Assembly (NCBI GenBank): GCA_022703155.1
Contig: JAKLEH010000003.1
Coordinates: 1 to 48,968 of the forward strand
Reading direction: 5' to 3'
Length of the DNA stretch: 48,968 bases
Origin: Patescibacteria group bacterium
GTDB lineage: Bacteria; Patescibacteriota; Patescibacteriia; 2-12-FULL-60-25
Below, piece after piece: positions 1 to 48,968 of the stretch. The position numbers and the translations under genes were made by a program. A model generated the notes under the pieces. The model was not told the origin of the DNA and did not search any database. It saw only the letters and a list, made by a program, of their open reading frames with translations. Every line of letters starts with the position of its first letter. Position 1 is the first letter of the stretch.

Positions 1-914
1 ATGCCGAGTTGGAACAGGGCGTCTTCCCCGGCCTTCTTGATGTCCAATGAGAGTTCCTTCTTGGATTCGTCCACGGCTTCTTCGATGCGTCCGGGGTGGA
101 TGCGGCCGTCGGAAATCAACTTGTCGAGCGCGCGTTTGGCCACTTGGCGGCGGATGGGGGAGAAGCCCGAGACCGTGATCATGTTGGGAGTGTCGTCGAT
201 GATGAGTTCGCAACCGGTCAGCAGTTCAAGCGTTTTGATGTTGCGGCCTTCGCGTCCGATGATGCGGCCTTTCATTTCGTCGCTGGGCAGCTCCACGTGC
301 GTAGTCGTGGTTTCGACCACGTGCGAAGCCGCGATGCGTTGTACGGCTACGCCCAAAATATTGCGGGCGCGGCGTTCGATCTCGTCCGTTTCCTGCGCCT
401 CGAGTTTGCGCACGCGGCTCATGAGCGTGTCCTGTTCCTGCTCCTCGACCAGCGACAGCATGCGTTCGACGGCTTGTTCGCGCGTCAAGCCCGCGACCTC
501 TTCGAGTTTCTTGGACTCCTCGACCTTCATCTTTTCCACGTCGTCGATTTTGGCCTTGAGGTCGGTTGATTGCTGCTCGAGTTTCTGCTTGGCCGCATCG
601 ACTTCCAGCATCTTGGCGCCAAAAGCCGCTTCGCGTTCCACGAGCGAAGCCTGCTGCTTTTTAAGCTCCTCGTTCATGCGCTTTTCCTCCAGGCGCGCCT
701 CTTCGAGAATCTTAATGGCCTTGTCTTTGGCTTTGACCATGACTTCCTGGTCTTTGGTCTCTGCCGCTTTTACGATCTGCTCGGCTTTGGCCTGTGCCTC
801 TTCGAGCGTGTTTTTGGCTTTTTGGGCTTTGGAGGCGGCCAGGGATTGGGCAATCAGGTACCCGACGCCACCGCCGGCAGCCAAGCCCGCGATTAACGCA
901 ATAAAGACGTACAT
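1..914 (-). CDS. rny: Ribonuclease Y, N-terminal 304 residues (3' end beyond window)
   Basis: RNase Y is a membrane-anchored endoribonuclease that starts mRNA turnover. The minus-strand frame opens with an ATG at 914 and stays open to the window edge. It shows an N-terminal membrane helix (residues about 3-25, Gly/Ala-rich), then a long Glu/Lys/Ala-rich coiled coil to about residue 190, then a KH domain with the signature GRIIGREGRNIK and the following ELLTGCELIIDDTP block. The catalytic HD domain expected in a roughly 510-residue family member lies outside the window. The reading of family and domain order is confident; the catalytic part cannot be inspected. No Shine-Dalgarno is obvious before the ATG. 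Confidence 0.93.
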   Translation of the reverse strand, partial: MYVFIALIAGLAAGGGVGYLIAQSLAASKAQKAKNTLEEAQAKAEQIVKAAETKDQEVMVKAKDKAIKILEEARLEEKRMNEELKKQQASLVEREAAFGAKMLEVDAAKQKLEQQSTDLKAKIDDVEKMKVEESKKLEEVAGLTREQAVERMLSLVEEQEQDTLMSRVRKLEAQETDEIERRARNILGVAVQRIAASHVVETTTTHVELPSDEMKGRIIGREGRNIKTLELLTGCELIIDDTPNMITVSGFSPIRRQVAKRALDKLISDGRIHPGRIEEAVDESKKELSLDIKKAGEDALFQLG

Positions 915-967
915 AATGTGAGTACGCTCGGCCGGAAACCGGTCGCATCTTCAACCTATGGCAAAAA

Positions 968-993
968 ACTATACCTCGCCCCAAACGTTTGGG
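968..993 (-). promoter_or_regulatory. Possible rny promoter -10 with overlapping 14-bp palindrome
   Basis: A TATAGT box (minus strand, 968-973) lies about 55 bases before rny. The perfect palindrome CCCAAACGTTTGGG (980-993) sits in its spacer, where a repressor operator would be expected. No good -35 box is visible, so the promoter call is weak. Confidence 0.3.
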
Positions 994-1190
994 CGATGGT
1001 TGGGTTTGTGATTTTCCCGCATGCGTTAGCCGAAATCATGGGAATCCACGGTCATGACGGAGGATGAATAATGGGGGATGCGAACGCGGATGCGTACCGG
1101 TCCAACCGAGACTGAATAATTGGTAATGGGAACGCCTATAGGTTACCAAAGGTAGGGGAGGTTGGCAACCCGAGGGAGATGCTTTGTAAG

Positions 1191-1300
1191 ATTTGTAAAA
1201 TTCATAAGATTGGGGCATTTGAAAATCTTAAATGCCTTATTTTATATTTCACTTGTCCGTAAATCTTATGAATCTTAAAAATCTTATGAATTTTACAAAT
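1191..1300. repeat. 21-bp perfect inverted repeat in a 400-bp gene-free stretch
   Basis: The arm at 1191-1211 is repeated as its exact reverse complement at 1280-1300. Between them is a smaller hairpin (GGCATTT 1214-1220 with AAATGCC 1230-1236) and further copies of the ATCTTATGAA word. The gene-free stretch 915-1311 holds this AT-rich structure and nothing that reads as a convincing gene. Confidence 0.6.
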
Positions 1301-1301
1301 T

Positions 1302-1321
1302 AAAAAAAGCCCTAAGGCTTT
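1302..1321 (-). terminator. Intrinsic terminator whose loop holds the stop codon
   Basis: Stem AAAGCC/GGCTTT (1306-1311 with 1316-1321) is followed on the minus strand by seven T. The TAG stop of the upstream 80-residue gene (1312-1314) lies in the loop. Confidence 0.8.
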
Positions 1322-1554
1322 GCTACGAGTTTGTAGCGGAGATGGCCGATTTCGTTCAAGGTCTGCTGGTAGTCCACCAGCAATCGGTTATAAGCCTTGG
1401 GATCCAACGGATTCGCATCGAGTCTTTTCGACATCGAGCAATCTACATGGTCGAAATGCTCGTAATGTCCCAATAGCCTTTTGGCCAGGTTTTCCTTGCG
1501 GCGTTCCAACCATTCGAGCTTGAGTTGCGCCATGAGGCGAACAAAAAGGTTCAT
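1312..1554 (-). CDS. Small helical protein of unknown function
   Basis: 80 residues, charged and predicted helical (RLMAQLKLEWLERRKENLAK at the N-terminus, then a second helical stretch rich in Leu, Asn and Gln), with no membrane segment and no motif I recognise. Its ATG overlaps the TGA of the gene before it (ATGA, 1551-1554), so the two are translationally coupled and probably work together. The stop codon sits inside its terminator loop. Function unknown. Confidence 0.7.
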   Translation of the reverse strand: MNLFVRLMAQLKLEWLERRKENLAKRLLGHYEHFDHVDCSMSKRLDANPLDPKAYNRLLVDYQQTLNEIGHLRYKLVAKP

Positions 1555-1871
1555 GGCCGGTCCTTGGGCACGGCTTTTTTGCCCATGCCCTTCTTCTCGG
1601 CCATATGCCGGATCACGCGGCGTTCCACGTCGTCAAAGGCGTCGAACAGCAGGGGTTGGCCCAAGGCGAACAAGATGATTTCGACCGTCGTCACGATCGG
1701 CATGGCCTTGGGCCACAAGTAGAGCGACAGGGCGATGGGCGAGATGAAGGCCACGCTGAAGGCCGCACTGCATGCGATGATGGACAGCAGTGCCGCGCAG
1801 ACGGTCTTCAGCGATAGGGCGGCCGGATCACGGGTGTCGGTGAGAAAGGTCGGGTTCGCGTTTTTGTTCAT
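1551..1871 (-). CDS. Small two-helix membrane protein, unknown function
   Basis: 106 residues. The start at 1871 is chosen because AAAGGTG lies 8-10 bases before it; the frame is open further upstream but without a ribosome site. Two hydrophobic segments are visible (about residues 25-50 and 52-75, containing AALLSIIACSAAFSVAF and VTTVEIILFALG), followed by a basic tail with FDAFDDVERRVIRHMAEKK. It is first in a two-gene operon with the 80-residue helical protein, from a promoter at 1915-1943. No family recognised. Confidence 0.7.
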   Translation of the reverse strand: MNKNANPTFLTDTRDPAALSLKTVCAALLSIIACSAAFSVAFISPIALSLYLWPKAMPIVTTVEIILFALGQPLLFDAFDDVERRVIRHMAEKKGMGKKAVPKDRP

Positions 1872-1914
1872 CGGGACACCTTTTTTTGGTTTTGAACCTC
1901 GAAACGAGGCTTGG

Positions 1915-1943
1915 TTTATACCACAAAAATGCGAAAAAGTCAA
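1915..1943 (-). promoter_or_regulatory. Promoter of the two-gene operon at 1312-1871
   Basis: TTGACT (1938-1943), 17-base spacer, TATAAA (1915-1920), minus strand. The leader contains a small CCTCG-TTT-CGAGG hairpin before the ribosome site. Confidence 0.8.
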
Positions 1944-1952
1944 CGGTTAATT

Positions 1953-1973
1953 AAAAACCCCGCTTCGGGGTTT
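1953..1973 (-). terminator. Intrinsic terminator overlapping a stop codon
   Basis: Stem AAACCCCG/CGGGGTTT (1955-1962 with 1966-1973) then T-rich on the minus strand. The TAA of the 1972-2718 gene is part of the stem. Confidence 0.85.
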
Positions 1974-2718
1974 AAGACATGCCTTGGATGCCGCGATAGA
2001 CTCCTTCGAGCTCGCTATCGGTTCGGTCGCGGACTGCGAGCTGTTCGTCGGTCGGGAGACGCATCAGGATTTCACGCCTGGCGGTAGCCAGCTTCTCCAG
2101 CCGCGCTTCGGTTTCGTCCAGCTGTTCGCGTTCGTCGCAGTAGGCCGAGAGCGTCGTGGCCACCGGAGGCGCCAAATTCCAGAGCTTGATGCGTTGGCGC
2201 AAGGCACGGAAGTTGGCGTTGGGCAGGTCCGGGCAAGCGTGCGCCCGGTAATCGGCAGGCCACGCTTTTTTGATTTGGTCCGCCAGTTCCGTGCAGCGGT
2301 TTTTAAGCTGGGCGAGCCGCGTGAATTTTTCGCGCGCTTCGCCGCGTACCGTTTTCAAACTCTTGAGTTTCTCGGCGTTGCGCGCTTTGAAACTGCGCTC
2401 GACCAGCCAGTCGTCCAAACGGAGCAGCGTTTTTCTGTACCGTTTCTCGATTCCGCTGAAACCCAGGTAAAGCATGAGGTAGAGCATGGCAAAACCGGCC
2501 AACGCGCCGAACACTGCCGATAATGGACCGAGTCGGTCGTTGATATGTTGGGCGCCAAAACTCATGACCGAATATTCAAACGCCATCAGCAGGAATGGAC
2601 TGGCGAAAATCAGCGCGTTGTGGCCGACCCACAGGGTCTTATAAATGAACTTGATTGGTTTGTGAACGAACTCGCGTTCCATGGGCATTTGCTTATCAGG
2701 TTTCGGTTGGACGGTCAA
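1972..2718 (-). CDS. Membrane protein with cytoplasmic helical domain, unknown function
   Basis: 248 residues from a TTG start at 2718; an ATG at 2682 (MPMEREF) is an equally possible start because neither has a clear ribosome site. Two hydrophobic segments (about residues 33-55 and 65-90) are followed by about 150 residues of charged helix with Arg/Lys/Glu/Leu periodicity typical of coiled coils (for example KSLKTVRGEAREKFTRLAQL). The layout of two membrane helices plus a coiled coil resembles the 2773-3153 and 24793-25659 proteins of this window, which may be a local theme. No family recognised. Confidence 0.7.
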   Translation of the reverse strand: MTVQPKPDKQMPMEREFVHKPIKFIYKTLWVGHNALIFASPFLLMAFEYSVMSFGAQHINDRLGPLSAVFGALAGFAMLYLMLYLGFSGIEKRYRKTLLRLDDWLVERSFKARNAEKLKSLKTVRGEAREKFTRLAQLKNRCTELADQIKKAWPADYRAHACPDLPNANFRALRQRIKLWNLAPPVATTLSAYCDEREQLDETEARLEKLATARREILMRLPTDEQLAVRDRTDSELEGVYRGIQGMS

Positions 2719-2745
2719 TTGGCAAGCCGTGCGATGCGGCGCTAC

Positions 2746-2766
2746 AAAAAAGCCCCGAGAGGGCTT
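2746..2766 (-). terminator. Intrinsic terminator of the 2773-3153 gene
   Basis: Stem AAGCCC/GGGCTT (2750-2755 with 2761-2766) followed by a T run on the minus strand. Confidence 0.8.
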
Positions 2767-2772
2767 GGAGGT

Positions 2773-3153
2773 TTACGTCACATGGTCCGCGGACGAGGAT
2801 TTTTCTTTGAGCAGCCGGTTGATTTCTTGGTCGATGGCCTCGATGCGACGAACGATTTCGCTGCGGCGCTTGAGGGCGGTTTTGGCCTTCTCGGTCAACG
2901 TCATTCCGTCCGGCGAGGCGGGTGATTTGGCCGCGTCCGGTCCGCGATACGCGTCCGGCAGCTCACGCTCGATCAAGGCGAGCAATCGGTGGGCTTCGCC
3001 TTCGAGTTTGAAGCGTTCGTGCCTCAACCCTTCGGTTTTTTCGACCGAGGCCAACAATCCGCGCCGTTTGCGGTTTTTGAGTTCCGAAAGAATGAACGGC
3101 AGGGTGACCGCCGCCATGATGCACAGGCATCCCAGTAGAGCGAGGTATACCAT
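2773..3153 (-). CDS. Single-pass membrane protein with helical tail, unknown function
   Basis: 126 residues starting at an ATG preceded by GGAGG (spacing about 6). One N-terminal membrane helix (MVYLALLGCLCIMAAVTLPF) is followed by a cytoplasmic, highly charged helical region that ends in RSEIVRRIEAIDQEINRLLK, a likely coiled coil. It has its own promoter (3197-3225) and terminator. No family recognised. Confidence 0.72.
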   Translation of the reverse strand: MVYLALLGCLCIMAAVTLPFILSELKNRKRRGLLASVEKTEGLRHERFKLEGEAHRLLALIERELPDAYRGPDAAKSPASPDGMTLTEKAKTALKRRSEIVRRIEAIDQEINRLLKEKSSSADHVT

Positions 3154-3196
3154 GTGGCGCCTCCGTCATGCAGAAAGGGCTTGGGTTTTCGACATT

Positions 3197-3225
3197 GGCG
3201 TAACACGAAAAGGCGCGCGCGTCAA
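3197..3225 (-). promoter_or_regulatory. Promoter of the 2773-3153 gene
   Basis: TTGACG (3220-3225), 17-base spacer, TACGCC (3197-3202) on the minus strand. The -35 is good; the -10 is poor. Confidence 0.55.
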
Positions 3226-3269
3226 TCGTTAAGGGCGCCTCGCTGGCGTTTCTGATTTAAAAATCCATG

Positions 3270-3941
3270 TCACTCCGATTTCCTTTGGGATGACGTTGTT
3301 TTCAGATCTTCCAGTTTTTTTGCGTCTTCAATTTTGTACTCGCCTATTCTTGTCCTCCGCAGTTGGGTCAGGTACGCGCCGCAACCCAGTTTTTCTCCAA
3401 GGTCATGGGCCAATGACCTGATATACGTGCCGGACGAGCAGGTGACACGGAACTTCAAATCGGGCCAGGCATAATCCAACAGTTCGATGTCGCTGATGTC
3501 TACCTTCTTGGTTGGCCGCAAATGCTCCACGTCTTGGCCCGCGCGCGCCAATTCGTAGAGTTTTTGCCCTTTGACCTTCTTGGCCGAAAACGCCGGCGCT
3601 TTTTGTTCGTAACCGCCCTTGAAAGATTTCAAAACTCCCTCGACCTCGTCCCGACTCGAATCTCGAATCTCGAATCTCGAATATATCTTGCCTTCAAGAT
3701 CATACGTATCCGATGTCGCGCCCAATCTCGCCGTGGCTTCATACGTCTTATCCAGCCCCACGAGATCCGTGAGTTTTTTTGTGGATGGTCCGATGCCTAT
3801 AATCAAAAGCCCTGTGGCGAACGGATCGAGCGTGCCCGCGTGGCCCACGCGTCGGGTATTGAAAATCCGCCGCACGCGGTCCACCACGTCGTGGCTGGTC
3901 ATGCCGGCCGGTTTGTCGATCAACAATATTCCTTCCGTCAT
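3270..3941 (-). CDS. truB: tRNA pseudouridine-55 synthase TruB, short form
   Basis: TruB converts U55 in the T-loop of tRNAs to pseudouridine. The protein (223 residues from ATG 3941) has the N-terminal GILLIDKPAGMTSHDVV block, the catalytic GHAGTLDPFATG motif with Asp39, and the C-terminal SSGTYIRSLAHDLGEKLGCGA block. It ends shortly after RRTRIGEY, so the C-terminal extension of longer TruBs (about 300 residues) is absent. A GTG at 3989 would add 16 residues, but homologues begin near MTEG; neither start has a clear ribosome site. Odd point: four perfect tandem copies of a heptamer (3655-3682) lie in the coding sequence, encoding a Ser/Arg/Phe/Glu-rich insertion after EGKIY. Confidence 0.93.
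   Translation of the reverse strand: MTEGILLIDKPAGMTSHDVVDRVRRIFNTRRVGHAGTLDPFATGLLIIGIGPSTKKLTDLVGLDKTYEATARLGATSDTYDLEGKIYSRFEIRDSSRDEVEGVLKSFKGGYEQKAPAFSAKKVKGQKLYELARAGQDVEHLRPTKKVDISDIELLDYAWPDLKFRVTCSSGTYIRSLAHDLGEKLGCGAYLTQLRRTRIGEYKIEDAKKLEDLKTTSSQRKSE
3655..3682. repeat. Four tandem CTCGAAT heptamers inside truB
   Basis: CTCGAAT is repeated four times without mismatch. Loss or gain of one unit would shift the truB frame. The related word ATTCGAGATTC also occurs at about 15826 inside another gene. Confidence 0.9.
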
Positions 3942-4005
3942 ACTTAAACCGTCGATAATAATCTGGCTCAAGGAAATGTTTTTGTCCACGCCAACGACTT
4001 GAAAT

Positions 4006-4038
4006 TAAAAACGCACAGCTGAGGCGGGGTCTGTGCGT
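4006..4038 (-). terminator. Intrinsic terminator of the radical SAM/peptide unit
   Basis: Eight-base stem ACGCACAG/CTGTGCGT (4011-4018 with 4031-4038), 12-base loop, then a T run on the minus strand, 20 bases after the stop of the small cysteine-rich peptide. Confidence 0.8.
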
Positions 4039-4057
4039 AACGGGTGTCGGCGACCGG

Positions 4058-4171
4058 CTAGTCCGTGCATGAGAAGCTGCAGTGGCAACAGGTATCGTCC
4101 TCGTCATCGAAGACGAAGCCCTGCGCGATCAGCGCTTCCAATGCTTCCTGGGTTTCTTGCGCGTACTTCAT
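4058..4171 (-). CDS. Candidate RiPP precursor peptide, 37 residues with C-terminal CCHCSFSC core
   Basis: A small gene easily missed because of its length. The ATG at 4171 is separated by one base from the TGA of the radical SAM gene and is preceded by AAGGAG at good spacing, so translation is coupled. Residues 1-27 look like a leader: amphipathic helix (QETQEALEALIAQG) then an acidic FDDEDD stretch. Residues 28-37 are a core with four cysteines (C28, C29, C31, C35), reading CCHCSFSCTD. Leader/core architecture beside a radical SAM/SPASM enzyme is the usual layout of a ribosomally made, post-translationally modified peptide. It is also possible that the peptide is a small metal-binding protein. 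The final structure and function are unknown. Confidence 0.8.
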   Translation of the reverse strand: MKYAQETQEALEALIAQGFVFDDEDDTCCHCSFSCTD

Positions 4172-4172
4172 G

Positions 4173-5207
4173 TCACTTCTCCTTCACTGGCACGACGGAC
4201 ATCGATGGTGCGGCGATGGGACATTGGGGATCGCGGCCAAAATGGTCGCCGGTGGCGCAATACGCCGCCGCCCGACATCCTCGACAATAATACAGGAAGC
4301 GGCAATCGGCGCAAGCTTCCAGCTTATGGATTTCCCTGAACTCGCGCAGTTTGGGACTGTGCACGAAGTGGTGCAGCAGACCACGCTCGGGCGTCCAGAC
4401 GCCCAGCGCGCTGCCCGGATGGCGTCTGCAGGCCATGAGCGTATTGTCCGGCAGCAGCGTCATGACCGAGGAGCCGATACCGCAACCTCCGCATACCCGT
4501 TGCGCCGACGGATCGCACTTCGTCGGGTTGAGTTGGGCGAGCAGCGGATCCTTTTCGATGGGTTCGTGCCCAAGCGCGTCGTATCTTTGGTGGGCGCGCG
4601 TGATGTCGACCAAAAAACGCATGTATTCAGACGGTGGGATGCCGCAATCGCCGCGTTCCGCGGGCGAGTAGCGTGCGAAAGACCATCTTGAAGCCCCGGC
4701 GCCATAAACGCTTTCCATTACGTTGGCCATCTCGTGGAAATTTTCCGACGAGACCGTGGACATGACGGTCGCGGCCACGCCGTACCCCGCGAGACGCCGA
4801 ATCGCATCCATGGTGGCCCGATGGCTTCCTGGATAGCGGATGCGGTCGTGGGTAGGCTCGAGCCCGTCGAGCGAAACCTGGTAATGCTTGATGCCCGCCG
4901 CCTTGAGGCGCGGTATGCATTCGTCGGTCAGGCCTTCGGGATTGCCCAAGACGCCGACATGTTCGCAGTGTTCCCGCGCCAAGCGCAAAATCTCCCAAAA
5001 GTCCGGGTTCATGAACGGATCGCCGCCCGTGATCGCCAAGTAAGGCTGGGCTTTCATGGCCGCGCACGTCTTATCCAGGTCTTGGAGCACGGCGCGGGCC
5101 GTAACCGGGTCCGTTTGCGGACCGTCGTAATTCCTTTGGTAACAATGTGCGCAGCGGTTGCCGCATTTGTTTGTAATGTGCCACTGGAGATAGAAACGTT
5201 TTCCCAT
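4173..5207 (-). CDS. Radical SAM/SPASM domain enzyme, candidate RiPP maturase
   Basis: 344 residues from ATG 5207, chosen because GGAGAAG lies just upstream and because the promoter at 5239-5267 excludes the longer frame. The radical SAM cluster motif CGNRCAHC (C15, C19, C22) follows LQWHITNK; TGGDP and a SLDG segment complete the SAM-binding barrel. The C-terminal third is a SPASM-type domain with many cysteines (CGGCG, MACRRHPGS, CADCRFLYYCRGC and later ones) expected to hold auxiliary Fe-S clusters. Such enzymes typically modify peptides. The only partner encoded in the transcript is the cysteine-rich 37-residue peptide one base downstream. No exporter or protease is adjacent. The Q-W-H-I-T/HCYQ signature recalls known maturases of small cysteine peptides, but I cannot place it in a named subfamily. 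Confidence 0.9.
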   Translation of the reverse strand: MGKRFYLQWHITNKCGNRCAHCYQRNYDGPQTDPVTARAVLQDLDKTCAAMKAQPYLAITGGDPFMNPDFWEILRLAREHCEHVGVLGNPEGLTDECIPRLKAAGIKHYQVSLDGLEPTHDRIRYPGSHRATMDAIRRLAGYGVAATVMSTVSSENFHEMANVMESVYGAGASRWSFARYSPAERGDCGIPPSEYMRFLVDITRAHQRYDALGHEPIEKDPLLAQLNPTKCDPSAQRVCGGCGIGSSVMTLLPDNTLMACRRHPGSALGVWTPERGLLHHFVHSPKLREFREIHKLEACADCRFLYYCRGCRAAAYCATGDHFGRDPQCPIAAPSMSVVPVKEK

Positions 5208-5238
5208 TTTTGCTTCTCCGACTGTCGCGAACGCTGAT

Positions 5239-5267
5239 ATTAGCGCATGTTTCCGGCCGAGTGTCAA
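5239..5267 (-). promoter_or_regulatory. Promoter of the radical SAM/peptide unit
   Basis: TTGACA (5262-5267), 17-base spacer, GCTAAT (5239-5244), minus strand. It gives a leader of about 25 bases before the GGAGAAG ribosome site. Confidence 0.7.
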
Positions 5268-5334
5268 TGGCGTTCCGGACGTTTCCGGCCCGTCTTTGGC
5301 GTGTGTTGAGGGAATCTTCCGGCGGCCAAATAAA

Positions 5335-5363
5335 TTGACAAATACGGTGTTTTTTGATGTCAT
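5335..5363 (+). promoter_or_regulatory. Promoter of hisS
   Basis: TTGACA (5335-5340), 17-base spacer, TGTCAT (5358-5363). It is divergent from the radical SAM promoter about 70 bases away. Confidence 0.65.
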
Positions 5364-5405
5364 ACACCAGCTCTATGACACGACGAACACAATGAGAGGA
5401 CCATT

Positions 5406-6824
5406 ATGAAAACAGTCAAACCCACGCTTCCAGCCGGAGTCCGCGATTACCTGCCGGCCGAAATGATCTACAGGGACAAAGTCCTGGCCAAAATCCGCGC
5501 CATGTATGAGATTTTCGGATTCTCGCCCATCGAGACGCCGGCCATCGAACGCGAAGAGGTGCTGACGGGCGGCAAACAACTCGACATGATCATCTGGCGC
5601 ACGGCCACCAGCCGGGCGCAAGAAGGCGACGACCGCTTGGCGCTGCATTTCGATCTCACGGTTCCGCTGTCGCGCGTGGTCGCGGCCAACGGCAATTTGC
5701 CGCGGCCTTTCCGCCGCTACCAGTGCCAGAAGGTGTGGCGCGGGGAAAAGCCCCAGTCCGGACGCTATCGCGAGTTCATGCAGTTCGACGCCGACATCGT
5801 CGGCAGCTCGAGCCTGTTGGCGGATACGGAAATCGTTTGGCTCATGGTTTCGACCTTGGGCACGTTGGGTTTCTCCCGTTTCAAGGTCCGCTTTTCTACC
5901 CGCAAGGTGCTGAACGCGCTTGCCGGCATGCTGGGCCTCGAGCCCGGAAGCGACCTCGCGCGCGACCTCTTCAGGATCCTGGACAAGCAGGACAAAATCG
6001 GGCGCGACGGCGTGGCCGCCTTGCTGGGCAAAGCTTTCGTGGATCAGGCCGACCGCGACCCCAACGACCCCGACGCGACCGAAAGCGGCCTGGGTTTCGA
6101 CGAAGGCAAGCTGGACATCGTCCGTTCGTTCCTCGGGATAGGCGGCGAAACCGACCAGGTGCTCGCCAGCCTCGAGGAGTTCTTCCGGGGCCGCAGCAAG
6201 TTGGGCGAAGAGGCCGTCAGCGACCTCAAGACCATCAGCCAAGGCCTCAAGGACTTGAGCGTGGCCCAGGAAAACTGGACCGTGGACATTTCCGTGGCGC
6301 GCGGGTTGGCCTATTACACGGGCCCGGTTTTCGAGACCACTTTGTTGGACGCGCCCGAATTCGGCTCGGTCATGAGCGGCGGCCGCTACGACGACCTGGT
6401 CACGCGTTTTACCGGCGAATCCTTGCCGGCCACCGGCGCTTCCATCGGCGTGGACCGTTTGTTCGCGGCCATGGAAAAGCTCGGCATGGTCAAAGGCCGC
6501 AAGACCTCGACTCGCGTCCTGGTCACGGTCATGAATCCGGCGCTGAGCGGCAAATGCCTGGACGTTCTGCAACGCTTGCGCAAAGCCCAAATCCCGTCCG
6601 AGATCTACATGGGACCGGACATGGCCCTCAAGGCGCAAATCGCCTACGCACTCAACCAGGACGTCCCGTTCGTGGTCTTCTTGGGCCAGTCCGAAGCCGA
6701 AAAAGGCACGGTCCAGATCAAGGACACCTTCAACCGCGAACAGTTCGAGGTGCCCATGGCCGAACTGGTCGAGAAGATCGAGGAGCGCAGCCGTTTGCAC
6801 ATCCTGCAAAGGAAAGACGGCTGA
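5406..6824 (+). CDS. hisS: Histidyl-tRNA synthetase, non-canonical motif-2 type
   Basis: Class II synthetase charging tRNA-His, 472 residues, ATG preceded by GAGAGGA. Visible features: N-terminal PAGVRDYLPAE, LHFDLTVPLSR, motif 2 KVWRGEKPQSGRYREFMQFD, the histidine-specific RGLAYYTGPVFET loop (Ala where most have Asp or Glu), SGGRYDDL, motif 3 GASIGVDRL, and a C-terminal anticodon-binding domain. The motif-2 sequence, with R-G/N-E-K-P and F-M-Q-F-D-A-D following, resembles the alphaproteobacterial and eukaryotic-like HisRS rather than the E. coli type with RHERPQKGRYRQFHQ. This matters because the tRNA-His gene 50 bases downstream lacks the usual G-1:C73 identity pair. The stop TGA lies in the loop of a small GACGGC/GCCGTC hairpin. 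Confidence 0.95.
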   Translation: MKTVKPTLPAGVRDYLPAEMIYRDKVLAKIRAMYEIFGFSPIETPAIEREEVLTGGKQLDMIIWRTATSRAQEGDDRLALHFDLTVPLSRVVAANGNLPRPFRRYQCQKVWRGEKPQSGRYREFMQFDADIVGSSSLLADTEIVWLMVSTLGTLGFSRFKVRFSTRKVLNALAGMLGLEPGSDLARDLFRILDKQDKIGRDGVAALLGKAFVDQADRDPNDPDATESGLGFDEGKLDIVRSFLGIGGETDQVLASLEEFFRGRSKLGEEAVSDLKTISQGLKDLSVAQENWTVDISVARGLAYYTGPVFETTLLDAPEFGSVMSGGRYDDLVTRFTGESLPATGASIGVDRLFAAMEKLGMVKGRKTSTRVLVTVMNPALSGKCLDVLQRLRKAQIPSEIYMGPDMALKAQIAYALNQDVPFVVFLGQSEAEKGTVQIKDTFNREQFEVPMAELVEKIEERSRLHILQRKDG

Positions 6825-6835
6825 GCCGTCAGGGG

Positions 6836-6865
6836 TTGACTTTTGCGGCGGCTCGCGTGTAAGGT
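6836..6865 (+). promoter_or_regulatory. Promoter of tRNA-His
   Basis: TTGACT (6836-6841) and a poor TAAGGT (6860-6865) with an 18-base spacer, ending ten bases before the mature tRNA. Some co-transcription with hisS is also possible. Confidence 0.45.
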
Positions 6866-6874
6866 TGTATCAGC

Positions 6875-6949
6875 GGGCACGTAGCTCAATTTGGCCAGAG
6901 TGTCGGATTGTGGCTCCGAAGGTTACGGGTTCGAAGCCCGTCGTGCCCA
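6875..6949 (+). tRNA. tRNA-His (anticodon GTG), no encoded G-1, A73, no encoded CCA
   Basis: Full cloverleaf: acceptor GGGCACG/CGTGCCC, D arm 6884-6901, anticodon arm TCGGA-TTGTGGC-TCCGA (anticodon GTG at 6910-6912), T arm ACGGG-TTCGAAG-CCCGT. The base before the acceptor is C, not G, and the discriminator is A, so the usual G-1:C73 pair is absent. The 3' sequence is ACACC, so CCA must be added enzymatically. It lies directly behind hisS. Confidence 0.95.
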
Positions 6950-6958
6950 CACCCCTCC

Positions 6959-6985
6959 AAGACCGAATCCATCGGTCTTTTTTCT
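6959..6985 (+). terminator. Intrinsic terminator of tRNA-His
   Basis: Stem AAGACCGA/TCGGTCTT (6959-6966 with 6972-6979) followed by a T run. Confidence 0.88.
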
Positions 6986-6998
6986 TTGCTTTTGAAGG

Positions 6999-7027
6999 TT
7001 GACTCAATATAGAATATCCGCTATTTT
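6999..7027 (+). promoter_or_regulatory. Promoter of the nucleoside phosphorylase gene
   Basis: TTGACT (6999-7004), 17-base spacer, TATTTT (7022-7027). Confidence 0.7.
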
Positions 7028-7057
7028 AACCATGAATTTTGAATGTAATGAATTATT

Positions 7058-7834
7058 ATGATGCAACCACACATTAAGTGCCAAGAAGGAGATGTCGCGG
7101 AGAACGTGTTTTTACCCGGTGATCCAAATCGCATCGACCTTATAGTCAAACATTGGGATTCGTTCCGCGAGGTTGCCAACAATCGCGCGTTGAGGGTAGT
7201 TTCGGGCGAATATAAAGGCTTTCATGTCAGTGCTGTAGCGACGGGTATGGGTTGTCCGTCTGCGGCCATTGTATTGGAGGAGCTGATTAACATTGGCGTT
7301 AAACGGGTTATACGTATAGGTACGTGCGGTGCCCTAAAAGGCCACATCAATCCGGGTGATTCAATCATTCCATATGCAGCCGTGCGCGCCGAAGGCACTA
7401 CGCGCGAGTATTTGCCTCCGGAGTTCCCGGCCGTGGCGGATCCTGACGTGTTTCAGGCTTTGGTGGCTAGCGCCAAAGAACAGCAGGTCGTGTTCCATGT
7501 TGGGGTCGATAGGACACATGACTCATTTTATGAACCGATAGAAAACCTTGCTCGTTGGGGTAACCTGACACAGGATTCGAGGATGAAGGGTTGGTCATAT
7601 CCATTGGTCAGTTCAGAGATGGAATGCAGTGCCGTGTTCTTTATCGGCATGTTGCGCGGCATTCAAACTGGCACTGTCTTGTCGGTTAATACAACCGAGC
7701 CATTGGACGCCATCAGAAACAATCCTGATTTGGCGTACGAGTTGATTGAATCTCCGCACGCTGTGGAGGGCGTAGAAAAAGCAATTAAGATTGCGTTGGG
7801 GGCGATGGCCAAGTTGGTTCAATCCAACGGATGA
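7058..7834 (+). CDS. Nucleoside phosphorylase (uridine/purine nucleoside phosphorylase family)
   Basis: 258 residues, PNP/UDP phosphorylase family, which splits nucleosides with phosphate for salvage. Visible: the phosphate-binding LPGDPNRIDLI near residue 20, ATGMGCPSAAIVLEEL, the RIGTCGAL block, and the nucleoside-binding SSEMECSAVF with the Met-Glu pair that contacts ribose. Closest in layout to uridine phosphorylase, but the base specificity cannot be fixed by eye. The start could be either Met of the MM pair; there is no strong ribosome site. Its promoter and terminator flank it as a single-gene unit. Base composition is somewhat more AT-rich than the neighbouring genes. Confidence 0.9.
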   Translation: MMQPHIKCQEGDVAENVFLPGDPNRIDLIVKHWDSFREVANNRALRVVSGEYKGFHVSAVATGMGCPSAAIVLEELINIGVKRVIRIGTCGALKGHINPGDSIIPYAAVRAEGTTREYLPPEFPAVADPDVFQALVASAKEQQVVFHVGVDRTHDSFYEPIENLARWGNLTQDSRMKGWSYPLVSSEMECSAVFFIGMLRGIQTGTVLSVNTTEPLDAIRNNPDLAYELIESPHAVEGVEKAIKIALGAMAKLVQSNG

Positions 7835-7872
7835 CCGTTTTACGATTTTGAATCTTCAATTGTATCAATCTG

Positions 7873-7896
7873 AAACCCCGTTTGTGACGGGGTTTT
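7873..7896 (+). terminator. Intrinsic terminator of the nucleoside phosphorylase gene
   Basis: Stem AAACCCCG/CGGGGTTT (7873-7880 with 7888-7895). Confidence 0.8.
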
Positions 7897-7926
7897 AAGT
7901 ATCCGTTTCCTATTTGTTCTCATCGG

Positions 7927-7955
7927 TTGACAAATTGAATAATTGAAGGTATCAA
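7927..7955 (+). promoter_or_regulatory. Promoter of the HAD phosphatase gene
   Basis: TTGACA (7927-7932), 17-base spacer, TATCAA (7950-7955). Confidence 0.7.
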
Positions 7956-8012
7956 GGAACGGCCATCGATACATGAGAGTCGGTGGGCATGCACCTTGGC
8001 AACGGTGGAAAG

Positions 8013-8798
8013 ATGGGTGATGGCATGCTCGTGCTCATTGATTTGGATAAGACTTTGATTGACGCGTCTTATCGGGTAACGGACGGCGGTATTCGCAATG
8101 CCATAGAATCCGCTCAAGCCGGAGGTCATCTGATAGGTTTGTCCTCGGATAGTGCGTTGGCTACCTTGGCGACTTGGCACGAGGAATTCGGAATGAATGG
8201 CCCAATCCTTGCGGAACGAGGAGCCGTCTATCAAGCCACGCGTTTTTCTGGCGCCGTGCCGACTGGCTCAGCCGACGAATCTTGTTTTGCCGCGATGCGC
8301 GAGTTCTATCGGGCGAGATTGTTGGATTTGGGCTTTGAGGTCGCGATATGCGACCCTTCGGTATGGATAAGGTCCGGCCAATCGCGGTACGTCGTGAAAA
8401 AAACGGCGCTCTTAAACGCGCATCGCCGTTGGAGTTTCCATGCGTCATTCTTGGGCGATGACGCCGCGGTAAATCTCGCGCTCGACTTGTTTGTTGCGGC
8501 TTGCTCCGAGTTCGCATTGCGGTCGGAAGATTTTTACTTGGATGCGAATACTGAGTACGGTCTATTGATTGTGCATAGTCGACTGTCGCACAAAGGCTTC
8601 GGCATGGCCAAACTCATGCAAGACCTTGGGTTCAGTGAAGCTTCAGTGATTGGCGATGGTGAAAACGACTTTACCGGTTTGGCTTCGGTACGCCATTGGG
8701 CGGTCGGTAATGCCAATTCCGTCTATAAATCGCGGTGCGACCGCGTGGCCGGACAGCCCTATACCTCCGGCGTCATTGAGCTCCTGAGTGGACTGTGA
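8013..8798 (+). CDS. HAD-superfamily phosphatase (Cof/mannosyl-phosphoglycerate phosphatase-like)
   Basis: 261 residues. HAD motif I IDLDKTLID near the N-terminus (first Asp the expected nucleophile), motif II near LIGLSSDS, and motif IV VIGDGENDF, with a C2-type cap between. The family dephosphorylates sugar phosphates or related metabolites; the substrate is not predictable. The start is uncertain: GTG 7983, ATG 7989, ATG 8013 and ATG 8025 are all in frame downstream of the promoter, and GGTGG precedes 8013 closely. Monocistronic between a promoter and a terminator. Confidence 0.85.
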   Translation: MGDGMLVLIDLDKTLIDASYRVTDGGIRNAIESAQAGGHLIGLSSDSALATLATWHEEFGMNGPILAERGAVYQATRFSGAVPTGSADESCFAAMREFYRARLLDLGFEVAICDPSVWIRSGQSRYVVKKTALLNAHRRWSFHASFLGDDAAVNLALDLFVAACSEFALRSEDFYLDANTEYGLLIVHSRLSHKGFGMAKLMQDLGFSEASVIGDGENDFTGLASVRHWAVGNANSVYKSRCDRVAGQPYTSGVIELLSGL

Positions 8799-8803
8799 CT
8801 TGA

Positions 8804-8832
8804 CCGTCGCTATAAATGCGGCGGCTTTTTTT
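8804..8832 (+). terminator. Intrinsic terminator of the HAD gene
   Basis: Stem CCGTCGC/GCGGCGG (8804-8810 with 8818-8824, one G-U pair) and a T run. Confidence 0.75.
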
Positions 8833-8865
8833 AACGTTTTTTGTAGAATGTTTGATTTGCATACG

Positions 8866-8896
8866 AAAAAGCCGCCCCGATATTTTTCGGGACGGC
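8866..8896 (-). terminator. Intrinsic terminator of the 8906-9799 gene
   Basis: Ten-base stem GCCGCCCCGA/TCGGGACGGC (8871-8880 with 8887-8896, one G-U pair), T run on the minus strand. Confidence 0.85.
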
Positions 8897-8905
8897 GTGA
8901 GAGGT

Positions 8906-9799
8906 TCAGCCGTGTTCGTAGGCCGGTGCCTGCGCGTGGCTGTCGATCGTTGCCAGGAGCGCGTCGACCACGGGCCGGTCGTCATTTTTGACGCCGTAGA
9001 TTTGGCGTTCGAGGTCGCGGCAAGTGGGTTGGCGCTTGGACGCTTCGCCGATGGCCCGATACAGCTTGATGGTTTGGGCCAGGCAAAATTCGGAGAACGC
9101 CGCGGCTTTGTCCGGGGGAATGGAGGCCCAATCCACGGGTTTGCCGAACGGCAGGATATAGGGGATGCCCACGTTGTCCGCGCCGGCCAAAGACCGGCCG
9201 CAGAACGGCACGCCCGGATAGAAGTCGCGCTCGCAGACCTCGTCGATGGCCGTGTCGAACCGGCGCACGCAACGTACGTCGATGCCCAGCTTGAGGATGC
9301 GGTCCACGCCTTCGCCGATGCCGATGCCCGCGATGACGGTTTTGATTTTGACGCCGTGGCTTTCGAGCTTGTCGGCGATGGCTAGCGTTTGGTCGCCGCT
9401 GAAGATGACGTCATCCAGCAAGGCGATGTTGGTCGATTGCCGTCGGATGCTCTCGATTTGTTCCTCGAGCGGAGGGCGGCCATGCCGCGCGTTGACCACG
9501 GGCGCGCCGTTGTTGGGCGCTTTGCATAGCCGGGTGATGTCGAGCGAGAGCGGCGTGGGGTGGTAGGTCCTGTCGATGGACACGACCGGCGTTTCGCAGG
9601 CCGCGGCCAAAGCGTCCAAGCCTTGGACCAGTTCGTCCTCATGGATGAAGATGAAGTGCGGAAAGATGCCCCGCATCATGTCGCAGAATTCCAGCCGGAG
9701 CGAAACGAAGAAGTCGTCGCTCGGCATGGCGAAACCGCGAGTCTGCGCCCAATTGGCCAATAGCAGCTTTATGTCTGCCGAGACGATATACGGATTCAT
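8906..9799 (-). CDS. Phosphoribosyltransferase-fold protein, substrate unknown
   Basis: 297 residues; ATG with GAGGAG about 6 bases upstream. The segment NIALLDDVIFSGDQTLAIAD (about residues 124-143) matches the PRPP-binding loop of type I phosphoribosyltransferases (hydrophobic strand, two Asp, then S/T-G-D-T). An N-terminal helical region and a long C-terminal extension with several cysteines do not match any PRTase I can name, so the enzyme may act on an unusual base or have lost catalysis. Monocistronic, convergent with the HAD gene. Confidence 0.75.
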   Translation of the reverse strand: MNPYIVSADIKLLLANWAQTRGFAMPSDDFFVSLRLEFCDMMRGIFPHFIFIHEDELVQGLDALAAACETPVVSIDRTYHPTPLSLDITRLCKAPNNGAPVVNARHGRPPLEEQIESIRRQSTNIALLDDVIFSGDQTLAIADKLESHGVKIKTVIAGIGIGEGVDRILKLGIDVRCVRRFDTAIDEVCERDFYPGVPFCGRSLAGADNVGIPYILPFGKPVDWASIPPDKAAAFSEFCLAQTIKLYRAIGEASKRQPTCRDLERQIYGVKNDDRPVVDALLATIDSHAQAPAYEHG

Positions 9800-9840
9800 T
9801 GCCGCTCCTCTGTGTTCATTTTTCGAAATGTGCGCTGTCG

Positions 9841-9938
9841 GTCACGTGCCTACGGGGCACGGGTCGGACCGGATGCGAGCGCATCCCGTACGGCCCCTGG
9901 CCCGAGTTTTAATAAATAACCCTTCTCTGGGAGAAGGG
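9841..9938. other. Hairpin-rich intergenic DNA between divergent genes
   Basis: The gene-free stretch 9800-10213 holds GTGCC/GGCAC, GGATGC/GCATCC and CCCTTCTC/GAGAAGGG (9918-9938) hairpins in a row, and at 10104 the promoter of the ammonia-lyase gene. The first hairpins could belong to the 5' leader of the minus-strand PRTase-fold gene. No known riboswitch recognised. Confidence 0.4.
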
Positions 9939-10103
9939 CTTGCGTTTTAATTCGCTAAAAAAATCAAGGCTTCTCCGTTGCTCGGGGGCCGTCATGGTGG
10001 TGCATGTCAATCCGTACGCCTCGCATAACCTTGGAAAGGACAAAATATCACGGAGTGCGGCCGGCGGTCAAGCCGGAACGCGGCCAACCGGCAACTTCGG
10101 CAC

Positions 10104-10131
10104 TTGACATGATGTGTTGGCTGGCTATAGT
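10104..10131 (+). promoter_or_regulatory. Promoter of the ammonia-lyase gene
   Basis: TTGACA (10104-10109), 16-base spacer, TATAGT (10126-10131). It lies inside the upstream extension of the open frame, which supports the later start at 10214. Confidence 0.75.
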
Positions 10132-10213
10132 CATGCAGTCAGCTTCCTTCGTTCGACAACTTAACTTGGTGTCGTTTGTTGTTTCGGTTGTGGTTTCGGA
10201 AGTGAGGTTTCCC

Positions 10214-11869
10214 ATGCAGACTCTCGAAAGCGTAAAGGTGAACGGCCACAGTCTGACCATCGAAGAGGTGGTCAGCGTGGCCAGATCTCATGCCAAGGTA
10301 GAGATCGACGCTGAGTCGTTCGAAAACCTTGCGAACCTGAGGGCCGGTCTGGAGGCCTGCATCAAGCGGGGAGACGTCATGTACGGCGTGAACACGGGCT
10401 GCGGCAATCGCAAGACCATCGTGTTGCCGCCGGCCGAACTCTCCGACTACCAGATGCGCTACATCCCCGCGCACTGCTGCGGCTTCGGACCCCTGTTCGA
10501 TGAAGAAGTGGTTCGCGCGGCCATGCTCATCCGGCTCAACTCCTTCCAGCGCGGGAATTCCGGTTTGCGGCCGCTCATCAGCGAGCGCTTGCGGGATTTC
10601 CTCAACTTGGGCATCACGCCCTGCATACCGCGGTACGGCTCGGTCGGAGCTTCCGGCGACCTGGTGCCTTTGGCCCATATGGCCGAAGCCATGCTCGGTT
10701 TGCCCGAAGCCTCGGTCAGCGTCCGCGAACCCGACGGTTCGCGGACCGTGATGCCGGCACCAGACGCCCTCAAACGTTTTGGGCTGGAGCCGATCGTGCT
10801 TCAGGCCAAGGAGGCCATGGGTATCACCAACGGCGCCAATTTCATCGCGGCCATCGGCTGCCTGGCCGTCTACGATGCGCGGAAGCTCTTGGACCAGGCC
10901 TGCCTGGCCACGGCCCTCTCGCTCGAAGCGATTCGCGGCGAGACCAAGGCCTTTGATCCGCGCATCCACGAAGCCCGTCCGCTCCCCGGCCAAATCCACG
11001 TCGCCGGCCTGGTGCGCGCCTTCTTGGAAGGTTCCAAGCGCACCACCGAACAGGCCCGGTCCGTGGACTTGGAAAAAGAACCGCCGAGGGTGGATCCGGC
11101 AGGCAAAACGCTGCCCAAAATGCCGCGCGTTCAGGACGCGTATTCGTTCCGTTGCGTGCCGCAGATTTTCGCCGGCGCGCACCACGCCCTGAGCCACGTC
11201 ACGGATATCCTGACGGTGGAGATCAACTCTTCGACCGACAACCCGCTCCTCTTCGTGGCGGATGGCGGTTATCAAGTCGTCTCGGGCGGTAACTTCCATG
11301 GCCAGCCGTTGGCGTCCTGCCTCGAATACCTGGGCATCGCCATGGCGCCGTTGGCCGGTTCCAGCGACCGTCGGCTCTTCGCCATGCTCTCATCCGGAAC
11401 GAGCTTCGGCCTGCCCGCCGACTTGGCTGGTCCGGTGGACGGCAATACGGGCATGATGATTCTGCAGTACGCCGGCGCCGCCCTGATCAACAAGATCGGG
11501 CACCTGGCCGCCCCGTGTTCGGTCCATAGCGTGCCGACTTCGGCCAACCAGGAAGACTGGGTCTCCATGGGCATGAACTCGGCTTTGAACCTGCGCGAGA
11601 TGCTGCCCATGGTCCGCTGGGTGTTGGCCGCGGAGATGTTGGGTGCGGCCCAGGGCATCAAGCTCACCGAAGCGCAGTTGCCCTTCGGCGAGTATCCTCT
11701 GGGCAAGGGCACGGCGGTGGCTTACGACCGCGTCTCGGCGGTGTTCTCGGCCAAGGTCGGGACCGATCCGGACGACCGGTTCCGCGACCGCAACCTGTCC
11801 GTGGACGTCGACGCCGTGGACCGACTGTTGTCCGGTGACGATCTGACCTCCGAGATCGTTGGCCCCTAG
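10214..11869 (+). CDS. Aromatic amino-acid ammonia-lyase (histidine/phenylalanine/tyrosine type, MIO enzyme)
   Basis: 551 residues. The Ala146-Ser147-Gly148 triad in GSVGASGDLVPLAH forms the MIO electrophile that eliminates ammonia from histidine or an aromatic amino acid. Also present: YGVNTGCGNRK (catalytic Tyr), IPAHCCGFG with a histidine as in histidine ammonia-lyase, KEAMGITNG, VQDAYSFRCVPQ, and NSSTDNPLLF. In the conserved region usually reading QEDHVSMG this protein has QEDWVSMG, keeping the Glu but replacing His by Trp. Start at ATG 10214 because the promoter lies just upstream and GAGG precedes it; the frame is open for 70 more codons. Alone in its unit, with no other histidine-degradation genes nearby, so a role other than the Hut pathway is possible. 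Confidence 0.9.
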   Translation: MQTLESVKVNGHSLTIEEVVSVARSHAKVEIDAESFENLANLRAGLEACIKRGDVMYGVNTGCGNRKTIVLPPAELSDYQMRYIPAHCCGFGPLFDEEVVRAAMLIRLNSFQRGNSGLRPLISERLRDFLNLGITPCIPRYGSVGASGDLVPLAHMAEAMLGLPEASVSVREPDGSRTVMPAPDALKRFGLEPIVLQAKEAMGITNGANFIAAIGCLAVYDARKLLDQACLATALSLEAIRGETKAFDPRIHEARPLPGQIHVAGLVRAFLEGSKRTTEQARSVDLEKEPPRVDPAGKTLPKMPRVQDAYSFRCVPQIFAGAHHALSHVTDILTVEINSSTDNPLLFVADGGYQVVSGGNFHGQPLASCLEYLGIAMAPLAGSSDRRLFAMLSSGTSFGLPADLAGPVDGNTGMMILQYAGAALINKIGHLAAPCSVHSVPTSANQEDWVSMGMNSALNLREMLPMVRWVLAAEMLGAAQGIKLTEAQLPFGEYPLGKGTAVAYDRVSAVFSAKVGTDPDDRFRDRNLSVDVDAVDRLLSGDDLTSEIVGP

Positions 11870-11896
11870 GGCGCGACCACGCGCCGCTCTCGTTTG

Positions 11897-11926
11897 ACCG
11901 TTCGCCTCTGGCGGGCGGTTTTTTTT
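11897..11926 (+). terminator. Intrinsic terminator of the ammonia-lyase gene
   Basis: Ten-base stem ACCGTTCGCC/GGCGGGCGGT (11897-11906 with 11910-11919) with two G-U pairs and a T run. Confidence 0.85.
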
Positions 11927-11947
11927 GTTTTTCCGGCGTGCCCATGG

Positions 11948-11976
11948 TTGACGTGAACATAAAAAGATGGTACGTC
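11948..11976 (+). promoter_or_regulatory. Possible promoter of the 12044 gene
   Basis: TTGACG (11948-11953), 17-base spacer, TACGTC (11971-11976). The -10 is weak. Confidence 0.45.
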
Positions 11977-12043
11977 TGGAGTCTCGTTCTTTGGGAAACC
12001 GACCGGATTATTGCCGTGGCGACCATTGATGATGGAGGTAAAA

Positions 12044-12691
12044 TTGAAACTCTATTTTCCGGCCTTGGAGGGATTGAACGCCGCCCATGGCTTTTACACC
12101 GGACCGATCGTCCTGCTGAGCTACAACTCTGGCACGAGACATTCATACCCATGCGGCCATACGTCTGACGCCGACCGCATCTATCGTTGTCCGCCCGAGC
12201 TGGTGCCCATTGCCCATGGCTTGGGCGTCTTGGCCAGCACCTTGAGTTTTGACAATGTCATCGTGTTCGACATGACCGGCCTCTGCAAAGGTACGGGCCA
12301 CCGGGTCACCGAGTGGTGTCCGGCATGCCTCTTCGGCATTTTGCTGAACAAGCGTCCGGCCTGCGCCGCCTGCAATGCGCCGCTCGAACCAGGGGACGGC
12401 ATCTTCGCCTTGGATGAGGTCGACCTCAGAAAACGGTTGACGCGGGACGGCCTATCCGTTCCGGTGGCGGCCATGCGCATCCGCGGCGGGAAACGTCCGC
12501 GTTACGTATGCTGCGACGGCCCCAGGTGCCATCGCCTACGCCGGGCCGCCGGCACTTTCGCCTTTGATCCCAACGACCTCGAAGTCGTTACCAGGATCGG
12601 CAAGCGCAGAAGCAAGAAGGCGGCCGGACAAGAGCTTTCGGACATCGATCTCGAGATTCGCGGCAGGGCGTTTGATTTGGACGCGTCTTGA
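12044..12691 (+). CDS. Cysteine-rich, zinc-ribbon-like protein of unknown function
   Basis: 215 residues from a TTG preceded by a perfect GGAGG at 5-base spacing; an ATG at 12029 lies inside that ribosome site. Three Cys/His groups are visible: YPCGHTSDADRIYRC, then WCPACLFGILLNKRPACAAC (two CxxC pairs about 12 residues apart, a likely zinc ribbon), then YVCCDGPRCHR. The C-terminus is basic (GKRRSKK). This composition suggests a metal-binding nucleic-acid-associated protein, but no family was recognised. The 24052-24759 protein also carries paired cysteines. Confidence 0.68.
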   Translation: MKLYFPALEGLNAAHGFYTGPIVLLSYNSGTRHSYPCGHTSDADRIYRCPPELVPIAHGLGVLASTLSFDNVIVFDMTGLCKGTGHRVTEWCPACLFGILLNKRPACAACNAPLEPGDGIFALDEVDLRKRLTRDGLSVPVAAMRIRGGKRPRYVCCDGPRCHRLRRAAGTFAFDPNDLEVVTRIGKRRSKKAAGQELSDIDLEIRGRAFDLDAS

Positions 12692-12720
12692 GACAGATGA
12701 CCATTAAACGCTCAACTTAT

Positions 12721-12745
12721 GCCGCCCCGATATGGGCGGCTTTTT
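12721..12745 (+). terminator. Intrinsic terminator of the cysteine-rich gene
   Basis: Stem GCCGCCC/GGGCGGC (12721-12727 with 12734-12740) then T5. Confidence 0.88.
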
Positions 12746-12771
12746 CTTTTTGGCTAGGATGGCCTGTTTTC

Positions 12772-12800
12772 TTGACGGTTTAGCCTAAAAAGCCTATAGT
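12772..12800 (+). promoter_or_regulatory. Promoter of infB, giving a leaderless or nearly leaderless mRNA
   Basis: TTGACG (12772-12777), 17-base spacer, TATAGT (12795-12800). The infB ATG begins 8 bases after the -10 box, so transcription should start at or next to the start codon. Confidence 0.75.
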
Positions 12801-12807
12801 GCACCGC

Positions 12808-14841
12808 ATGAATGTAAGCGATTTGGCCCGACGCCTGCGCGTCTCGCCCCAAGAGTTGCTGGACAAGTTGCCGGCGCTCGGTTTTGACATTGGCGCGCGC
12901 GCCATCAAATTGGACAACACCATGGCGGAAAAGATTTTCCGCAAATGGGTGGAGAAAGAACGCCGTGAACGGCTGCGCGGACAGCTCATCGCCTCGAGCA
13001 AAAAAATGCATGACGCGGGCGGCGAAGCCATCCCTAAAAAATCCGTCACTTTGCCCGCCATCATCGTGGTGCGCGAATTGGCCGGCAAACTCAATTTGCC
13101 GGTCACGCGCGTGATTCAGGAATTGATGCGCGCGGGCATTTTGGCCTCGCAGAACGAACGGTTGGATTTTGAGACCGCGGCCATCATCGCCGATGAGTTG
13201 GGTTTTGAAGCCACGCCCGAAGCGCAAACCGCGGAAACCACGGTGTCGCTCGGCGAACAGGACAGGTTGCGCGAAGTGTTGGAACAGGAAAAGGCCGTCG
13301 AAAACACGCTCAAGCCGCGTCCGCCGGTGGTGGTGGTCATGGGTCACGTGGACCACGGCAAGACGCGCACGCTCGACGCCATCCGACGCACCAACGTCAT
13401 GGAAGGCGAAGCCGGCGGCATCACGCAACACATCGGCGCTTACCAGGTGACGCGCAAAGGTCGTTTGCTGACCTTCATCGACACGCCGGGCCACGAGGCC
13501 TTCACGGTCATGCGTTCGCGCGGCGCCAAGGTGGCTGACATCGCCATTCTTGTCGTGGCCGCGGACGACGGCGTGCAACCCCAAACCAAGGAAGTCATCG
13601 ACATCATCCACGCGGCCAAGTTGCCGTTCGTGGTGGCCATGAACAAAATCGACAAGCCCGAAGCCGACCCGGACCGCGTGCTGGCGCAGTTGGGCGAAGC
13701 CGGAGTCACCACCGACGCGTGGGGCGGCAGCGTGCCCATGGTCAAGATTTCGGCCAAGAAGGGCGAAGGCATCGACGATTTGCTCGAAACGGTTTTGCTG
13801 GTCGCGGAAATGAACGCGGACCAGATCCGCGCCAATCCTGACCGCCGCGCCATCGGCACGGTCATCGAATCGCATGTGGACAAGGGCGAAGGCCCAGTAG
13901 CCACGGTCCTGGTGCAGAGCGGTACGCTCAGGCGCAATGACCCCATCGCCATCCGCAGCGAATTTTACGGACGCGTGCGCGCCATGCGCGACTGGAAGGG
14001 CGAATTGGTTGATTCCGTACCGCCTGGCATGCCGGTCAAGATTTTGGGTTTCCGCGTGGCCCCGTCGGTCGGCGACATCATGGAAGTGCCGGAGGACGCG
14101 GGTGCGCTCGAAAAGGTCAAAGCTAAAGCCGTATCGCAAATCGGTTCGCAATTCACAGCCACCAAAGCCCAGGTCAAACAGGATGATGGCGCGGGCAAAA
14201 AAGCCACGCTCAACGTGGTCATCAAGGCCGACGTGCTCGGTTCGCTCGAAGCCATTTTGGGCATGTTCGAAAAGATCCAACACGAAGCCGTGGGCGTGGA
14301 AGTCATCAAGAAAGGTTTGGGCAACGTGGTGGAAACCGACGTGGACGCGGCTTACAACGCCCCGCCCGCCGTGGTTTACGGCTTCAATACCATCGCCACG
14401 CCGGCCGCCACTGTCCTGGCGCGCGACAAGGGCGTGGAAATCAAGCAATATAAAATCATTTACGAACTCATCGACGACGCGGTGGCGCGCTTGAACGCCT
14501 TGTTGCCGCCCGAAGTGGTGCGCACCGCGCTGGGCGAAGCCGAGGTCGCGGCCATCTTCCGCACCGAACGCGACCGCATGGTCGTGGGCTGCAAGGTCAA
14601 ACAGGGGAGCGTGGCCAAGGGCGCCAAGGTCATCGTGTGGCGCAAGGAAGGCGAGGCCGAACAGCCCATGGGCGAAGGCACGGTGGATTCGGTGCAGGTC
14701 GGGCGCGAACAGGTGCGCGACGTGTACCAAGGCCAAGAATGCGGCGTCTCGTACCACGGCAAGGAAAAGCTCCAGGTCGGCGACCGGCTCGAGGTCTTCC
14801 ACGAGGAAACCAAGGTCAGGCGCGTGGAGATACAACGCTAA
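12808..14841 (+). CDS. infB: Translation initiation factor IF-2
   Basis: GTPase that brings initiator tRNA to the ribosome. 677 residues, shorter than E. coli IF-2 (890) because the long linker domain is missing; it opens with an IF2N-like NVSDLARRLRVSPQELL segment and a second such unit near residue 75-120. The G domain shows G1 GHVDHGKT, G2 GGITQHIGAY, G3 DTPGHEAF, G4 NKID and G5 SAKKG, followed by domains II-IV to the end. Start at ATG 12808; a GTG three codons earlier would lie almost on the -10 box. There is no Shine-Dalgarno and no room for one, which fits leaderless initiation. Monocistronic, away from the usual nusA-infB-rbfA neighbours. Confidence 0.97.
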   Translation: MNVSDLARRLRVSPQELLDKLPALGFDIGARAIKLDNTMAEKIFRKWVEKERRERLRGQLIASSKKMHDAGGEAIPKKSVTLPAIIVVRELAGKLNLPVTRVIQELMRAGILASQNERLDFETAAIIADELGFEATPEAQTAETTVSLGEQDRLREVLEQEKAVENTLKPRPPVVVVMGHVDHGKTRTLDAIRRTNVMEGEAGGITQHIGAYQVTRKGRLLTFIDTPGHEAFTVMRSRGAKVADIAILVVAADDGVQPQTKEVIDIIHAAKLPFVVAMNKIDKPEADPDRVLAQLGEAGVTTDAWGGSVPMVKISAKKGEGIDDLLETVLLVAEMNADQIRANPDRRAIGTVIESHVDKGEGPVATVLVQSGTLRRNDPIAIRSEFYGRVRAMRDWKGELVDSVPPGMPVKILGFRVAPSVGDIMEVPEDAGALEKVKAKAVSQIGSQFTATKAQVKQDDGAGKKATLNVVIKADVLGSLEAILGMFEKIQHEAVGVEVIKKGLGNVVETDVDAAYNAPPAVVYGFNTIATPAATVLARDKGVEIKQYKIIYELIDDAVARLNALLPPEVVRTALGEAEVAAIFRTERDRMVVGCKVKQGSVAKGAKVIVWRKEGEAEQPMGEGTVDSVQVGREQVRDVYQGQECGVSYHGKEKLQVGDRLEVFHEETKVRRVEIQR

Positions 14842-14917
14842 TACCCGTAACGTGTAACGCGTATCGTGTAACGCCTGAATCAGGCGAGACGCGATGCGCG
14901 TTTTGCGTTACGCGTTT
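14842..14917. repeat. Low-complexity CGTAACGCGT-type repeats between infB and trxA
   Basis: Degenerate direct and inverted copies of GTAACGCGT/ACGCGTTACG flank a CGCCTGA/TCAGGCG hairpin (14870-14884). It may act as a terminator for infB, although the T run (14915-14919) is 30 bases past the central hairpin. Confidence 0.45.
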
Positions 14918-14946
14918 TTGACATCCGTTTTGCGTGGGCGTATCTT
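14918..14946 (+). promoter_or_regulatory. Promoter of trxA
   Basis: TTGACA (14918-14923), 17-base spacer, TATCTT (14941-14946). A leader of about 75 bases follows. Confidence 0.75.
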
Positions 14947-15027
14947 GTTTTGGCAATTGTTTTTTTGGGTGGTTGAGGCCGAGGCCTCGTAATTAGCAAT
15001 TCACAAATAATTCGTAATTGAATCGTT

Positions 15028-15345
15028 ATGGAACACGTTTTCACCGACGCCAACTTCCAACAGGAAGTGCTCAAATCCGATTTGCCCGTGGTGGTGGATT
15101 TTTGGGCGCCGTGGTGCGGCCCGTGCCGCATGATGGCCCCGATCATCGAGGAATTGGCCAATGAGATGGACGGCAAAATCAAAATCGGCAAACTCAACGT
15201 GGACGAAAACCCGACCACGGCCGGGCATTTCAACATCATGTCCATTCCTACGATGCTGGTCTTCAAGAACGGCATGGTGGCCGAGCAAATCGTGGGCGGC
15301 ATGACCAAAGAGGCGCTCAAGGAGAAGATCGAGAAGGCGTTGTAG
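15028..15345 (+). CDS. trxA: Thioredoxin
   Basis: 105 residues, the full length of a single-domain thioredoxin, a cytoplasmic disulfide reductase. Active site WCGPC with C30 and C33 in VVVDFWAPWCGPCRMMAP; the conserved cis-proline in SIPTMLVF and the C-terminal glycines of IVGGMTKEAL are present. The ATG lacks a strong ribosome site. Own promoter at 14918 and a GC hairpin after the gene. No thioredoxin reductase is nearby. Confidence 0.96.
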   Translation: MEHVFTDANFQQEVLKSDLPVVVDFWAPWCGPCRMMAPIIEELANEMDGKIKIGKLNVDENPTTAGHFNIMSIPTMLVFKNGMVAEQIVGGMTKEALKEKIEKAL

Positions 15346-15388
15346 GAGCAAAGTGTCGGAAGTCTGAGGTCGGAAGTCAAAATACGGA

Positions 15389-15410
15389 ACGGCGCGGCGA
15401 CGCGCCGTTT
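15389..15410 (+). terminator. Probable terminator of trxA
   Basis: Eight-base GC stem ACGGCGCG/CGCGCCGT (15389-15396 with 15401-15408) followed by a short T run. Confidence 0.6.
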
Positions 15411-15429
15411 GTGATAGAATGGATAACAA

Positions 15430-16590
15430 ATGCCAAATCCGTTCGGGAACGTCAACTCTCCCTTCCCTCCCTTAACGAGGGAGGGTTTTGACGGCCAGGT
15501 TCCAACCATGCCCAAACGGGACGCGGGACGCGCGACGCGGGACGATAAGGTCGGTTATGAAACCCGCCGCCAGGACCTCCGCCCCGAAGTCCGTTCGTAC
15601 GCCGAAAAGCTCCACGCCCGCATCAAGGAGATATACGCCAAATACGGCGCCGCGGACGCGAAAGGCATGTGCGCGAGGACGAAAAAAATGAAGGCGGGCG
15701 AGGCCAAGGCCAAAGGGCTGACGGCGGACACGAAGGAACTGGCGGCCCTGCTCCCCAAACTCGAGTACCTGCTCGACAACGAGGAATTCGGGCCGGGGAT
15801 GGAGTTCGACGCGGAAAAGGAAGGGATTCGAGATTCTGAACGTAAGCGCCTGCTCGAATTTTTCGGCCAAGCGCACGATGTCCCGCCCGTGCCCGAAGCC
15901 ATAACCAAGGAGACGCTGGACTTCTGGAAGGGGAACGGCTTCGAACTCCGGTATTGGCCGCGCGTCAGGATGGCGGAAAACGCGGATTTCCCCGGCTGGA
16001 AACGCAAGCCGGGCAAGCGCAACAACCCCGAAGGGCACGGCATCGAATTCTACGACGAACTCGAAAAGATCAAGAACCTCCCGGAAAACCTCGCCAACCC
16101 CAATCTCGCCGGCCTCGAACCTGACGAATTGCCCGGGCGTTGGACGCTCGCGGATTCGCGCCTAAAACCCAATTACGCTACCGGCGATCAGGCGTACGGA
16201 AACGACGGGTTCGTCCAAAACGTCCTCAGGTCGCTCCCGCCGGGCGTCCTGAATCCCGAAGCCTCGGCCTGCCTGCGCAACGGAATCCACCCTTCGGTTT
16301 TCTCCAGACCGGAATTCTGGGACGCCTTCAAGACCGCGCTCAGGCTCGACGGCGTCGAAGGCGCCGCGGTCCGCCTGCCCCGAGCGATCGAGGCCAACGC
16401 CATGGGCCAAGGCCCGGGTTGGCACGATACCGACACGTACGAATGGTGCGAGGAGACGTACGGGCCCGGCGGGCGCCTCTTGTCCGGCAACTCGGTCGAC
16501 GGTGGCGCTTCGTCTTTGTACTGGTACGCCTTTCCGGACGACAGCGTCGGTTTCCGGCCCTTGGTTATTTTCCCCGAGACCCAAACCTAA
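15430..16590 (+). CDS. Protein of unknown function (386 residues)
   Basis: Soluble-looking, no membrane segment, no family recognised. The body from about residue 45 (RPEVRSYAEKLHARIKEIYA) to the end is well structured, with GWHDTDTYEWCEETYGPGG and DGGASSLYWYAF near the C-terminus, reminiscent of small surface or enzyme domains, but no catalytic motif is identifiable. The start is doubtful. ATG 15430 lies 11 bases after a TAGAAT box, but the first 40 codons run through a CCCTCCCT/AGGGAGGG palindrome (15465-15485) and a GGGACGC repeat (15518-15546), both typical of intergenic DNA here. ATG 15508 is a likely alternative. Confidence 0.68.
   Translation: MPNPFGNVNSPFPPLTREGFDGQVPTMPKRDAGRATRDDKVGYETRRQDLRPEVRSYAEKLHARIKEIYAKYGAADAKGMCARTKKMKAGEAKAKGLTADTKELAALLPKLEYLLDNEEFGPGMEFDAEKEGIRDSERKRLLEFFGQAHDVPPVPEAITKETLDFWKGNGFELRYWPRVRMAENADFPGWKRKPGKRNNPEGHGIEFYDELEKIKNLPENLANPNLAGLEPDELPGRWTLADSRLKPNYATGDQAYGNDGFVQNVLRSLPPGVLNPEASACLRNGIHPSVFSRPEFWDAFKTALRLDGVEGAAVRLPRAIEANAMGQGPGWHDTDTYEWCEETYGPGGRLLSGNSVDGGASSLYWYAFPDDSVGFRPLVIFPETQT
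15465..15485. repeat. CCCTCCCTTAACGAGGGAGGG palindromic element
   Basis: Eight-base perfect arms around TAACG. Related to the CCCCTCC element after trmD (22673-22774). It lies in the doubtful first codons of the 15430 gene. Confidence 0.65.
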
Positions 16591-16776
16591 AGACGAAAGA
16601 CGAAGGACCAAAGAAAAAAGCCAAAAGACGAAAGAATAAAGTCGTGACCGTCCCGACTGTCGACTGTCGACTTTAGACCAATTCGCTCCGTCTTCGCCCA
16701 TCGACTTCTGACTTTGGATCTCTGACCATTCGGACTATCGAACTCGGCTCGGACTATCGGACTTCCTTCTGGCTTT
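16591..16776. repeat. Low-complexity intergenic repeats (AAGACGAAAGAC and GGACTATCGGA words)
   Basis: Two word families: AAGACGAAAGACGAAGGACCAAAG and variants (16590-16640), then CGACTGTCGAC and GGACTATCGGACTTC variants (16657-16780). Similar words recur at 21720-21950 and 33536-33606. No gene seen. Confidence 0.6.
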
Positions 16777-16805
16777 CGGACACGAATCGGATAATTTGCT
16801 ATAAT
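16777..16805 (+). promoter_or_regulatory. Promoter of the DUF5663-like operon
   Basis: CGGACA (16777-16782), 17-base spacer, perfect TATAAT (16800-16805). Confidence 0.65.
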
Positions 16806-16834
16806 GTATCCGATTTTTAATATTAGATTTTCAT

Positions 16835-17131
16835 ATGGCTCCTTACGACCTCCAAAGCAATTTGATTAACCTGCTGGGCTTGCAAGCTTGGCCCGAAGAA
16901 AAACGCCAGGTCATGCTCGACCAAGCCACGGAACTTATCCAAAAGCGTATCGTTTTGCGTTTGACCGAAACGCTCGATCCCAAAGACGCGGACCGGGTCA
17001 ACGCTGCGGCTGACGACGCGGAAAAGGTCATGGCCATCCTGCTCGAAAAGAGCGGTTTGGATTTGGGTACGGTGGTGGAAGAGGAGGTGCGCAAACTGGT
17101 CGAGGAGATGAAACCTTTGGCCAAAGTCTAG
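16835..17131 (+). CDS. DUF5663-like small helical protein
   Basis: 98 residues, all helical, acidic: LQSNLINLLGLQAWPEEKRQ at the N-terminus, an ELIQKRIVLRLTETL helix and a VVEEEVRKLVEEM helix at the end. The pattern matches, from memory, the short CPR family annotated as DUF5663, of unknown function. First of three genes packed with gaps of 3 and 2 bases, so it is co-translated with the 61-residue and the 1053-residue proteins and is likely a partner of the latter. Confidence 0.72.
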   Translation: MAPYDLQSNLINLLGLQAWPEEKRQVMLDQATELIQKRIVLRLTETLDPKDADRVNAAADDAEKVMAILLEKSGLDLGTVVEEEVRKLVEEMKPLAKV

Positions 17132-17134
17132 ATT

Positions 17135-17320
17135 ATGCCAGCCGTAAAAAAATACACCGAGGCCCAGGCGCTTAAGGACATCGAGGCCATCATCAAGAAT
17201 TTTAAAGCCACGATGCGCGGGCTTGAAGCCAAACGCGCGTCGCTTTCCAAACGCATCGCCGAACGCAAAGACAAGGAAGAAGCCGAACGCGTGCGCAGTC
17301 GCATCAAATCCAAATCCTAA
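17135..17320 (+). CDS. Small basic coiled-coil protein
   Basis: 61 residues, highly charged, one long helix (EAQALKDIEAIIKNFKATM, then KRASLSKRIAERKDKEEAER), ending in a basic tail. Three bases after the DUF5663-like gene and two before the 1053-residue gene, so part of the same operon. No recognised family. Confidence 0.72.
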   Translation: MPAVKKYTEAQALKDIEAIIKNFKATMRGLEAKRASLSKRIAERKDKEEAERVRSRIKSKS

Positions 17321-17322
17321 AT

Positions 17323-20300
17323 ATGCCAGCATCAAGCATGGAACCGGTTAGGTCAGCGCCAAAAACCGAAGTCGTGCCGCCGCGTACGGAGCGGACTTCG
17401 GATACGGGTCCGGAAATTAAAGGCAAAACCCCGTTTGAGCGCGCGCATGAGGCGGGCATGCAGTTTGCCCAAGCCGTCATCGATTACGTGGAGCGCGCCA
17501 AACGCGAGACCGCCGGCGGCAACGCGAGCGAACGCGCCGAAGCCCAACAGCTCAACCAAGAAGCCCAAGCCGCGGCCGACAAAGCGCAACGCGAATTGGC
17601 CGCGGTGCAAGGCCGTCTGGAGGAACAAGCCGGACCCGAAGCGGCAGCGCAACCCAAGGTTGAAGCCGTGCCCGACGCCGCTCTGGAAACCAAGAAGTTG
17701 GCCATGGAGGGCAAACGCGACGCCGTGGCCCAAGCCGAAGCCCAGCTCAAGCAGTTCGAAGGTTTTGGCGCGCTTAAACGTTTGGGCCAGGCGGGCCGCG
17801 AGGAGCACGAGAAAATCATGGAGGCCTTGGGCAAAGCGCGCCAAGAATATGCCGAAGCGCGTGCCGAGTTCGTGGGTTCGTCGGCCATGCGCATGCTTGA
17901 GGAGCGTACGGCGTTGGCCGACAAAGTGGCGCAGGAACGCAATAAGGAAAAAGGCTTGGGCGAAAAGGTTTACGACGCGTACAAAAAATTGGGCGACATG
18001 AGTTTGGCCAAAATCTGGAAGCCCAAATCCAAGGCTTTGCAATTCTTCGCTCGCACGGCCAACGTGCGCACTCTCATCAGCGCGGGTTTGTTGGGCGTGG
18101 GTTTGGCCGCGGGCGCGGCCGGCGGCGTGGGCGTGGGCATCGGCGTGTTGGCCGCGCGACGTCTGTTTGCGGGTATGGGCGCCGCCTTCGGTTCTTATGA
18201 CGTGATGCGCATGGTGGCCGACCGGCGCGGCGGAAAAATCGACGAACAGAAGCTGCAGGAGATGGCCATCGAGGAAATCGTGTCGCGCTTGGAAAAGCTG
18301 GAAGCCGAGAACATGCGCAACGGCACCGAGGTCAGCAAAAACGACTCGTATCAAAAATTGACCGCCGAATACGCGCGCCGTGCCCAAAGCGCGGATCAGG
18401 ACGTGACGGCCGAAACCTCGCCCGAAGACATCGTTTTCCGCCAAGGCCAAATTGCGGATTTTATGGCCGAGGCGGATCGCGGTCTGGAAGCCGCTCGGAG
18501 CAAGAACGCCAAACGGAACCGGGCCATGAAGGTCGCGGCCGGAGCCGTGGGCGCCATCGTTGGATCGGGCTTGCTGGCAAAAGCCGTGGGCGCGGTGGCA
18601 CACGAAGTTTCCGGACCCAAACCGGGCGTGGCCGAAGCGTCCATCGGTAAAGCCGGGTTAAGCAAAGCGTTGCAAGAAAAGATCGCCCAAACCGCGGCCG
18701 CCGAACAGTCGGCCAACGCCGAGCGTTTGATCGAAGCCGGCACGTTCGGCAAAGGCGACACGTTGCAAGGCGTGACGCAGCGTTTGCTCATGGCCAATCC
18801 CAAAGAATACGGTTTCACCGGCAATTTGGAGGATAAGGCCGCGGTGGCCAAGTGGGCCAAAGGGCAAGCCACCAACATGCTGCGTGACCAGGGTTTCGTC
18901 CGCCGATTGTCTCAGGGCAACGCGCGCCTCACTCGTTTGACCGAAGTCGCAAGCTCCAAAGACCATCCGGCGCACGCCATGTTGGTCCGCGACGCCAAAG
19001 GCGCCCTGCGCATCCAACTGGACCAGGACGCAAAATTGGTCGAGGCCATGCAAGGCAATAAACCGTTCTCCGAATCGGGTTTGGTTAGCGCGCGGCAATT
19101 GGCGGCCGAGGCGCGCGGCGCCATCTCCTCGAACCAATACGGTTTGGATCGGGCGAAAGAGGCATTGCGTGGTATGGATGCGCAGAAGATGGCAGCTTTA
19201 CGAAAAATCGTAAACCATGAACGTTACTTGGACTCCCATCCGGCCGAAGCCCAGGGTACGGTCAGGTATTCGCCGGATTTGATGAAGAAGTGGAGCGGCA
19301 TGGTCAGGGATTTTGACAACGCTGAATCGCGACGCGCTTTTTATCAGGAAAAATTGGCCGAAGCGCAACAGAATCTCGAGTACGCCAATACGCAGGAGCG
19401 GCACATCCTCGCCCAAAAGGCCGATTGGGAGGCGTTGCAGGGCCGCGGCGGAGGTCCGCGCGTGGGGCGGTTCAATGCGGAAGAGGCGTTGCGCGGCGTT
19501 CGCAATAAGACCGTGCCTGAAGGGGTGCAACCGTCTGAGGCGCCTGTCGCAACCGGAAACGAAGCCACACAGTCTGCAGTCAAGGCGGCTCGAGACCTAA
19601 GCGCGCTCGATGCCGCGGCCATAGCCACAGGCGCTTTGGCTGGCGCGGGCATGCTCGGTGCTCACATGCCCAAACGCGGCGAACGCAAACAGGAAGCCGA
19701 AGCCGCGTCAGAGGAAGTCCCGGTCAAAGTTGCCGAACAACCTCAAGAGGCCGCGCCTGAAACTACAGTCGAACCGAGCGTGGCGGAAAGGCCGCCTAGC
19801 CTCAATCCGTTTCAAACCGAAGCCACTACCGTCCGCGAACCCGAACGCGTTTTTACGAACGAAGAAGCCGAAACGTTGCGCGTGGAAACCGCGCCTGACA
19901 CCGAAGCGGAAGTCGCGACCATACGTTCGGAGACCGCGCCTGAGGTTGACCAGGAAGCGCAGACCACGCGGTATGTGTCCTCTGGTGCCGAGGTTGCTGC
20001 GCCGATAGCGGGTCGTGGCCTCACGCGACGCGGGTTTGGGATGTTGCCGATAGGCGCGGAAGTTCCTGAACCGCGAACCGAAAGGACCATGGAAGCTCCG
20101 GCGGACACTGTTCGCGAGTCAGAACCGGCGCCGGATACGGAACGCATGGAACCGCCAACCGAACGCGATGAGGCCCCGCCCACCCAACCGGAAAGCAGAA
20201 CCGTACGCGGCATGCCCATGAGCGCTCCGCGCCGCGAGACCGTGCGCGGTTTGGGTCCGGAATCCAAAACCTTAAAATCCAGCGAACCGCGATCCAAAAA

Positions 20301-20484
20301 AACGATCCGCCTGGGCAGTGCGCCGGAATCCGGCAGGACGTTGCGCGGCATGTCTCCGGTATCGTCGCAGGAGGTGGCGGCCAACCAACGCGATGCCGCA
20401 AACGACAACGGTTCGTCGCGGGCGAAAAAGAACCGGCCCAGGAACTCCACCGGCGCGCCGACGTTACGCAGTTTTAACGGTTGA
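17323..20484 (+). CDS. Large membrane/coiled-coil protein with repeated T-[VIL]-R motifs
   Basis: 1053 residues. The N-terminal about 230 residues are Ala/Glu/Gln-rich coiled coil. Two glycine- and alanine-rich hydrophobic segments follow at about residues 250-285 (LISAGLLGVGLAAGAAGG) and 403-425 (AGAVGAIVGSGLLAKAVGAV), then a mostly helical region and a third hydrophobic stretch near 765-780 (AAIATGALAGAGMLGAHM). The last about 220 residues are disordered and Pro/Glu/Thr-rich, with at least ten copies of a T-V/I/L-R/K motif followed mostly by G, S or E (TVREP, TLRVE, TIRSE, TVRGM, TVRGL, TLRGM, ending TLRSFNG). Third gene of a tight operon with the DUF5663-like and coiled-coil proteins. A structural or envelope-associated role is likely; the function is unknown. 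Confidence 0.8.
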   Translation: MPASSMEPVRSAPKTEVVPPRTERTSDTGPEIKGKTPFERAHEAGMQFAQAVIDYVERAKRETAGGNASERAEAQQLNQEAQAAADKAQRELAAVQGRLEEQAGPEAAAQPKVEAVPDAALETKKLAMEGKRDAVAQAEAQLKQFEGFGALKRLGQAGREEHEKIMEALGKARQEYAEARAEFVGSSAMRMLEERTALADKVAQERNKEKGLGEKVYDAYKKLGDMSLAKIWKPKSKALQFFARTANVRTLISAGLLGVGLAAGAAGGVGVGIGVLAARRLFAGMGAAFGSYDVMRMVADRRGGKIDEQKLQEMAIEEIVSRLEKLEAENMRNGTEVSKNDSYQKLTAEYARRAQSADQDVTAETSPEDIVFRQGQIADFMAEADRGLEAARSKNAKRNRAMKVAAGAVGAIVGSGLLAKAVGAVAHEVSGPKPGVAEASIGKAGLSKALQEKIAQTAAAEQSANAERLIEAGTFGKGDTLQGVTQRLLMANPKEYGFTGNLEDKAAVAKWAKGQATNMLRDQGFVRRLSQGNARLTRLTEVASSKDHPAHAMLVRDAKGALRIQLDQDAKLVEAMQGNKPFSESGLVSARQLAAEARGAISSNQYGLDRAKEALRGMDAQKMAALRKIVNHERYLDSHPAEAQGTVRYSPDLMKKWSGMVRDFDNAESRRAFYQEKLAEAQQNLEYANTQERHILAQKADWEALQGRGGGPRVGRFNAEEALRGVRNKTVPEGVQPSEAPVATGNEATQSAVKAARDLSALDAAAIATGALAGAGMLGAHMPKRGERKQEAEAASEEVPVKVAEQPQEAAPETTVEPSVAERPPSLNPFQTEATTVREPERVFTNEEAETLRVETAPDTEAEVATIRSETAPEVDQEAQTTRYVSSGAEVAAPIAGRGLTRRGFGMLPIGAEVPEPRTERTMEAPADTVRESEPAPDTERMEPPTERDEAPPTQPESRTVRGMPMSAPRRETVRGLGPESKTLKSSEPRSKKTIRLGSAPESGRTLRGMSPVSSQEVAANQRDAANDNGSSRAKKNRPRNSTGAPTLRSFNG

Positions 20485-20503
20485 CCTACGCGCCATTTGG
20501 GCA

Positions 20504-20533
20504 AACCGAGGACCTGAAAAGCCTCGGTTTTTT
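20504..20533 (+). terminator. Intrinsic terminator of the three-gene operon
   Basis: Stem AACCGAGG/CCTCGGTT (20504-20511 with 20522-20529) and T6. Confidence 0.85.
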
Positions 20534-20546
20534 GGCGGTACGGCTC

Positions 20547-20575
20547 TTGACGTTTCGGGCTGTCTGGCCTATATT
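20547..20575 (+). promoter_or_regulatory. Promoter of rpsP
   Basis: TTGACG (20547-20552), 17-base spacer, TATATT (20570-20575), 188 bases before rpsP. Confidence 0.75.
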
Positions 20576-20582
20576 GTGCCCA

Positions 20583-20762
20583 TCGTCAAGACTTTGGTTT
20601 AGGCCAAAGAGCTCTCACGGCCCAGGGTCTGGTAACCCAAAGCCTATGAAATGACCAACGACCAAAATCCAATGACCAAGGCGGGTCTTGATTCCTACTT
20701 GGTTATTGGTCAATTGGTAATTGGTTATTCGCCAGTAATAATTTAATCAAATCATTCCGATT
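20583..20762 (+). promoter_or_regulatory. Long, partly structured rpsP leader
   Basis: The 180-base leader has a CTTTGG/CCAAAG hairpin near 20593-20610 and a GGGT/ACCC hairpin near 20629-20641, then a degenerate ATGACCAA/TTGGTCA-type repeat (20645-20745). It may allow autoregulation by S16; no known element recognised. Confidence 0.35.
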
Positions 20763-21074
20763 ATGCTTTCTATCCGTCTCACCCGCATCGGCAAGAAGAA
20801 ACAGCCCGAATACCGTTTCGTAATCATGGAAAAGGGTCGCGACCCGTGGGGCAAGGCCTTGGAAATCCTGGGCAACTTCAACCCCCGCACCAATCCCGTC
20901 ACCTTCAACGTCAAGAAGGACCGCATCGAATATTGGATCAAGAACGGCGCCCAGTGCACGGACACGGTCTGGAACCTGTTCGTGGACCAAGGCTTGGTCG
21001 AAGGCGACAAACGCAAAGTCGTGAGCCTGTCCAAGAAGCGCAAGGAAAAACTGTCCAAGAAACAAGCCGCGTAA
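20763..21074 (+). CDS. rpsP: 30S ribosomal protein S16
   Basis: 103 residues; S16 is an assembly protein of the 30S body. It shows the diagnostic start MLSIRLTRIGKKKQPEYRFV, then EKGRDPWGKALEILGNFNPR and RIEYWIKNGAQCTDTVWNLF, with a basic tail rich in Lys. First of the rpsP-khpA-trmD series, though each gene here has its own promoter and terminator, and rimM and rplS, common members of this cluster, are not between or directly after them. Confidence 0.97.
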   Translation: MLSIRLTRIGKKKQPEYRFVIMEKGRDPWGKALEILGNFNPRTNPVTFNVKKDRIEYWIKNGAQCTDTVWNLFVDQGLVEGDKRKVVSLSKKRKEKLSKKQAA

Positions 21075-21082
21075 AAAATAAA

Positions 21083-21103
21083 AAAGGCCGCAAGGCCTTT
21101 TTT
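21083..21103 (+). terminator. Intrinsic terminator of rpsP
   Basis: AAAAAGGCC-GCAA-GGCCTTTTTT hairpin with tetraloop. Confidence 0.92.
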
Positions 21104-21171
21104 GTATCGATAATTCGGCTTTTAGGATGAAAAAATGCATCTCAACCTAGCCAAATATTTGTCATTGTTGA

Positions 21172-21200
21172 TTGACGAAACGAGTTTTTTGTGTTATGGT
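21172..21200 (+). promoter_or_regulatory. Promoter of khpA
   Basis: TTGACG (21172-21177), 17-base spacer, TATGGT (21195-21200). Confidence 0.7.
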
Positions 21201-21203
21201 ATC

Positions 21204-21362
21204 GGCGCTTTGGAATGAAGATGCCGTACCGAAGCGCAGACGTTTTCAGATAAATCCCAGCTTGGCCCGCATCTTGGGGCAAGCCCATCTGGTTCCGTAC
21301 CCACGCATCGCCGCTTTGCAAACCCAAAGAGCGAGCGCGGACGGAACGATCCGAAAGCCGCT
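21204..21362 (+). promoter_or_regulatory. Structured 155-base leader of khpA
   Basis: Begins with a nine-base stem GCGCTTTGG/CCGAAGCGC (one G-U pair) around 21204-21237 and continues GC-rich to the start codon. A candidate autoregulatory leader; no known motif. Confidence 0.35.
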
Positions 21363-21716
21363 ATGGCGGAAAAGGACCAGCAGTTTATAGAGTTCCTGGT
21401 GAAGTCCATCGTGAACCACCCGGAAGACGTCCGGACCGAACGGACCGTTGACGAACGCGGCGTGCTTATCACGCTCTACATAAATCAAGATGACATGGGC
21501 TACGTGATCGGCCGCCAAGGCCAGACCGCGCGCGCCCTGCGCATCCTGCTCAAGACCGTGGGCGCCAAAGAGAACGCCCGCGTGAACCTCAAGATCTTCG
21601 AACCCGATGAGGCCCGCAAGGCGCACCAGGATTCCAAGGGTTCGAGCGCCCCGGCCGGCGAAGCTCCCAAGAGCGCGACCGTGACCGACGACGATTTGGC
21701 CGACTTGGGCATCTGA
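21363..21716 (+). CDS. khpA: KH-domain RNA-binding protein KhpA
   Basis: 117 residues. A single KH domain with the GYVIGRQGQTARALRILLK loop, the GxxG motif that grips single-stranded RNA. KhpA-type proteins act with KhpB/Jag on mRNAs in other bacteria. The N-terminal FIEFLVKSIVNHPEDV is typical. Unlike the about 75-80-residue standard form, it carries a roughly 35-residue disordered tail (SSAPAGEAPKSA) ending in acidic DDDLADLGI. Position between rpsP and trmD is conserved in many bacteria. Confidence 0.92.
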   Translation: MAEKDQQFIEFLVKSIVNHPEDVRTERTVDERGVLITLYINQDDMGYVIGRQGQTARALRILLKTVGAKENARVNLKIFEPDEARKAHQDSKGSSAPAGEAPKSATVTDDDLADLGI

Positions 21717-21765
21717 AGTCGCAAGACCGAAGACCCAAGACGCAAGTCTAGTGATAAAAATAAAA

Positions 21766-21792
21766 GCCGCTCGGAGCAATCCGGGCGGTTTT
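21766..21792 (+). terminator. Intrinsic terminator of khpA
   Basis: Nine-base stem GCCGCTCGG/CCGGGCGGT (21766-21774 with 21781-21789) with G-U pairs and T4. Confidence 0.75.
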
Positions 21793-21864
21793 AGTTATGA
21801 AAAACCGACGGATACGCCTTCGGGTCGGGATGTGGACGAGTATTGATTTTTATGGAATCATCAG

Positions 21865-21952
21865 TGGCATGAAGACTAAAGACGAAAGACTAAAGTCTAA
21901 GGGCATAAGACGGAAGACTGAAAACGCGAAACGCGAAACGCGAAACGCCAAA
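21865..21952. repeat. Low-complexity repeats just before trmD
   Basis: AAGACTAAAGACGAAAGAC words pass into CGCGAAACGCGAAACGCGAAACGCC (tandem CGAAACG). The frame of trmD stays open through them, but they look non-coding. Confidence 0.6.
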
Positions 21953-22663
21953 ATGGCTAACAAAAACACAAAGCCGTTGGCCGTGGATGTCCTGACGCTG
22001 TTCCCGGATATGATCGAAGCGTATTGCGGTACCGCGATTTTGGGGCGCGCGCAAAAATCCGGGTTGCTTAAGGTCAAAGCGCATCAGCTCCGCGATTGGG
22101 CCATCGACAAGCACGGCCACGTGGACGACCGCCCGTTCGGCGGGGGAGCGGGCATGGTGATGAGGGTGGAACCTTTTTTTGATGCGCTGCGCGCGCTCAG
22201 AGTCCGTAGCCCGAAGCGCGAAGTCCGGCATGACGGGCTCCGGGCTTCGAGCTCCGCTCTTAGGACCAGGGTGATTCTTACGAGCGCTAAAGGCAAAACC
22301 TTCACGCAGGCTGACGCGAAACGTCTTTCCAAATACGATCGTCTTGTCTTTTTGTGCGGGCGTTACGAGGGCGTGGACGAAAGGGTCGCGGAAAAACTTG
22401 CCGACGAAGAATTGTCCATCGGCCAATACGTCATGACCGGCGGCGAATTGGCGTCGCTCGTGATGATCGACGCGGTCGCGCGTCTGCGTCCGGGCGTGCT
22501 CGGTCAACCCGCGTCGTTGGATGAGGAATCATGGAGCGACGGCGACAAAAAAGAGTACCCGCAATACACTCGGCCCGACGTTTACAATAAATGGAAAGTA
22601 CCCAAAGTTTTGCTTTCGGGCGACCACGCGGAAATAAAAAAGTGGCGCGAAGCCAATCGGTAG
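21953..22663 (+). CDS. trmD: tRNA (guanine-37-N1)-methyltransferase TrmD, with a repeat-derived insertion
   Basis: SPOUT-fold enzyme that methylates G37 next to the anticodon. 236 residues from ATG 21953, the start that matches homologues (VDVLTLFPDMIEAY). Motifs: GRAQKSGLLKVKAHQLRDWA, DDRPFGGGAGMVMRVEP, LCGRYEGVDERV, IGQYVMTGGELASLV, and the C-terminal PQYTRPDVYNKWKVP. The segment encoded by about 22195-22265, between FFDALRAL and RVILTSAKGKTF, is longer than usual and rich in Arg and Ser; its DNA resembles the intergenic repeat at 33521-33570, sharing CTCCGGGCTTCG and GCTCCG words. Confidence 0.93.
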   Translation: MANKNTKPLAVDVLTLFPDMIEAYCGTAILGRAQKSGLLKVKAHQLRDWAIDKHGHVDDRPFGGGAGMVMRVEPFFDALRALRVRSPKREVRHDGLRASSSALRTRVILTSAKGKTFTQADAKRLSKYDRLVFLCGRYEGVDERVAEKLADEELSIGQYVMTGGELASLVMIDAVARLRPGVLGQPASLDEESWSDGDKKEYPQYTRPDVYNKWKVPKVLLSGDHAEIKKWREANR

Positions 22664-22672
22664 ACGTCGATT

Positions 22673-22774
22673 CCCCTCCTTAATAAGGAGGGGTGAGGGG
22701 AGGTTTTTTGTTATTCATGTGATACCCCTCCTAACCTCCCAGAGCTAAGCTCAGCTTTGCCTTATTAAGGGGAG
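22673..22774. repeat. Composite palindromic element CCCCTCCTTAATAAGGAGGGG
   Basis: A perfect 21-base palindrome (22673-22693), GGGGAGG, T-run, then an inverted relative (CCCCTCC near 22726 to CCTTATTAAGGGGAGG near 22759-22774) around a GAGCT/AGCTC hairpin. The two arms both contain CCTTAATAAGG. It resembles a non-autonomous repeat and can also end both convergent transcripts. Confidence 0.65.
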
Positions 22775-22783
22775 GAAAGTTTT

Positions 22784-23356
22784 TTATTCCTTATTCGCAA
22801 AAACGGCGACAACGCCTACGGCCGTGGCGCAGACGCCCAGGCCGAACATGGTCCAGAGCAGGCGGTCGAAGCCGAGTTGCGCGGCCATGAGTCCGCCTAT
22901 GGCTGCGGCCGCGGCCATGATCATGGTATTGGAAAAACGGCGCATCTTGCGGACCGTGTGGCGGTGCTTCTCGTCAATCGCGACGCGCATCAAATGGCTC
23001 CATGAGGATTTGGCCAAGCCCAAGCCCGAACCCAAAAGCAACTGCGCGACGTAAATCAGCGCCATGTCCGTGGCCATCAAATAGACCAGGGGCACGGCCG
23101 CCACCAACGCCGAACCTGCGATCAAACCGCCGCGCGCACGTTTGTTTGCGTCACCATGTTGGAGGAACGTCGCGTACGTCCAATCGAACAAGGCGTAAGC
23201 GAACAGCCATACGGCCGCGGCCGCGGATACGGATTCGATGCCCGCGTCCGGCAGGCGGTCGGTCAAAAAGATGGCGAAGATCGGCAACATCAAACCGTAG
23301 CTGCCCAAGAGCAACAGGTCGGCGGCGAACAGGTTTTTAAGCAATCGGATTTTCAT
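22784..23356 (-). CDS. Half-size MFS membrane protein, second of a pair
   Basis: 190 residues with about six hydrophobic segments, half of a standard 12-helix MFS transporter. It aligns by eye along its length with its neighbour: VPLVYLMATDMALIYVAQLL here against APFFYLMARDMVDIYVIQAL there, and GLGLAKSSWSHLM against GVGLAFSEPAWDRM. MFS proteins move small solutes or drugs across the membrane. The start follows the stop of the first half by only four bases, so the two are made together and could assemble as a heterodimer. Substrate unknown. Confidence 0.82.
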   Translation of the reverse strand: MKIRLLKNLFAADLLLLGSYGLMLPIFAIFLTDRLPDAGIESVSAAAAVWLFAYALFDWTYATFLQHGDANKRARGGLIAGSALVAAVPLVYLMATDMALIYVAQLLLGSGLGLAKSSWSHLMRVAIDEKHRHTVRKMRRFSNTMIMAAAAAIGGLMAAQLGFDRLLWTMFGLGVCATAVGVVAVFANKE

Positions 23357-23360
23357 ACAT

Positions 23361-23942
23361 TCAGGCCCGCGCGTTCAGGGCCAAGCGCCGGTAGGCCGCG
23401 CCCATGAGCAGGGCGGCCAAAAACAAGGTGACGCCGAAGAACACGAGCAGAGCGGGTATGCCTTGGCTGTCCGCGATCATGCCGCCTAAGAGCGCCAAAC
23501 CCGCGGCCAAGAGGGCGCCGAAAGCATCCAACCTAAACCATACGGGTCCGTTGGCCAAATGGCAGGTCTTTTGTTCCATCCTGTCCCAAGCCGGTTCGGA
23601 GAACGCCAAACCCACGCCGTACAAAGCCTGGATTACGTAAATGTCCACCATGTCGCGCGCCATGAGGTAAAAGAACGGCGCGCCCACGGCCAACACGCTG
23701 CCGAACCAGAGGAAGTTTTGCGCGCGCCAGCCGCGGAAGTCGTTGCGGCACGCGAGCTCGGTAAACGGCCGCACCGTTCCCAACACCAACAAAAATACGG
23801 CTTCGGCAAAACCCACGGATAAGGGAGTGACGCCGGGTATCTGCTGTTTCAGGAACAACGCGAAAAGCGGGGCCAACAGCCCGAACGCCATCAGGTAAAC
23901 CATGTCGCCCATGGCGAGCAACCTCATCCAACGTGGAAGCAT
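23361..23942 (-). CDS. Half-size MFS membrane protein, first of a pair
   Basis: 193 residues, about six membrane helices, N-terminal-domain-like MFS half. The start ATG 23942 lies six bases after a perfect TATAAT on the minus strand, so the mRNA is probably leaderless. It contains GLLAPLFALFLKQQIPGVTP and the YLMARDMVDIYVIQALYGVG segment shared with the next gene. Two adjacent half-transporters with matching layout suggest either a split 12-helix transporter or a duplication that has not fused. No frameshift joins them, because the downstream half has its own Met start. Confidence 0.82.
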   Translation of the reverse strand: MLPRWMRLLAMGDMVYLMAFGLLAPLFALFLKQQIPGVTPLSVGFAEAVFLLVLGTVRPFTELACRNDFRGWRAQNFLWFGSVLAVGAPFFYLMARDMVDIYVIQALYGVGLAFSEPAWDRMEQKTCHLANGPVWFRLDAFGALLAAGLALLGGMIADSQGIPALLVFFGVTLFLAALLMGAAYRRLALNARA

Positions 23943-23948
23943 GCGGGC

Positions 23949-23954
23949 ATTATA
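23949..23954 (-). promoter_or_regulatory. TATAAT -10 box of the half-MFS operon
   Basis: Perfect TATAAT six bases before the start codon; no clear -35. Confidence 0.55.
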
Positions 23955-23984
23955 ACACAAACGCGCCGGACTGCGTGTTTACGA

Positions 23985-24013
23985 TTGACAAAAAACCCAA
24001 AAAATGATAACCA
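23985..24013 (+). promoter_or_regulatory. Promoter of the 24052 gene
   Basis: TTGACA (23985-23990), 17-base spacer, TAACCA (24008-24013). Confidence 0.6.
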
Positions 24014-24051
24014 ATCAACGCGTCATTACATTAAAAATGAAAGGGCATCCG

Positions 24052-24759
24052 ATGAATTTTTCCATGGGACATGGGTTTAGCGTCGGGCATACCGTAAGTC
24101 ATGCGTTCAGGCTCGATCAGGCGCAAAGCGTCGTCCTTCAGCAGGCCATGTTGCAGCGCCAGCGCGAGTTGGTGGAGGCCGTGCGGGGAAGGCGTTATCA
24201 GCCGCGTTGCGTGTGCCACAATCCCAATTGCGCGCATGAGTTTACGGATTTGGAAATCCTCATAGGATTCCGCGACGATCCGAACGACTACACCACCGAG
24301 TGCCCCAAGTGCCGTTTGCGCAGCGAACCCAGGCTGTACGCCTCGACCCAATATTCGCGCGTCGATATGGCGTACTATTGCCCGACGCAGACCCTGGAAA
24401 GGCTCAAGGCGTTGAGCAAGCTTCCGGTCGATGACATCCGCGTCGTGCATTCGGCCGTGTACAACTCCGCGGTCACGCACTTCGGCGGGCTCAAGCAGGC
24501 GTTCGCGCGTTTGGGCCTCAAGTACGCTTTCGAGGCCAACCTGGACTGGCGCAAGCACGTGGGACCGTTCCTGGGCAAGTTGCCGGACGCGGTCATCGCC
24601 AGGCTGCTCGGCGCGGGCGCGGGGCAAGTGAGGCGTTTGCGCAATTCCAAGGGCATCAAGCCTTTTCGAGCGCGCGACCTGCTCGACGAAGGGGCGGGAA
24701 TCCTGACCGAACACGTGGACGACGGACTGTCCAAGGAATCTTCTGAACCGACGGGATGA
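24052..24759 (+). CDS. Zinc-ribbon-like protein with helical C-terminal domain, unknown function
   Basis: 235 residues from ATG 24052 (AAAGGG upstream; ATG 24037 is also in frame). After a Gly/His-rich start comes RCVCHNPNCAHEF and, 25 residues later, TECPKCRLRSEPRL: four or more cysteines in two groups, a likely zinc ribbon. The C-terminal half is helical with LPVDDIRVVHSAVYNSAVTH, LLGAGAGQVRRLRNSKGIKP and similar, resembling helix-turn-helix segments, so a DNA- or RNA-binding role is possible. Its TGA stop lies in the loop of its terminator. No family recognised. Confidence 0.72.
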   Translation: MNFSMGHGFSVGHTVSHAFRLDQAQSVVLQQAMLQRQRELVEAVRGRRYQPRCVCHNPNCAHEFTDLEILIGFRDDPNDYTTECPKCRLRSEPRLYASTQYSRVDMAYYCPTQTLERLKALSKLPVDDIRVVHSAVYNSAVTHFGGLKQAFARLGLKYAFEANLDWRKHVGPFLGKLPDAVIARLLGAGAGQVRRLRNSKGIKPFRARDLLDEGAGILTEHVDDGLSKESSEPTG

Positions 24760-24772
24760 CCGTCGGTTTTTA
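24746..24772 (+). terminator. Intrinsic terminator with the stop codon in the loop
   Basis: Stem AACCGACGG/CCGTCGGTT (24746-24754 with 24760-24768), T run. The loop GATGA contains the TGA stop (24757-24759). Confidence 0.9.
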
Positions 24773-24792
24773 ATTGAAAAATCCCCGCGCCG

Positions 24793-25659
24793 TCAGTCCT
24801 TGAGCGGGACTGGGGGCAGGGATTTGAGGAGTTTTTCCAAAACGGCAAGCGCGCCGGCGTGGTCGAAATTTTCTCCGAGCGCCGTTTGCATCTCGTCCGC
24901 CGTTTTTTGGCCGACCGCCTTGCGCAAGGCGTCGTGCCAACGGCTGGCCGTGCGGAATAGCTCCAAGCATTGGTCCGTGAATTCGCGATAAGCTTCAGGC
25001 TCTTTTTCGGGGTCGACCTGCACGTCGAGGTTCAACAGGCTGGCCAGTTGTGCGTTGATGTCCAGGAAGCGTTCGGCGCGGTCGCGGTAGGCCGTGAATT
25101 CGGCGTTGATCTCGCGTCCGTGGGCCACGGCCGAAAGCAACTCCATCAGCCGCTCGCGGTCACCGCCTTGCATCCTCAGCCGATACTGTTCGGCCATGGC
25201 TTTTTGTTGGAAAGCCTCGATCAGTGATGGGAGTTCGAAGTTCAACGAGCCCAACGGACCTAGCGTCTGCCGGTGCATGTGCTTCACGAAAGCCTGGAAA
25301 GCCAAGGCCATGCGCACGGTCTGGCGCTTGTTCCGTTCCAAGGCCTGATGGGCTTCGCGCCGCGCGCGGCTTTCCACTTTGGGCCAGGCGAAGACCGCGC
25401 CTGCGGTTTCGATGATGAAAACCACGAACAGCGAACCCACGGACGGACGATGGTCGTCGGTCAGCACCAAACAAGTCAGCCAAGTGGCCAGGCCGCACAA
25501 GCCGAGCGTCCAGTAGAAAGCCGTCTTGGACCGATTGGAGACGTGCGATTTTTTGCCTTTGCAGAATTCGCAGTCTTCGCGTTCCGTGTCCAAGGTTTCC
25601 GGCGAGTTGGCGTAGTCCAGCAGCGCCCGCAGCGTCTGGTTTTGGGTTTCGGTCGTCAT
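24793..25659 (-). CDS. Membrane protein with cysteine pair and helical domain, unknown function
   Basis: 288 residues; ATG 25659 is preceded by GAGG overlapping the stop of the MYG1 C-terminal piece, so it is probably coupled to it. An N-terminal cytoplasmic stretch with CEFCKGKK is followed by two membrane helices (about residues 47-68 and 75-95), then a long soluble helical domain. The arrangement is like the 1972-2718 protein. No recognised family. Confidence 0.7.
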   Translation of the reverse strand: MTTETQNQTLRALLDYANSPETLDTEREDCEFCKGKKSHVSNRSKTAFYWTLGLCGLATWLTCLVLTDDHRPSVGSLFVVFIIETAGAVFAWPKVESRARREAHQALERNKRQTVRMALAFQAFVKHMHRQTLGPLGSLNFELPSLIEAFQQKAMAEQYRLRMQGGDRERLMELLSAVAHGREINAEFTAYRDRAERFLDINAQLASLLNLDVQVDPEKEPEAYREFTDQCLELFRTASRWHDALRKAVGQKTADEMQTALGENFDHAGALAVLEKLLKSLPPVPLKD

Positions 25660-25666
25660 GTTCACC

Positions 25667-25924
25667 TCATGCGCAAGCCAATTCGGCCAACCGCAACGCG
25701 CCCTCGCGGGTTTGCGCCGTGGCGATGAAGCGGTTGACGTGGCAGAACAGCGCGTCGTGCACGCCGGTGGTCGCCGAGAGGTCCGCGGCTTTTTTGCCGG
25801 CCCAACTTGCGGGCAGGGGATGCTGCGGGTCGGGCGAGCCAGGGGCTACGGGCACTGACCTCACGCCCCAGTACTTGCCGTCGTCGTACACCACGTAGCG
25901 GATCTCCGGAAACTCTTCGGCCAC
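25667..25924 (-). CDS. MYG1/UPF0160 family protein, C-terminal piece after an in-frame TAG
   Basis: 85 residues in the same frame as the 25934-26542 gene, separated from it by a single TAG codon (25934-25936) and three further codons. It carries the conserved end of MYG1 proteins: FPEIRYVVYDDGKYWGVRSV, PLPASWAGKK, LSATTGVHDALFCHVNRFI and TREGALRLAEL. A GTG at 25924 could start it, but there is no ribosome site. It could be a broken half, a reinitiated subunit or a readthrough product. Confidence 0.75.
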   Translation of the reverse strand: MAEEFPEIRYVVYDDGKYWGVRSVPVAPGSPDPQHPLPASWAGKKAADLSATTGVHDALFCHVNRFIATAQTREGALRLAELACA

Positions 25925-25933
25925 CGCGTTTTG

Positions 25934-26542
25934 CTACGGTAGCTTGCGGTCCAAAACCAGAATACGCGGGTCTTCACGCTCGACGGCCGCTTGCCGGATG
26001 AGAGTGCGCGCCGCGACGCCGGCCTTGGCTTGTGCGATGTTGCGCGCGAGCACCAGGCTGGCGAATTCAACGGCCTGTTCGAACGCCTGCTCTTCCGTCA
26101 GGTCGGTTTCGAGCCAGGTGGGATTGAAGGCTTCGGCCATGAAGGACACGGTGTAGGGCGTAGGATTGTGAAGATGTTTCCAGGGGCTTTCGCCGTTGTC
26201 GGCCGCGTCACCCGATTGGATAAGCACGCGGTCCACCAGTTCGGCCACGTCCTTGTCGCCGCAAATCCTATCGCCGAATGCGAGCCAGACCAGGCCCGCG
26301 GCCGCGTATTTGACGCCGTTGGCACGGCGCGGCGCGTCGGGTTGGTGGTGGTCGAAATCGCCGGTATCAGGATTGAAACGCCCGCCCACGTCCACGCGCA
26401 TGTCCGCGTCTTCCAATTTCACGATGTCGCGGGTGCGAACGACCGTAACGTCGAACAACGTCTTGAGCATGGCCACGGACAGGGCTTCGTCAAAATGCAC
26501 GGTTCCGTCATGTACAACAACGAGCTTCCTAGGTCTTTTCAC
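25934..26542 (-). CDS. MYG1/UPF0160 family metal-dependent hydrolase, N-terminal piece (interrupted by TAG)
   Basis: 202 residues to a TAG; GTG start 26542 with GAGG at good spacing. It holds the metal-site motifs of the DHH-like MYG1 family: VHDGTVHFDEALS near the start and DVGGRFNPDTGDFDHHQPD about 50 residues on. It ends at ILVLDRKLP, exactly where homologues continue with Trp, so the TAG probably replaces TGG. Eukaryotic MYG1 is an RNA exonuclease; the bacterial role is unclear. Either a recent nonsense mutation, an assembly error or a gene that works as two pieces. Confidence 0.82.
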   Translation of the reverse strand: MKRPRKLVVVHDGTVHFDEALSVAMLKTLFDVTVVRTRDIVKLEDADMRVDVGGRFNPDTGDFDHHQPDAPRRANGVKYAAAGLVWLAFGDRICGDKDVAELVDRVLIQSGDAADNGESPWKHLHNPTPYTVSFMAEAFNPTWLETDLTEEQAFEQAVEFASLVLARNIAQAKAGVAARTLIRQAAVEREDPRILVLDRKLP

Positions 26543-26600
26543 TTTAAAACCTCGTTTTTGCGCTTGTTTTAGTGTTTAAACGGCGAATGAACCATGGCTG

Positions 26601-26629
26601 AGGTTAGTATAAAAAAGCCATTTTGTCAA
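26601..26629 (-). promoter_or_regulatory. Promoter of the MYG1 operon
   Basis: TTGACA (26624-26629), 17-base spacer, TAACCT (26601-26606), minus strand. A TATACT overlaps nearby. Confidence 0.6.
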
Positions 26630-26638
26630 TGGGAGTTA

Positions 26639-26732
26639 GCCGTCGTCATCCTGAACTTGATTCAGGATCCGTGTGATTAAATTTGATGCCAAAACCCTCC
26701 AGAGGCGGACAGGCGAGTTCGGCATGACGGAA
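26639..26732. repeat. Palindromic REP/MITE-like element with TCCTGAA/TTCAGGA core
   Basis: Outer arms CCGTCGTCAT and ATGACGG (inverted) flank an ATCCTGAA-CTTG-ATTCAGGAT hairpin. The same general core is common as a dispersed repeat in other bacterial genomes. It lies in the gene-free stretch between the Pif1-like gene and the MYG1 promoter. Confidence 0.55.
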
Positions 26733-26743
26733 TGGTTGGTTGT

Positions 26744-28102
26744 TTACTCTTCCTCGATATACCGAGGCTCTTCGATGAACGGATCGTCTTGCGCGTCTTC
26801 GTCGATAGGAACGTCCGGGTTTTGGAACCGATCGAGATATTTCACGATGCTCTCGTCCAATTTGATTTGCTGCAAGGTCACGGGCTTAACCAAATGCAAA
26901 CCTTCGAGCGACGTGCAACGGCTGAGCGCCACGTATACTTGGCCGGCCGCGAAAGCGCCGCGCCCCAAATCCAATGTCACCTTGTCGAAAGTTTTGCCTT
27001 GGCTTTTGTGGATGGTCACGGCCCAGGCCAAGCGCAACGGCAGTTGCTCGAAGCTGCCGATCTCTTCGCGTTCCAAGGTGTCGGTGCGTTTGACGTATTT
27101 GGTGCGGAATACGGTCCAGGTGAACGTTTCGATTTCGACAGTGCCGGGTTTGCCGTCCAATTCTACAGTGACCGTCTCTTGGTTCAGGCCGCGCACCCAA
27201 CCCAAACTGCCGTTCACGTAGCGTCCGCGCTGGTCGTTGGCCACGCACATGACGCGCGCGCCGATTTTCAATTCAAGGTTTTCGTCGGTCGGCAGATCGC
27301 GTTCGTTGAACCTTCCTTGGACCGAACCTTCAAATGCGCGCGGTTCGTCGGCAAGTTCTTCCATGCGCGAACGATTGATGTAGTCGGCCGCGGCGTTGGT
27401 AGGCGTCAGGATGATGGCGTCGCGCGGCGGCTGGTCGTAAGTCAAACGGGCGTTCAGCGTGCGCAAGCCCTCCTCGGTGACCGTGCGGTTGCGGATGGAG
27501 TTCAACAGGTCGATGAAGTCCTGGTCTTTTTGACGGTAGACCTTGTCCAATTCCACGAAGTCCACCATGTTGATTTGCGCCAATTGGCGATACGTGTGCG
27601 ACGAGAAAAAGTACGGCGTGGCGTAATATTGGGAGAAGGTGGGGGATTCGTCGGACGTGACCACGGGCGGCAGTTGGTGGAGGTCGCCGATGCCCACCAC
27701 GCGCACGCCGCCGAACGGCATGTCGTTGCGCCGGGCCGTGCGCAGGAACGCGTCCACGCTATCCAATAAATCCGCGCGCACCATGGATATCTCGTCGATG
27801 ACCAGGATGTTTATTTTTCGGTACAGCCCGAGGTTTTTCCTTTCCAGCGCTTCGCGCCGCGCGATGTCGGGCGTCACGGCCGGCGGGATTTTGAAGAAGC
27901 GATGGATGGTTTCGCCGTCCACGTTCAAAGCCGCGACGCCGGTGGGCGCCAATACGGGCGTGTTCTTTTTGGTGTTCAGCACGAAGTGTCTGAGCAGCGT
28001 GCTTTTACCCGTGCCCGCGCGCCCGGTGACGAACACAAAAGCCTTGCCGTTTTCCATGCGCGACAAGGCTTGGTTGAATTGCGGGGTGAATTCCAGCGTC
28101 AT
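26744..28102 (-). CDS. Pif1-like superfamily 1B DNA helicase
   Basis: 452 residues. ATP-dependent 5'-3' helicase family. Walker A VTGRAGTGKST (Lys33), VLAPTGVAALNVDGETIH (motif Ia), Walker B LVIDEISMV, motif III GDLHQLPPVV, and the C-terminal HKSQGKTFDKVTLDLG and YVALSRCTSLEGL motifs are all present and intact. The length is that of a minimal Pif1 core. It ends in an acidic tail (DEDAQDDPFIEE). ATG 28102 lacks a clear ribosome site. Likely role in replication fork or recombination intermediates. Confidence 0.92.
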   Translation of the reverse strand: MTLEFTPQFNQALSRMENGKAFVFVTGRAGTGKSTLLRHFVLNTKKNTPVLAPTGVAALNVDGETIHRFFKIPPAVTPDIARREALERKNLGLYRKINILVIDEISMVRADLLDSVDAFLRTARRNDMPFGGVRVVGIGDLHQLPPVVTSDESPTFSQYYATPYFFSSHTYRQLAQINMVDFVELDKVYRQKDQDFIDLLNSIRNRTVTEEGLRTLNARLTYDQPPRDAIILTPTNAAADYINRSRMEELADEPRAFEGSVQGRFNERDLPTDENLELKIGARVMCVANDQRGRYVNGSLGWVRGLNQETVTVELDGKPGTVEIETFTWTVFRTKYVKRTDTLEREEIGSFEQLPLRLAWAVTIHKSQGKTFDKVTLDLGRGAFAAGQVYVALSRCTSLEGLHLVKPVTLQQIKLDESIVKYLDRFQNPDVPIDEDAQDDPFIEEPRYIEEE

Positions 28103-28184
28103 GCCGGGACATTAAATCCTTTTCACGCACGTCGCGCAAGACATATGACGTTGTCATGTCCGCGCAGGCGTGGATGATCGTGAT

Positions 28185-28213
28185 TTGGCAGAACGTCACG
28201 GGCGTTGTAGTAT
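28185..28213 (+). promoter_or_regulatory. Promoter of the 28237 phosphoribosyltransferase gene
   Basis: TTGGCA (28185-28190), 17-base spacer, TAGTAT (28208-28213), followed by AGGAGG. Confidence 0.65.
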
Positions 28214-28236
28214 CGCTATTCATACAGGAGGTCGCC

Positions 28237-28758
28237 ATGTCGCATCCGGTCGAACCGCGCAAGATATGTGTCACATTCGAAGAGTACCTTCAGATGCTTG
28301 GGCATCTAGTCCGGACCATCAGAGCGTCCGGCTTCATGCCGCAACAGGTGGTGTGCGTGGCGCGCGGCGGACTCCTGCCTGGAGAAATCGCGTCGCGCGC
28401 CTTTGGCGTGCCGTTGGCCGTCCTGTCCGTGGCTAGCTACCCGGAACAGGGCACGCAACAAGAGAAGATGTTCTTCAGCCGGGATTTGACCTCGGCCAAG
28501 CCTCTGCGCCGCCAGTCCATCCTCGTGTTGGACGACCTGACGGAAACCGGTTTGACCCTGGCCAAGACCGTGGAGTGGCTGAATTGGTGGTACAGCATCC
28601 CGCGCCAAGAGATCAAGACGGCCACGGTGTGGCACAAGACGTGGTCTGAATTCGTTCCGGATTTTTACGCCCAAGCCGTGGCACCCGATTCCGACGGTTC
28701 GCGCCCGTGGATCGTGCAACCGCAGGAGCGGTTTTGCCAAAGTCTCATTGAGCCCTAA
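28237..28758 (+). CDS. Phosphoribosyltransferase (guanine/xanthine PRT-like)
   Basis: 173 residues; ATG with a perfect AGGAGG. Type I PRTase: VVCVARGGLLPGEIASRAFG is the pyrophosphate-loop region and ILVLDDLTETGLTLA the PRPP-binding loop (two Asp then T-E-T-G). This fits the predicted purine PRTases related to Gpt; the base is uncertain. With the nucleoside phosphorylase at 7058 it points to purine or nucleoside salvage, as expected for an organism that scavenges nucleotides. Confidence 0.85.
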   Translation: MSHPVEPRKICVTFEEYLQMLGHLVRTIRASGFMPQQVVCVARGGLLPGEIASRAFGVPLAVLSVASYPEQGTQQEKMFFSRDLTSAKPLRRQSILVLDDLTETGLTLAKTVEWLNWWYSIPRQEIKTATVWHKTWSEFVPDFYAQAVAPDSDGSRPWIVQPQERFCQSLIEP

Positions 28759-28785
28759 TCCAAGGATTCGTGGCTTTTTATTTTC
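28751..28785 (+). terminator. Probable terminator of the phosphoribosyltransferase gene
   Basis: AGCC/GGCT outer and AATCC/GGATT inner pairs (28751-28775) followed by a T-rich run; it overlaps the stop region. Confidence 0.5.
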
Positions 28786-28812
28786 AGGGGTCGCGGGCGT
28801 GTCGTGGCGGAC

Positions 28813-28841
28813 TTGACTTTTAGACTAAAAAGGGTTAATTC
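28813..28841 (+). promoter_or_regulatory. Promoter of the 28864 gene
   Basis: TTGACT (28813-28818), 17-base spacer, TAATTC (28836-28841), then AAGGAGGG. Confidence 0.7.
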
Positions 28842-28863
28842 AAGCCCGCGAAGGAGGGTCCGA

Positions 28864-29265
28864 ATGTCCATTGTAGACATGCTCGTCGGCGATCCCATGG
28901 AGTGCCACAATCCGCCGGATACCGTGGTGTTCCTGCTGCCGACCACGGGTTTGGGTCGGGGCTATGCGTCCAAGATGTTCGAATGCTTTACGGATGAGAT
29001 CCGTCCCCTCGGAAAGGCGTATGCCATGTCGCGCGATTGTTGCGTCTATTACGGCGTCGTCGCGCACGCGGACGGTGCCTACGAGCAGGCCCCTCGAATC
29101 ATGAAGAATTTCCTCGAGCATTTCTGCGACAAGCACGGCCAAACGTCGCCCATCGGCGTGGTCATCAGCGGGCGCGACATGCCGGTCGAGGTCAGGTTCG
29201 AGCTCATGGCCACGTTGGCCCGCTCCAAGCTGCCCATCAGGCTCTTCGACTTCCCGCATTCTTAG
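28864..29265 (+). CDS. Small protein of unknown function
   Basis: 133 residues; ATG 28864 with AAGGAGGG. Soluble, with a hydrophobic strand near the start (DTVVFLLPTTGLGRGYASKM), a Cys-Cys pair (SRDCCVYYGVVAH), and PIGVVISGRDMPVEVRFELM. The alternation of short strands and helices suggests an alpha/beta fold. No family recognised. Single-gene unit with strong signals at both ends. Confidence 0.72.
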   Translation: MSIVDMLVGDPMECHNPPDTVVFLLPTTGLGRGYASKMFECFTDEIRPLGKAYAMSRDCCVYYGVVAHADGAYEQAPRIMKNFLEHFCDKHGQTSPIGVVISGRDMPVEVRFELMATLARSKLPIRLFDFPHS

Positions 29266-29297
29266 CCTCGGTTTATTCCGGGGTTTTTTATTTTTTT
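29266..29297 (+). terminator. Intrinsic terminator of the 28864 gene
   Basis: Stem CCTCGG/CCGGGG (29266-29271 with 29278-29283, one G-U pair) followed by a long T run. Confidence 0.8.
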
Positions 29298-29326
29298 GGT
29301 TACGTCGGGGGTCTGAAAACCGGGCA

Positions 29327-29356
29327 TTGACAACAAATATGGGCTGTCAATATACT
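29327..29356 (+). promoter_or_regulatory. Promoter of the 29449 exported-protein gene
   Basis: TTGACA (29327-29332), 18-base spacer, TATACT (29351-29356). Confidence 0.75.
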
Positions 29357-29448
29357 GGAATTGCGGGGTGACAGGGTATCCTCCGCCGCCCACAAGGCGC
29401 AACGTTCATTCCCAACATAATTTTCAGTAGAGAGGCTAGATTTTCACG

Positions 29449-30789
29449 ATGAAGAAAACCGGCTCATGGCGCAGTGCGCCATCCATCCTCCTTCTTGTCC
29501 TCGCCAACGGTTGTGGCGGCGACAATTCCGAGCTGTATCCGTCAGTGGACGAATCTACGGCTCAAAATGGTTCTCCCGTGGGGAGCGCCAAGTGCAGCAG
29601 CGACTCTCAGTGTGCCGCCTATCAGCATTGCCTGAACGGCGCCACGCTTTACTGTTCCCATGGCCAGTGCTACTTCAACGGTAGCGTTTCCGGCGGGGAC
29701 ATCGAGTGCATCAAGGAAACCGACGAAGGCAATTCGTCCGGTACGTCGTCCGCGACCTGCGGCACGGTCGGCGCTCCTCCGGAGTGCGATCCCAACGATT
29801 ACGTCTGCCACTTCGAGCGTGGATTGGAGGCCGGTTATAACCAAACCCGGCCCTGGCTCCAGATCACGGCCGATTCCCCGAATTCGACCGTGACCATCCA
29901 TGAGTTCTCGGGCTACTGCATCCGTTACGACGGAACCGTGGTGGCCAACAGCGGCACCGCGGTTGGCGCGTCCGGCGTCACTTGGGCCGCTTGGTACGAC
30001 CGTCAGGGTTGGTACAACGGCAACGAACCGGACGTGATTTACAACAACGTCTTCCAGAGCGGCAAGACGACGTACGACGTGCCGTTGAATCCCTATCTGC
30101 TCCACATGGGGCACGAGGGTTGGGACATCACGGGTTGCCGCGAAATCGTGGTTAAGGCGGTCATCAGCACCACGGGCGACGCCAAGGTTGAGGCGGGTCT
30201 CAACTACAACCGCGACGGCAACGACCTCACCTACGAAAGCGGCGTTAGCGGATGGAAGGCGTGCACCAACGGCAAGGTCACGCTCACCACGCCGCGCAGC
30301 GACACCAAAGCCTGCGAAGACGTCGCGGCCACGGCTTGCGTGCCTACGGCCGAAGTCTGCAACGGCAAGGATGACGACTGCGACAACCTGACGGACGAAG
30401 ACGGCGTGTGCAATCCGCCGCCTCCGGCCAATGGCTGCCCGGCCACGGGCATCCGCGTCACTCCCGGACCAGAGCTGTTGGTCCCATGTCCCAATCTGGT
30501 CACCGAGACCTGGGATAACTGGGGCAACACGCTCAAGTCGAGCCCGGGACAGCCTCTCACGTTCGATGGTTCGTGGTACGGCTACGCTTACATCGAAGCC
30601 GTTTGCAACGGCAATGAGCATAGCTGGCCTCCCAAGTACACCACCAATCAGGCGGCCGGATTCGTCCAGATCTGCCTGAACGGACAGGATGTGACTTCCA
30701 ACACGTTCGTGTGCCCTGACCTGATCACGCCGGGCAAGACGCGCCCCACCGTTCCTACGTTCGTGGACGGCCTGGGCAAGTGTCCCTAA
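29449..30789 (+). CDS. Exported cysteine-rich protein with MopE-type metal-binding motif
   Basis: 446 residues. The N-terminus is a signal sequence (SAPSILLLVLANGCGG) with a possible lipobox, so the protein may be a lipoprotein. A Cys-rich segment follows (CSSDSQCAAYQHCLNG, then more), a middle domain without known match, then EVCNGKDDDCDNLTDEDGVC, which fits the short Cys/Asp-rich motif annotated as MopE-like putative metal binding in myxobacterial and other surface proteins. Its C-terminal domain contains two or more further cysteines, which suggests disulfides outside the cell. No neighbour shares the operon. Function unknown; a surface adhesin-like or metal-linked role is plausible. Confidence 0.8.
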   Translation: MKKTGSWRSAPSILLLVLANGCGGDNSELYPSVDESTAQNGSPVGSAKCSSDSQCAAYQHCLNGATLYCSHGQCYFNGSVSGGDIECIKETDEGNSSGTSSATCGTVGAPPECDPNDYVCHFERGLEAGYNQTRPWLQITADSPNSTVTIHEFSGYCIRYDGTVVANSGTAVGASGVTWAAWYDRQGWYNGNEPDVIYNNVFQSGKTTYDVPLNPYLLHMGHEGWDITGCREIVVKAVISTTGDAKVEAGLNYNRDGNDLTYESGVSGWKACTNGKVTLTTPRSDTKACEDVAATACVPTAEVCNGKDDDCDNLTDEDGVCNPPPPANGCPATGIRVTPGPELLVPCPNLVTETWDNWGNTLKSSPGQPLTFDGSWYGYAYIEAVCNGNEHSWPPKYTTNQAAGFVQICLNGQDVTSNTFVCPDLITPGKTRPTVPTFVDGLGKCP

Positions 30790-30804
30790 GGTCTTGCGCA
30801 TCTC

Positions 30805-30829
30805 ACGACGCCTCCCAGCGTCGTTTTTT
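30805..30829 (+). terminator. Intrinsic terminator of the exported-protein gene
   Basis: Stem ACGACGC/GCGTCGT (30805-30811 with 30818-30824), T6. Confidence 0.88.
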
Positions 30830-30837
30830 AATAGTAA

Positions 30838-30872
30838 AAAAATCGGGCGTGGATAAGCCCGTATTTTTTTGC
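30838..30872 (-). terminator. Intrinsic terminator of the aminotransferase/malate dehydrogenase operon
   Basis: CGGGC/GCCCG stem (30844-30848 with 30857-30861) with A and T runs on both sides, so it can also act on the plus strand. Confidence 0.7.
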
Positions 30873-30886
30873 GAAAATTTTTGGGT

Positions 30887-31816
30887 TCAGGATGCGAGTC
30901 CGGCTTGGAGCGCCTTGATTTTTTCCGCCGCCACGTCGAACGCCGCCTTTTCCTCGTCCGACATCATTATTTCCACGATTTTTTCCACGCCATGGCGAGA
31001 GAGGACCGCGGGTACGCCCATGAAAACGTCGTTTTGTCCGTATTCGCCTTGGAGCAGGCAAGAGCAGGGGAGAAGGGTCTTGCGGTCGTTCAAAATGGCA
31101 TCGGCCATCTCCGCGATGGAGAATCCCGGAGCGTAGTAGGCGCTACCCGTTTTGAGCAGGCCTACGATTTCCGCGCCGCCGTTTTGCGTGCGTGCCACCA
31201 GCGTTTGGATTTTTTCCGCCTCCAACATGTCGGTCAGGGGTTTGCCATCCACCGTGGCCGCGGAAATCACGGGCACCATCTCGTCGCCGTGGCTGCCCAG
31301 CACCAGGGCTTGGATTTTTTCAGGCGCCACGCCGAGTTCGCGGCCTGCAAAGAGCCTGAAACGCGAAGTGTCCAAAACTCCGGCCATGCCCAAGACCCGT
31401 TCTTTGGGCAATCCGGATTGTGTCCACGCCGCGTAGCACATGGCGTCCAGCGGATTGGTCACGACCATCAGGATGGCGTCTGGCGAATGTTCGGCCACGC
31501 GTTTGGCGACCGGACCCACGATGCCCGCGTTCACGTCCAACAGTTGCTCGCGCGTCATGCCGGGTTTGCGCGGCAATCCGGCCGTGATGATCACCAAATC
31601 GGAACCGGCCATGTCCGCGTCGCTGTTCGTGCCTGTGATCGTGCCCTGGAATCCGGCCAAAGCCGTGCATTGGCTGATGTCCAACGCCACGCCCTGCGGT
31701 TTGCCTTCCACGACATCGAACAAAACGATGTCGCCGAGGTTGAGCTCCGCGATCCTCAAAGCCGCGGTGGCACCCACGTTGCCCGCGCCGATGACGCTGA
31801 TTTTATTTCTTGGCAT
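30887..31816 (-). CDS. mdh: Malate dehydrogenase (NAD, LDH-like type)
   Basis: 309 residues. Oxidises malate to oxaloacetate with NAD+. Rossmann motif ISVIGAGNVGATAAL, Asp34 at the end of strand 2 favouring NAD, the mobile loop GLPRKPGMTREQLL with Arg at the specificity position (malate rather than lactate, which has Gln), VVTNPLDAM, and the catalytic His in LVLGSHGDEMVP. The start ATG 31816 overlaps the end of the upstream aminotransferase gene by 14 bases; an ATG at 31831 is less likely. With that enzyme it links aspartate, oxaloacetate and malate. Confidence 0.95.
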   Translation of the reverse strand: MPRNKISVIGAGNVGATAALRIAELNLGDIVLFDVVEGKPQGVALDISQCTALAGFQGTITGTNSDADMAGSDLVIITAGLPRKPGMTREQLLDVNAGIVGPVAKRVAEHSPDAILMVVTNPLDAMCYAAWTQSGLPKERVLGMAGVLDTSRFRLFAGRELGVAPEKIQALVLGSHGDEMVPVISAATVDGKPLTDMLEAEKIQTLVARTQNGGAEIVGLLKTGSAYYAPGFSIAEMADAILNDRKTLLPCSCLLQGEYGQNDVFMGVPAVLSRHGVEKIVEIMMSDEEKAAFDVAAEKIKALQAGLAS

Positions 31817-33011
31817 ATTTTTTGAATTCATCGAGACCTTCGAGCAGGTGGCGGATGGCCTTCTCGAGCTTGGGCGTTTCGAGCACGAAGGCGATGCGGG
31901 CTTGCGTCAGCCCTTGCCCTGGGGTTTTGTAAAAATTGGCGGCCGGCGTGACCATGGCCGTTTCCTTGTCCTTTTCGATGCCCGAATAATCGGTCAGCAT
32001 GAAACGCGTGAATTCCTCGGCGTCCACGCCCAAATCCACCATCAGATACAGCGCGCCTTGCGGATAGCCGCATTTGAGTCCGGCTTGGGTCAGCATCTTA
32101 TGGGCGAGTTGGCGCCGCGCATCGTATTCCAGTTTGGCGCGTTCGATATCGTCGTGGCCTTTGTCGATGATTTCCGCGGCCGCGACCTGCTCCAAGGTTG
32201 CCACGCAAAGTCTGGCTTGCGCGAACTTGAGGGCTGCGGCCATGACCTCGGGATTGCGGCTCGCTATCCAGCCCACGCGCGCGCCGCAGATCGAATAGCG
32301 CTTGGAGACGCTGTCCGCCACGATGGCCAAATCCTTCATCTCGGGTTTGGAAAGCAGACTCGTGGATTGGAGGCCTTCGTATGCGAACTCGCGGTACACT
32401 TCGTCAGAAATCACGAATAGGTTGTGTTTGCGCGCGATGGCGCACACTTGTTCAAGTTCCTCCGCGCTCATGACCGCGCCGGTCGGGTTGTTGGGGCTGC
32501 AGATGAGTATGGCTTTGGTCTTGGGCGTAACCAGAGCTTCCAGATTTTGGATGTCGTGGATGGCGAAATTGTCTTCCAATCTGGTCCGGAACGGCACCAC
32601 CTCGACCTGGTTTTGCATGGCGAATGTGTTGTAGTTGGTGTAGTAGGGTTCGGGGATGATTATCTGGTCGCCCGGATCGCAGACCAGGGAAATTGCCATG
32701 ATCAAAGCTTCGCTCCCGCCGGACGTGACGATGCATTGCTCGGGAGTCACCTCCAATCCCAGCTTGGCGTAATAATTCGAAATGGCTTTTTTGAGCAACG
32801 GGTTGCCCGCACTGTTTTCATACGCCACCACGGGTTCGTGGAAGGCGCGGATGGCATCGAAGAACAGATGCGAAGTGGCCACGTCCGGCTGGCCGATGTT
32901 CAAGTGGAAGACCGAAACCCCGGTTTTCTTCAGGGCATCGGACAGGGGCACGTATTTGCGGATGGCCGAGGCTGGTAAAGCTTGTGCGCGTTGCGAAATG
33001 GCTTGTTCCAT
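31803..33011 (-). CDS. Pyridoxal-phosphate aminotransferase class I (aspartate aminotransferase-like)
   Basis: 402 residues from ATG 33011 (SISQRA-type N-terminus, MEQAISQRAQALPASAIRKY); an earlier ATG is in frame but lies at or above the promoter. Motifs: HLNIGQPDVATSHLF, VTSGGSEALIMAISLV, ICSPNNPTGAVM, ISDEVYREFAYEG, and DSVSKRYSICGARVGW with the PLP-binding lysine. Aspartate specificity is suggested by the operon with malate dehydrogenase, since transamination of aspartate yields oxaloacetate, but other substrates are possible. Confidence 0.92.
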   Translation of the reverse strand: MEQAISQRAQALPASAIRKYVPLSDALKKTGVSVFHLNIGQPDVATSHLFFDAIRAFHEPVVAYENSAGNPLLKKAISNYYAKLGLEVTPEQCIVTSGGSEALIMAISLVCDPGDQIIIPEPYYTNYNTFAMQNQVEVVPFRTRLEDNFAIHDIQNLEALVTPKTKAILICSPNNPTGAVMSAEELEQVCAIARKHNLFVISDEVYREFAYEGLQSTSLLSKPEMKDLAIVADSVSKRYSICGARVGWIASRNPEVMAAALKFAQARLCVATLEQVAAAEIIDKGHDDIERAKLEYDARRQLAHKMLTQAGLKCGYPQGALYLMVDLGVDAEEFTRFMLTDYSGIEKDKETAMVTPAANFYKTPGQGLTQARIAFVLETPKLEKAIRHLLEGLDEFKKYAKK

Positions 33012-33038
33012 AGTTGGTTTTGTTACGGCTGGAACCAT

Positions 33039-33067
33039 AGGATAGGATTGTTGTGCGTTTTGGGCAA
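33039..33067 (-). promoter_or_regulatory. Promoter of the aminotransferase-mdh operon
   Basis: TTGCCC (33062-33067), 17-base spacer, TATCCT (33039-33044), minus strand. Confidence 0.5.
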
Positions 33068-33217
33068 GATGTGGGTAGCTCGGTTGCGTAATGAAATGGT
33101 TCACTCCACTTGGAGGTGCAAAAACCTCCTTTCAACGCAATGATTTAGGAACCATACAACGGAGATTCCTCCCACTAGGTTATAGCCAGACCTTCCAACG
33201 ACGATTGGGTGGTGGGT

Positions 33218-33310
33218 ATGCTCCAAGGTGGCCACATGCCTTACGAATTCAAAACAGAGATTATGGAATACGTGGGAATCCTGAAGTTGTTGATCGAGGA
33301 TTTGCGTTGA
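33218..33310 (+). CDS. Possible 30-residue peptide
   Basis: ATG 33218 after GGTGG, or ATG 33236 after AAGGTGG, opens a short frame ending TGA 33310 with MEYVGILKLLIEDLR at its end, an amphipathic helix. A strong terminator follows 13 bases later, which argues that something is transcribed here on the plus strand. No other gene in 33068-33385 is convincing. Low certainty; it could be a non-coding RNA. Confidence 0.3.
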   Translation: MLQGGHMPYEFKTEIMEYVGILKLLIEDLR

Positions 33311-33323
33311 TTTATTTCGACAT

Positions 33324-33345
33324 AAAACCACCCGAAGGTGGTTTT
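33324..33345 (+). terminator. Intrinsic terminator with no certain gene
   Basis: AAAACCACC-CGAA-GGTGGTTTT, nine-base stem with a tetraloop. Confidence 0.8.
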
Positions 33346-33385
33346 ATGTTTGGTCGCTGTTTGACGCTTATCGCGTTCAACGCGA

Positions 33386-33460
33386 TGGTAGCCCCTAGGG
33401 GAATCGAACCCCTGTTAACGGCTTGAAAAGCCGCTGTCCTAACCATTAGACGAAGGGGCC
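33386..33460 (-). tRNA. tRNA-Glu (anticodon TTC), CCA encoded
   Basis: Acceptor GGCCCCT/AGGGGCT, anticodon loop CTTTTCAAG (anticodon TTC), T arm AGGGG-TTCGATT-CCCCT, discriminator A and encoded CCA (33386-33388). In contrast to tRNA-His here, CCA is encoded. Confidence 0.97.
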
Positions 33461-33520
33461 TTGGCTTCTCGTCGCACCGTCGCACGTCCCGCGTCGTACC
33501 CGTCTCCGATGCGGTCGCAG

Positions 33521-33610
33521 GCTCATGCCGGACTCCGGGCTTCGCGCTCCGGACTCGGACATTCGGACCTCCCGGACTATCGGACGCCCTCGGACTTTCG
33601 GACGTGCTAC
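33521..33610. repeat. Low-complexity GGACT/TCGGAC repeats upstream of the tRNA-Glu promoter
   Basis: GGACTCCGGGCTTCGCGCTCC, then GGACATTCGGACCTCC, GGACTATCGGACGCC, GGACTTTCGGACG. Same word families as 16720-16780 and the trmD insertion. Confidence 0.6.
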
Positions 33611-33639
33611 GTACTGGACCCTACTAAAAATGTAGCGGC

Positions 33640-33668
33640 ATTATATGGTCGGAAGGCGGTTGTGTCAA
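33640..33668 (-). promoter_or_regulatory. Consensus promoter of tRNA-Glu
   Basis: Perfect TTGACA (33663-33668), 17-base spacer, perfect TATAAT (33640-33645), minus strand. The strongest promoter in the window. Confidence 0.9.
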
Positions 33669-33671
33669 GTC

Positions 33672-33700
33672 TGGACAAAAGCGGCTGTAGGTGCTTACAT
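33672..33700 (+). promoter_or_regulatory. Promoter of the RNA ligase gene
   Basis: TGGACA (33672-33677), 17-base spacer, TTACAT (33695-33700). Its -35 is only three bases from that of tRNA-Glu, back to back. Confidence 0.55.
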
Positions 33701-33730
33701 GGCGCGGAACATTGGACAGGAGAAAGGCGA

Positions 33731-34867
33731 ATGGACAAACGGAAAGCGTTCGGATATCTGGGAAATTTCGTGCGTAAGATGTGCGCGGACGGCGTGCGCG
33801 ACACGGAGGGCTACCGCGAATGGACGCAGGAACACCTCGAGGCCATGGCCGGGCTGTTCGATTACGTGCCGGCCCAAGGCAAGCCTCCGGTCGAGGCGCT
33901 GGTCAAGGCGTTCTTCCATCCGCGTTTGGATTTGGTGGGTTTGAACTACACGCCCGTGGCGTTCAACACCCTGCACCACGAATTCCAGGACGGTTGGAGC
34001 GAGGCGTTGCGTTGGTGCCGCGGGTCGGTTTTCGACTTCGCGGGCCATGCGGTGGCCGTGCCGCTGCCCAAGTTCTTCAACGACCACGAGATGCCGCCCG
34101 GCTCGGTGCCCGAGCGGTTCGACGTGGCGCTCGAGAAGCTGGACGGCGAATTGGGCATCGCGTACCACCATGCGCGTAAGTTCCGCATCAACACGCGCGG
34201 CACGTTCACCTACAAGACGGCCAAGATCGCCCAAGGGATGCTGGACCGCCATGCGACCGACAACCGTTGGTCGCGCATCGCCAATCTCAAGCGTTTCACC
34301 TTGCTTTTCGAGGTCATCCATCCGGAGACGCGCAAGCTGGTGGATTACGGCGACCGGCGGTCGCTGGTGTTGGTGGCGGCCAACGACCGGTTGACGTTCG
34401 AGGATTTGGCGTATCCCAATCTCGCGCAATTGGCCAAGATGTTGGGCGTCGAAGTCGCCCGGGAATGGGCCGATGGGCATGAAACGGACGCGTTGCGGCG
34501 TTTCGTGCGCGAAAGCGGCGTCAGCAATCAGGAAGGTTTCGTGGCCCGGTACGGCAATTTGCGGGTCAAATTCAAGTTCCCGGCCCACTTGGCGCGCATG
34601 CGCGAAGCCAAGCTTTCGTACGGCGAAATCATGAAGCGCTACGTGGCCGGCACGCACCGCGATTTCATTCTGTGCCTGCCAGAAGAGATCGTGGCCGACG
34701 GGCGAAACATGTTGGACAAGCTTTTGGAAATCAAGGGCTTGCCCGACGACAAGGCGCGCCGCGTCCATCTCTACTCCTTGGTTTCCGACGATCAACGCAA
34801 CTCGACCTTCAAGGGCCATTGCGGCAAGTTCATCAAAGCCGCGCTCGCCACGTCCTCATCCGCTTGA
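33731..34867 (+). CDS. T4 Rnl1-type RNA ligase
   Basis: 378 residues; ATG 33731 after AGGAG. ATP-dependent RNA end-joining enzyme. Nucleotidyltransferase motif I is EKLDGEL with Lys136 as the expected AMP acceptor; preceding it are CRGSVFDF and LPKFFNDHE, the RG and KFFN features of the Rnl1 group. Motif IIIa-like FTLLFEVIHPE, motif IV EGFVARYG and motif V RVKFKFP follow. Such ligases repair broken RNAs such as nicked tRNA anticodon loops. It is divergent from tRNA-Glu with promoters three bases apart, which may reflect co-regulation or chance. Upstream frame runs through repeats and is not coding. Its TGA stop sits in the terminator loop. Confidence 0.87.
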   Translation: MDKRKAFGYLGNFVRKMCADGVRDTEGYREWTQEHLEAMAGLFDYVPAQGKPPVEALVKAFFHPRLDLVGLNYTPVAFNTLHHEFQDGWSEALRWCRGSVFDFAGHAVAVPLPKFFNDHEMPPGSVPERFDVALEKLDGELGIAYHHARKFRINTRGTFTYKTAKIAQGMLDRHATDNRWSRIANLKRFTLLFEVIHPETRKLVDYGDRRSLVLVAANDRLTFEDLAYPNLAQLAKMLGVEVAREWADGHETDALRRFVRESGVSNQEGFVARYGNLRVKFKFPAHLARMREAKLSYGEIMKRYVAGTHRDFILCLPEEIVADGRNMLDKLLEIKGLPDDKARRVHLYSLVSDDQRNSTFKGHCGKFIKAALATSSSA

Positions 34868-34882
34868 AAGCGGATTTTTTTT
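34858..34882 (+). terminator. Intrinsic terminator with the stop codon in the loop
   Basis: Stem ATCCGCTT/AAGCGGAT (34858-34865 with 34868-34875), T8. The TGA stop of the RNA ligase (34865-34867) starts at the last stem base. Confidence 0.92.
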
Positions 34883-34909
34883 GACCTTTATGCCAAAGGG
34901 CGCTAGCCT
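34881..34909 (+). promoter_or_regulatory. Promoter of the 34930 gene
   Basis: TTGACC (34881-34886), 17-base spacer, TAGCCT (34904-34909), overlapping the preceding terminator T run. Confidence 0.65.
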
Positions 34910-34929
34910 GACAGGGTAGGAGTCGTGGC

Positions 34930-35442
34930 ATGCAAACAACATTCGTCCGTTCTTTGTTTTTGGCCTTTTCGGCTTGGTCCTTGGGCTGTTGCCCATGCGA
35001 ACAAAACGCCCGAGCCGCAACCCCGGCTCCGGCATCGTCCGCGCCGCTGTATACCATACGGTATGCAGCGCCGCGGTATGCCCCGCCGCCTGGCACCGTA
35101 CGGTACCAGGCGCCGCCCACGTTTTATCCGCCTCCAGAAGCCGTGCGATACCCGTCTCCGGCCAGCAATCGGGTCACGCTGACGGCCGTGCCTGATACGG
35201 CGCCTGTCCAACCCCCGCCGCGACCGACCGTGGTGCGGCAGGTCGTGGCCTATCCCGTACCTTATTATGTCCAAAGTCCGCCGGCGTATTATCCGGTGGC
35301 CTATCCGCAACCGGTTTACTACCGCTACCGGCCAGCGCCCATGGTCCATTTTGGAGGCGGATTCTTTTTGGGGCAGGCTTGGCGCTCGCATGCCTATCAC
35401 CACCATGGGTGGGGCGGCCACCACCACCATCACCACCACTGA
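34930..35442 (+). CDS. Exported Pro/Tyr-rich protein with a C-terminal polyhistidine tract
   Basis: 170 residues; ATG with AGGAG. Signal sequence FVRSLFLAFSAWSLGCCPC with a possible lipobox (cysteines 20-21). The mature part is Pro/Tyr/Ala-rich (RYAPPPGTVRYQAPPTFYPP) and repetitive, with R-Y/YP motifs; the end is natural His-rich sequence with HHHGWGG and seven His. This composition suggests a metal-binding surface or envelope protein. No family recognised. It lies between the RNA ligase and the CAP-domain gene, in its own unit. Confidence 0.78.
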   Translation: MQTTFVRSLFLAFSAWSLGCCPCEQNARAATPAPASSAPLYTIRYAAPRYAPPPGTVRYQAPPTFYPPPEAVRYPSPASNRVTLTAVPDTAPVQPPPRPTVVRQVVAYPVPYYVQSPPAYYPVAYPQPVYYRYRPAPMVHFGGGFFLGQAWRSHAYHHHGWGGHHHHHHH

Positions 35443-35450
35443 ACAGCTCG

Positions 35451-35473
35451 CCGGTTTGAACCGGTATTTTTTT
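35451..35473 (+). terminator. Intrinsic terminator of the His-rich gene
   Basis: CCGGTT/AACCGG stem (35451-35456 with 35459-35464), T8. Confidence 0.85.
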
Positions 35474-35504
35474 TCACGATGATGCGAGGCCCGTAATTGC
35501 GTGG

Positions 35505-35510
35505 TATAAT
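35505..35510 (+). promoter_or_regulatory. TATAAT -10 box of the CAP-domain gene
   Basis: Perfect TATAAT 14 bases before the start codon; no clear -35. Confidence 0.55.
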
Positions 35511-35524
35511 TTCGGCCAGAGTTT

Positions 35525-36781
35525 ATGGCGAGCAAGACAGGGCATCTGCATAAAATAAAACATCACGCTCGTAAGCACGCGTCCGCGGCCAAACGCCAGC
35601 TTAAGGATCACTTCGTGCCGCACGAGGGCAACGGCCACCATCCCCATGTCTTAAAACACCGGGTCTTGTTCGGTTTTGCGGCTATCGTGTTCGGGTTAAA
35701 GGTTTTGGCCGTTACGGCCACGGTTTTGTATCCGTCTTACGGATCGCAAGCCCTCTCTTTGACCGCGGCCAACGTTCTATCTTTGGCCAACCAAGCGCGC
35801 GCCGCGGCCGGGGCACAGGCTTTGAGGTTAAGCGTTTTGTTGAATTCTTCGGCCCAAGCCAAAGCCGACGACATGGCCAAGAACGGCTATTTCGCGCATA
35901 CCAGCCCGAGCGGGTTGACGCCATGGTCGTTCATCCGGGGCAGCGGTTACCGCTACGTACGCAGCGCGGAGAATTTGGCCGTGCACTACCAAACCGCGGA
36001 GGCGGCGCAAGGTTCGTGGATGGCCAGCCCTTCGCACCGGGCCAACATCATGAATCCGGCGTTCGTGGATTTGGGCGTGGGCATCGCACGCGGGGTTTTT
36101 GAAGGCGCGGACACGTTGTTCGTGGTGGAACATTTTGGCCAACCGTTCGTGGAGCCGGAAGCGGCCAAGCATTCGGCATCCTCGACTCCGGCCTTGATTC
36201 AAGCCGCGGCCGTCGCGCCATCAACCGTCGCGACCGGCACGGCAGCGGCCGTGGTCGCGACCGCGCCAGAGAAGGCGGCGGTCGCCAAGGCCGTGGACCG
36301 AATGGAGGAGCCCATCAAAGCGGCCATCAAGCCCGCGGCCAACGGTTTGGCTTTGGGCGTGACCGACGCGGCGGCCAAGAAGGTGGTGGCGTCCGTGGGC
36401 GCCGAAAAAGTGGAATTGGAAAAAAAGCCTGACGGCCAATGGTCGGGCATGGTGCCTGCCGAGTCTTTGTCCGGTGCGGAACCGAAAACCTTGACCGTCG
36501 TATCAGTCCGGGGCGACGGCGTGCAGGCGGAACAGGTGGTCGCGGTTTTGGGCCAAGGCTCGCCCGTGGAAACGGCGGGCACCACCCAAAAAGTGTTTGG
36601 CGTGTTTACGGCGGCCGACTTGGACGCTTTGATGAGGATGATCGGCGCGCTGCTGCTGGGCATGATCACCTTGGCCTTGGCTGCTTATGCGACGGTCCGG
36701 ATGCACGTGGCCCGGCCCAAGGTGGTGGGCCATGCGTTGGTGACCGTGACCTTGATCGCAGTGCTGCTTTCCATGAAATGA
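35525..36781 (+). CDS. Membrane-anchored CAP/SCP-domain protein (YkwD-like)
   Basis: 418 residues. A basic, His-rich cytoplasmic start (HLHKIKHHARKHASAAKR) precedes a membrane helix (about residues 44-68). The CAP domain follows (about 75-205): VLSLANQARAAAGAQALRLS, YFAHTSPSGLTPWSFI, SAENLAVHY, GSWMASPSHRANIMNPAFVDLGVGIA and FVVEHFG, which match the CAP signature of bacterial YkwD proteins with the usual His and Glu residues. Then an Ala/Val/Lys-rich linker and two more membrane helices near the end (MIGALLLGMITLALAAYATV and VVGHALVTVTLIAVLL). The role of bacterial CAP domains is mostly unknown. Confidence 0.9.
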   Translation: MASKTGHLHKIKHHARKHASAAKRQLKDHFVPHEGNGHHPHVLKHRVLFGFAAIVFGLKVLAVTATVLYPSYGSQALSLTAANVLSLANQARAAAGAQALRLSVLLNSSAQAKADDMAKNGYFAHTSPSGLTPWSFIRGSGYRYVRSAENLAVHYQTAEAAQGSWMASPSHRANIMNPAFVDLGVGIARGVFEGADTLFVVEHFGQPFVEPEAAKHSASSTPALIQAAAVAPSTVATGTAAAVVATAPEKAAVAKAVDRMEEPIKAAIKPAANGLALGVTDAAAKKVVASVGAEKVELEKKPDGQWSGMVPAESLSGAEPKTLTVVSVRGDGVQAEQVVAVLGQGSPVETAGTTQKVFGVFTAADLDALMRMIGALLLGMITLALAAYATVRMHVARPKVVGHALVTVTLIAVLLSMK

Positions 36782-36871
36782 GCAGGCATAGAGCGACGAG
36801 TCCAAGGGCTTGACAGAAGTCTTTTTTTAATGGCGAAACGCTGTTACGCTATGCCAATTATATTGAACAAT

Positions 36872-37072
36872 ATGCACAAGAACCTTTCCAAAATCGTGAC
36901 CTTTTTATTGGTTACGTCCACGGCCTTGGTGAACGCCGCGCCTGCGGCGTACGCCACGGCGCCTTCCGATCCCGGGCCCAAGCCTAAGTACTCGATCGAC
37001 ATGCAAGGTTTGGTCCTAAAGGGCGCATACCAAAACGTCGGCGGACAACCCACGGGCGCGGCCGCGTTCTGA
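36872..37072 (+). CDS. Signal-peptide piece of a repeat surface protein, ended by an in-frame TGA
   Basis: 66 residues: MHKNLSKIVTFLLVTSTALV is a signal peptide with cleavage near AYA, followed by SIDMQGLVLKGAYQNVGGQP and AAF, then TGA (37070-37072). The same frame continues without interruption as SGNVGAYPEGACVP for over 1000 residues. The first Met may also be upstream (36830 or 36851). The intact protein would need this piece to be exported, so the split matters. TGA may replace a Trp codon TGG. Confidence 0.72.
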   Translation: MHKNLSKIVTFLLVTSTALVNAAPAAYATAPSDPGPKPKYSIDMQGLVLKGAYQNVGGQPTGAAAF

Positions 37073-37081
37073 AGCGGCAAC

Positions 37082-40000
37082 GTGGGCGCCTACCCCGAAG
37101 GCGCATGCGTGCCGGCTTTGGTCAAAGTCACGAACGAGAAGGACGCGTCCAGCGTGGCTTTTGAGATCGTTTACGATTACCGCAAAAACGGCAACGCCAC
37201 GGATGTCGTTGGCGTCGAAGACTTGCGTCCCATTGAGTTGACGACCGGCGTGATTGGGGACCCGGCCACGTCCGTGGACAATTTGAACGACATGGTGTTT
37301 CCGGGTTGGACGCTTAATTCGGTTTTGGGATTCGATTCTTCGGGCGGCGGCGTTTCGGCTGCCATCACCGGTCCGTTTGGCGGGGATTCCGGAACCACGG
37401 CTACGGCCGAAACCGATACGCTGCGCCACTATAACGTCGCATTGAGCAGCATTGAGGAAAACGCCACGGCCTATGTTTTGGTGTGCGCGAAAACCGGTTT
37501 GGACGCGAGCGGATTCCCGGGTTCGAGCATGAGCGTAAAGACGGGCGGCGGGGGCGGAGGCAGCATGCCTATTCAAGGCGGAGAGTTGTTGCAATTGCCT
37601 GCATTGACCCTGACCAAAACCGTGGCCACGGGTTCGGCCACTCCGGACCAATGGAGCTTCCATGTCACGCCATCCATCAACGGCCAATCGGATTTTGCCA
37701 TACCGGCAGGCCAATCCAGCGTCACCATTCCAAACGTTGAAGTCGACGGGAATTATACGGTCACCGAAACCGGCGGTCCGGACGGATATCTGTTCCAATC
37801 TGGAGCGGGGACCAATTGCGCGTTCGTGGATGAAACCGCGACCGCATCTTTGTACGCGGCCAAGCCCGCGGCTGACGCCACGTGCGAATTCACCAACGCC
37901 GCCATCCCGTTCGTGGCCACCACCGGCACCATTACGGTCATCGAAAACGTGGTCAACAACGACGGCGGCACGGCCACGCCCGCAGATTTCACTTTGAGCT
38001 TGAACGTGAATTCGGTTCCGCAGAATTTTCCGGGCAACGCCGCGGGCACGTCGTTCGTGGTCACGGCCGGAAGTTACTTCGTGGCCGATAGCGGCTTGGT
38101 TCCGGGTTATTCGGTTTCGTATTCTTCCGAATGCATGGGTACCCTTTCGGCCGGGCAATCCGTGACCTGTACCGTGACCCACGACGACAACTCCGTAGTC
38201 ATACCTCCGGGCGCGACCACGGGCACGCTCACGGTCATCAAGCGCGTGGTCAACAACGACGGCGGAACTTTCGGAGCGGGCGATTTCACCTTGACTCTCA
38301 CGGCCAGCGGCACCCAAACGGATTTTCCGGGCAATGAAGGCGGCACGCAATTCGTGATCGACGCCGGCGATTACGCGGTCACCGAGGGCGCGAACGACAA
38401 CTATGCGGCTTCGTTCACGGACGGTTGCACGGGCACCATGGCCGCGGGCCAATCGCGCGTCTGTACCGTGACCAACGACGACGTGGCCCCGCCCTTCGAG
38501 GCCACCACGGGCACGCTCACGGTCATTAAGCGCGTCATCAACGACAACGGCGGCACGGCCGTGGCCAGCGATTTCACTCTGAACCTGACCCAAGGCGACG
38601 CTTCGCCGGTGGGTTTCGCGGGCAACGCTTCGGGCACGACTTTTGAAGTCCAAGCCGGCACGTATTCGGTTGGCGAACAGGAGAACGCATTGGGTTATGC
38701 GGCTTCGTATTCCGAAACTTGTTCCGGCACCATGGCTGCGGGCGAATCGCGCGTATGCACGATCACCAACGACGACCCGGACAACGGGGGCGGCGACCCG
38801 CCGCCGTTCACGGCCACGACCGGCACCGTCACCATCGTCAAACAAGTGATCAACGATGACGGCGGCACCAAACAGGCCGCGGATTTCACGCTCATGCTCT
38901 CGGCCAGCGGCACCGAACCCATCAGTTTTTCGGGCAACGCCTCGGGCACGACCTACGTGGTCCAGGCCGGTTATTACATCGTGTCGGAAACAGGTTTGAC
39001 CGATTACCAAATCAGTTATTCGGAAAATTGTTCCGGGACCTTGGTTGCCGGACAGTCGCGCACCTGCACCGTGACCAATGACGACAAAGGCCAGACCGAA
39101 CCCCCGACGCAAACGCCGACCGGCACGCTCACCGTGGTGAAGCACGTGCACAACGTCACGCAATCCAAGCGCGCGTCCGACTTCGCCTTGCGGGTCAATT
39201 ACGGCGAAAAGCCGGTGCAGCTCGACACGGCTTACCGCACCGCCGCGTTGGTGGCCGTGTTGTCCGAAGGATACGCGACGTCCGTGCCTGGCGATGAACG
39301 CGGCAAGGCTTTGGTTTTGGCCACGGGATCGTATACGGTCAAGGAAGATGCGGTTGCGGGCTATCGCGTAACGTATTCCGAAGGTTGCGCGGGTACGCTG
39401 GCCGCGGGCGCTTCCGCGACCTGTGTCGTGGACAATTACGACACCACCAATCCGCCGGTCAACGGCGGCGGAGGCGGTTGGACGCCCGGCATTTACGGCG
39501 GCGCGCCCAGCTTTACCCAGGTGCCAGAAACCACGCCCACGCCGCGCGTGTTGGGCGTTGAGGACGTGGCCGACATCCAGCCGCTGTGCACCATCACCGA
39601 CGTCGAATCCAAATACGTGGTCCAGAATCTGGATACGCTGCTGGCGCATTTGGGACGCGCCAAGGACCAGGGCATGGAGGATTACTACAACCGCGTGCTC
39701 ACGCCGCGCGTGGCGCCCGACGACACCCCGGCCCCGGTATTGGCGGCCATCCGCAATTTTGTGAATTACGGCACGCTGAGCACGGTCCGCTTGGGCCATG
39801 GCGAACGCGCCGGCGTGGTCGACAGTTTCCAGGCCATGCACGGGCGGTTGCCGCAGGACGTTTGCGACTGGCAAGAGGTCATCAGGATGGCCAACACCAA
39901 GATGCCCAATACGGGCAAAGCGGAACGCGAAAGCTCGGTACTGGCCACGTTCAAAGCCATTTATAGCCGCTTGCCTAAGACCGGCAGCGCCTTGGACGGC

Positions 40001-40249
40001 ATCGCGCTCAAGATCATGGCGTACGGCATTCGTCCGCAGGTCCGCGACATCGACGCGGAAAGGCACGCGGCCGTGGTGTTCTATAAACTGTTCAAAAAAT
40101 TGCCGACCACGGCTTCGGAATGGGACGCCAATCGGGCCATCGCCTACAGCGGCTTGGCGCAACGCTTGCTGACGGTGGATTTGGGCAACTCTCCGGGCCG
40201 CATCCTGTCCATCGAAAGCGTGGGCACGGCGTTCGCGGCAGCGCAATAA
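37082..40249 (+). CDS. Repeat surface protein body (SpaA/prealbumin-like repeats), after an in-frame TGA
   Basis: 1055 residues from a GTG, but more likely the continuation of the signal piece at 36872. After a unique N-terminal domain and a GGGGGG linker, a first degenerate domain is followed by five about 95-residue repeats starting near 37919, 38216, 38506, 38816 and 39117. Each reads TTGTLTVIKxVxNDxGGT at the start and CTVTNDD at the end, with two cysteines and a YxVxE strand, as in SpaA- or transthyretin-like pilin/adhesin folds. A Gly-rich linker leads to a helical C-terminus with three degenerate units around FQAMHGRLP, FKAIYSRLP and FYKLFKKLP. No sorting motif is apparent. Likely cell-surface adhesin. 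Confidence 0.85.
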   Translation: MGAYPEGACVPALVKVTNEKDASSVAFEIVYDYRKNGNATDVVGVEDLRPIELTTGVIGDPATSVDNLNDMVFPGWTLNSVLGFDSSGGGVSAAITGPFGGDSGTTATAETDTLRHYNVALSSIEENATAYVLVCAKTGLDASGFPGSSMSVKTGGGGGGSMPIQGGELLQLPALTLTKTVATGSATPDQWSFHVTPSINGQSDFAIPAGQSSVTIPNVEVDGNYTVTETGGPDGYLFQSGAGTNCAFVDETATASLYAAKPAADATCEFTNAAIPFVATTGTITVIENVVNNDGGTATPADFTLSLNVNSVPQNFPGNAAGTSFVVTAGSYFVADSGLVPGYSVSYSSECMGTLSAGQSVTCTVTHDDNSVVIPPGATTGTLTVIKRVVNNDGGTFGAGDFTLTLTASGTQTDFPGNEGGTQFVIDAGDYAVTEGANDNYAASFTDGCTGTMAAGQSRVCTVTNDDVAPPFEATTGTLTVIKRVINDNGGTAVASDFTLNLTQGDASPVGFAGNASGTTFEVQAGTYSVGEQENALGYAASYSETCSGTMAAGESRVCTITNDDPDNGGGDPPPFTATTGTVTIVKQVINDDGGTKQAADFTLMLSASGTEPISFSGNASGTTYVVQAGYYIVSETGLTDYQISYSENCSGTLVAGQSRTCTVTNDDKGQTEPPTQTPTGTLTVVKHVHNVTQSKRASDFALRVNYGEKPVQLDTAYRTAALVAVLSEGYATSVPGDERGKALVLATGSYTVKEDAVAGYRVTYSEGCAGTLAAGASATCVVDNYDTTNPPVNGGGGGWTPGIYGGAPSFTQVPETTPTPRVLGVEDVADIQPLCTITDVESKYVVQNLDTLLAHLGRAKDQGMEDYYNRVLTPRVAPDDTPAPVLAAIRNFVNYGTLSTVRLGHGERAGVVDSFQAMHGRLPQDVCDWQEVIRMANTKMPNTGKAERESSVLATFKAIYSRLPKTGSALDGIALKIMAYGIRPQVRDIDAERHAAVVFYKLFKKLPTTASEWDANRAIAYSGLAQRLLTVDLGNSPGRILSIESVGTAFAAAQ
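37919..39440. repeat. Five tandem protein repeats in the surface protein
   Basis: DNA-level tandem repeats of about 270-325 bp with diverged sequence but constant ends. Confidence 0.8.
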
Positions 40250-40263
40250 CCATCGACAAAATT

Positions 40264-40297
40264 AAAAACCCGTCGGACCTAGCTCGACGGGTTTTTT
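40264..40297 (+). terminator. Intrinsic terminator of the repeat surface protein
   Basis: AACCCGTCG/CGACGGGTT stem (40267-40275 with 40285-40293), T6. Confidence 0.9.
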
Positions 40298-40370
40298 GTT
40301 TGACGTTGTTCCGGCGGAAGGTTAATTTATATTCGCCCTTTTGACATTGGCTTGGGAAGGCGGAACGCAC

Positions 40371-41681
40371 ATGGCCAAAAAACCCAAACGCGCATCGGAC
40401 AGGCGCGACCACCACAAACAGCGCAACGATTGGGTGGTCATAGATTTGCGCCGCGTGGCGCAGGCTTTCGAAACCCTCCGCGCCGATCCGCGCCACGCGT
40501 CTTGGTCGGCGCACGACGGCAAGTGCCTGGAGGCCGCGGCCAAGGACGTGATCGTGGAGCGCGTTTTGGGCGCGTACAGCGAACGCATGGCGCGCATGCT
40601 TGCGGCCAACGGCGGAAACTGGTCCAAACTCGCGCAAAACAAGCGCATCGGTTTGGCCAAATCCACAAAATATTGGGACCCGGACAAGTTCGCGGTGGTC
40701 GAAATCGCGGTGTTCGTGCACTGGAAGGAGTCGCCGCGTATCGATTGGAACGCGCAAGCCGCGCGCGAGGAGCTGTACCGGCGGCACGGCGTCAACATCC
40801 TGCCGCGTTTGAGCACGGCCTTTGTGCCGCCAGGCGAATCCGTTGAGGATTACCAACCCAGCTTGCCCGGCACGGCCAGCGAGGAAGAACGTTTCCCGGA
40901 CATGGTTCGGGGCAAGCGCCGGCCGCCCGGCCCGCGCGCCCGACCCGCCAAACCGCGCGCCTTTTGCGTCGTGGATTTGGAAGGATACATGCGAGGTTTG
41001 GACCAAGCGGCCATGGATTCGTTCCATGCGGAAATCAATCCCACGGGACAAGACGTGGGGCACGGCCAAGTCCTGAAGCGCGCCACGGTGGGCAAGCCCA
41101 TCGGAGCGCGCGATTGGCGCGCGGCTTTGGATGCGTTCCGGGCGCGTCAAGCCGGAGACGTGCGCGACGCTTTGCCCGAGGGGCGATTCCTGTCCGTTTC
41201 GTTGGCGGTTTGGTCGCAAGCCGTGTCTCTTGAATGCCTACCCTTCAACCTCTCGCGCGAGAGTCTGGCGTCGGCTGTGAGACGGGCGCGCCAACAGGCG
41301 GCCGCGGCCGCGCGCCTCGCCAGGCGGTCGGCCAAATACGATTTTTTGAAACGCGTCGAACCCGGGCTCGACGACCTCAAGCAATTCCCGTTGCCGGGCG
41401 TCCTGACCTTGCGCGAACTCTTCGAATTCCCGCCGCGCGAGCCCAAACCGCGGCCCCGGCTCTGCCGCTTGCCGCGCCGCAAATACCGAGGTTGGCCGCT
41501 ACGCCTACCCGTCGCGGACATGGTGCAGCTCGAATTGCCGTTCCGTTACTTCGACCCGTACCGCGACCGGCAATGCCTGTTGTTCGGGCCGCAGGTCGGG
41601 GTCGGGCGTCCGCCGCATAGGCGCGAATTCCATTCGTGGCGCAAGCGCGTGCCCGTGGGCCAATGCCGCCTCAAATTCTGA
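40371..41681 (+). CDS. Basic protein of unknown function (436 residues)
   Basis: ATG 40371 with GGAAGG upstream. Very basic, Arg/Lys-rich; no membrane segment. Blocks: NDWVVIDLRRVAQAFETL, then KSTKYWDPDKFAVVEIAVFV, HWKESPRIDWNAQAAREELY, then a Pro/Arg-rich stretch, AFCVVDLEGYMRGL, a coiled part (SAVRRARQQAAAAARLARRS), and an Arg/Tyr-rich C-terminus with repeated LPRRKYRGWPLRLP and FRYFDPYRDRQCLLFGP. The composition suggests nucleic acid binding, but this is only an inference. No family recognised. Confidence 0.72.
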   Translation: MAKKPKRASDRRDHHKQRNDWVVIDLRRVAQAFETLRADPRHASWSAHDGKCLEAAAKDVIVERVLGAYSERMARMLAANGGNWSKLAQNKRIGLAKSTKYWDPDKFAVVEIAVFVHWKESPRIDWNAQAAREELYRRHGVNILPRLSTAFVPPGESVEDYQPSLPGTASEEERFPDMVRGKRRPPGPRARPAKPRAFCVVDLEGYMRGLDQAAMDSFHAEINPTGQDVGHGQVLKRATVGKPIGARDWRAALDAFRARQAGDVRDALPEGRFLSVSLAVWSQAVSLECLPFNLSRESLASAVRRARQQAAAAARLARRSAKYDFLKRVEPGLDDLKQFPLPGVLTLRELFEFPPREPKPRPRLCRLPRRKYRGWPLRLPVADMVQLELPFRYFDPYRDRQCLLFGPQVGVGRPPHRREFHSWRKRVPVGQCRLKF

Positions 41682-41702
41682 TCCGCCTTCGGCGGATTTT
41701 TT
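41681..41702 (+). terminator. Intrinsic terminator of the basic protein gene
   Basis: ATCCGCC-TTC-GGCGGAT hairpin starting at the last base of the TGA stop, T6. Confidence 0.9.
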
Positions 41703-41727
41703 AAATCCGGCCCTGAAGGCCGGATTT
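41703..41727 (-). terminator. Possible terminator of the DUF3298-like lipoprotein
   Basis: Ten-base stem AAATCCGGCC/GGCCGGATTT. No good T run on the minus strand. Confidence 0.45.
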
Positions 41728-41743
41728 TCGCGTCGCGAATTAT

Positions 41744-42490
41744 TTATTTTTTGGTTCCTTCGGCCAGTTCGGAGAAGGGGATGGCCACGTCAAAATCTCC
41801 GGCCGCGTACGCCGCCACTTGGTAGGGCGGGAAGATGACGTGCAGCGTATCCTTGGTCGCGTACCAATATCTGTAATTGTCGGCCGTGGGTTCGGTCCCT
41901 TGCTTAAGCCAATCGTCGTCCGACATGTCTTTGATGCCTTCCATGGTCTGGAGTTTGGCGCGACAAGCGTCGGCCACTTTTTTTAGGTAGCCGTCGGTTT
42001 TAAGAACGTCTGACATGGCCAGGCGTTGGCCCGTGCGCGCGTCAAAGACCAGGGTTTGGTAAATGTGCATGCCGTGCGCCCCGCCCGTGAATTCATAACC
42101 CGAAAAGACGACGGATACGCGGTCGGTGTCGTTCTGCGGCACGGCATAAACCACAGCCAAATCGTATTTGGCGCCGCTGTACCACTGTTCCGCGTCCTTG
42201 AGGTAATCCTTGAACGCGGCCGTGGTCGTGGCCACGTACTCGTCGACCGCGGAGTTGACGGAGCCGCTCAATGCCGCGTTACCGCCTTGGGCCACGGGAT
42301 AATCCACGCGGATCGTATACAGTTCGGTCTCTTCGCTTCGCGTGGAGCTGGCGAAAACCAATTGCGTATCGGTCTCTTGCGTTTGGGTGTCCGCGGTTTT
42401 GTCGGGTGCGTTCATGCTGACGCTTTTGGACCAAGAACAGCCGGCGCCCATGAGGGTCAAGGCGATGAACAGGGGAATCGGGTAATGCAT
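41744..42490 (-). CDS. Lipoprotein with DUF4163/DUF3298 (RsiV-like) domain
   Basis: 248 residues from ATG 42490 (the start giving a proper signal peptide: IPLFIALTLMGAGC with a lipobox LMGAGC). After a Thr/Gln-rich linker the domain shows IRVDYPVAQGGN, VNSAVDEYVATTTAAFKDYL, VSVVFSGYEFTGGAHG, LVFDARTGQRLAMSDVL, and YWYATKDTLHVIFPPYQVAAYAAG, which is the DUF4163/DUF3298 pattern seen in RsiV-type and lysozyme-sensing proteins. No sigma factor is nearby. Lipid-anchored outside the cytoplasmic membrane; ligand unknown. Confidence 0.85.
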   Translation of the reverse strand: MHYPIPLFIALTLMGAGCSWSKSVSMNAPDKTADTQTQETDTQLVFASSTRSEETELYTIRVDYPVAQGGNAALSGSVNSAVDEYVATTTAAFKDYLKDAEQWYSGAKYDLAVVYAVPQNDTDRVSVVFSGYEFTGGAHGMHIYQTLVFDARTGQRLAMSDVLKTDGYLKKVADACRAKLQTMEGIKDMSDDDWLKQGTEPTADNYRYWYATKDTLHVIFPPYQVAAYAAGDFDVAIPFSELAEGTKK

Positions 42491-42550
42491 AGGTGTCTTT
42501 GAAAAATATGATGGTGCAATTGTGCGCTTTACGCGCGGTTCGCGCAAATA

Positions 42551-42580
42551 AAAAAACGTCCCGTGTTTCATCGGGACGTT
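42551..42580 (-). terminator. Intrinsic terminator between the two lipoprotein genes
   Basis: AACGTCCCG/CGGGACGTT stem (42555-42563 with 42572-42580) with T runs on both strands. Confidence 0.85.
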
Positions 42581-42593
42581 TTTAGTATCTGGT

Positions 42594-43142
42594 TTATTTG
42601 ACCGTCGAAGTCGTGGCGGCTTCGGCCGGGGGAGCGGCGTTGGCCGCTTCGCTTTGCACGTCCGTGAATTTAACGTTTTCAGGCAAGGTGAATTGGCTGT
42701 CGGCCACGGATTCTTGTTTGCAGGTGTCTTTCTTCTCTTCGAACTTGGCCAAGATGTCGTCTTGCGAGCGGATGACCTTGTCGCCCATCATAAGGCTGTC
42801 GTCCGTGACTTTGGCAAAGTCCAGCATCATGCCTTCGGGGATTTTGTCGGCCCAAATCCACATCTTGTCGTCGCGGATGATGCCGTGGAAAAAGCCCTGG
42901 TCGCCTTCGGTCGCGCTGTCCATGCGGATTTGCTTGCCTTTGATGTAGGCCACTGTCTTTTCGCCGGATTCGTCCGTGTATTCGCATTTGAGCGTGATTG
43001 AACGGTCGACGGCGTCCTTAATGGACGTGAAGGTTTCTTTGGCTTTTTCGGCCACGGGGTTGGAGCCGCTCCAGCAACCGGCGCCGGTCAGGGCCAACGA
43101 TAAAGCGAGTAAAGACATCACGAACAGGTGGTTGTGTCGCAT
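42594..43142 (-). CDS. Small lipoprotein of unknown function
   Basis: 182 residues from ATG 43142. Signal peptide with lipobox SLALTGAGC. The domain has LKCEYTDESGEKTVAYIKGK, then QIRMDSA, GFFHGIIRDDKMWIWADK and EGMMLDFAKV, which looks like a small beta-rich outer-envelope domain (DUF4412-like in feel). It carries an acidic/Ala-rich tail. Followed by a terminator, so transcribed separately from the DUF3298-like gene. Confidence 0.75.
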   Translation of the reverse strand: MRHNHLFVMSLLALSLALTGAGCWSGSNPVAEKAKETFTSIKDAVDRSITLKCEYTDESGEKTVAYIKGKQIRMDSATEGDQGFFHGIIRDDKMWIWADKIPEGMMLDFAKVTDDSLMMGDKVIRSQDDILAKFEEKKDTCKQESVADSQFTLPENVKFTDVQSEAANAAPPAEAATTSTVK

Positions 43143-43339
43143 ACGCGATGGATATTTGACGGTTTTGACCACCGAATTCGCGGTTTGGCCTGTGTCCGTC
43201 GCTGAATTTAAGGAATTATGCCGCTCAAGTATAAGCCTTGTGCGTTTTGAATGCAAAATCGGTTAAAGCGCAGGGCATCGTGTTATCCACATATTCAAGC
43301 TCTCAATCTTGATTCAAATCTGTTTTTTACACGTAATTG

Positions 43340-43360
43340 TTGTATAATTAAATTATACAA
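43340..43360. promoter_or_regulatory. 21-bp palindrome containing TATAAT upstream of the giant surface gene
   Basis: TTGTATAATT-A-AATTATACAA is a perfect palindrome with a -10-like TATAAT (43343-43348) in its left arm, 64 bases before the start codon. No good -35. The gene-free stretch 43143-43423 holds this and nothing else clear. It may be a promoter with an operator, or two facing -10 boxes. Confidence 0.45.
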
Positions 43361-43423
43361 ACATTAAAAACCAACGGCCCGTGATTAATTTTTAAAAATT
43401 CCGTTTTTAGGAATACGAGTCGT

Positions 43424-46400
43424 ATGGCTTCACTATCCACGCCCTTTCTCGTGAAGGGCTCAAGTGGGAAGCGAATTTTTAATTTGCTCTCCGCTACTTT
43501 TTTTATCTTGGCGGCTTTGATGCTGTTCAGGCCCACGCCGACGTACGCGGCTACGTGTACGGCCGCGGCGTCCGGCAATTGGAACACGGTCGGAACTTGG
43601 TCGTGTGGCCATGTGCCGACCTACGCCGACGTGTGCAACATAAGCGGCGGCGCGACCACGACCGTGGACACGGCTTCGGCCGTGTGCAGTTCGTTGACCA
43701 TCGGCAACACCAATGGCATTGCGGCTTTGGTCTTCAATAACGGTTCGGTTTTGTCCGTCAGTTCCACTACCATAGGCGGCGCTGGAAGCAGAAGCGGTAG
43801 GGTCAATATGGCGGCCGGCGGTACCTTCAAGATCGGTACCACTTTCACGTTGACCAAAGCGGCGCCGAATCCATGGACTCGAGGCACGGGTACGGTCGAA
43901 TACAACGGTACCGCGGCCCAAACCGTGAATACGACGTTTTTTACGTCTTACAACAATTTGACGTTTTCCAATAGCGGTACAAAAACTACACCCGCCGGTA
44001 CGATTACGGTTTACGGCAACTGGGACGTGACCAATGCCACGGCAGCGTTGAACACAAACAACACGAGTTTGACCATCACCGGTAACGTTACGGGCAGCGG
44101 AGGAACCATTACGTCCGGCTCCGGAACCATTTCGCTTGGCGGCAACTGGACCAACAGTGGTACGTTCAACGCGGATTCCGGCACGGTCAATTATTCCAAG
44201 ACGTCGGGCGGCCAGACGGTTGGCGGTTTGACGTACAACAACCTGACTTTGAGCAACACCAGCGCCACGAATACGGCGAGCGGTGCGGTGGTCGTGAACG
44301 GCACGTTGACCACTACGGCCGGCGGCGCCTTGAATTTGGCAACTTATGCGCTGTCCGGAACGTTGGGCACGATAACCAACAACGGCACCTTGGAAACGCA
44401 AAACACTTCGGCCGCGCCCCTTCCCGCCAGCAAGACTTGGGGCGGAACGGTCGTATTCGACGGGGCGGCGGCCCAAAGCGTGGCCACCTCGACTTTCAAC
44501 AACCTGACGGTCAACAATTCCAACGGTCTGTCCATTACCGGCGACATAACGGTGAACGGCCTTTTGAACATAGTGACCGCCAACCCTTCGGCCAGCATGG
44601 GCGCCATCGATACGGGCGCGCACCGCGTGATCATGGGTTCGCTTTCCACGACACTGGGTCTCGGAGAGGTCACAGGCAACGTGTTCCGGGCCGGGCCTTT
44701 TTCCTCGGCCCACGATTATTCTTTCGGCGGACAATATACGCTCTTCAATTTTCCGGGCAGCAGCGCGGTCACCAACATCAACCTCAAATTGACGCGCGGC
44801 ACGGCTCCGGCCTGGAAGACCGACGCGGTCAAACGGCAGTATGATTTGACCCTGACGCCGGGCGTAGGTTCCAGCATGGGCTTGATGTCCTTGCATTATT
44901 TCGATTCCGAACTCAACGGCAATGCCGAAGATCGTTTGGCGATATGGAAATACGACGGTTCGCTTTCGGAAGTCGGCCGGGCCTCGCACGACACAAGCAT
45001 CAATCTGGTGACGTTCGGCCCCAGCGACTTTTCTGGACTTTCCGGCACCAGTTTGGGCTTGGCCACCACGTCGCAAGAGTACTACACCTGGGACGGTTCG
45101 GCGGATACGGATTGGTACAACGATAACAATTGGGACGGGAATTCGACGCCCACCACCACCAGCAACGTCATCATTCCTGATGCCGCGACCACGCCCAACG
45201 ACCCGGCGGTGCCGGCTTCGGGAGTGACCATAAAAACCATCGAAATTCAATCCGGAGGCGTTTTGAACACGGCCAGCGGTTACACCCTGACGTTGACCGG
45301 AGGCAGCGCGTCGCCCCCGTCGTTGGCCGCATGGGACAGCCATGGGACCTTCAATTCGCCCACGGGGACCGTGGTGTTTACAGGCAACCAAGCTTCGTTT
45401 GCCGGGACCGCGGATTTCAACAACGTGACCATCGCGCCGGGCGCCACGCTGTACAACCGCTTGGGTTCGACCATGCGTATTTCCGGCACCTTGACCAACG
45501 GGGGAACGTGGTATCCGGCTTTCGCCCTGAACAATACGGTCGAATACAACGGCGGCAACCAAACCGTGGTAGAACCTAACGGTACGGTCGTGGGTTACAA
45601 AAACTTGACTATTGGCGGCACCGGGACCAAAACCCTGCCCGCCACTTTGACGGTCGCTGGCGATTTCACCAACAACGGCAACCCGGATTTTACGGGCAAC
45701 ACTTTGGTGTTGAGCGGAACTACCGATCAAAATTTGGGCGGCACGGGTTCGCTGGCGTTCAACAATCTGACTTTGAATGACGCTGGCTACAGGGTGAATG
45801 CGGGCAAGAACATCAGCGTGGCGGGCGACCTGGTTTTGTCCACGAGTTCGACTTTGGACATGGCCACGTACGATCTGACCTCGTTGGGCGCCGTTTCCGG
45901 CAATGGAACGCTCGAAACCGCGTCGGTTTCCGGTTCGCCGCTACCTAGCGGCAAAACCTGGACCGGGACCGTGTCGTACGTGTCAGTGCCAGGCGGCCAA
46001 ACCGTGGTCTCGGGCACCTACAACAACCTGACCGTGAACCAAGGCGGCAGCGCCGCGACGTTGGGCGGCGACGTGACCGTGGGTGGAGTCCTTGATTTGG
46101 CCGCGGGCGTGGTGACCACGGGCGGCAATGCGGTTTACGTCAACTCGACAGGCAATACGATCCGCACAACGGGACGCGTCAACGGCAGTCTTAAAAAATA
46201 CGTGGCGACGGGCGCGACCAGCAAAACGTTCGAAATCGGCGACGCTTCGTATTACGCTCCGGTCAGCGTTTCGTTCGGCAACGTTTCCGTGGCCGGAGAT
46301 TTGACCATCAAAACCACGGCCAACGACCATCCTGCCATCGCCAGTTCGCAAATCAGCGTCGCCAAAAGCGTGAATCGCTATTGGTCGGCCACCAATACCG

Positions 46401-48968
46401 GAATAACCTTCGACAACTACAGCGCCGTATTCAATTTCGATACCGCCGATAAGGATATCGGTTCGGATGCCAGCAGATACCTGGTTGGAAAATATTCTGT
46501 CGGCGCTTGGTCTTATCCTTCGGTCGGAACCAAGAACGCGAACGACACCCAAGTGACGGGCTTGACCGGATTTAGCGATTTCCAAATCGGCGAATCGTCC
46601 ATCGATTACGCGGCGTTGGCCGTGGCCGCGGACAAGGCCGCCCTTTCGGCCAACGACATCAAGGGCGGGAACGCGGACTTGTCGCACGTCACCACGACTT
46701 TGACCAACCCGCTGCCTTCCATAGGCTCGGCGTCCGGTTCGGCCATAGCTTGGGCGTCAGACGCCACCTCGACCGTTTCCGACGACGGCCAAACCATCAA
46801 CCGTCCCATCTACTCGGCCGGCGACGCCACGGTCCACATGGCCGCCACTTTCACCTCGAGCACGGCTTCCACGACCACGGTCTTCGATTTGACGGTCCTC
46901 AAGCTCCCGGCCAGCACCGACGCCAAGGTCACTTCCGGCGTGTATACGGTATCCGGCGGCTCTGGTCCGGCCGAGACGGTCACCAACGTGCCGTTTGGCG
47001 TTTCGTCCTCGACCTTCCTTGGAAACTTGTCCAAATCCGAATCGCACTCGACTTGGGATATTTCAGGAATACACAATCCGGTTTTGACCGGCGATGCCTT
47101 GGTCGTGACGGCCGAGGACGGGGTCACGCAAATCACGTACACGGTGACGGTTCTTCCTGACCCGGCTTTTGCCGCCGTGGCCGCGGACAAGGCCGCCCTT
47201 TCGGCCAACGACATCCGCGACGCCAACCCCGACTTGGCGCACGTCACGGTGCATTTGGCAAACCCGTTGCCGTCCATCGGGTCAGCGTCGGGTTCGGCCA
47301 TCGCCTGGGCCTCTGACGCCACCTCGACGGTCTCTAACGACGGCCAGACCATCAACCGTCCCATCTACTCGGCCGGCGACGCCACGGTCCACATGACCGC
47401 CACTTTCACCTCGAGCACGGCTTCCACGACCACGGTCTTCGATTTGACCGTGCTCAAGCTTCCGGCCAGCACCGACGCCAAGGTGACTTCGGGCGTGTAT
47501 ACGGTATCCGGCGGCTCTGGTCCGGCCGAGACGGTCACCAACGTGCCGTTCAACACCTCGAAGGCCACGTTCGAAGGCAACCTGTCCAAATCCGAATCCC
47601 ACTCGAGTTGGAACGACGCGGGCATCCACAATCCCGTGGTCAGCGGCGACACGCTGGTCGTGACGGCCGAGGACGGGGTCACGCAAATCACGTACACGGT
47701 GACGGTTCTTCCTGACTATGCCGGTGCAGCCGTGGCCGCGGACAAGGCGGCTTTAGTGGCCAATGACATCAAGGGCGCGAACCTCAATCTTTCTAACGTC
47801 ACAACGACTTTGACCAATCCGCTTCCGTCCATCGGTTCAGCATCCGGCTCTGCCATCACCTGGCTTTCGGACGCCACGGGTACGGTCTCCAACGACGGTC
47901 AGACGGTTAATCGCCCTGCGTTTTCGGTCGGCGACGCCACGGTACACATGACAGCCACCATCGCGTCGAGCACTGCCTCTGACACAAAGGTGTTTACCCT
48001 CACGGTTTTGAAACTCCCTGTCAGTACGGATGCTAAGGTGACTTCCGGATCTTATATGGTTAGCGGCGGCTCTGGTCCGGCCGAAACCATCGTCAACGTG
48101 CCGTTTGGAACGGCCAAAACCACCTTTCTCGCAAACCTGACCAAGAGCGAGTCGCATTCTTCCTGGAACAGCGCTGGAATCAACGATCCCGTACTCACCG
48201 GCGACACCTTGATTGTCACGGCAGAGGACGGGGTTACAACAATAACCTACACTGTTACCGTTGGTTCGAATCCGGCGATCGCGGCCGTGGCCGCGGACAA
48301 GGCGGCTTTGATTGACAACGACATCCGCGACGCCAACCCCGACTTGGCCCACGTTACGGTCCATCTTGCCAATCCGTTGCCGGCATTGGGCTCGGCTAGC
48401 GGCTCTACGATTACTTGGGCGTCGGACGTAACGGGAACCGTCTCTAACGATGGCCAGACCATCAACCGTCCCATCTACTCCGCTGGCGACGCCACGGTCC
48501 ACATGACGGCCACCATCGCTTCCAGCACGGTTTCGGACACGAAAGTGTTCGCGTTGACCGTGCTCAAGCTTCCGGCCAGCACGGACGCCAAGGTGACTTC
48601 GGGCGCGTATACGGTATCCGGCGGCTCTGGTCCGGCCGAGACGGTCACCAACGTGCCGTACGGAACGGCCAAAGCCGCGTTCGAAGGCAACCTCTCGAAA
48701 TCCGAGTCGCATTCGACCTGGAACGACGCGGGCATCCACAATCCGGTGGTCAGCGGCGACACGCTGGTCGTGACGGCCGAGGACGGGGTCACGCAAATCA
48801 CGTACACGATTACAGTCAATCCGGACGTCACGCCCCCGGCCATCTCGGGCATCGGCGCCACTCCGTCCGATACCGGTGCGTCCATCCATTGGACCACGGA
48901 CGAACTCGCTTCGACCAAGGTGATTTACGGCGCCGATCTCTCATACTCCTTGGCTACCACGGAAACCG
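43424..48968 (+). CDS. Giant surface protein, 5' 1848 codons (continues beyond window)
   Basis: Open from ATG 43424 to the window edge without a stop. Signal peptide LLSATFFILAALMLFRPTPT with cleavage near YAA. The first about 1050 residues are Gly/Asn/Thr-rich, with many NNLTLSN, GTLETQNTSA and NGTLTTTAGG units like the beta-helix repeats of adhesins, plus a WDGSADTDWYNDNNWDGN segment. Then four 185-residue units (from 46622), each with a bacterial Ig-like part (ADKAALSANDIKGGN, TINRPIYSAGDATVHM) and a second part (STDAKVTSGVYTVSGGSG, AEDGVTQITYTVTV). The final visible part (PPAISGIGATPSDTGASIHW) looks like a fibronectin III-type domain. Likely attachment to another cell; no stop visible. 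Confidence 0.9.
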   Translation, partial: MASLSTPFLVKGSSGKRIFNLLSATFFILAALMLFRPTPTYAATCTAAASGNWNTVGTWSCGHVPTYADVCNISGGATTTVDTASAVCSSLTIGNTNGIAALVFNNGSVLSVSSTTIGGAGSRSGRVNMAAGGTFKIGTTFTLTKAAPNPWTRGTGTVEYNGTAAQTVNTTFFTSYNNLTFSNSGTKTTPAGTITVYGNWDVTNATAALNTNNTSLTITGNVTGSGGTITSGSGTISLGGNWTNSGTFNADSGTVNYSKTSGGQTVGGLTYNNLTLSNTSATNTASGAVVVNGTLTTTAGGALNLATYALSGTLGTITNNGTLETQNTSAAPLPASKTWGGTVVFDGAAAQSVATSTFNNLTVNNSNGLSITGDITVNGLLNIVTANPSASMGAIDTGAHRVIMGSLSTTLGLGEVTGNVFRAGPFSSAHDYSFGGQYTLFNFPGSSAVTNINLKLTRGTAPAWKTDAVKRQYDLTLTPGVGSSMGLMSLHYFDSELNGNAEDRLAIWKYDGSLSEVGRASHDTSINLVTFGPSDFSGLSGTSLGLATTSQEYYTWDGSADTDWYNDNNWDGNSTPTTTSNVIIPDAATTPNDPAVPASGVTIKTIEIQSGGVLNTASGYTLTLTGGSASPPSLAAWDSHGTFNSPTGTVVFTGNQASFAGTADFNNVTIAPGATLYNRLGSTMRISGTLTNGGTWYPAFALNNTVEYNGGNQTVVEPNGTVVGYKNLTIGGTGTKTLPATLTVAGDFTNNGNPDFTGNTLVLSGTTDQNLGGTGSLAFNNLTLNDAGYRVNAGKNISVAGDLVLSTSSTLDMATYDLTSLGAVSGNGTLETASVSGSPLPSGKTWTGTVSYVSVPGGQTVVSGTYNNLTVNQGGSAATLGGDVTVGGVLDLAAGVVTTGGNAVYVNSTGNTIRTTGRVNGSLKKYVATGATSKTFEIGDASYYAPVSVSFGNVSVAGDLTIKTTANDHPAIASSQISVAKSVNRYWSATNTGITFDNYSAVFNFDTADKDIGSDASRYLVGKYSVGAWSYPSVGTKNANDTQVTGLTGFSDFQIGESSIDYAALAVAADKAALSANDIKGGNADLSHVTTTLTNPLPSIGSASGSAIAWASDATSTVSDDGQTINRPIYSAGDATVHMAATFTSSTASTTTVFDLTVLKLPASTDAKVTSGVYTVSGGSGPAETVTNVPFGVSSSTFLGNLSKSESHSTWDISGIHNPVLTGDALVVTAEDGVTQITYTVTVLPDPAFAAVAADKAALSANDIRDANPDLAHVTVHLANPLPSIGSASGSAIAWASDATSTVSNDGQTINRPIYSAGDATVHMTATFTSSTASTTTVFDLTVLKLPASTDAKVTSGVYTVSGGSGPAETVTNVPFNTSKATFEGNLSKSESHSSWNDAGIHNPVVSGDTLVVTAEDGVTQITYTVTVLPDYAGAAVAADKAALVANDIKGANLNLSNVTTTLTNPLPSIGSASGSAITWLSDATGTVSNDGQTVNRPAFSVGDATVHMTATIASSTASDTKVFTLTVLKLPVSTDAKVTSGSYMVSGGSGPAETIVNVPFGTAKTTFLANLTKSESHSSWNSAGINDPVLTGDTLIVTAEDGVTTITYTVTVGSNPAIAAVAADKAALIDNDIRDANPDLAHVTVHLANPLPALGSASGSTITWASDVTGTVSNDGQTINRPIYSAGDATVHMTATIASSTVSDTKVFALTVLKLPASTDAKVTSGAYTVSGGSGPAETVTNVPYGTAKAAFEGNLSKSESHSTWNDAGIHNPVVSGDTLVVTAEDGVTQITYTITVNPDVTPPAISGIGATPSDTGASIHWTTDELASTKVIYGADLSYSLATTET
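46622..48841 (+). repeat. Four direct repeats with an exact 555-bp period
   Basis: The word GTGGCCGCGGACAAG begins at 46622, 47177, 47732 and 48287, spaced exactly 555 bp (185 codons). Parts of the units are nearly identical in DNA, for example CCCATCTACTC and TCCGGCGGCTCTGGTCCGGC blocks. Confidence 0.92.

Follow-up and report, generated by a model that had tools for sequence, protein, structure and literature searches.

Two adjoining genes in the window (the whole analyzed stretch of 48,968 nucleotides) almost certainly encode a peptide maturase and its precursor, whatever the chemistry that links them. The cassette is a deeply branching new variant of the sparsely studied ACGX/SbtM-type peptide modification, not a wholly new system. 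The RiPPs of CPR-type bacteria have hardly been charted; a 2022 report already described graspetides there (PMC8939145), and we found no description of ACGX-type cassettes in these bacteria in the literature searched. The genomes considered here are provisionally counted as CPR because of their size and completeness and the many small genomes in the class.

A two-gene locus

The gene coordinates (Table 1), the single nucleotide that separates the enzyme's stop from the downstream peptide gene, the radical SAM motif CGNRCAHC and the core CCHCSFSC were all recovered from the sequence exactly as originally predicted. So was a ribosome-binding site for each gene: purine-rich GGAG lies ahead of 5207 and purine-rich AGGAG ahead of 4171, the latter within the 3' end of the enzyme gene. 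A longer enzyme of 396 aa, starting from 5363, was rejected, as the closest homologue begins with MSKRFYLQWH and the ribosome-binding site fits the start at 5207.

The pair had also been assigned its own terminator and promoter. The terminator stands in part: the hairpin (stem ACGCACAG/CTGTGCGT) and its T tract are evident by eye and by folding, but its stability is not exceptional against shuffled sequences (z of -1.3), and a simple scan restricted to loops of 3-8 nt did not list it. The promoter is weaker than had been stated: TTGACA (5267-5262) and TAATAT (5242-5237) are 19 nt apart, and a consensus scan with 16-18 nt spacing found none. Two neighbors were identified by reading the sequence, a truB-like gene (3270-3989) on the same strand past the terminator and a divergent hisS (5406-6824); a two-gene transcript is therefore plausible. 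The GC content of the enzyme gene (60.6%) is close to that of the window (58.4%), so composition bears no mark of recent transfer.

Table 1. Features of the cassette in the window and methyltransferase genes near the homologous pairs of class relatives
Feature	Position	Strand	Basis
Predicted radical SAM/SPASM peptide maturase, 344 aa	4173..5207	-	sequence, profile matches, alignment, model
Predicted precursor peptide, 37 aa	4058..4171	-	reading frame, conservation, co-occurrence
Intrinsic-terminator-like hairpin, 8-bp stem, 12-nt loop, T5	4006..4038	-	inspection and folding
Possible weak promoter, TTGACA / 19 nt / TAATAT	5237..5267	-	read from sequence
Methyltransferase	L015 6193-6705		
Methyltransferase, TehB-like	L016 10367-11068		
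Methyltransferase	L017 8425-9084		
Methyltransferase	L018 11100-11759		
Methyltransferase, TehB-like	L019 3883-5265		
Methyltransferase	L020 2214-2831		
Methyltransferase, TehB-like	L022 2099-2713		

The enzyme and its relationship to known maturases

A SPASM radical SAM enzyme requires a CX3CX2C motif and seven SPASM cysteines, and this enzyme has both (C15, C19 and C22; C242, C260, C299, C302, C308, C311 and C329). In an alignment of 12 sequences, the three radical SAM cysteines and six SPASM cysteines are invariant, and C311 is nearly so. Pfam detects the Radical_SAM domain at 6.7e-21, and the SPASM model scores below its cut-off (13.2 versus 21.5 bits). The AlphaFold2 model (pLDDT 87.9) matches the solved structures of SkfB, SuiB, PqqE, ChlB, anSME and the sactipeptide-type enzyme 5why; as modeled, the enzyme thus resembles RiPP maturases (SkfB, SuiB, ChlB and 5why). 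It starts only a few residues ahead of the barrel and therefore has no N-terminal RRE-like extension.

The original prediction did not recognize the peptide core as belonging to any of the named families. Profile scores and the tree place the enzyme in the ACGX/SbtM neighborhood. Its best NCBIfam match is TIGR04340 (rSAM_ACGX), at 238.7 bits against a cut-off of 400. It is followed by TIGR04082 (SbtM), at 173 bits against a cut-off of 350, where the match begins at position 199 of the 516-position profile. Scores against SkfB (55.2 bits, cut-off 300) and PapB (43.2 bits, cut-off 340) also fall below threshold, and StsB scores 50. Two class relatives clear the ACGX cut-off (L009, 433 bits; L011, 449 bits), which neither the window enzyme nor its closest relative, L008, reaches. 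In the tree, these last two form a deep pair (100/100) within an 11-row clade that includes two AcgM-type enzymes (100/99) and stands apart from four outgroup enzymes. The window enzyme thus groups with AcgM at the level of the clade, and its pair lies outside the 7-row subgroup that contains AcgM. Judged from sequence, it belongs to a divergent subgroup of the ACGX/SbtM neighborhood, outside TIGR04340 membership.

The likeness to the ACGX system (enzyme AcgM, peptide AcgA) comprises the best family match, the common clade, a short Cys-rich peptide adjoining the enzyme and a C-x3-C step (CSFSC here, CGTAC in AcgA). However, annotated AcgA has ACGTACGAG repeats, which the core CCHCSFSC lacks, and its cysteines are flanked by G and A rather than by H, S and F. 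The ACGX peptide is also encoded upstream of its enzyme, not downstream as here, and carries an N-terminal Trp motif; furthermore, the nitroreductase-family gene that follows in the Roseburia and Subdoligranulum ACGX loci is missing here. SbtM, whose characterized member targets Cys (or Sec) in its partner peptide, has a profile that the enzyme matches along all of the radical SAM and SPASM regions, although some 195 N-terminal residues are missing from the 344-aa enzyme and the peptide gene has no in-frame TGA (Sec). This system has the SPASM fold and a Cys-rich precursor in common with the maturases of sactipeptides and ranthipeptides (SkfB, PapB and related enzymes), but their sequence scores are low and the N-terminal RRE-like extension is absent here.

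The peptide and its association with the enzyme

The 37-aa peptide (MKYAQETQEALEALIAQGFVFDDEDDTCCHCSFSCTD) consists of an acidic, leader-like segment (MKYAQETQEALEALIAQGFVFDDEDD) and the Cys core TCCHCSFSCTD, with Asp/Glu ahead of the core and Ser/Thr beside the cysteines. Searches of Pfam and NCBIfam with the peptides gave nothing informative, and this one matches no family. That, and a length of only 37 codons, would suit a spurious reading frame or a peptide that is not the substrate of the enzyme. We consider this extremely improbable, given a ribosome-binding site of its own, a conserved partner in L008 and Cys-rich reading frames at all class homologues.

The closest enzyme relative, L008 (genome G507; another family of the same class), is 58% identical and is likewise followed by a peptide, MIKMKTEKRIDEVLSKLLHQGFIFDESADTCCHCSFTCTTD, with the core TCCHCSFTC. 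In and around DTCCHCSFxCT, the two aligned coding sequences differ by a single replacement (S to T) and by six codon changes that are silent or partly silent; dS is saturated for this pair, hence no dN/dS ratio is given. The predicted constraint on the core cysteines is borne out by their conservation amid silent codon changes, and CHCSF keeps its H, S and F as well.

All nine class loci, that of the window included, have one and only one Cys-rich small ORF (at least four Cys in the last 30 residues; chance expectation 0.031 per 600 same-strand nt) next to the enzyme gene on the same strand, as expected of the proposed RiPP pairing. With the eight non-window loci taken as independent, the probability of this by chance is about 1e-12, which is overstated, since the loci are related by descent. 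Recent copying alone cannot explain the pairing, because the cores differ so much between loci. At the other seven class loci (L007, L009-L013 and L022; 36-43% enzyme identity), the peptides lie upstream of the enzyme, for example, ...CNCGGGCNVECGGE and ...DPCSCTGCTDWD, whereas ours lies downstream. Most of these share with the window peptide a core spacing of about C-x-C-x2-3-C. The window pair is set apart by its CCHC core, and the leaders of the others carry an N-terminal aromatic-Trp motif that is absent from the 37-aa peptide.

Several further loci were seen in passing. The enzyme frame in genome G764 (L022, 1455-2054) is short, at 199 aa, with homology stopping near query residue 152, and the peptide and methyltransferase genes beside it look whole; this frame is decayed or misassembled. 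On a contig labeled as viral (L025), a distant radical SAM/SPASM enzyme precedes a 40-aa peptide (4328-4450) that ends in CKGKWCFGCTNCNCN, perhaps another maturase–precursor pair. In Methanoregula (L004, 5063-5236), a 57-aa peptide ending in ITCSKCHHCR is encoded directly downstream of an outgroup radical SAM/SPASM enzyme.

Proposed chemistry

The gene pair, the co-occurrence, the Cys conservation, the cluster-binding residues and the clade rest on data. As for the reaction, we tentatively favor, by analogy with SbtM, oxidation of core cysteines to thiooxazole-type groups. The enzyme would recognize the acidic leader of the peptide, cleave SAM at its CX3CX2C cluster and oxidize cysteines of CCHCSFSC, with two auxiliary Fe-S clusters helping, presumably in electron flow. 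The most likely product would carry one or more Cys-derived thiooxazole-type heterocycles. Such a small sulfur-rich peptide would probably act as a soft-metal binder or as a redox or detoxification agent.

This oxidation is rated likeliest because, of the nearby families, only SbtM has a characterized peptide chemistry. Its Cys substrate loses four hydrogens and becomes a thiooxazole (PMC11002830), and the modified substrate absorbs at about 305 nm, as do thiooxazole peptides; the latter are products of other enzymes and bind copper (PMC12668002). The ACGX and SbtM scores, compared with those of SkfB and PapB, count in favor. On the other hand, scores below both the ACGX and the SbtM cut-offs, the missing N-terminal part of SbtM and Cys-flanking residues that differ from those of AcgA count against it. 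The chemistry may also have drifted, as L008 alone reaches 58% enzyme identity and all other relatives stay under 45%. We saw no gene with a link to metals next to the pair.

The original prediction expected thioether or other cross-links, an expectation that is corrected by the nearest characterized enzyme, SbtM, being a thiooxazole producer (PMC11002830). A thioether RiPP, in which the sulfur of a core Cys is linked to a carbon of a neighboring residue as in sactipeptides or ranthipeptides (2 Da lost with each link), now appears somewhat unlikely. It would agree with the enzyme's fold and domain, which SkfB and 5why, both sactipeptide-type maturases, also have, with the acidic residues ahead of the core and the Ser/Thr beside its cysteines, and with the fact that ranthipeptide synthase genes adjoin Cys-rich precursor genes (PMC11002830). 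However, sacti- and ranthipeptide maturase models score far lower (StsB at 50 bits, with SkfB and PapB on either side), and the enzyme starts too close to its barrel for an RRE-like extension. Another radical reaction on the peptide—for example, a C-C cross-link involving His or Phe, epimerization or decarboxylation, with the cysteines mainly binding metal—is decidedly unlikely: the H, S and F are kept in the closest pair and we found no description of ACGX chemistry in the literature searched, but the wider clade shares the spacing of the cysteines and not the His or Phe.

The thiooxazole-versus-thioether question for ACGX-group enzymes is made directly testable by this minimal maturase–substrate pair of 344 and 37 residues, which belongs to a SPASM group in which, as far as we found, peptide chemistry is known for one neighboring family only. 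The earlier suggestions of a toxic or signaling role and of an unlinked exporter are unsupported guesses.

Methyltransferases and distribution

A class I methyltransferase gene is close to the radical SAM–peptide pair in seven of the eight class relatives and is clearly TehB-like in three (Table 1), which suggests a methylation step in these relatives, perhaps on sulfur. Identities are 40-64% among the proteins of L017, L018 and L020 and 44-74% among those of L016, L019 and L022. No methyltransferase gene adjoins the window pair, and the relatives' methyltransferases have no real match in the window.

The cassette is absent from 40 other genomes of the same family. It is present in eight of 381 genomes sampled from the class (that of the window counted) and in two of 380 from the phylum; at the level of orders, it occurs in 3/98 genomes of the order of G507 and 1/86 of the order of G275. 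This scattered distribution suggests a sporadic cassette that spread horizontally. Nor are relatives confined to ultrasmall genomes, as had been implied: they also occur in Roseburia and Subdoligranulum (Firmicutes; AcgM) and in a Pacearchaeote. Viral contigs hold one relative at 27% identity (L025, used as an outgroup only) and weaker ones. Two genus mates with a close HisS homologue (71-74%) were compared as potential empty sites, and truB is absent from about 1.5 kb on either side.

A broader reading, which we consider unlikely, would unite the CCHCSFSC pair with its class relatives in a RiPP class of small-genome bacteria that is so far undescribed. Here, an ACGX/SbtM-type enzyme would act on a C-x-C-x3-C core to install thiooxazole-type groups, and a TehB-like methyltransferase would often add S-methylation; the resulting peptides would bind soft metals and be passed on horizontally.

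Other observations in the window

The hisS gene lies directly ahead of a tRNA-His gene at 6875-6950 (together 5406-6950). A close HisS homologue was detected in only two of eight other genus members; hisS itself may be patchy in the genus. An ORF at 10004-11869 resembles histidine ammonia-lyase by eye, which is surprising for a reduced genome of 1.2 Mb. Finally, an ORF of at least 1848 aa with repeated modules (43424-48967), which extends past the window edge, probably encodes a large surface protein.

Follow-up and report, generated by a model that had tools for sequence, protein, structure and literature searches.

A Tandem Gene Pair in Patescibacteria Encoding Two Six-Helix MFS Halves of a Putative Split Transporter

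Two neighbouring genes, P0002 and P0001, were found on the minus strand of a patescibacterial DNA of 48,968 nucleotides (the whole stretch analysed, referred to below as the window), and each encodes an MFS half. Members of the MFS, which ranks among the largest superfamilies of transporters, are normally made as one chain. Herein, a probability of about 0.7 is given to the reading that P0001 and P0002 together form one secondary transporter of the MFS type, each contributing a half as a separate, paired chain, and that they derive from a duplicated single-copy half. In the proposed mechanism, the two six-helix chains would be produced from the neighbouring genes and would pair in parallel, both N-in and C-in, around a two-fold-like axis. 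The substrate would be carried by rocking of both halves, as in fused MFS transporters; heterodimerisation, transport, alternating access and energy coupling are the presumed properties of the pair. The pair would derive from a single-copy six-helix MFS half that is widespread in Patescibacteria and most likely homodimeric, and a duplication on the stem of the window's genus would have let the copies diverge into a heterodimer.

Results

Two adjacent paralogous genes

P0002 is the upstream half-MFS gene (positions 23361-23942, minus strand; 193 aa from its ATG, or 199 aa from an alternative upstream TTG start), and P0001 is the downstream one (22784-23356, minus strand; 190 aa), each with six TM segments. 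The P0002 stop and the P0001 start are separated by a junction of 4 bases (23357-23360, minus strand). An earlier note on this DNA had described two adjoining genes of 193 and 190 residues with a four-base spacing, and the open reading frames on the minus strand confirm this layout. The same note had counted about six hydrophobic segments per gene, and six long helices are present in each copy in the AlphaFold model of the joined pair. Its alignment of the two genes by eye was upheld as paralogy: 56 of 177 aligned residues are identical, with a Smith-Waterman score of 182 against a mean of 36.6 in 500 shuffled comparisons (sd 6.6, highest 74; z 21.9). A score so far above chance indicates that P0001 and P0002 are true paralogues. 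In both proteins, Lys and Arg (K+R) are more abundant at the N-terminus, in loops 2-3 and 4-5 and in the C-terminal region than in the outer loops; the exception is the five-residue C-terminus of P0001, which has a single K+R.

Genes resembling rpsP, a KH-domain protein gene and trmD by eye (20763-22663, plus strand) run towards the pair, and a trmD-like neighbour was present in all 8 of the genus loci compared (the ninth, L007, was left out). Between the trmD-like gene and P0001 lies a CCTCC/GGAGG-rich inverted repeat, seen by eye (22670-22780), which is perhaps a shared terminator and is absent from the list of the terminator scan. In the scanned region, 22550-24150, no promoter was detected and terminator-like sites were no commoner than in shuffled sequence. 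Elsewhere in the window, a protein of 1055 aa (37082-40249, plus strand) has five prealbumin-like SpaA_2 stretches and is probably a surface protein. Another of 1053 aa (17323-20484, plus strand) has no Pfam match; it contains hydrophobic stretches, and its C-terminal part is long, acidic and Pro-rich. A PIF1-like helicase (26744-28102, minus strand; E 6e-31) is also encoded, in a very small genome.

MFS identity and fold

When the window proteins were compared individually with Pfam and NCBIfam, P0001 gave nothing significant (MFS_1 at only E 0.12), and P0002 gave nothing significant and did not reach MFS_1. Their link to the MFS runs through their family rather than through Pfam matches of their own. 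The family profile scores P0002 at 196.9 bits and P0001 at 202.7 bits, both having been included when it was built. MFS_1 was matched by 24 of 28 aligned members at E<=1, with a best value of 3.5e-23. Among solved structures, the family profile matched residues 1-179 of NorA, its N half, at about 1e-10, and also the C half of VMAT2. The profile comparison with N- and C-terminal MFS domains that the earlier note had proposed was positive for the family in both directions, but not for the window proteins alone, which have no significant Pfam match.

The AlphaFold model of a single-copy member, L012, has six long helices with high confidence (pLDDT 94.5, pTM 0.88). In Foldseek, 48 of the 50 matches listed for this model carry titles recognised as MFS transporters, and the other two, 9d7v and 9d7x, have uninformative titles; the TM-score was 0.64-0.75 on the query. 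In VIA-align, the C halves of SotB and MCT and the N halves of SLC19A3 and NorA scored Z about 20-21, differing by about 1.5 Z units at most. As modelled, the single-copy member would be a generic MFS half that could fit the N or the C position. The profile match to the MFS is made through the family, and the six-helix half with the MFS fold is seen in the predicted structures of L012 and of the joined window pair. These data indicate that both window proteins are MFS halves, as the earlier note had supposed from the letters, and that the family is not a six-helix family of another kind.

A widespread family of single halves

With P0001 as query, homologues were detected in 33 of 96 genomes, a set made up of the window's own genome and 95 relatives. 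The tandem pair was present in the window's genome and in all eight others of its genus, and outside the genus most genomes with a match had one ORF of about 200 aa. Within the class, a family profile built from 28 members, A1, matched 181 of 380 genomes at E<=1e-3, 125 of them at 1e-20 or better, and the class matches at this stricter level are halves, not ordinary MFS proteins. Across the phylum, 77 of 379 genomes matched at 1e-10, a count that includes a few weak matches to ordinary MFS frames or a fragment. At 1e-20, 24 of the 72 genomes searched in one order had a match, as did 46 of 85 in another class. When named genomes were scanned with a tight subset, 61 loci were obtained, 57 of them under CPR/Patescibacteria names; three of the rest are labelled only 'bacterium', and one is in a 'Nanoarchaeia' bin on a 4.4-kb contig. 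A family of six-helix MFS halves, mostly single-copy, is spread through Patescibacteria.

Six-TM MFS halves of a second group, which is more divergent, were also seen (L128-L147 and many of L235-L321), with about 190-215 aa and roughly 85-140 bits against A1. Both groups coexist in some genomes. Broken or shortened single-copy genes occur at L351, which is divided between two frames, and at L353, which is without about 40 profile positions in the TM4 region; these are decay or assembly error.

Fused versions, which the earlier note had proposed to look for in relatives, were sought among 269 distinct complete domains (profile positions 8 to 180 covered; partials and duplicates left out), with a median ORF of 206 aa and a 5-95% range of 186-235. 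None of the 269 has a second half in frame. A single chain with both MFS halves and at least 12 TM segments is absent from these 269 members, and the window genes are separate. The longest member frame, 461 aa, is a half-MFS fused to peptide deformylase. Three long frames were rejected as fused relatives: the second part of a 468-aa frame of G174 is peptide deformylase, and the frames of G367 and G265 have N-terminal ORF extensions and no second half. The ORF at L063:1674-3059 (minus strand) of G174 holds a half-MFS and a peptide deformylase together (PF01327, E 1.4e-45). Outside the tandem loci, 243 entries were listed, 168 of them with at least 700 bp on both flanks. Beside these non-tandem members, 22 adjacent same-strand membrane ORFs were inspected by eye and no recognisable half-MFS was found; they look like proteins of other types. 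The gene neighbourhood pointed to no functional partner, with neighbours that cluster only within lineages and none in common.

One duplication in the window's genus

FastTree analysis of the 269 halves placed all nine P0001-like copies in a single clade (.997) and all nine P0002-like copies in a second (.997), and it joined the two at.985. IQ-TREE with 86 sequences gave a UFBoot of 100 for both copies together and for the P0002-like clade, and the P0001-like clade was intact. This branching indicates that one duplication on the stem of the window's genus produced the pair. Both copies are adjacent in 9 of 9 genomes of the genus, and the junction in the other eight ranges from a 7-base overlap to a 44-base gap.

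These data bear on the possibility that the pair is a frameshifted or mispredicted full-length MFS gene. Adjacent, MFS-like ORFs are what such a gene would leave, but the same two-gene layout is kept in 9/9 genomes, a fused homologue is found in 0/269, and P0001 and P0002 group as sister paralogues, not as the N half and the C half of an MFS protein. This explanation is very improbable indeed, and the combination of fused homologues with a frameshift here, which the earlier note had named as fatal to its proposal, did not occur.

Other lineages carry tandem copies as well. The copies at L057/L210 represent an independent duplication (UFBoot 99), each copy clustering across two species, and those at L016 represent another (UFBoot 100), with very similar copies. 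At L065, a further tandem pair has copies that are not sisters. At least two lineages besides the window's genus appear to have duplicated the gene independently. Within the genus, G006 and G004 carry an extra gene of the ordinary single-copy type besides the pair, so the pair stands beside a single-copy gene in some species. The extra gene is split over two frames in G006 and cut by the contig end in G004, and the main pieces have 74-83% identity to single-copy members elsewhere.

Topology and conserved residues

Topology and conservation were measured in a strong group of 140 members (at least 160 bits, window's genus left out), which is mostly single-copy and includes tandem copies from other lineages. 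The mean K+R was 2.5-4.8 in the inner segments and tails and 0.2-0.5 in the outer loops. Because K+R sits on the inner segments and tails, the chains share one N-in, C-in topology. This pattern would fit a parallel dimer like two MFS halves, and it argues against the dual-topology, antiparallel dimers of the EmrE type, which are disfavoured by the charges of the 140 members.

The least conserved helices are TM3 and TM6, with mean entropies of 2.19 and 2.36 bits versus 1.68-1.93 in the others. In the MFS, TM3 and TM6 are the lipid-facing outer helices. Strongly polar residues are commonest in TM2, TM4 and TM1 (0.117, 0.112 and 0.069) and rarest in TM3 (0.012), and TM5 and TM6 do not differ (0.048 versus 0.044). 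The helices are less sharply contrasted in the weaker group of 111 members. If a six-helix bundle stood alone, its conserved polar face would be exposed to lipid, and for this reason single-copy members should pair; they probably act as homodimers. The expected homodimer interface, TM2 with the partner's TM5, was examined by coevolution with two methods on 269 rows (Neff 138 at 62%). TM2-TM5 pairs made up 5/70 and 2/70 of the top pairs, about their share of all pairs at this Neff of 138 and with an unconverged pseudo-likelihood fit.

In L012 numbering, Asp23 of TM1 is kept in 96% of the 140 strong members, and Lys64 and Gln68 of TM2 in 78% and 74%. Asp76 in loop 2-3, which we take to be the motif-A Asp, is kept in 99%. 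At position 115 of TM4, which aligns with NorA Arg98, presumably the Arg of motif B, the family has Gln (81%) or Glu (14%), so a motif-B Arg is not the residue of this column. A cytoplasmic set, R135, H136, D138, E142, E145 and W146, is conserved at 78-96% in strong members. The TM1 Asp, kept in most members, is a candidate energy-coupling site.

In the window's genus, Asp23 is kept in 8/9 of each copy, and Gln115 in 9/9 and 8/9. The motif-A Asp is absent from both copies, where Gln or Ser is the commonest residue, His136 and Asp138 are absent as well, and Trp146 is mostly gone. Each copy has invariant residues of its own, for example an Arg aligned with position 68 in 9/9 P0002-like copies, where the register is uncertain with a one-residue gap alongside. 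The residue loss and the copy-specific residues are read here as a sign that the copies were freed from pairing with themselves and diverged into two unlike subunits; altered function could also explain them. With the motif-A Asp and most conserved cytoplasmic residues gone, the window pair could have changed or lost its function.

Two other readings are weighed by these residues. According to one, the tandem duplication gave two separate transporters, each copy forming its own homodimer with no heterodimer. Two points would suit this reading: most members occur as single copies, which must work alone or as homodimers, and the tandem copies of G043 are very alike. It is opposed by the joint retention and adjacency of the copies in 9/9 genomes, with genes overlapping or near-abutting, and by the copy-specific invariant residues together with the loss from both copies of cytoplasmic residues conserved in relatives. 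We regard it as rather unlikely. According to the other, the halves are not transporters and are repurposed or degenerate membrane proteins of the MFS fold, for example scaffolds or regulators. The Gln or Glu in place of the motif-B Arg, the missing motif-A Asp of the window pair, neighbour genes that vary by lineage and the one member fused to peptide deformylase are all in line with it. The conserved TM1 Asp, also in the pair, and the conserved polar residues in TM1, TM2 and TM4 speak against it and make it quite improbable.

Model of the joined chains

For the split-transporter reading preferred here, the two proteins were modelled as one artificial chain, in which the P0002 stop plus one base was read as Gly to give a two-residue bridge to P0001. 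P0002 takes the N position and P0001 the C position because they were joined in that order. The alignment used (A4) has 10 rows, five read-through tandem pairs and five single P0001-like rows; two other joined-chain alignments, in which single halves fell on the first half of the chain, were not used for modelling. AlphaFold gave 12 TM segments (pLDDT 82.5, pTM 0.81), the bridge region (residues 188-197) being of low confidence, and in this single-chain modelling device the two halves are packed around a pseudo-two-fold axis. All 50 Foldseek matches listed are MFS proteins, with TM-scores up to about 0.8 on both lengths. VIA-align gave Z 37.7 with VMAT2 over 373 residues at 2.9 A, and Z 33-37 with further MFS structures over essentially the whole chain. 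The model comes from a shallow alignment and from a program that was exposed to many MFS structures and might join whichever two halves it is given; it supports a heterodimer and does not prove it.

Origin of the half family

A tree of halves was built from 60 half-family representatives and, for comparison, the N and C halves (62 in all) of 31 patescibacterial MFS proteins of full length. All 60 representatives separate from all 62 halves (split support.965; the midpoint root is no evidence). Profile scores favour the N half in 19 and the C half in 12 of the 31 full-length proteins. Profile scores, the half tree and the structure comparison give no clear preference for N- or C-half ancestry. 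The separation would fit a relic from before the duplication, and would also fit fast-evolving reduced proteins.

The internal symmetry of fused MFS proteins has been the argument for an origin of the superfamily from a six-helix dimer. It is unlikely, in our estimate, that the single-copy halves are homodimeric MFS survivors predating the founding duplication and fusion, with the window pair as one of at least three replays. The data are matched no less well by secondary reduction of a fused protein, and reduction or deep divergence within the MFS is taken as the default. The earlier note had proposed a heterodimer like the presumed ancestral state. The putative heterodimer stands as the best reading, given the adjacency in 9/9 genomes, the sister clades and the joined model, but the ancestral part is not supported, given the one genus-stem duplication (UFBoot 100). 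The duplication behind the window pair is lineage-specific, and a closer likeness to the presumed ancestor is offered by the single-copy relatives, which are probably homodimers.

Discussion

Natural halves across the phylum, together with independent duplications, provide living stand-ins for the steps before fusion: a single gene, a near-identical tandem pair and a diverged tandem pair. Should dimerisation and transport by the halves be borne out, the origin of the MFS would become testable in the laboratory, and fusion would be shown to be unnecessary for an MFS carrier. It would be wrong to discard short 'MFS' ORFs of CPR genomes as fragments. Among the open-licence papers searched, none was found to describe a natural MFS protein that is half-size, split or homodimeric.

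The DHA1 drug:H+ antiporters (NorA, SotB, YajR, MdfA) and VMAT/VAChT share the six-helix half fold with the family, the motif-A Asp with the single-copy relatives and the full 12-helix fold with the pair once joined. They differ in being one chain rather than two, in having a motif-B Arg where the family has Gln, and in the motif-A Asp, which the window pair is without. SemiSWEET and SWEET sugar transporters likewise have a half-size unit alongside larger fused relatives, but their fold is another one, with a 3-TM unit. The dimer logic of SemiSWEET parallels the proposed pairing of MFS halves. The DUF606 family, reportedly described by Lolkema in 2008, is said to occur as singles and tandem pairs of one membrane unit. 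It is an antiparallel, dual-topology system of another superfamily, whereas the signal here is parallel and no fused form was found. In the split lactose permease N6/C6, engineered halves of one gene form one transporter from two chains. The window pair has the same arrangement of two MFS halves on separate chains, but here the halves are natural paralogues.
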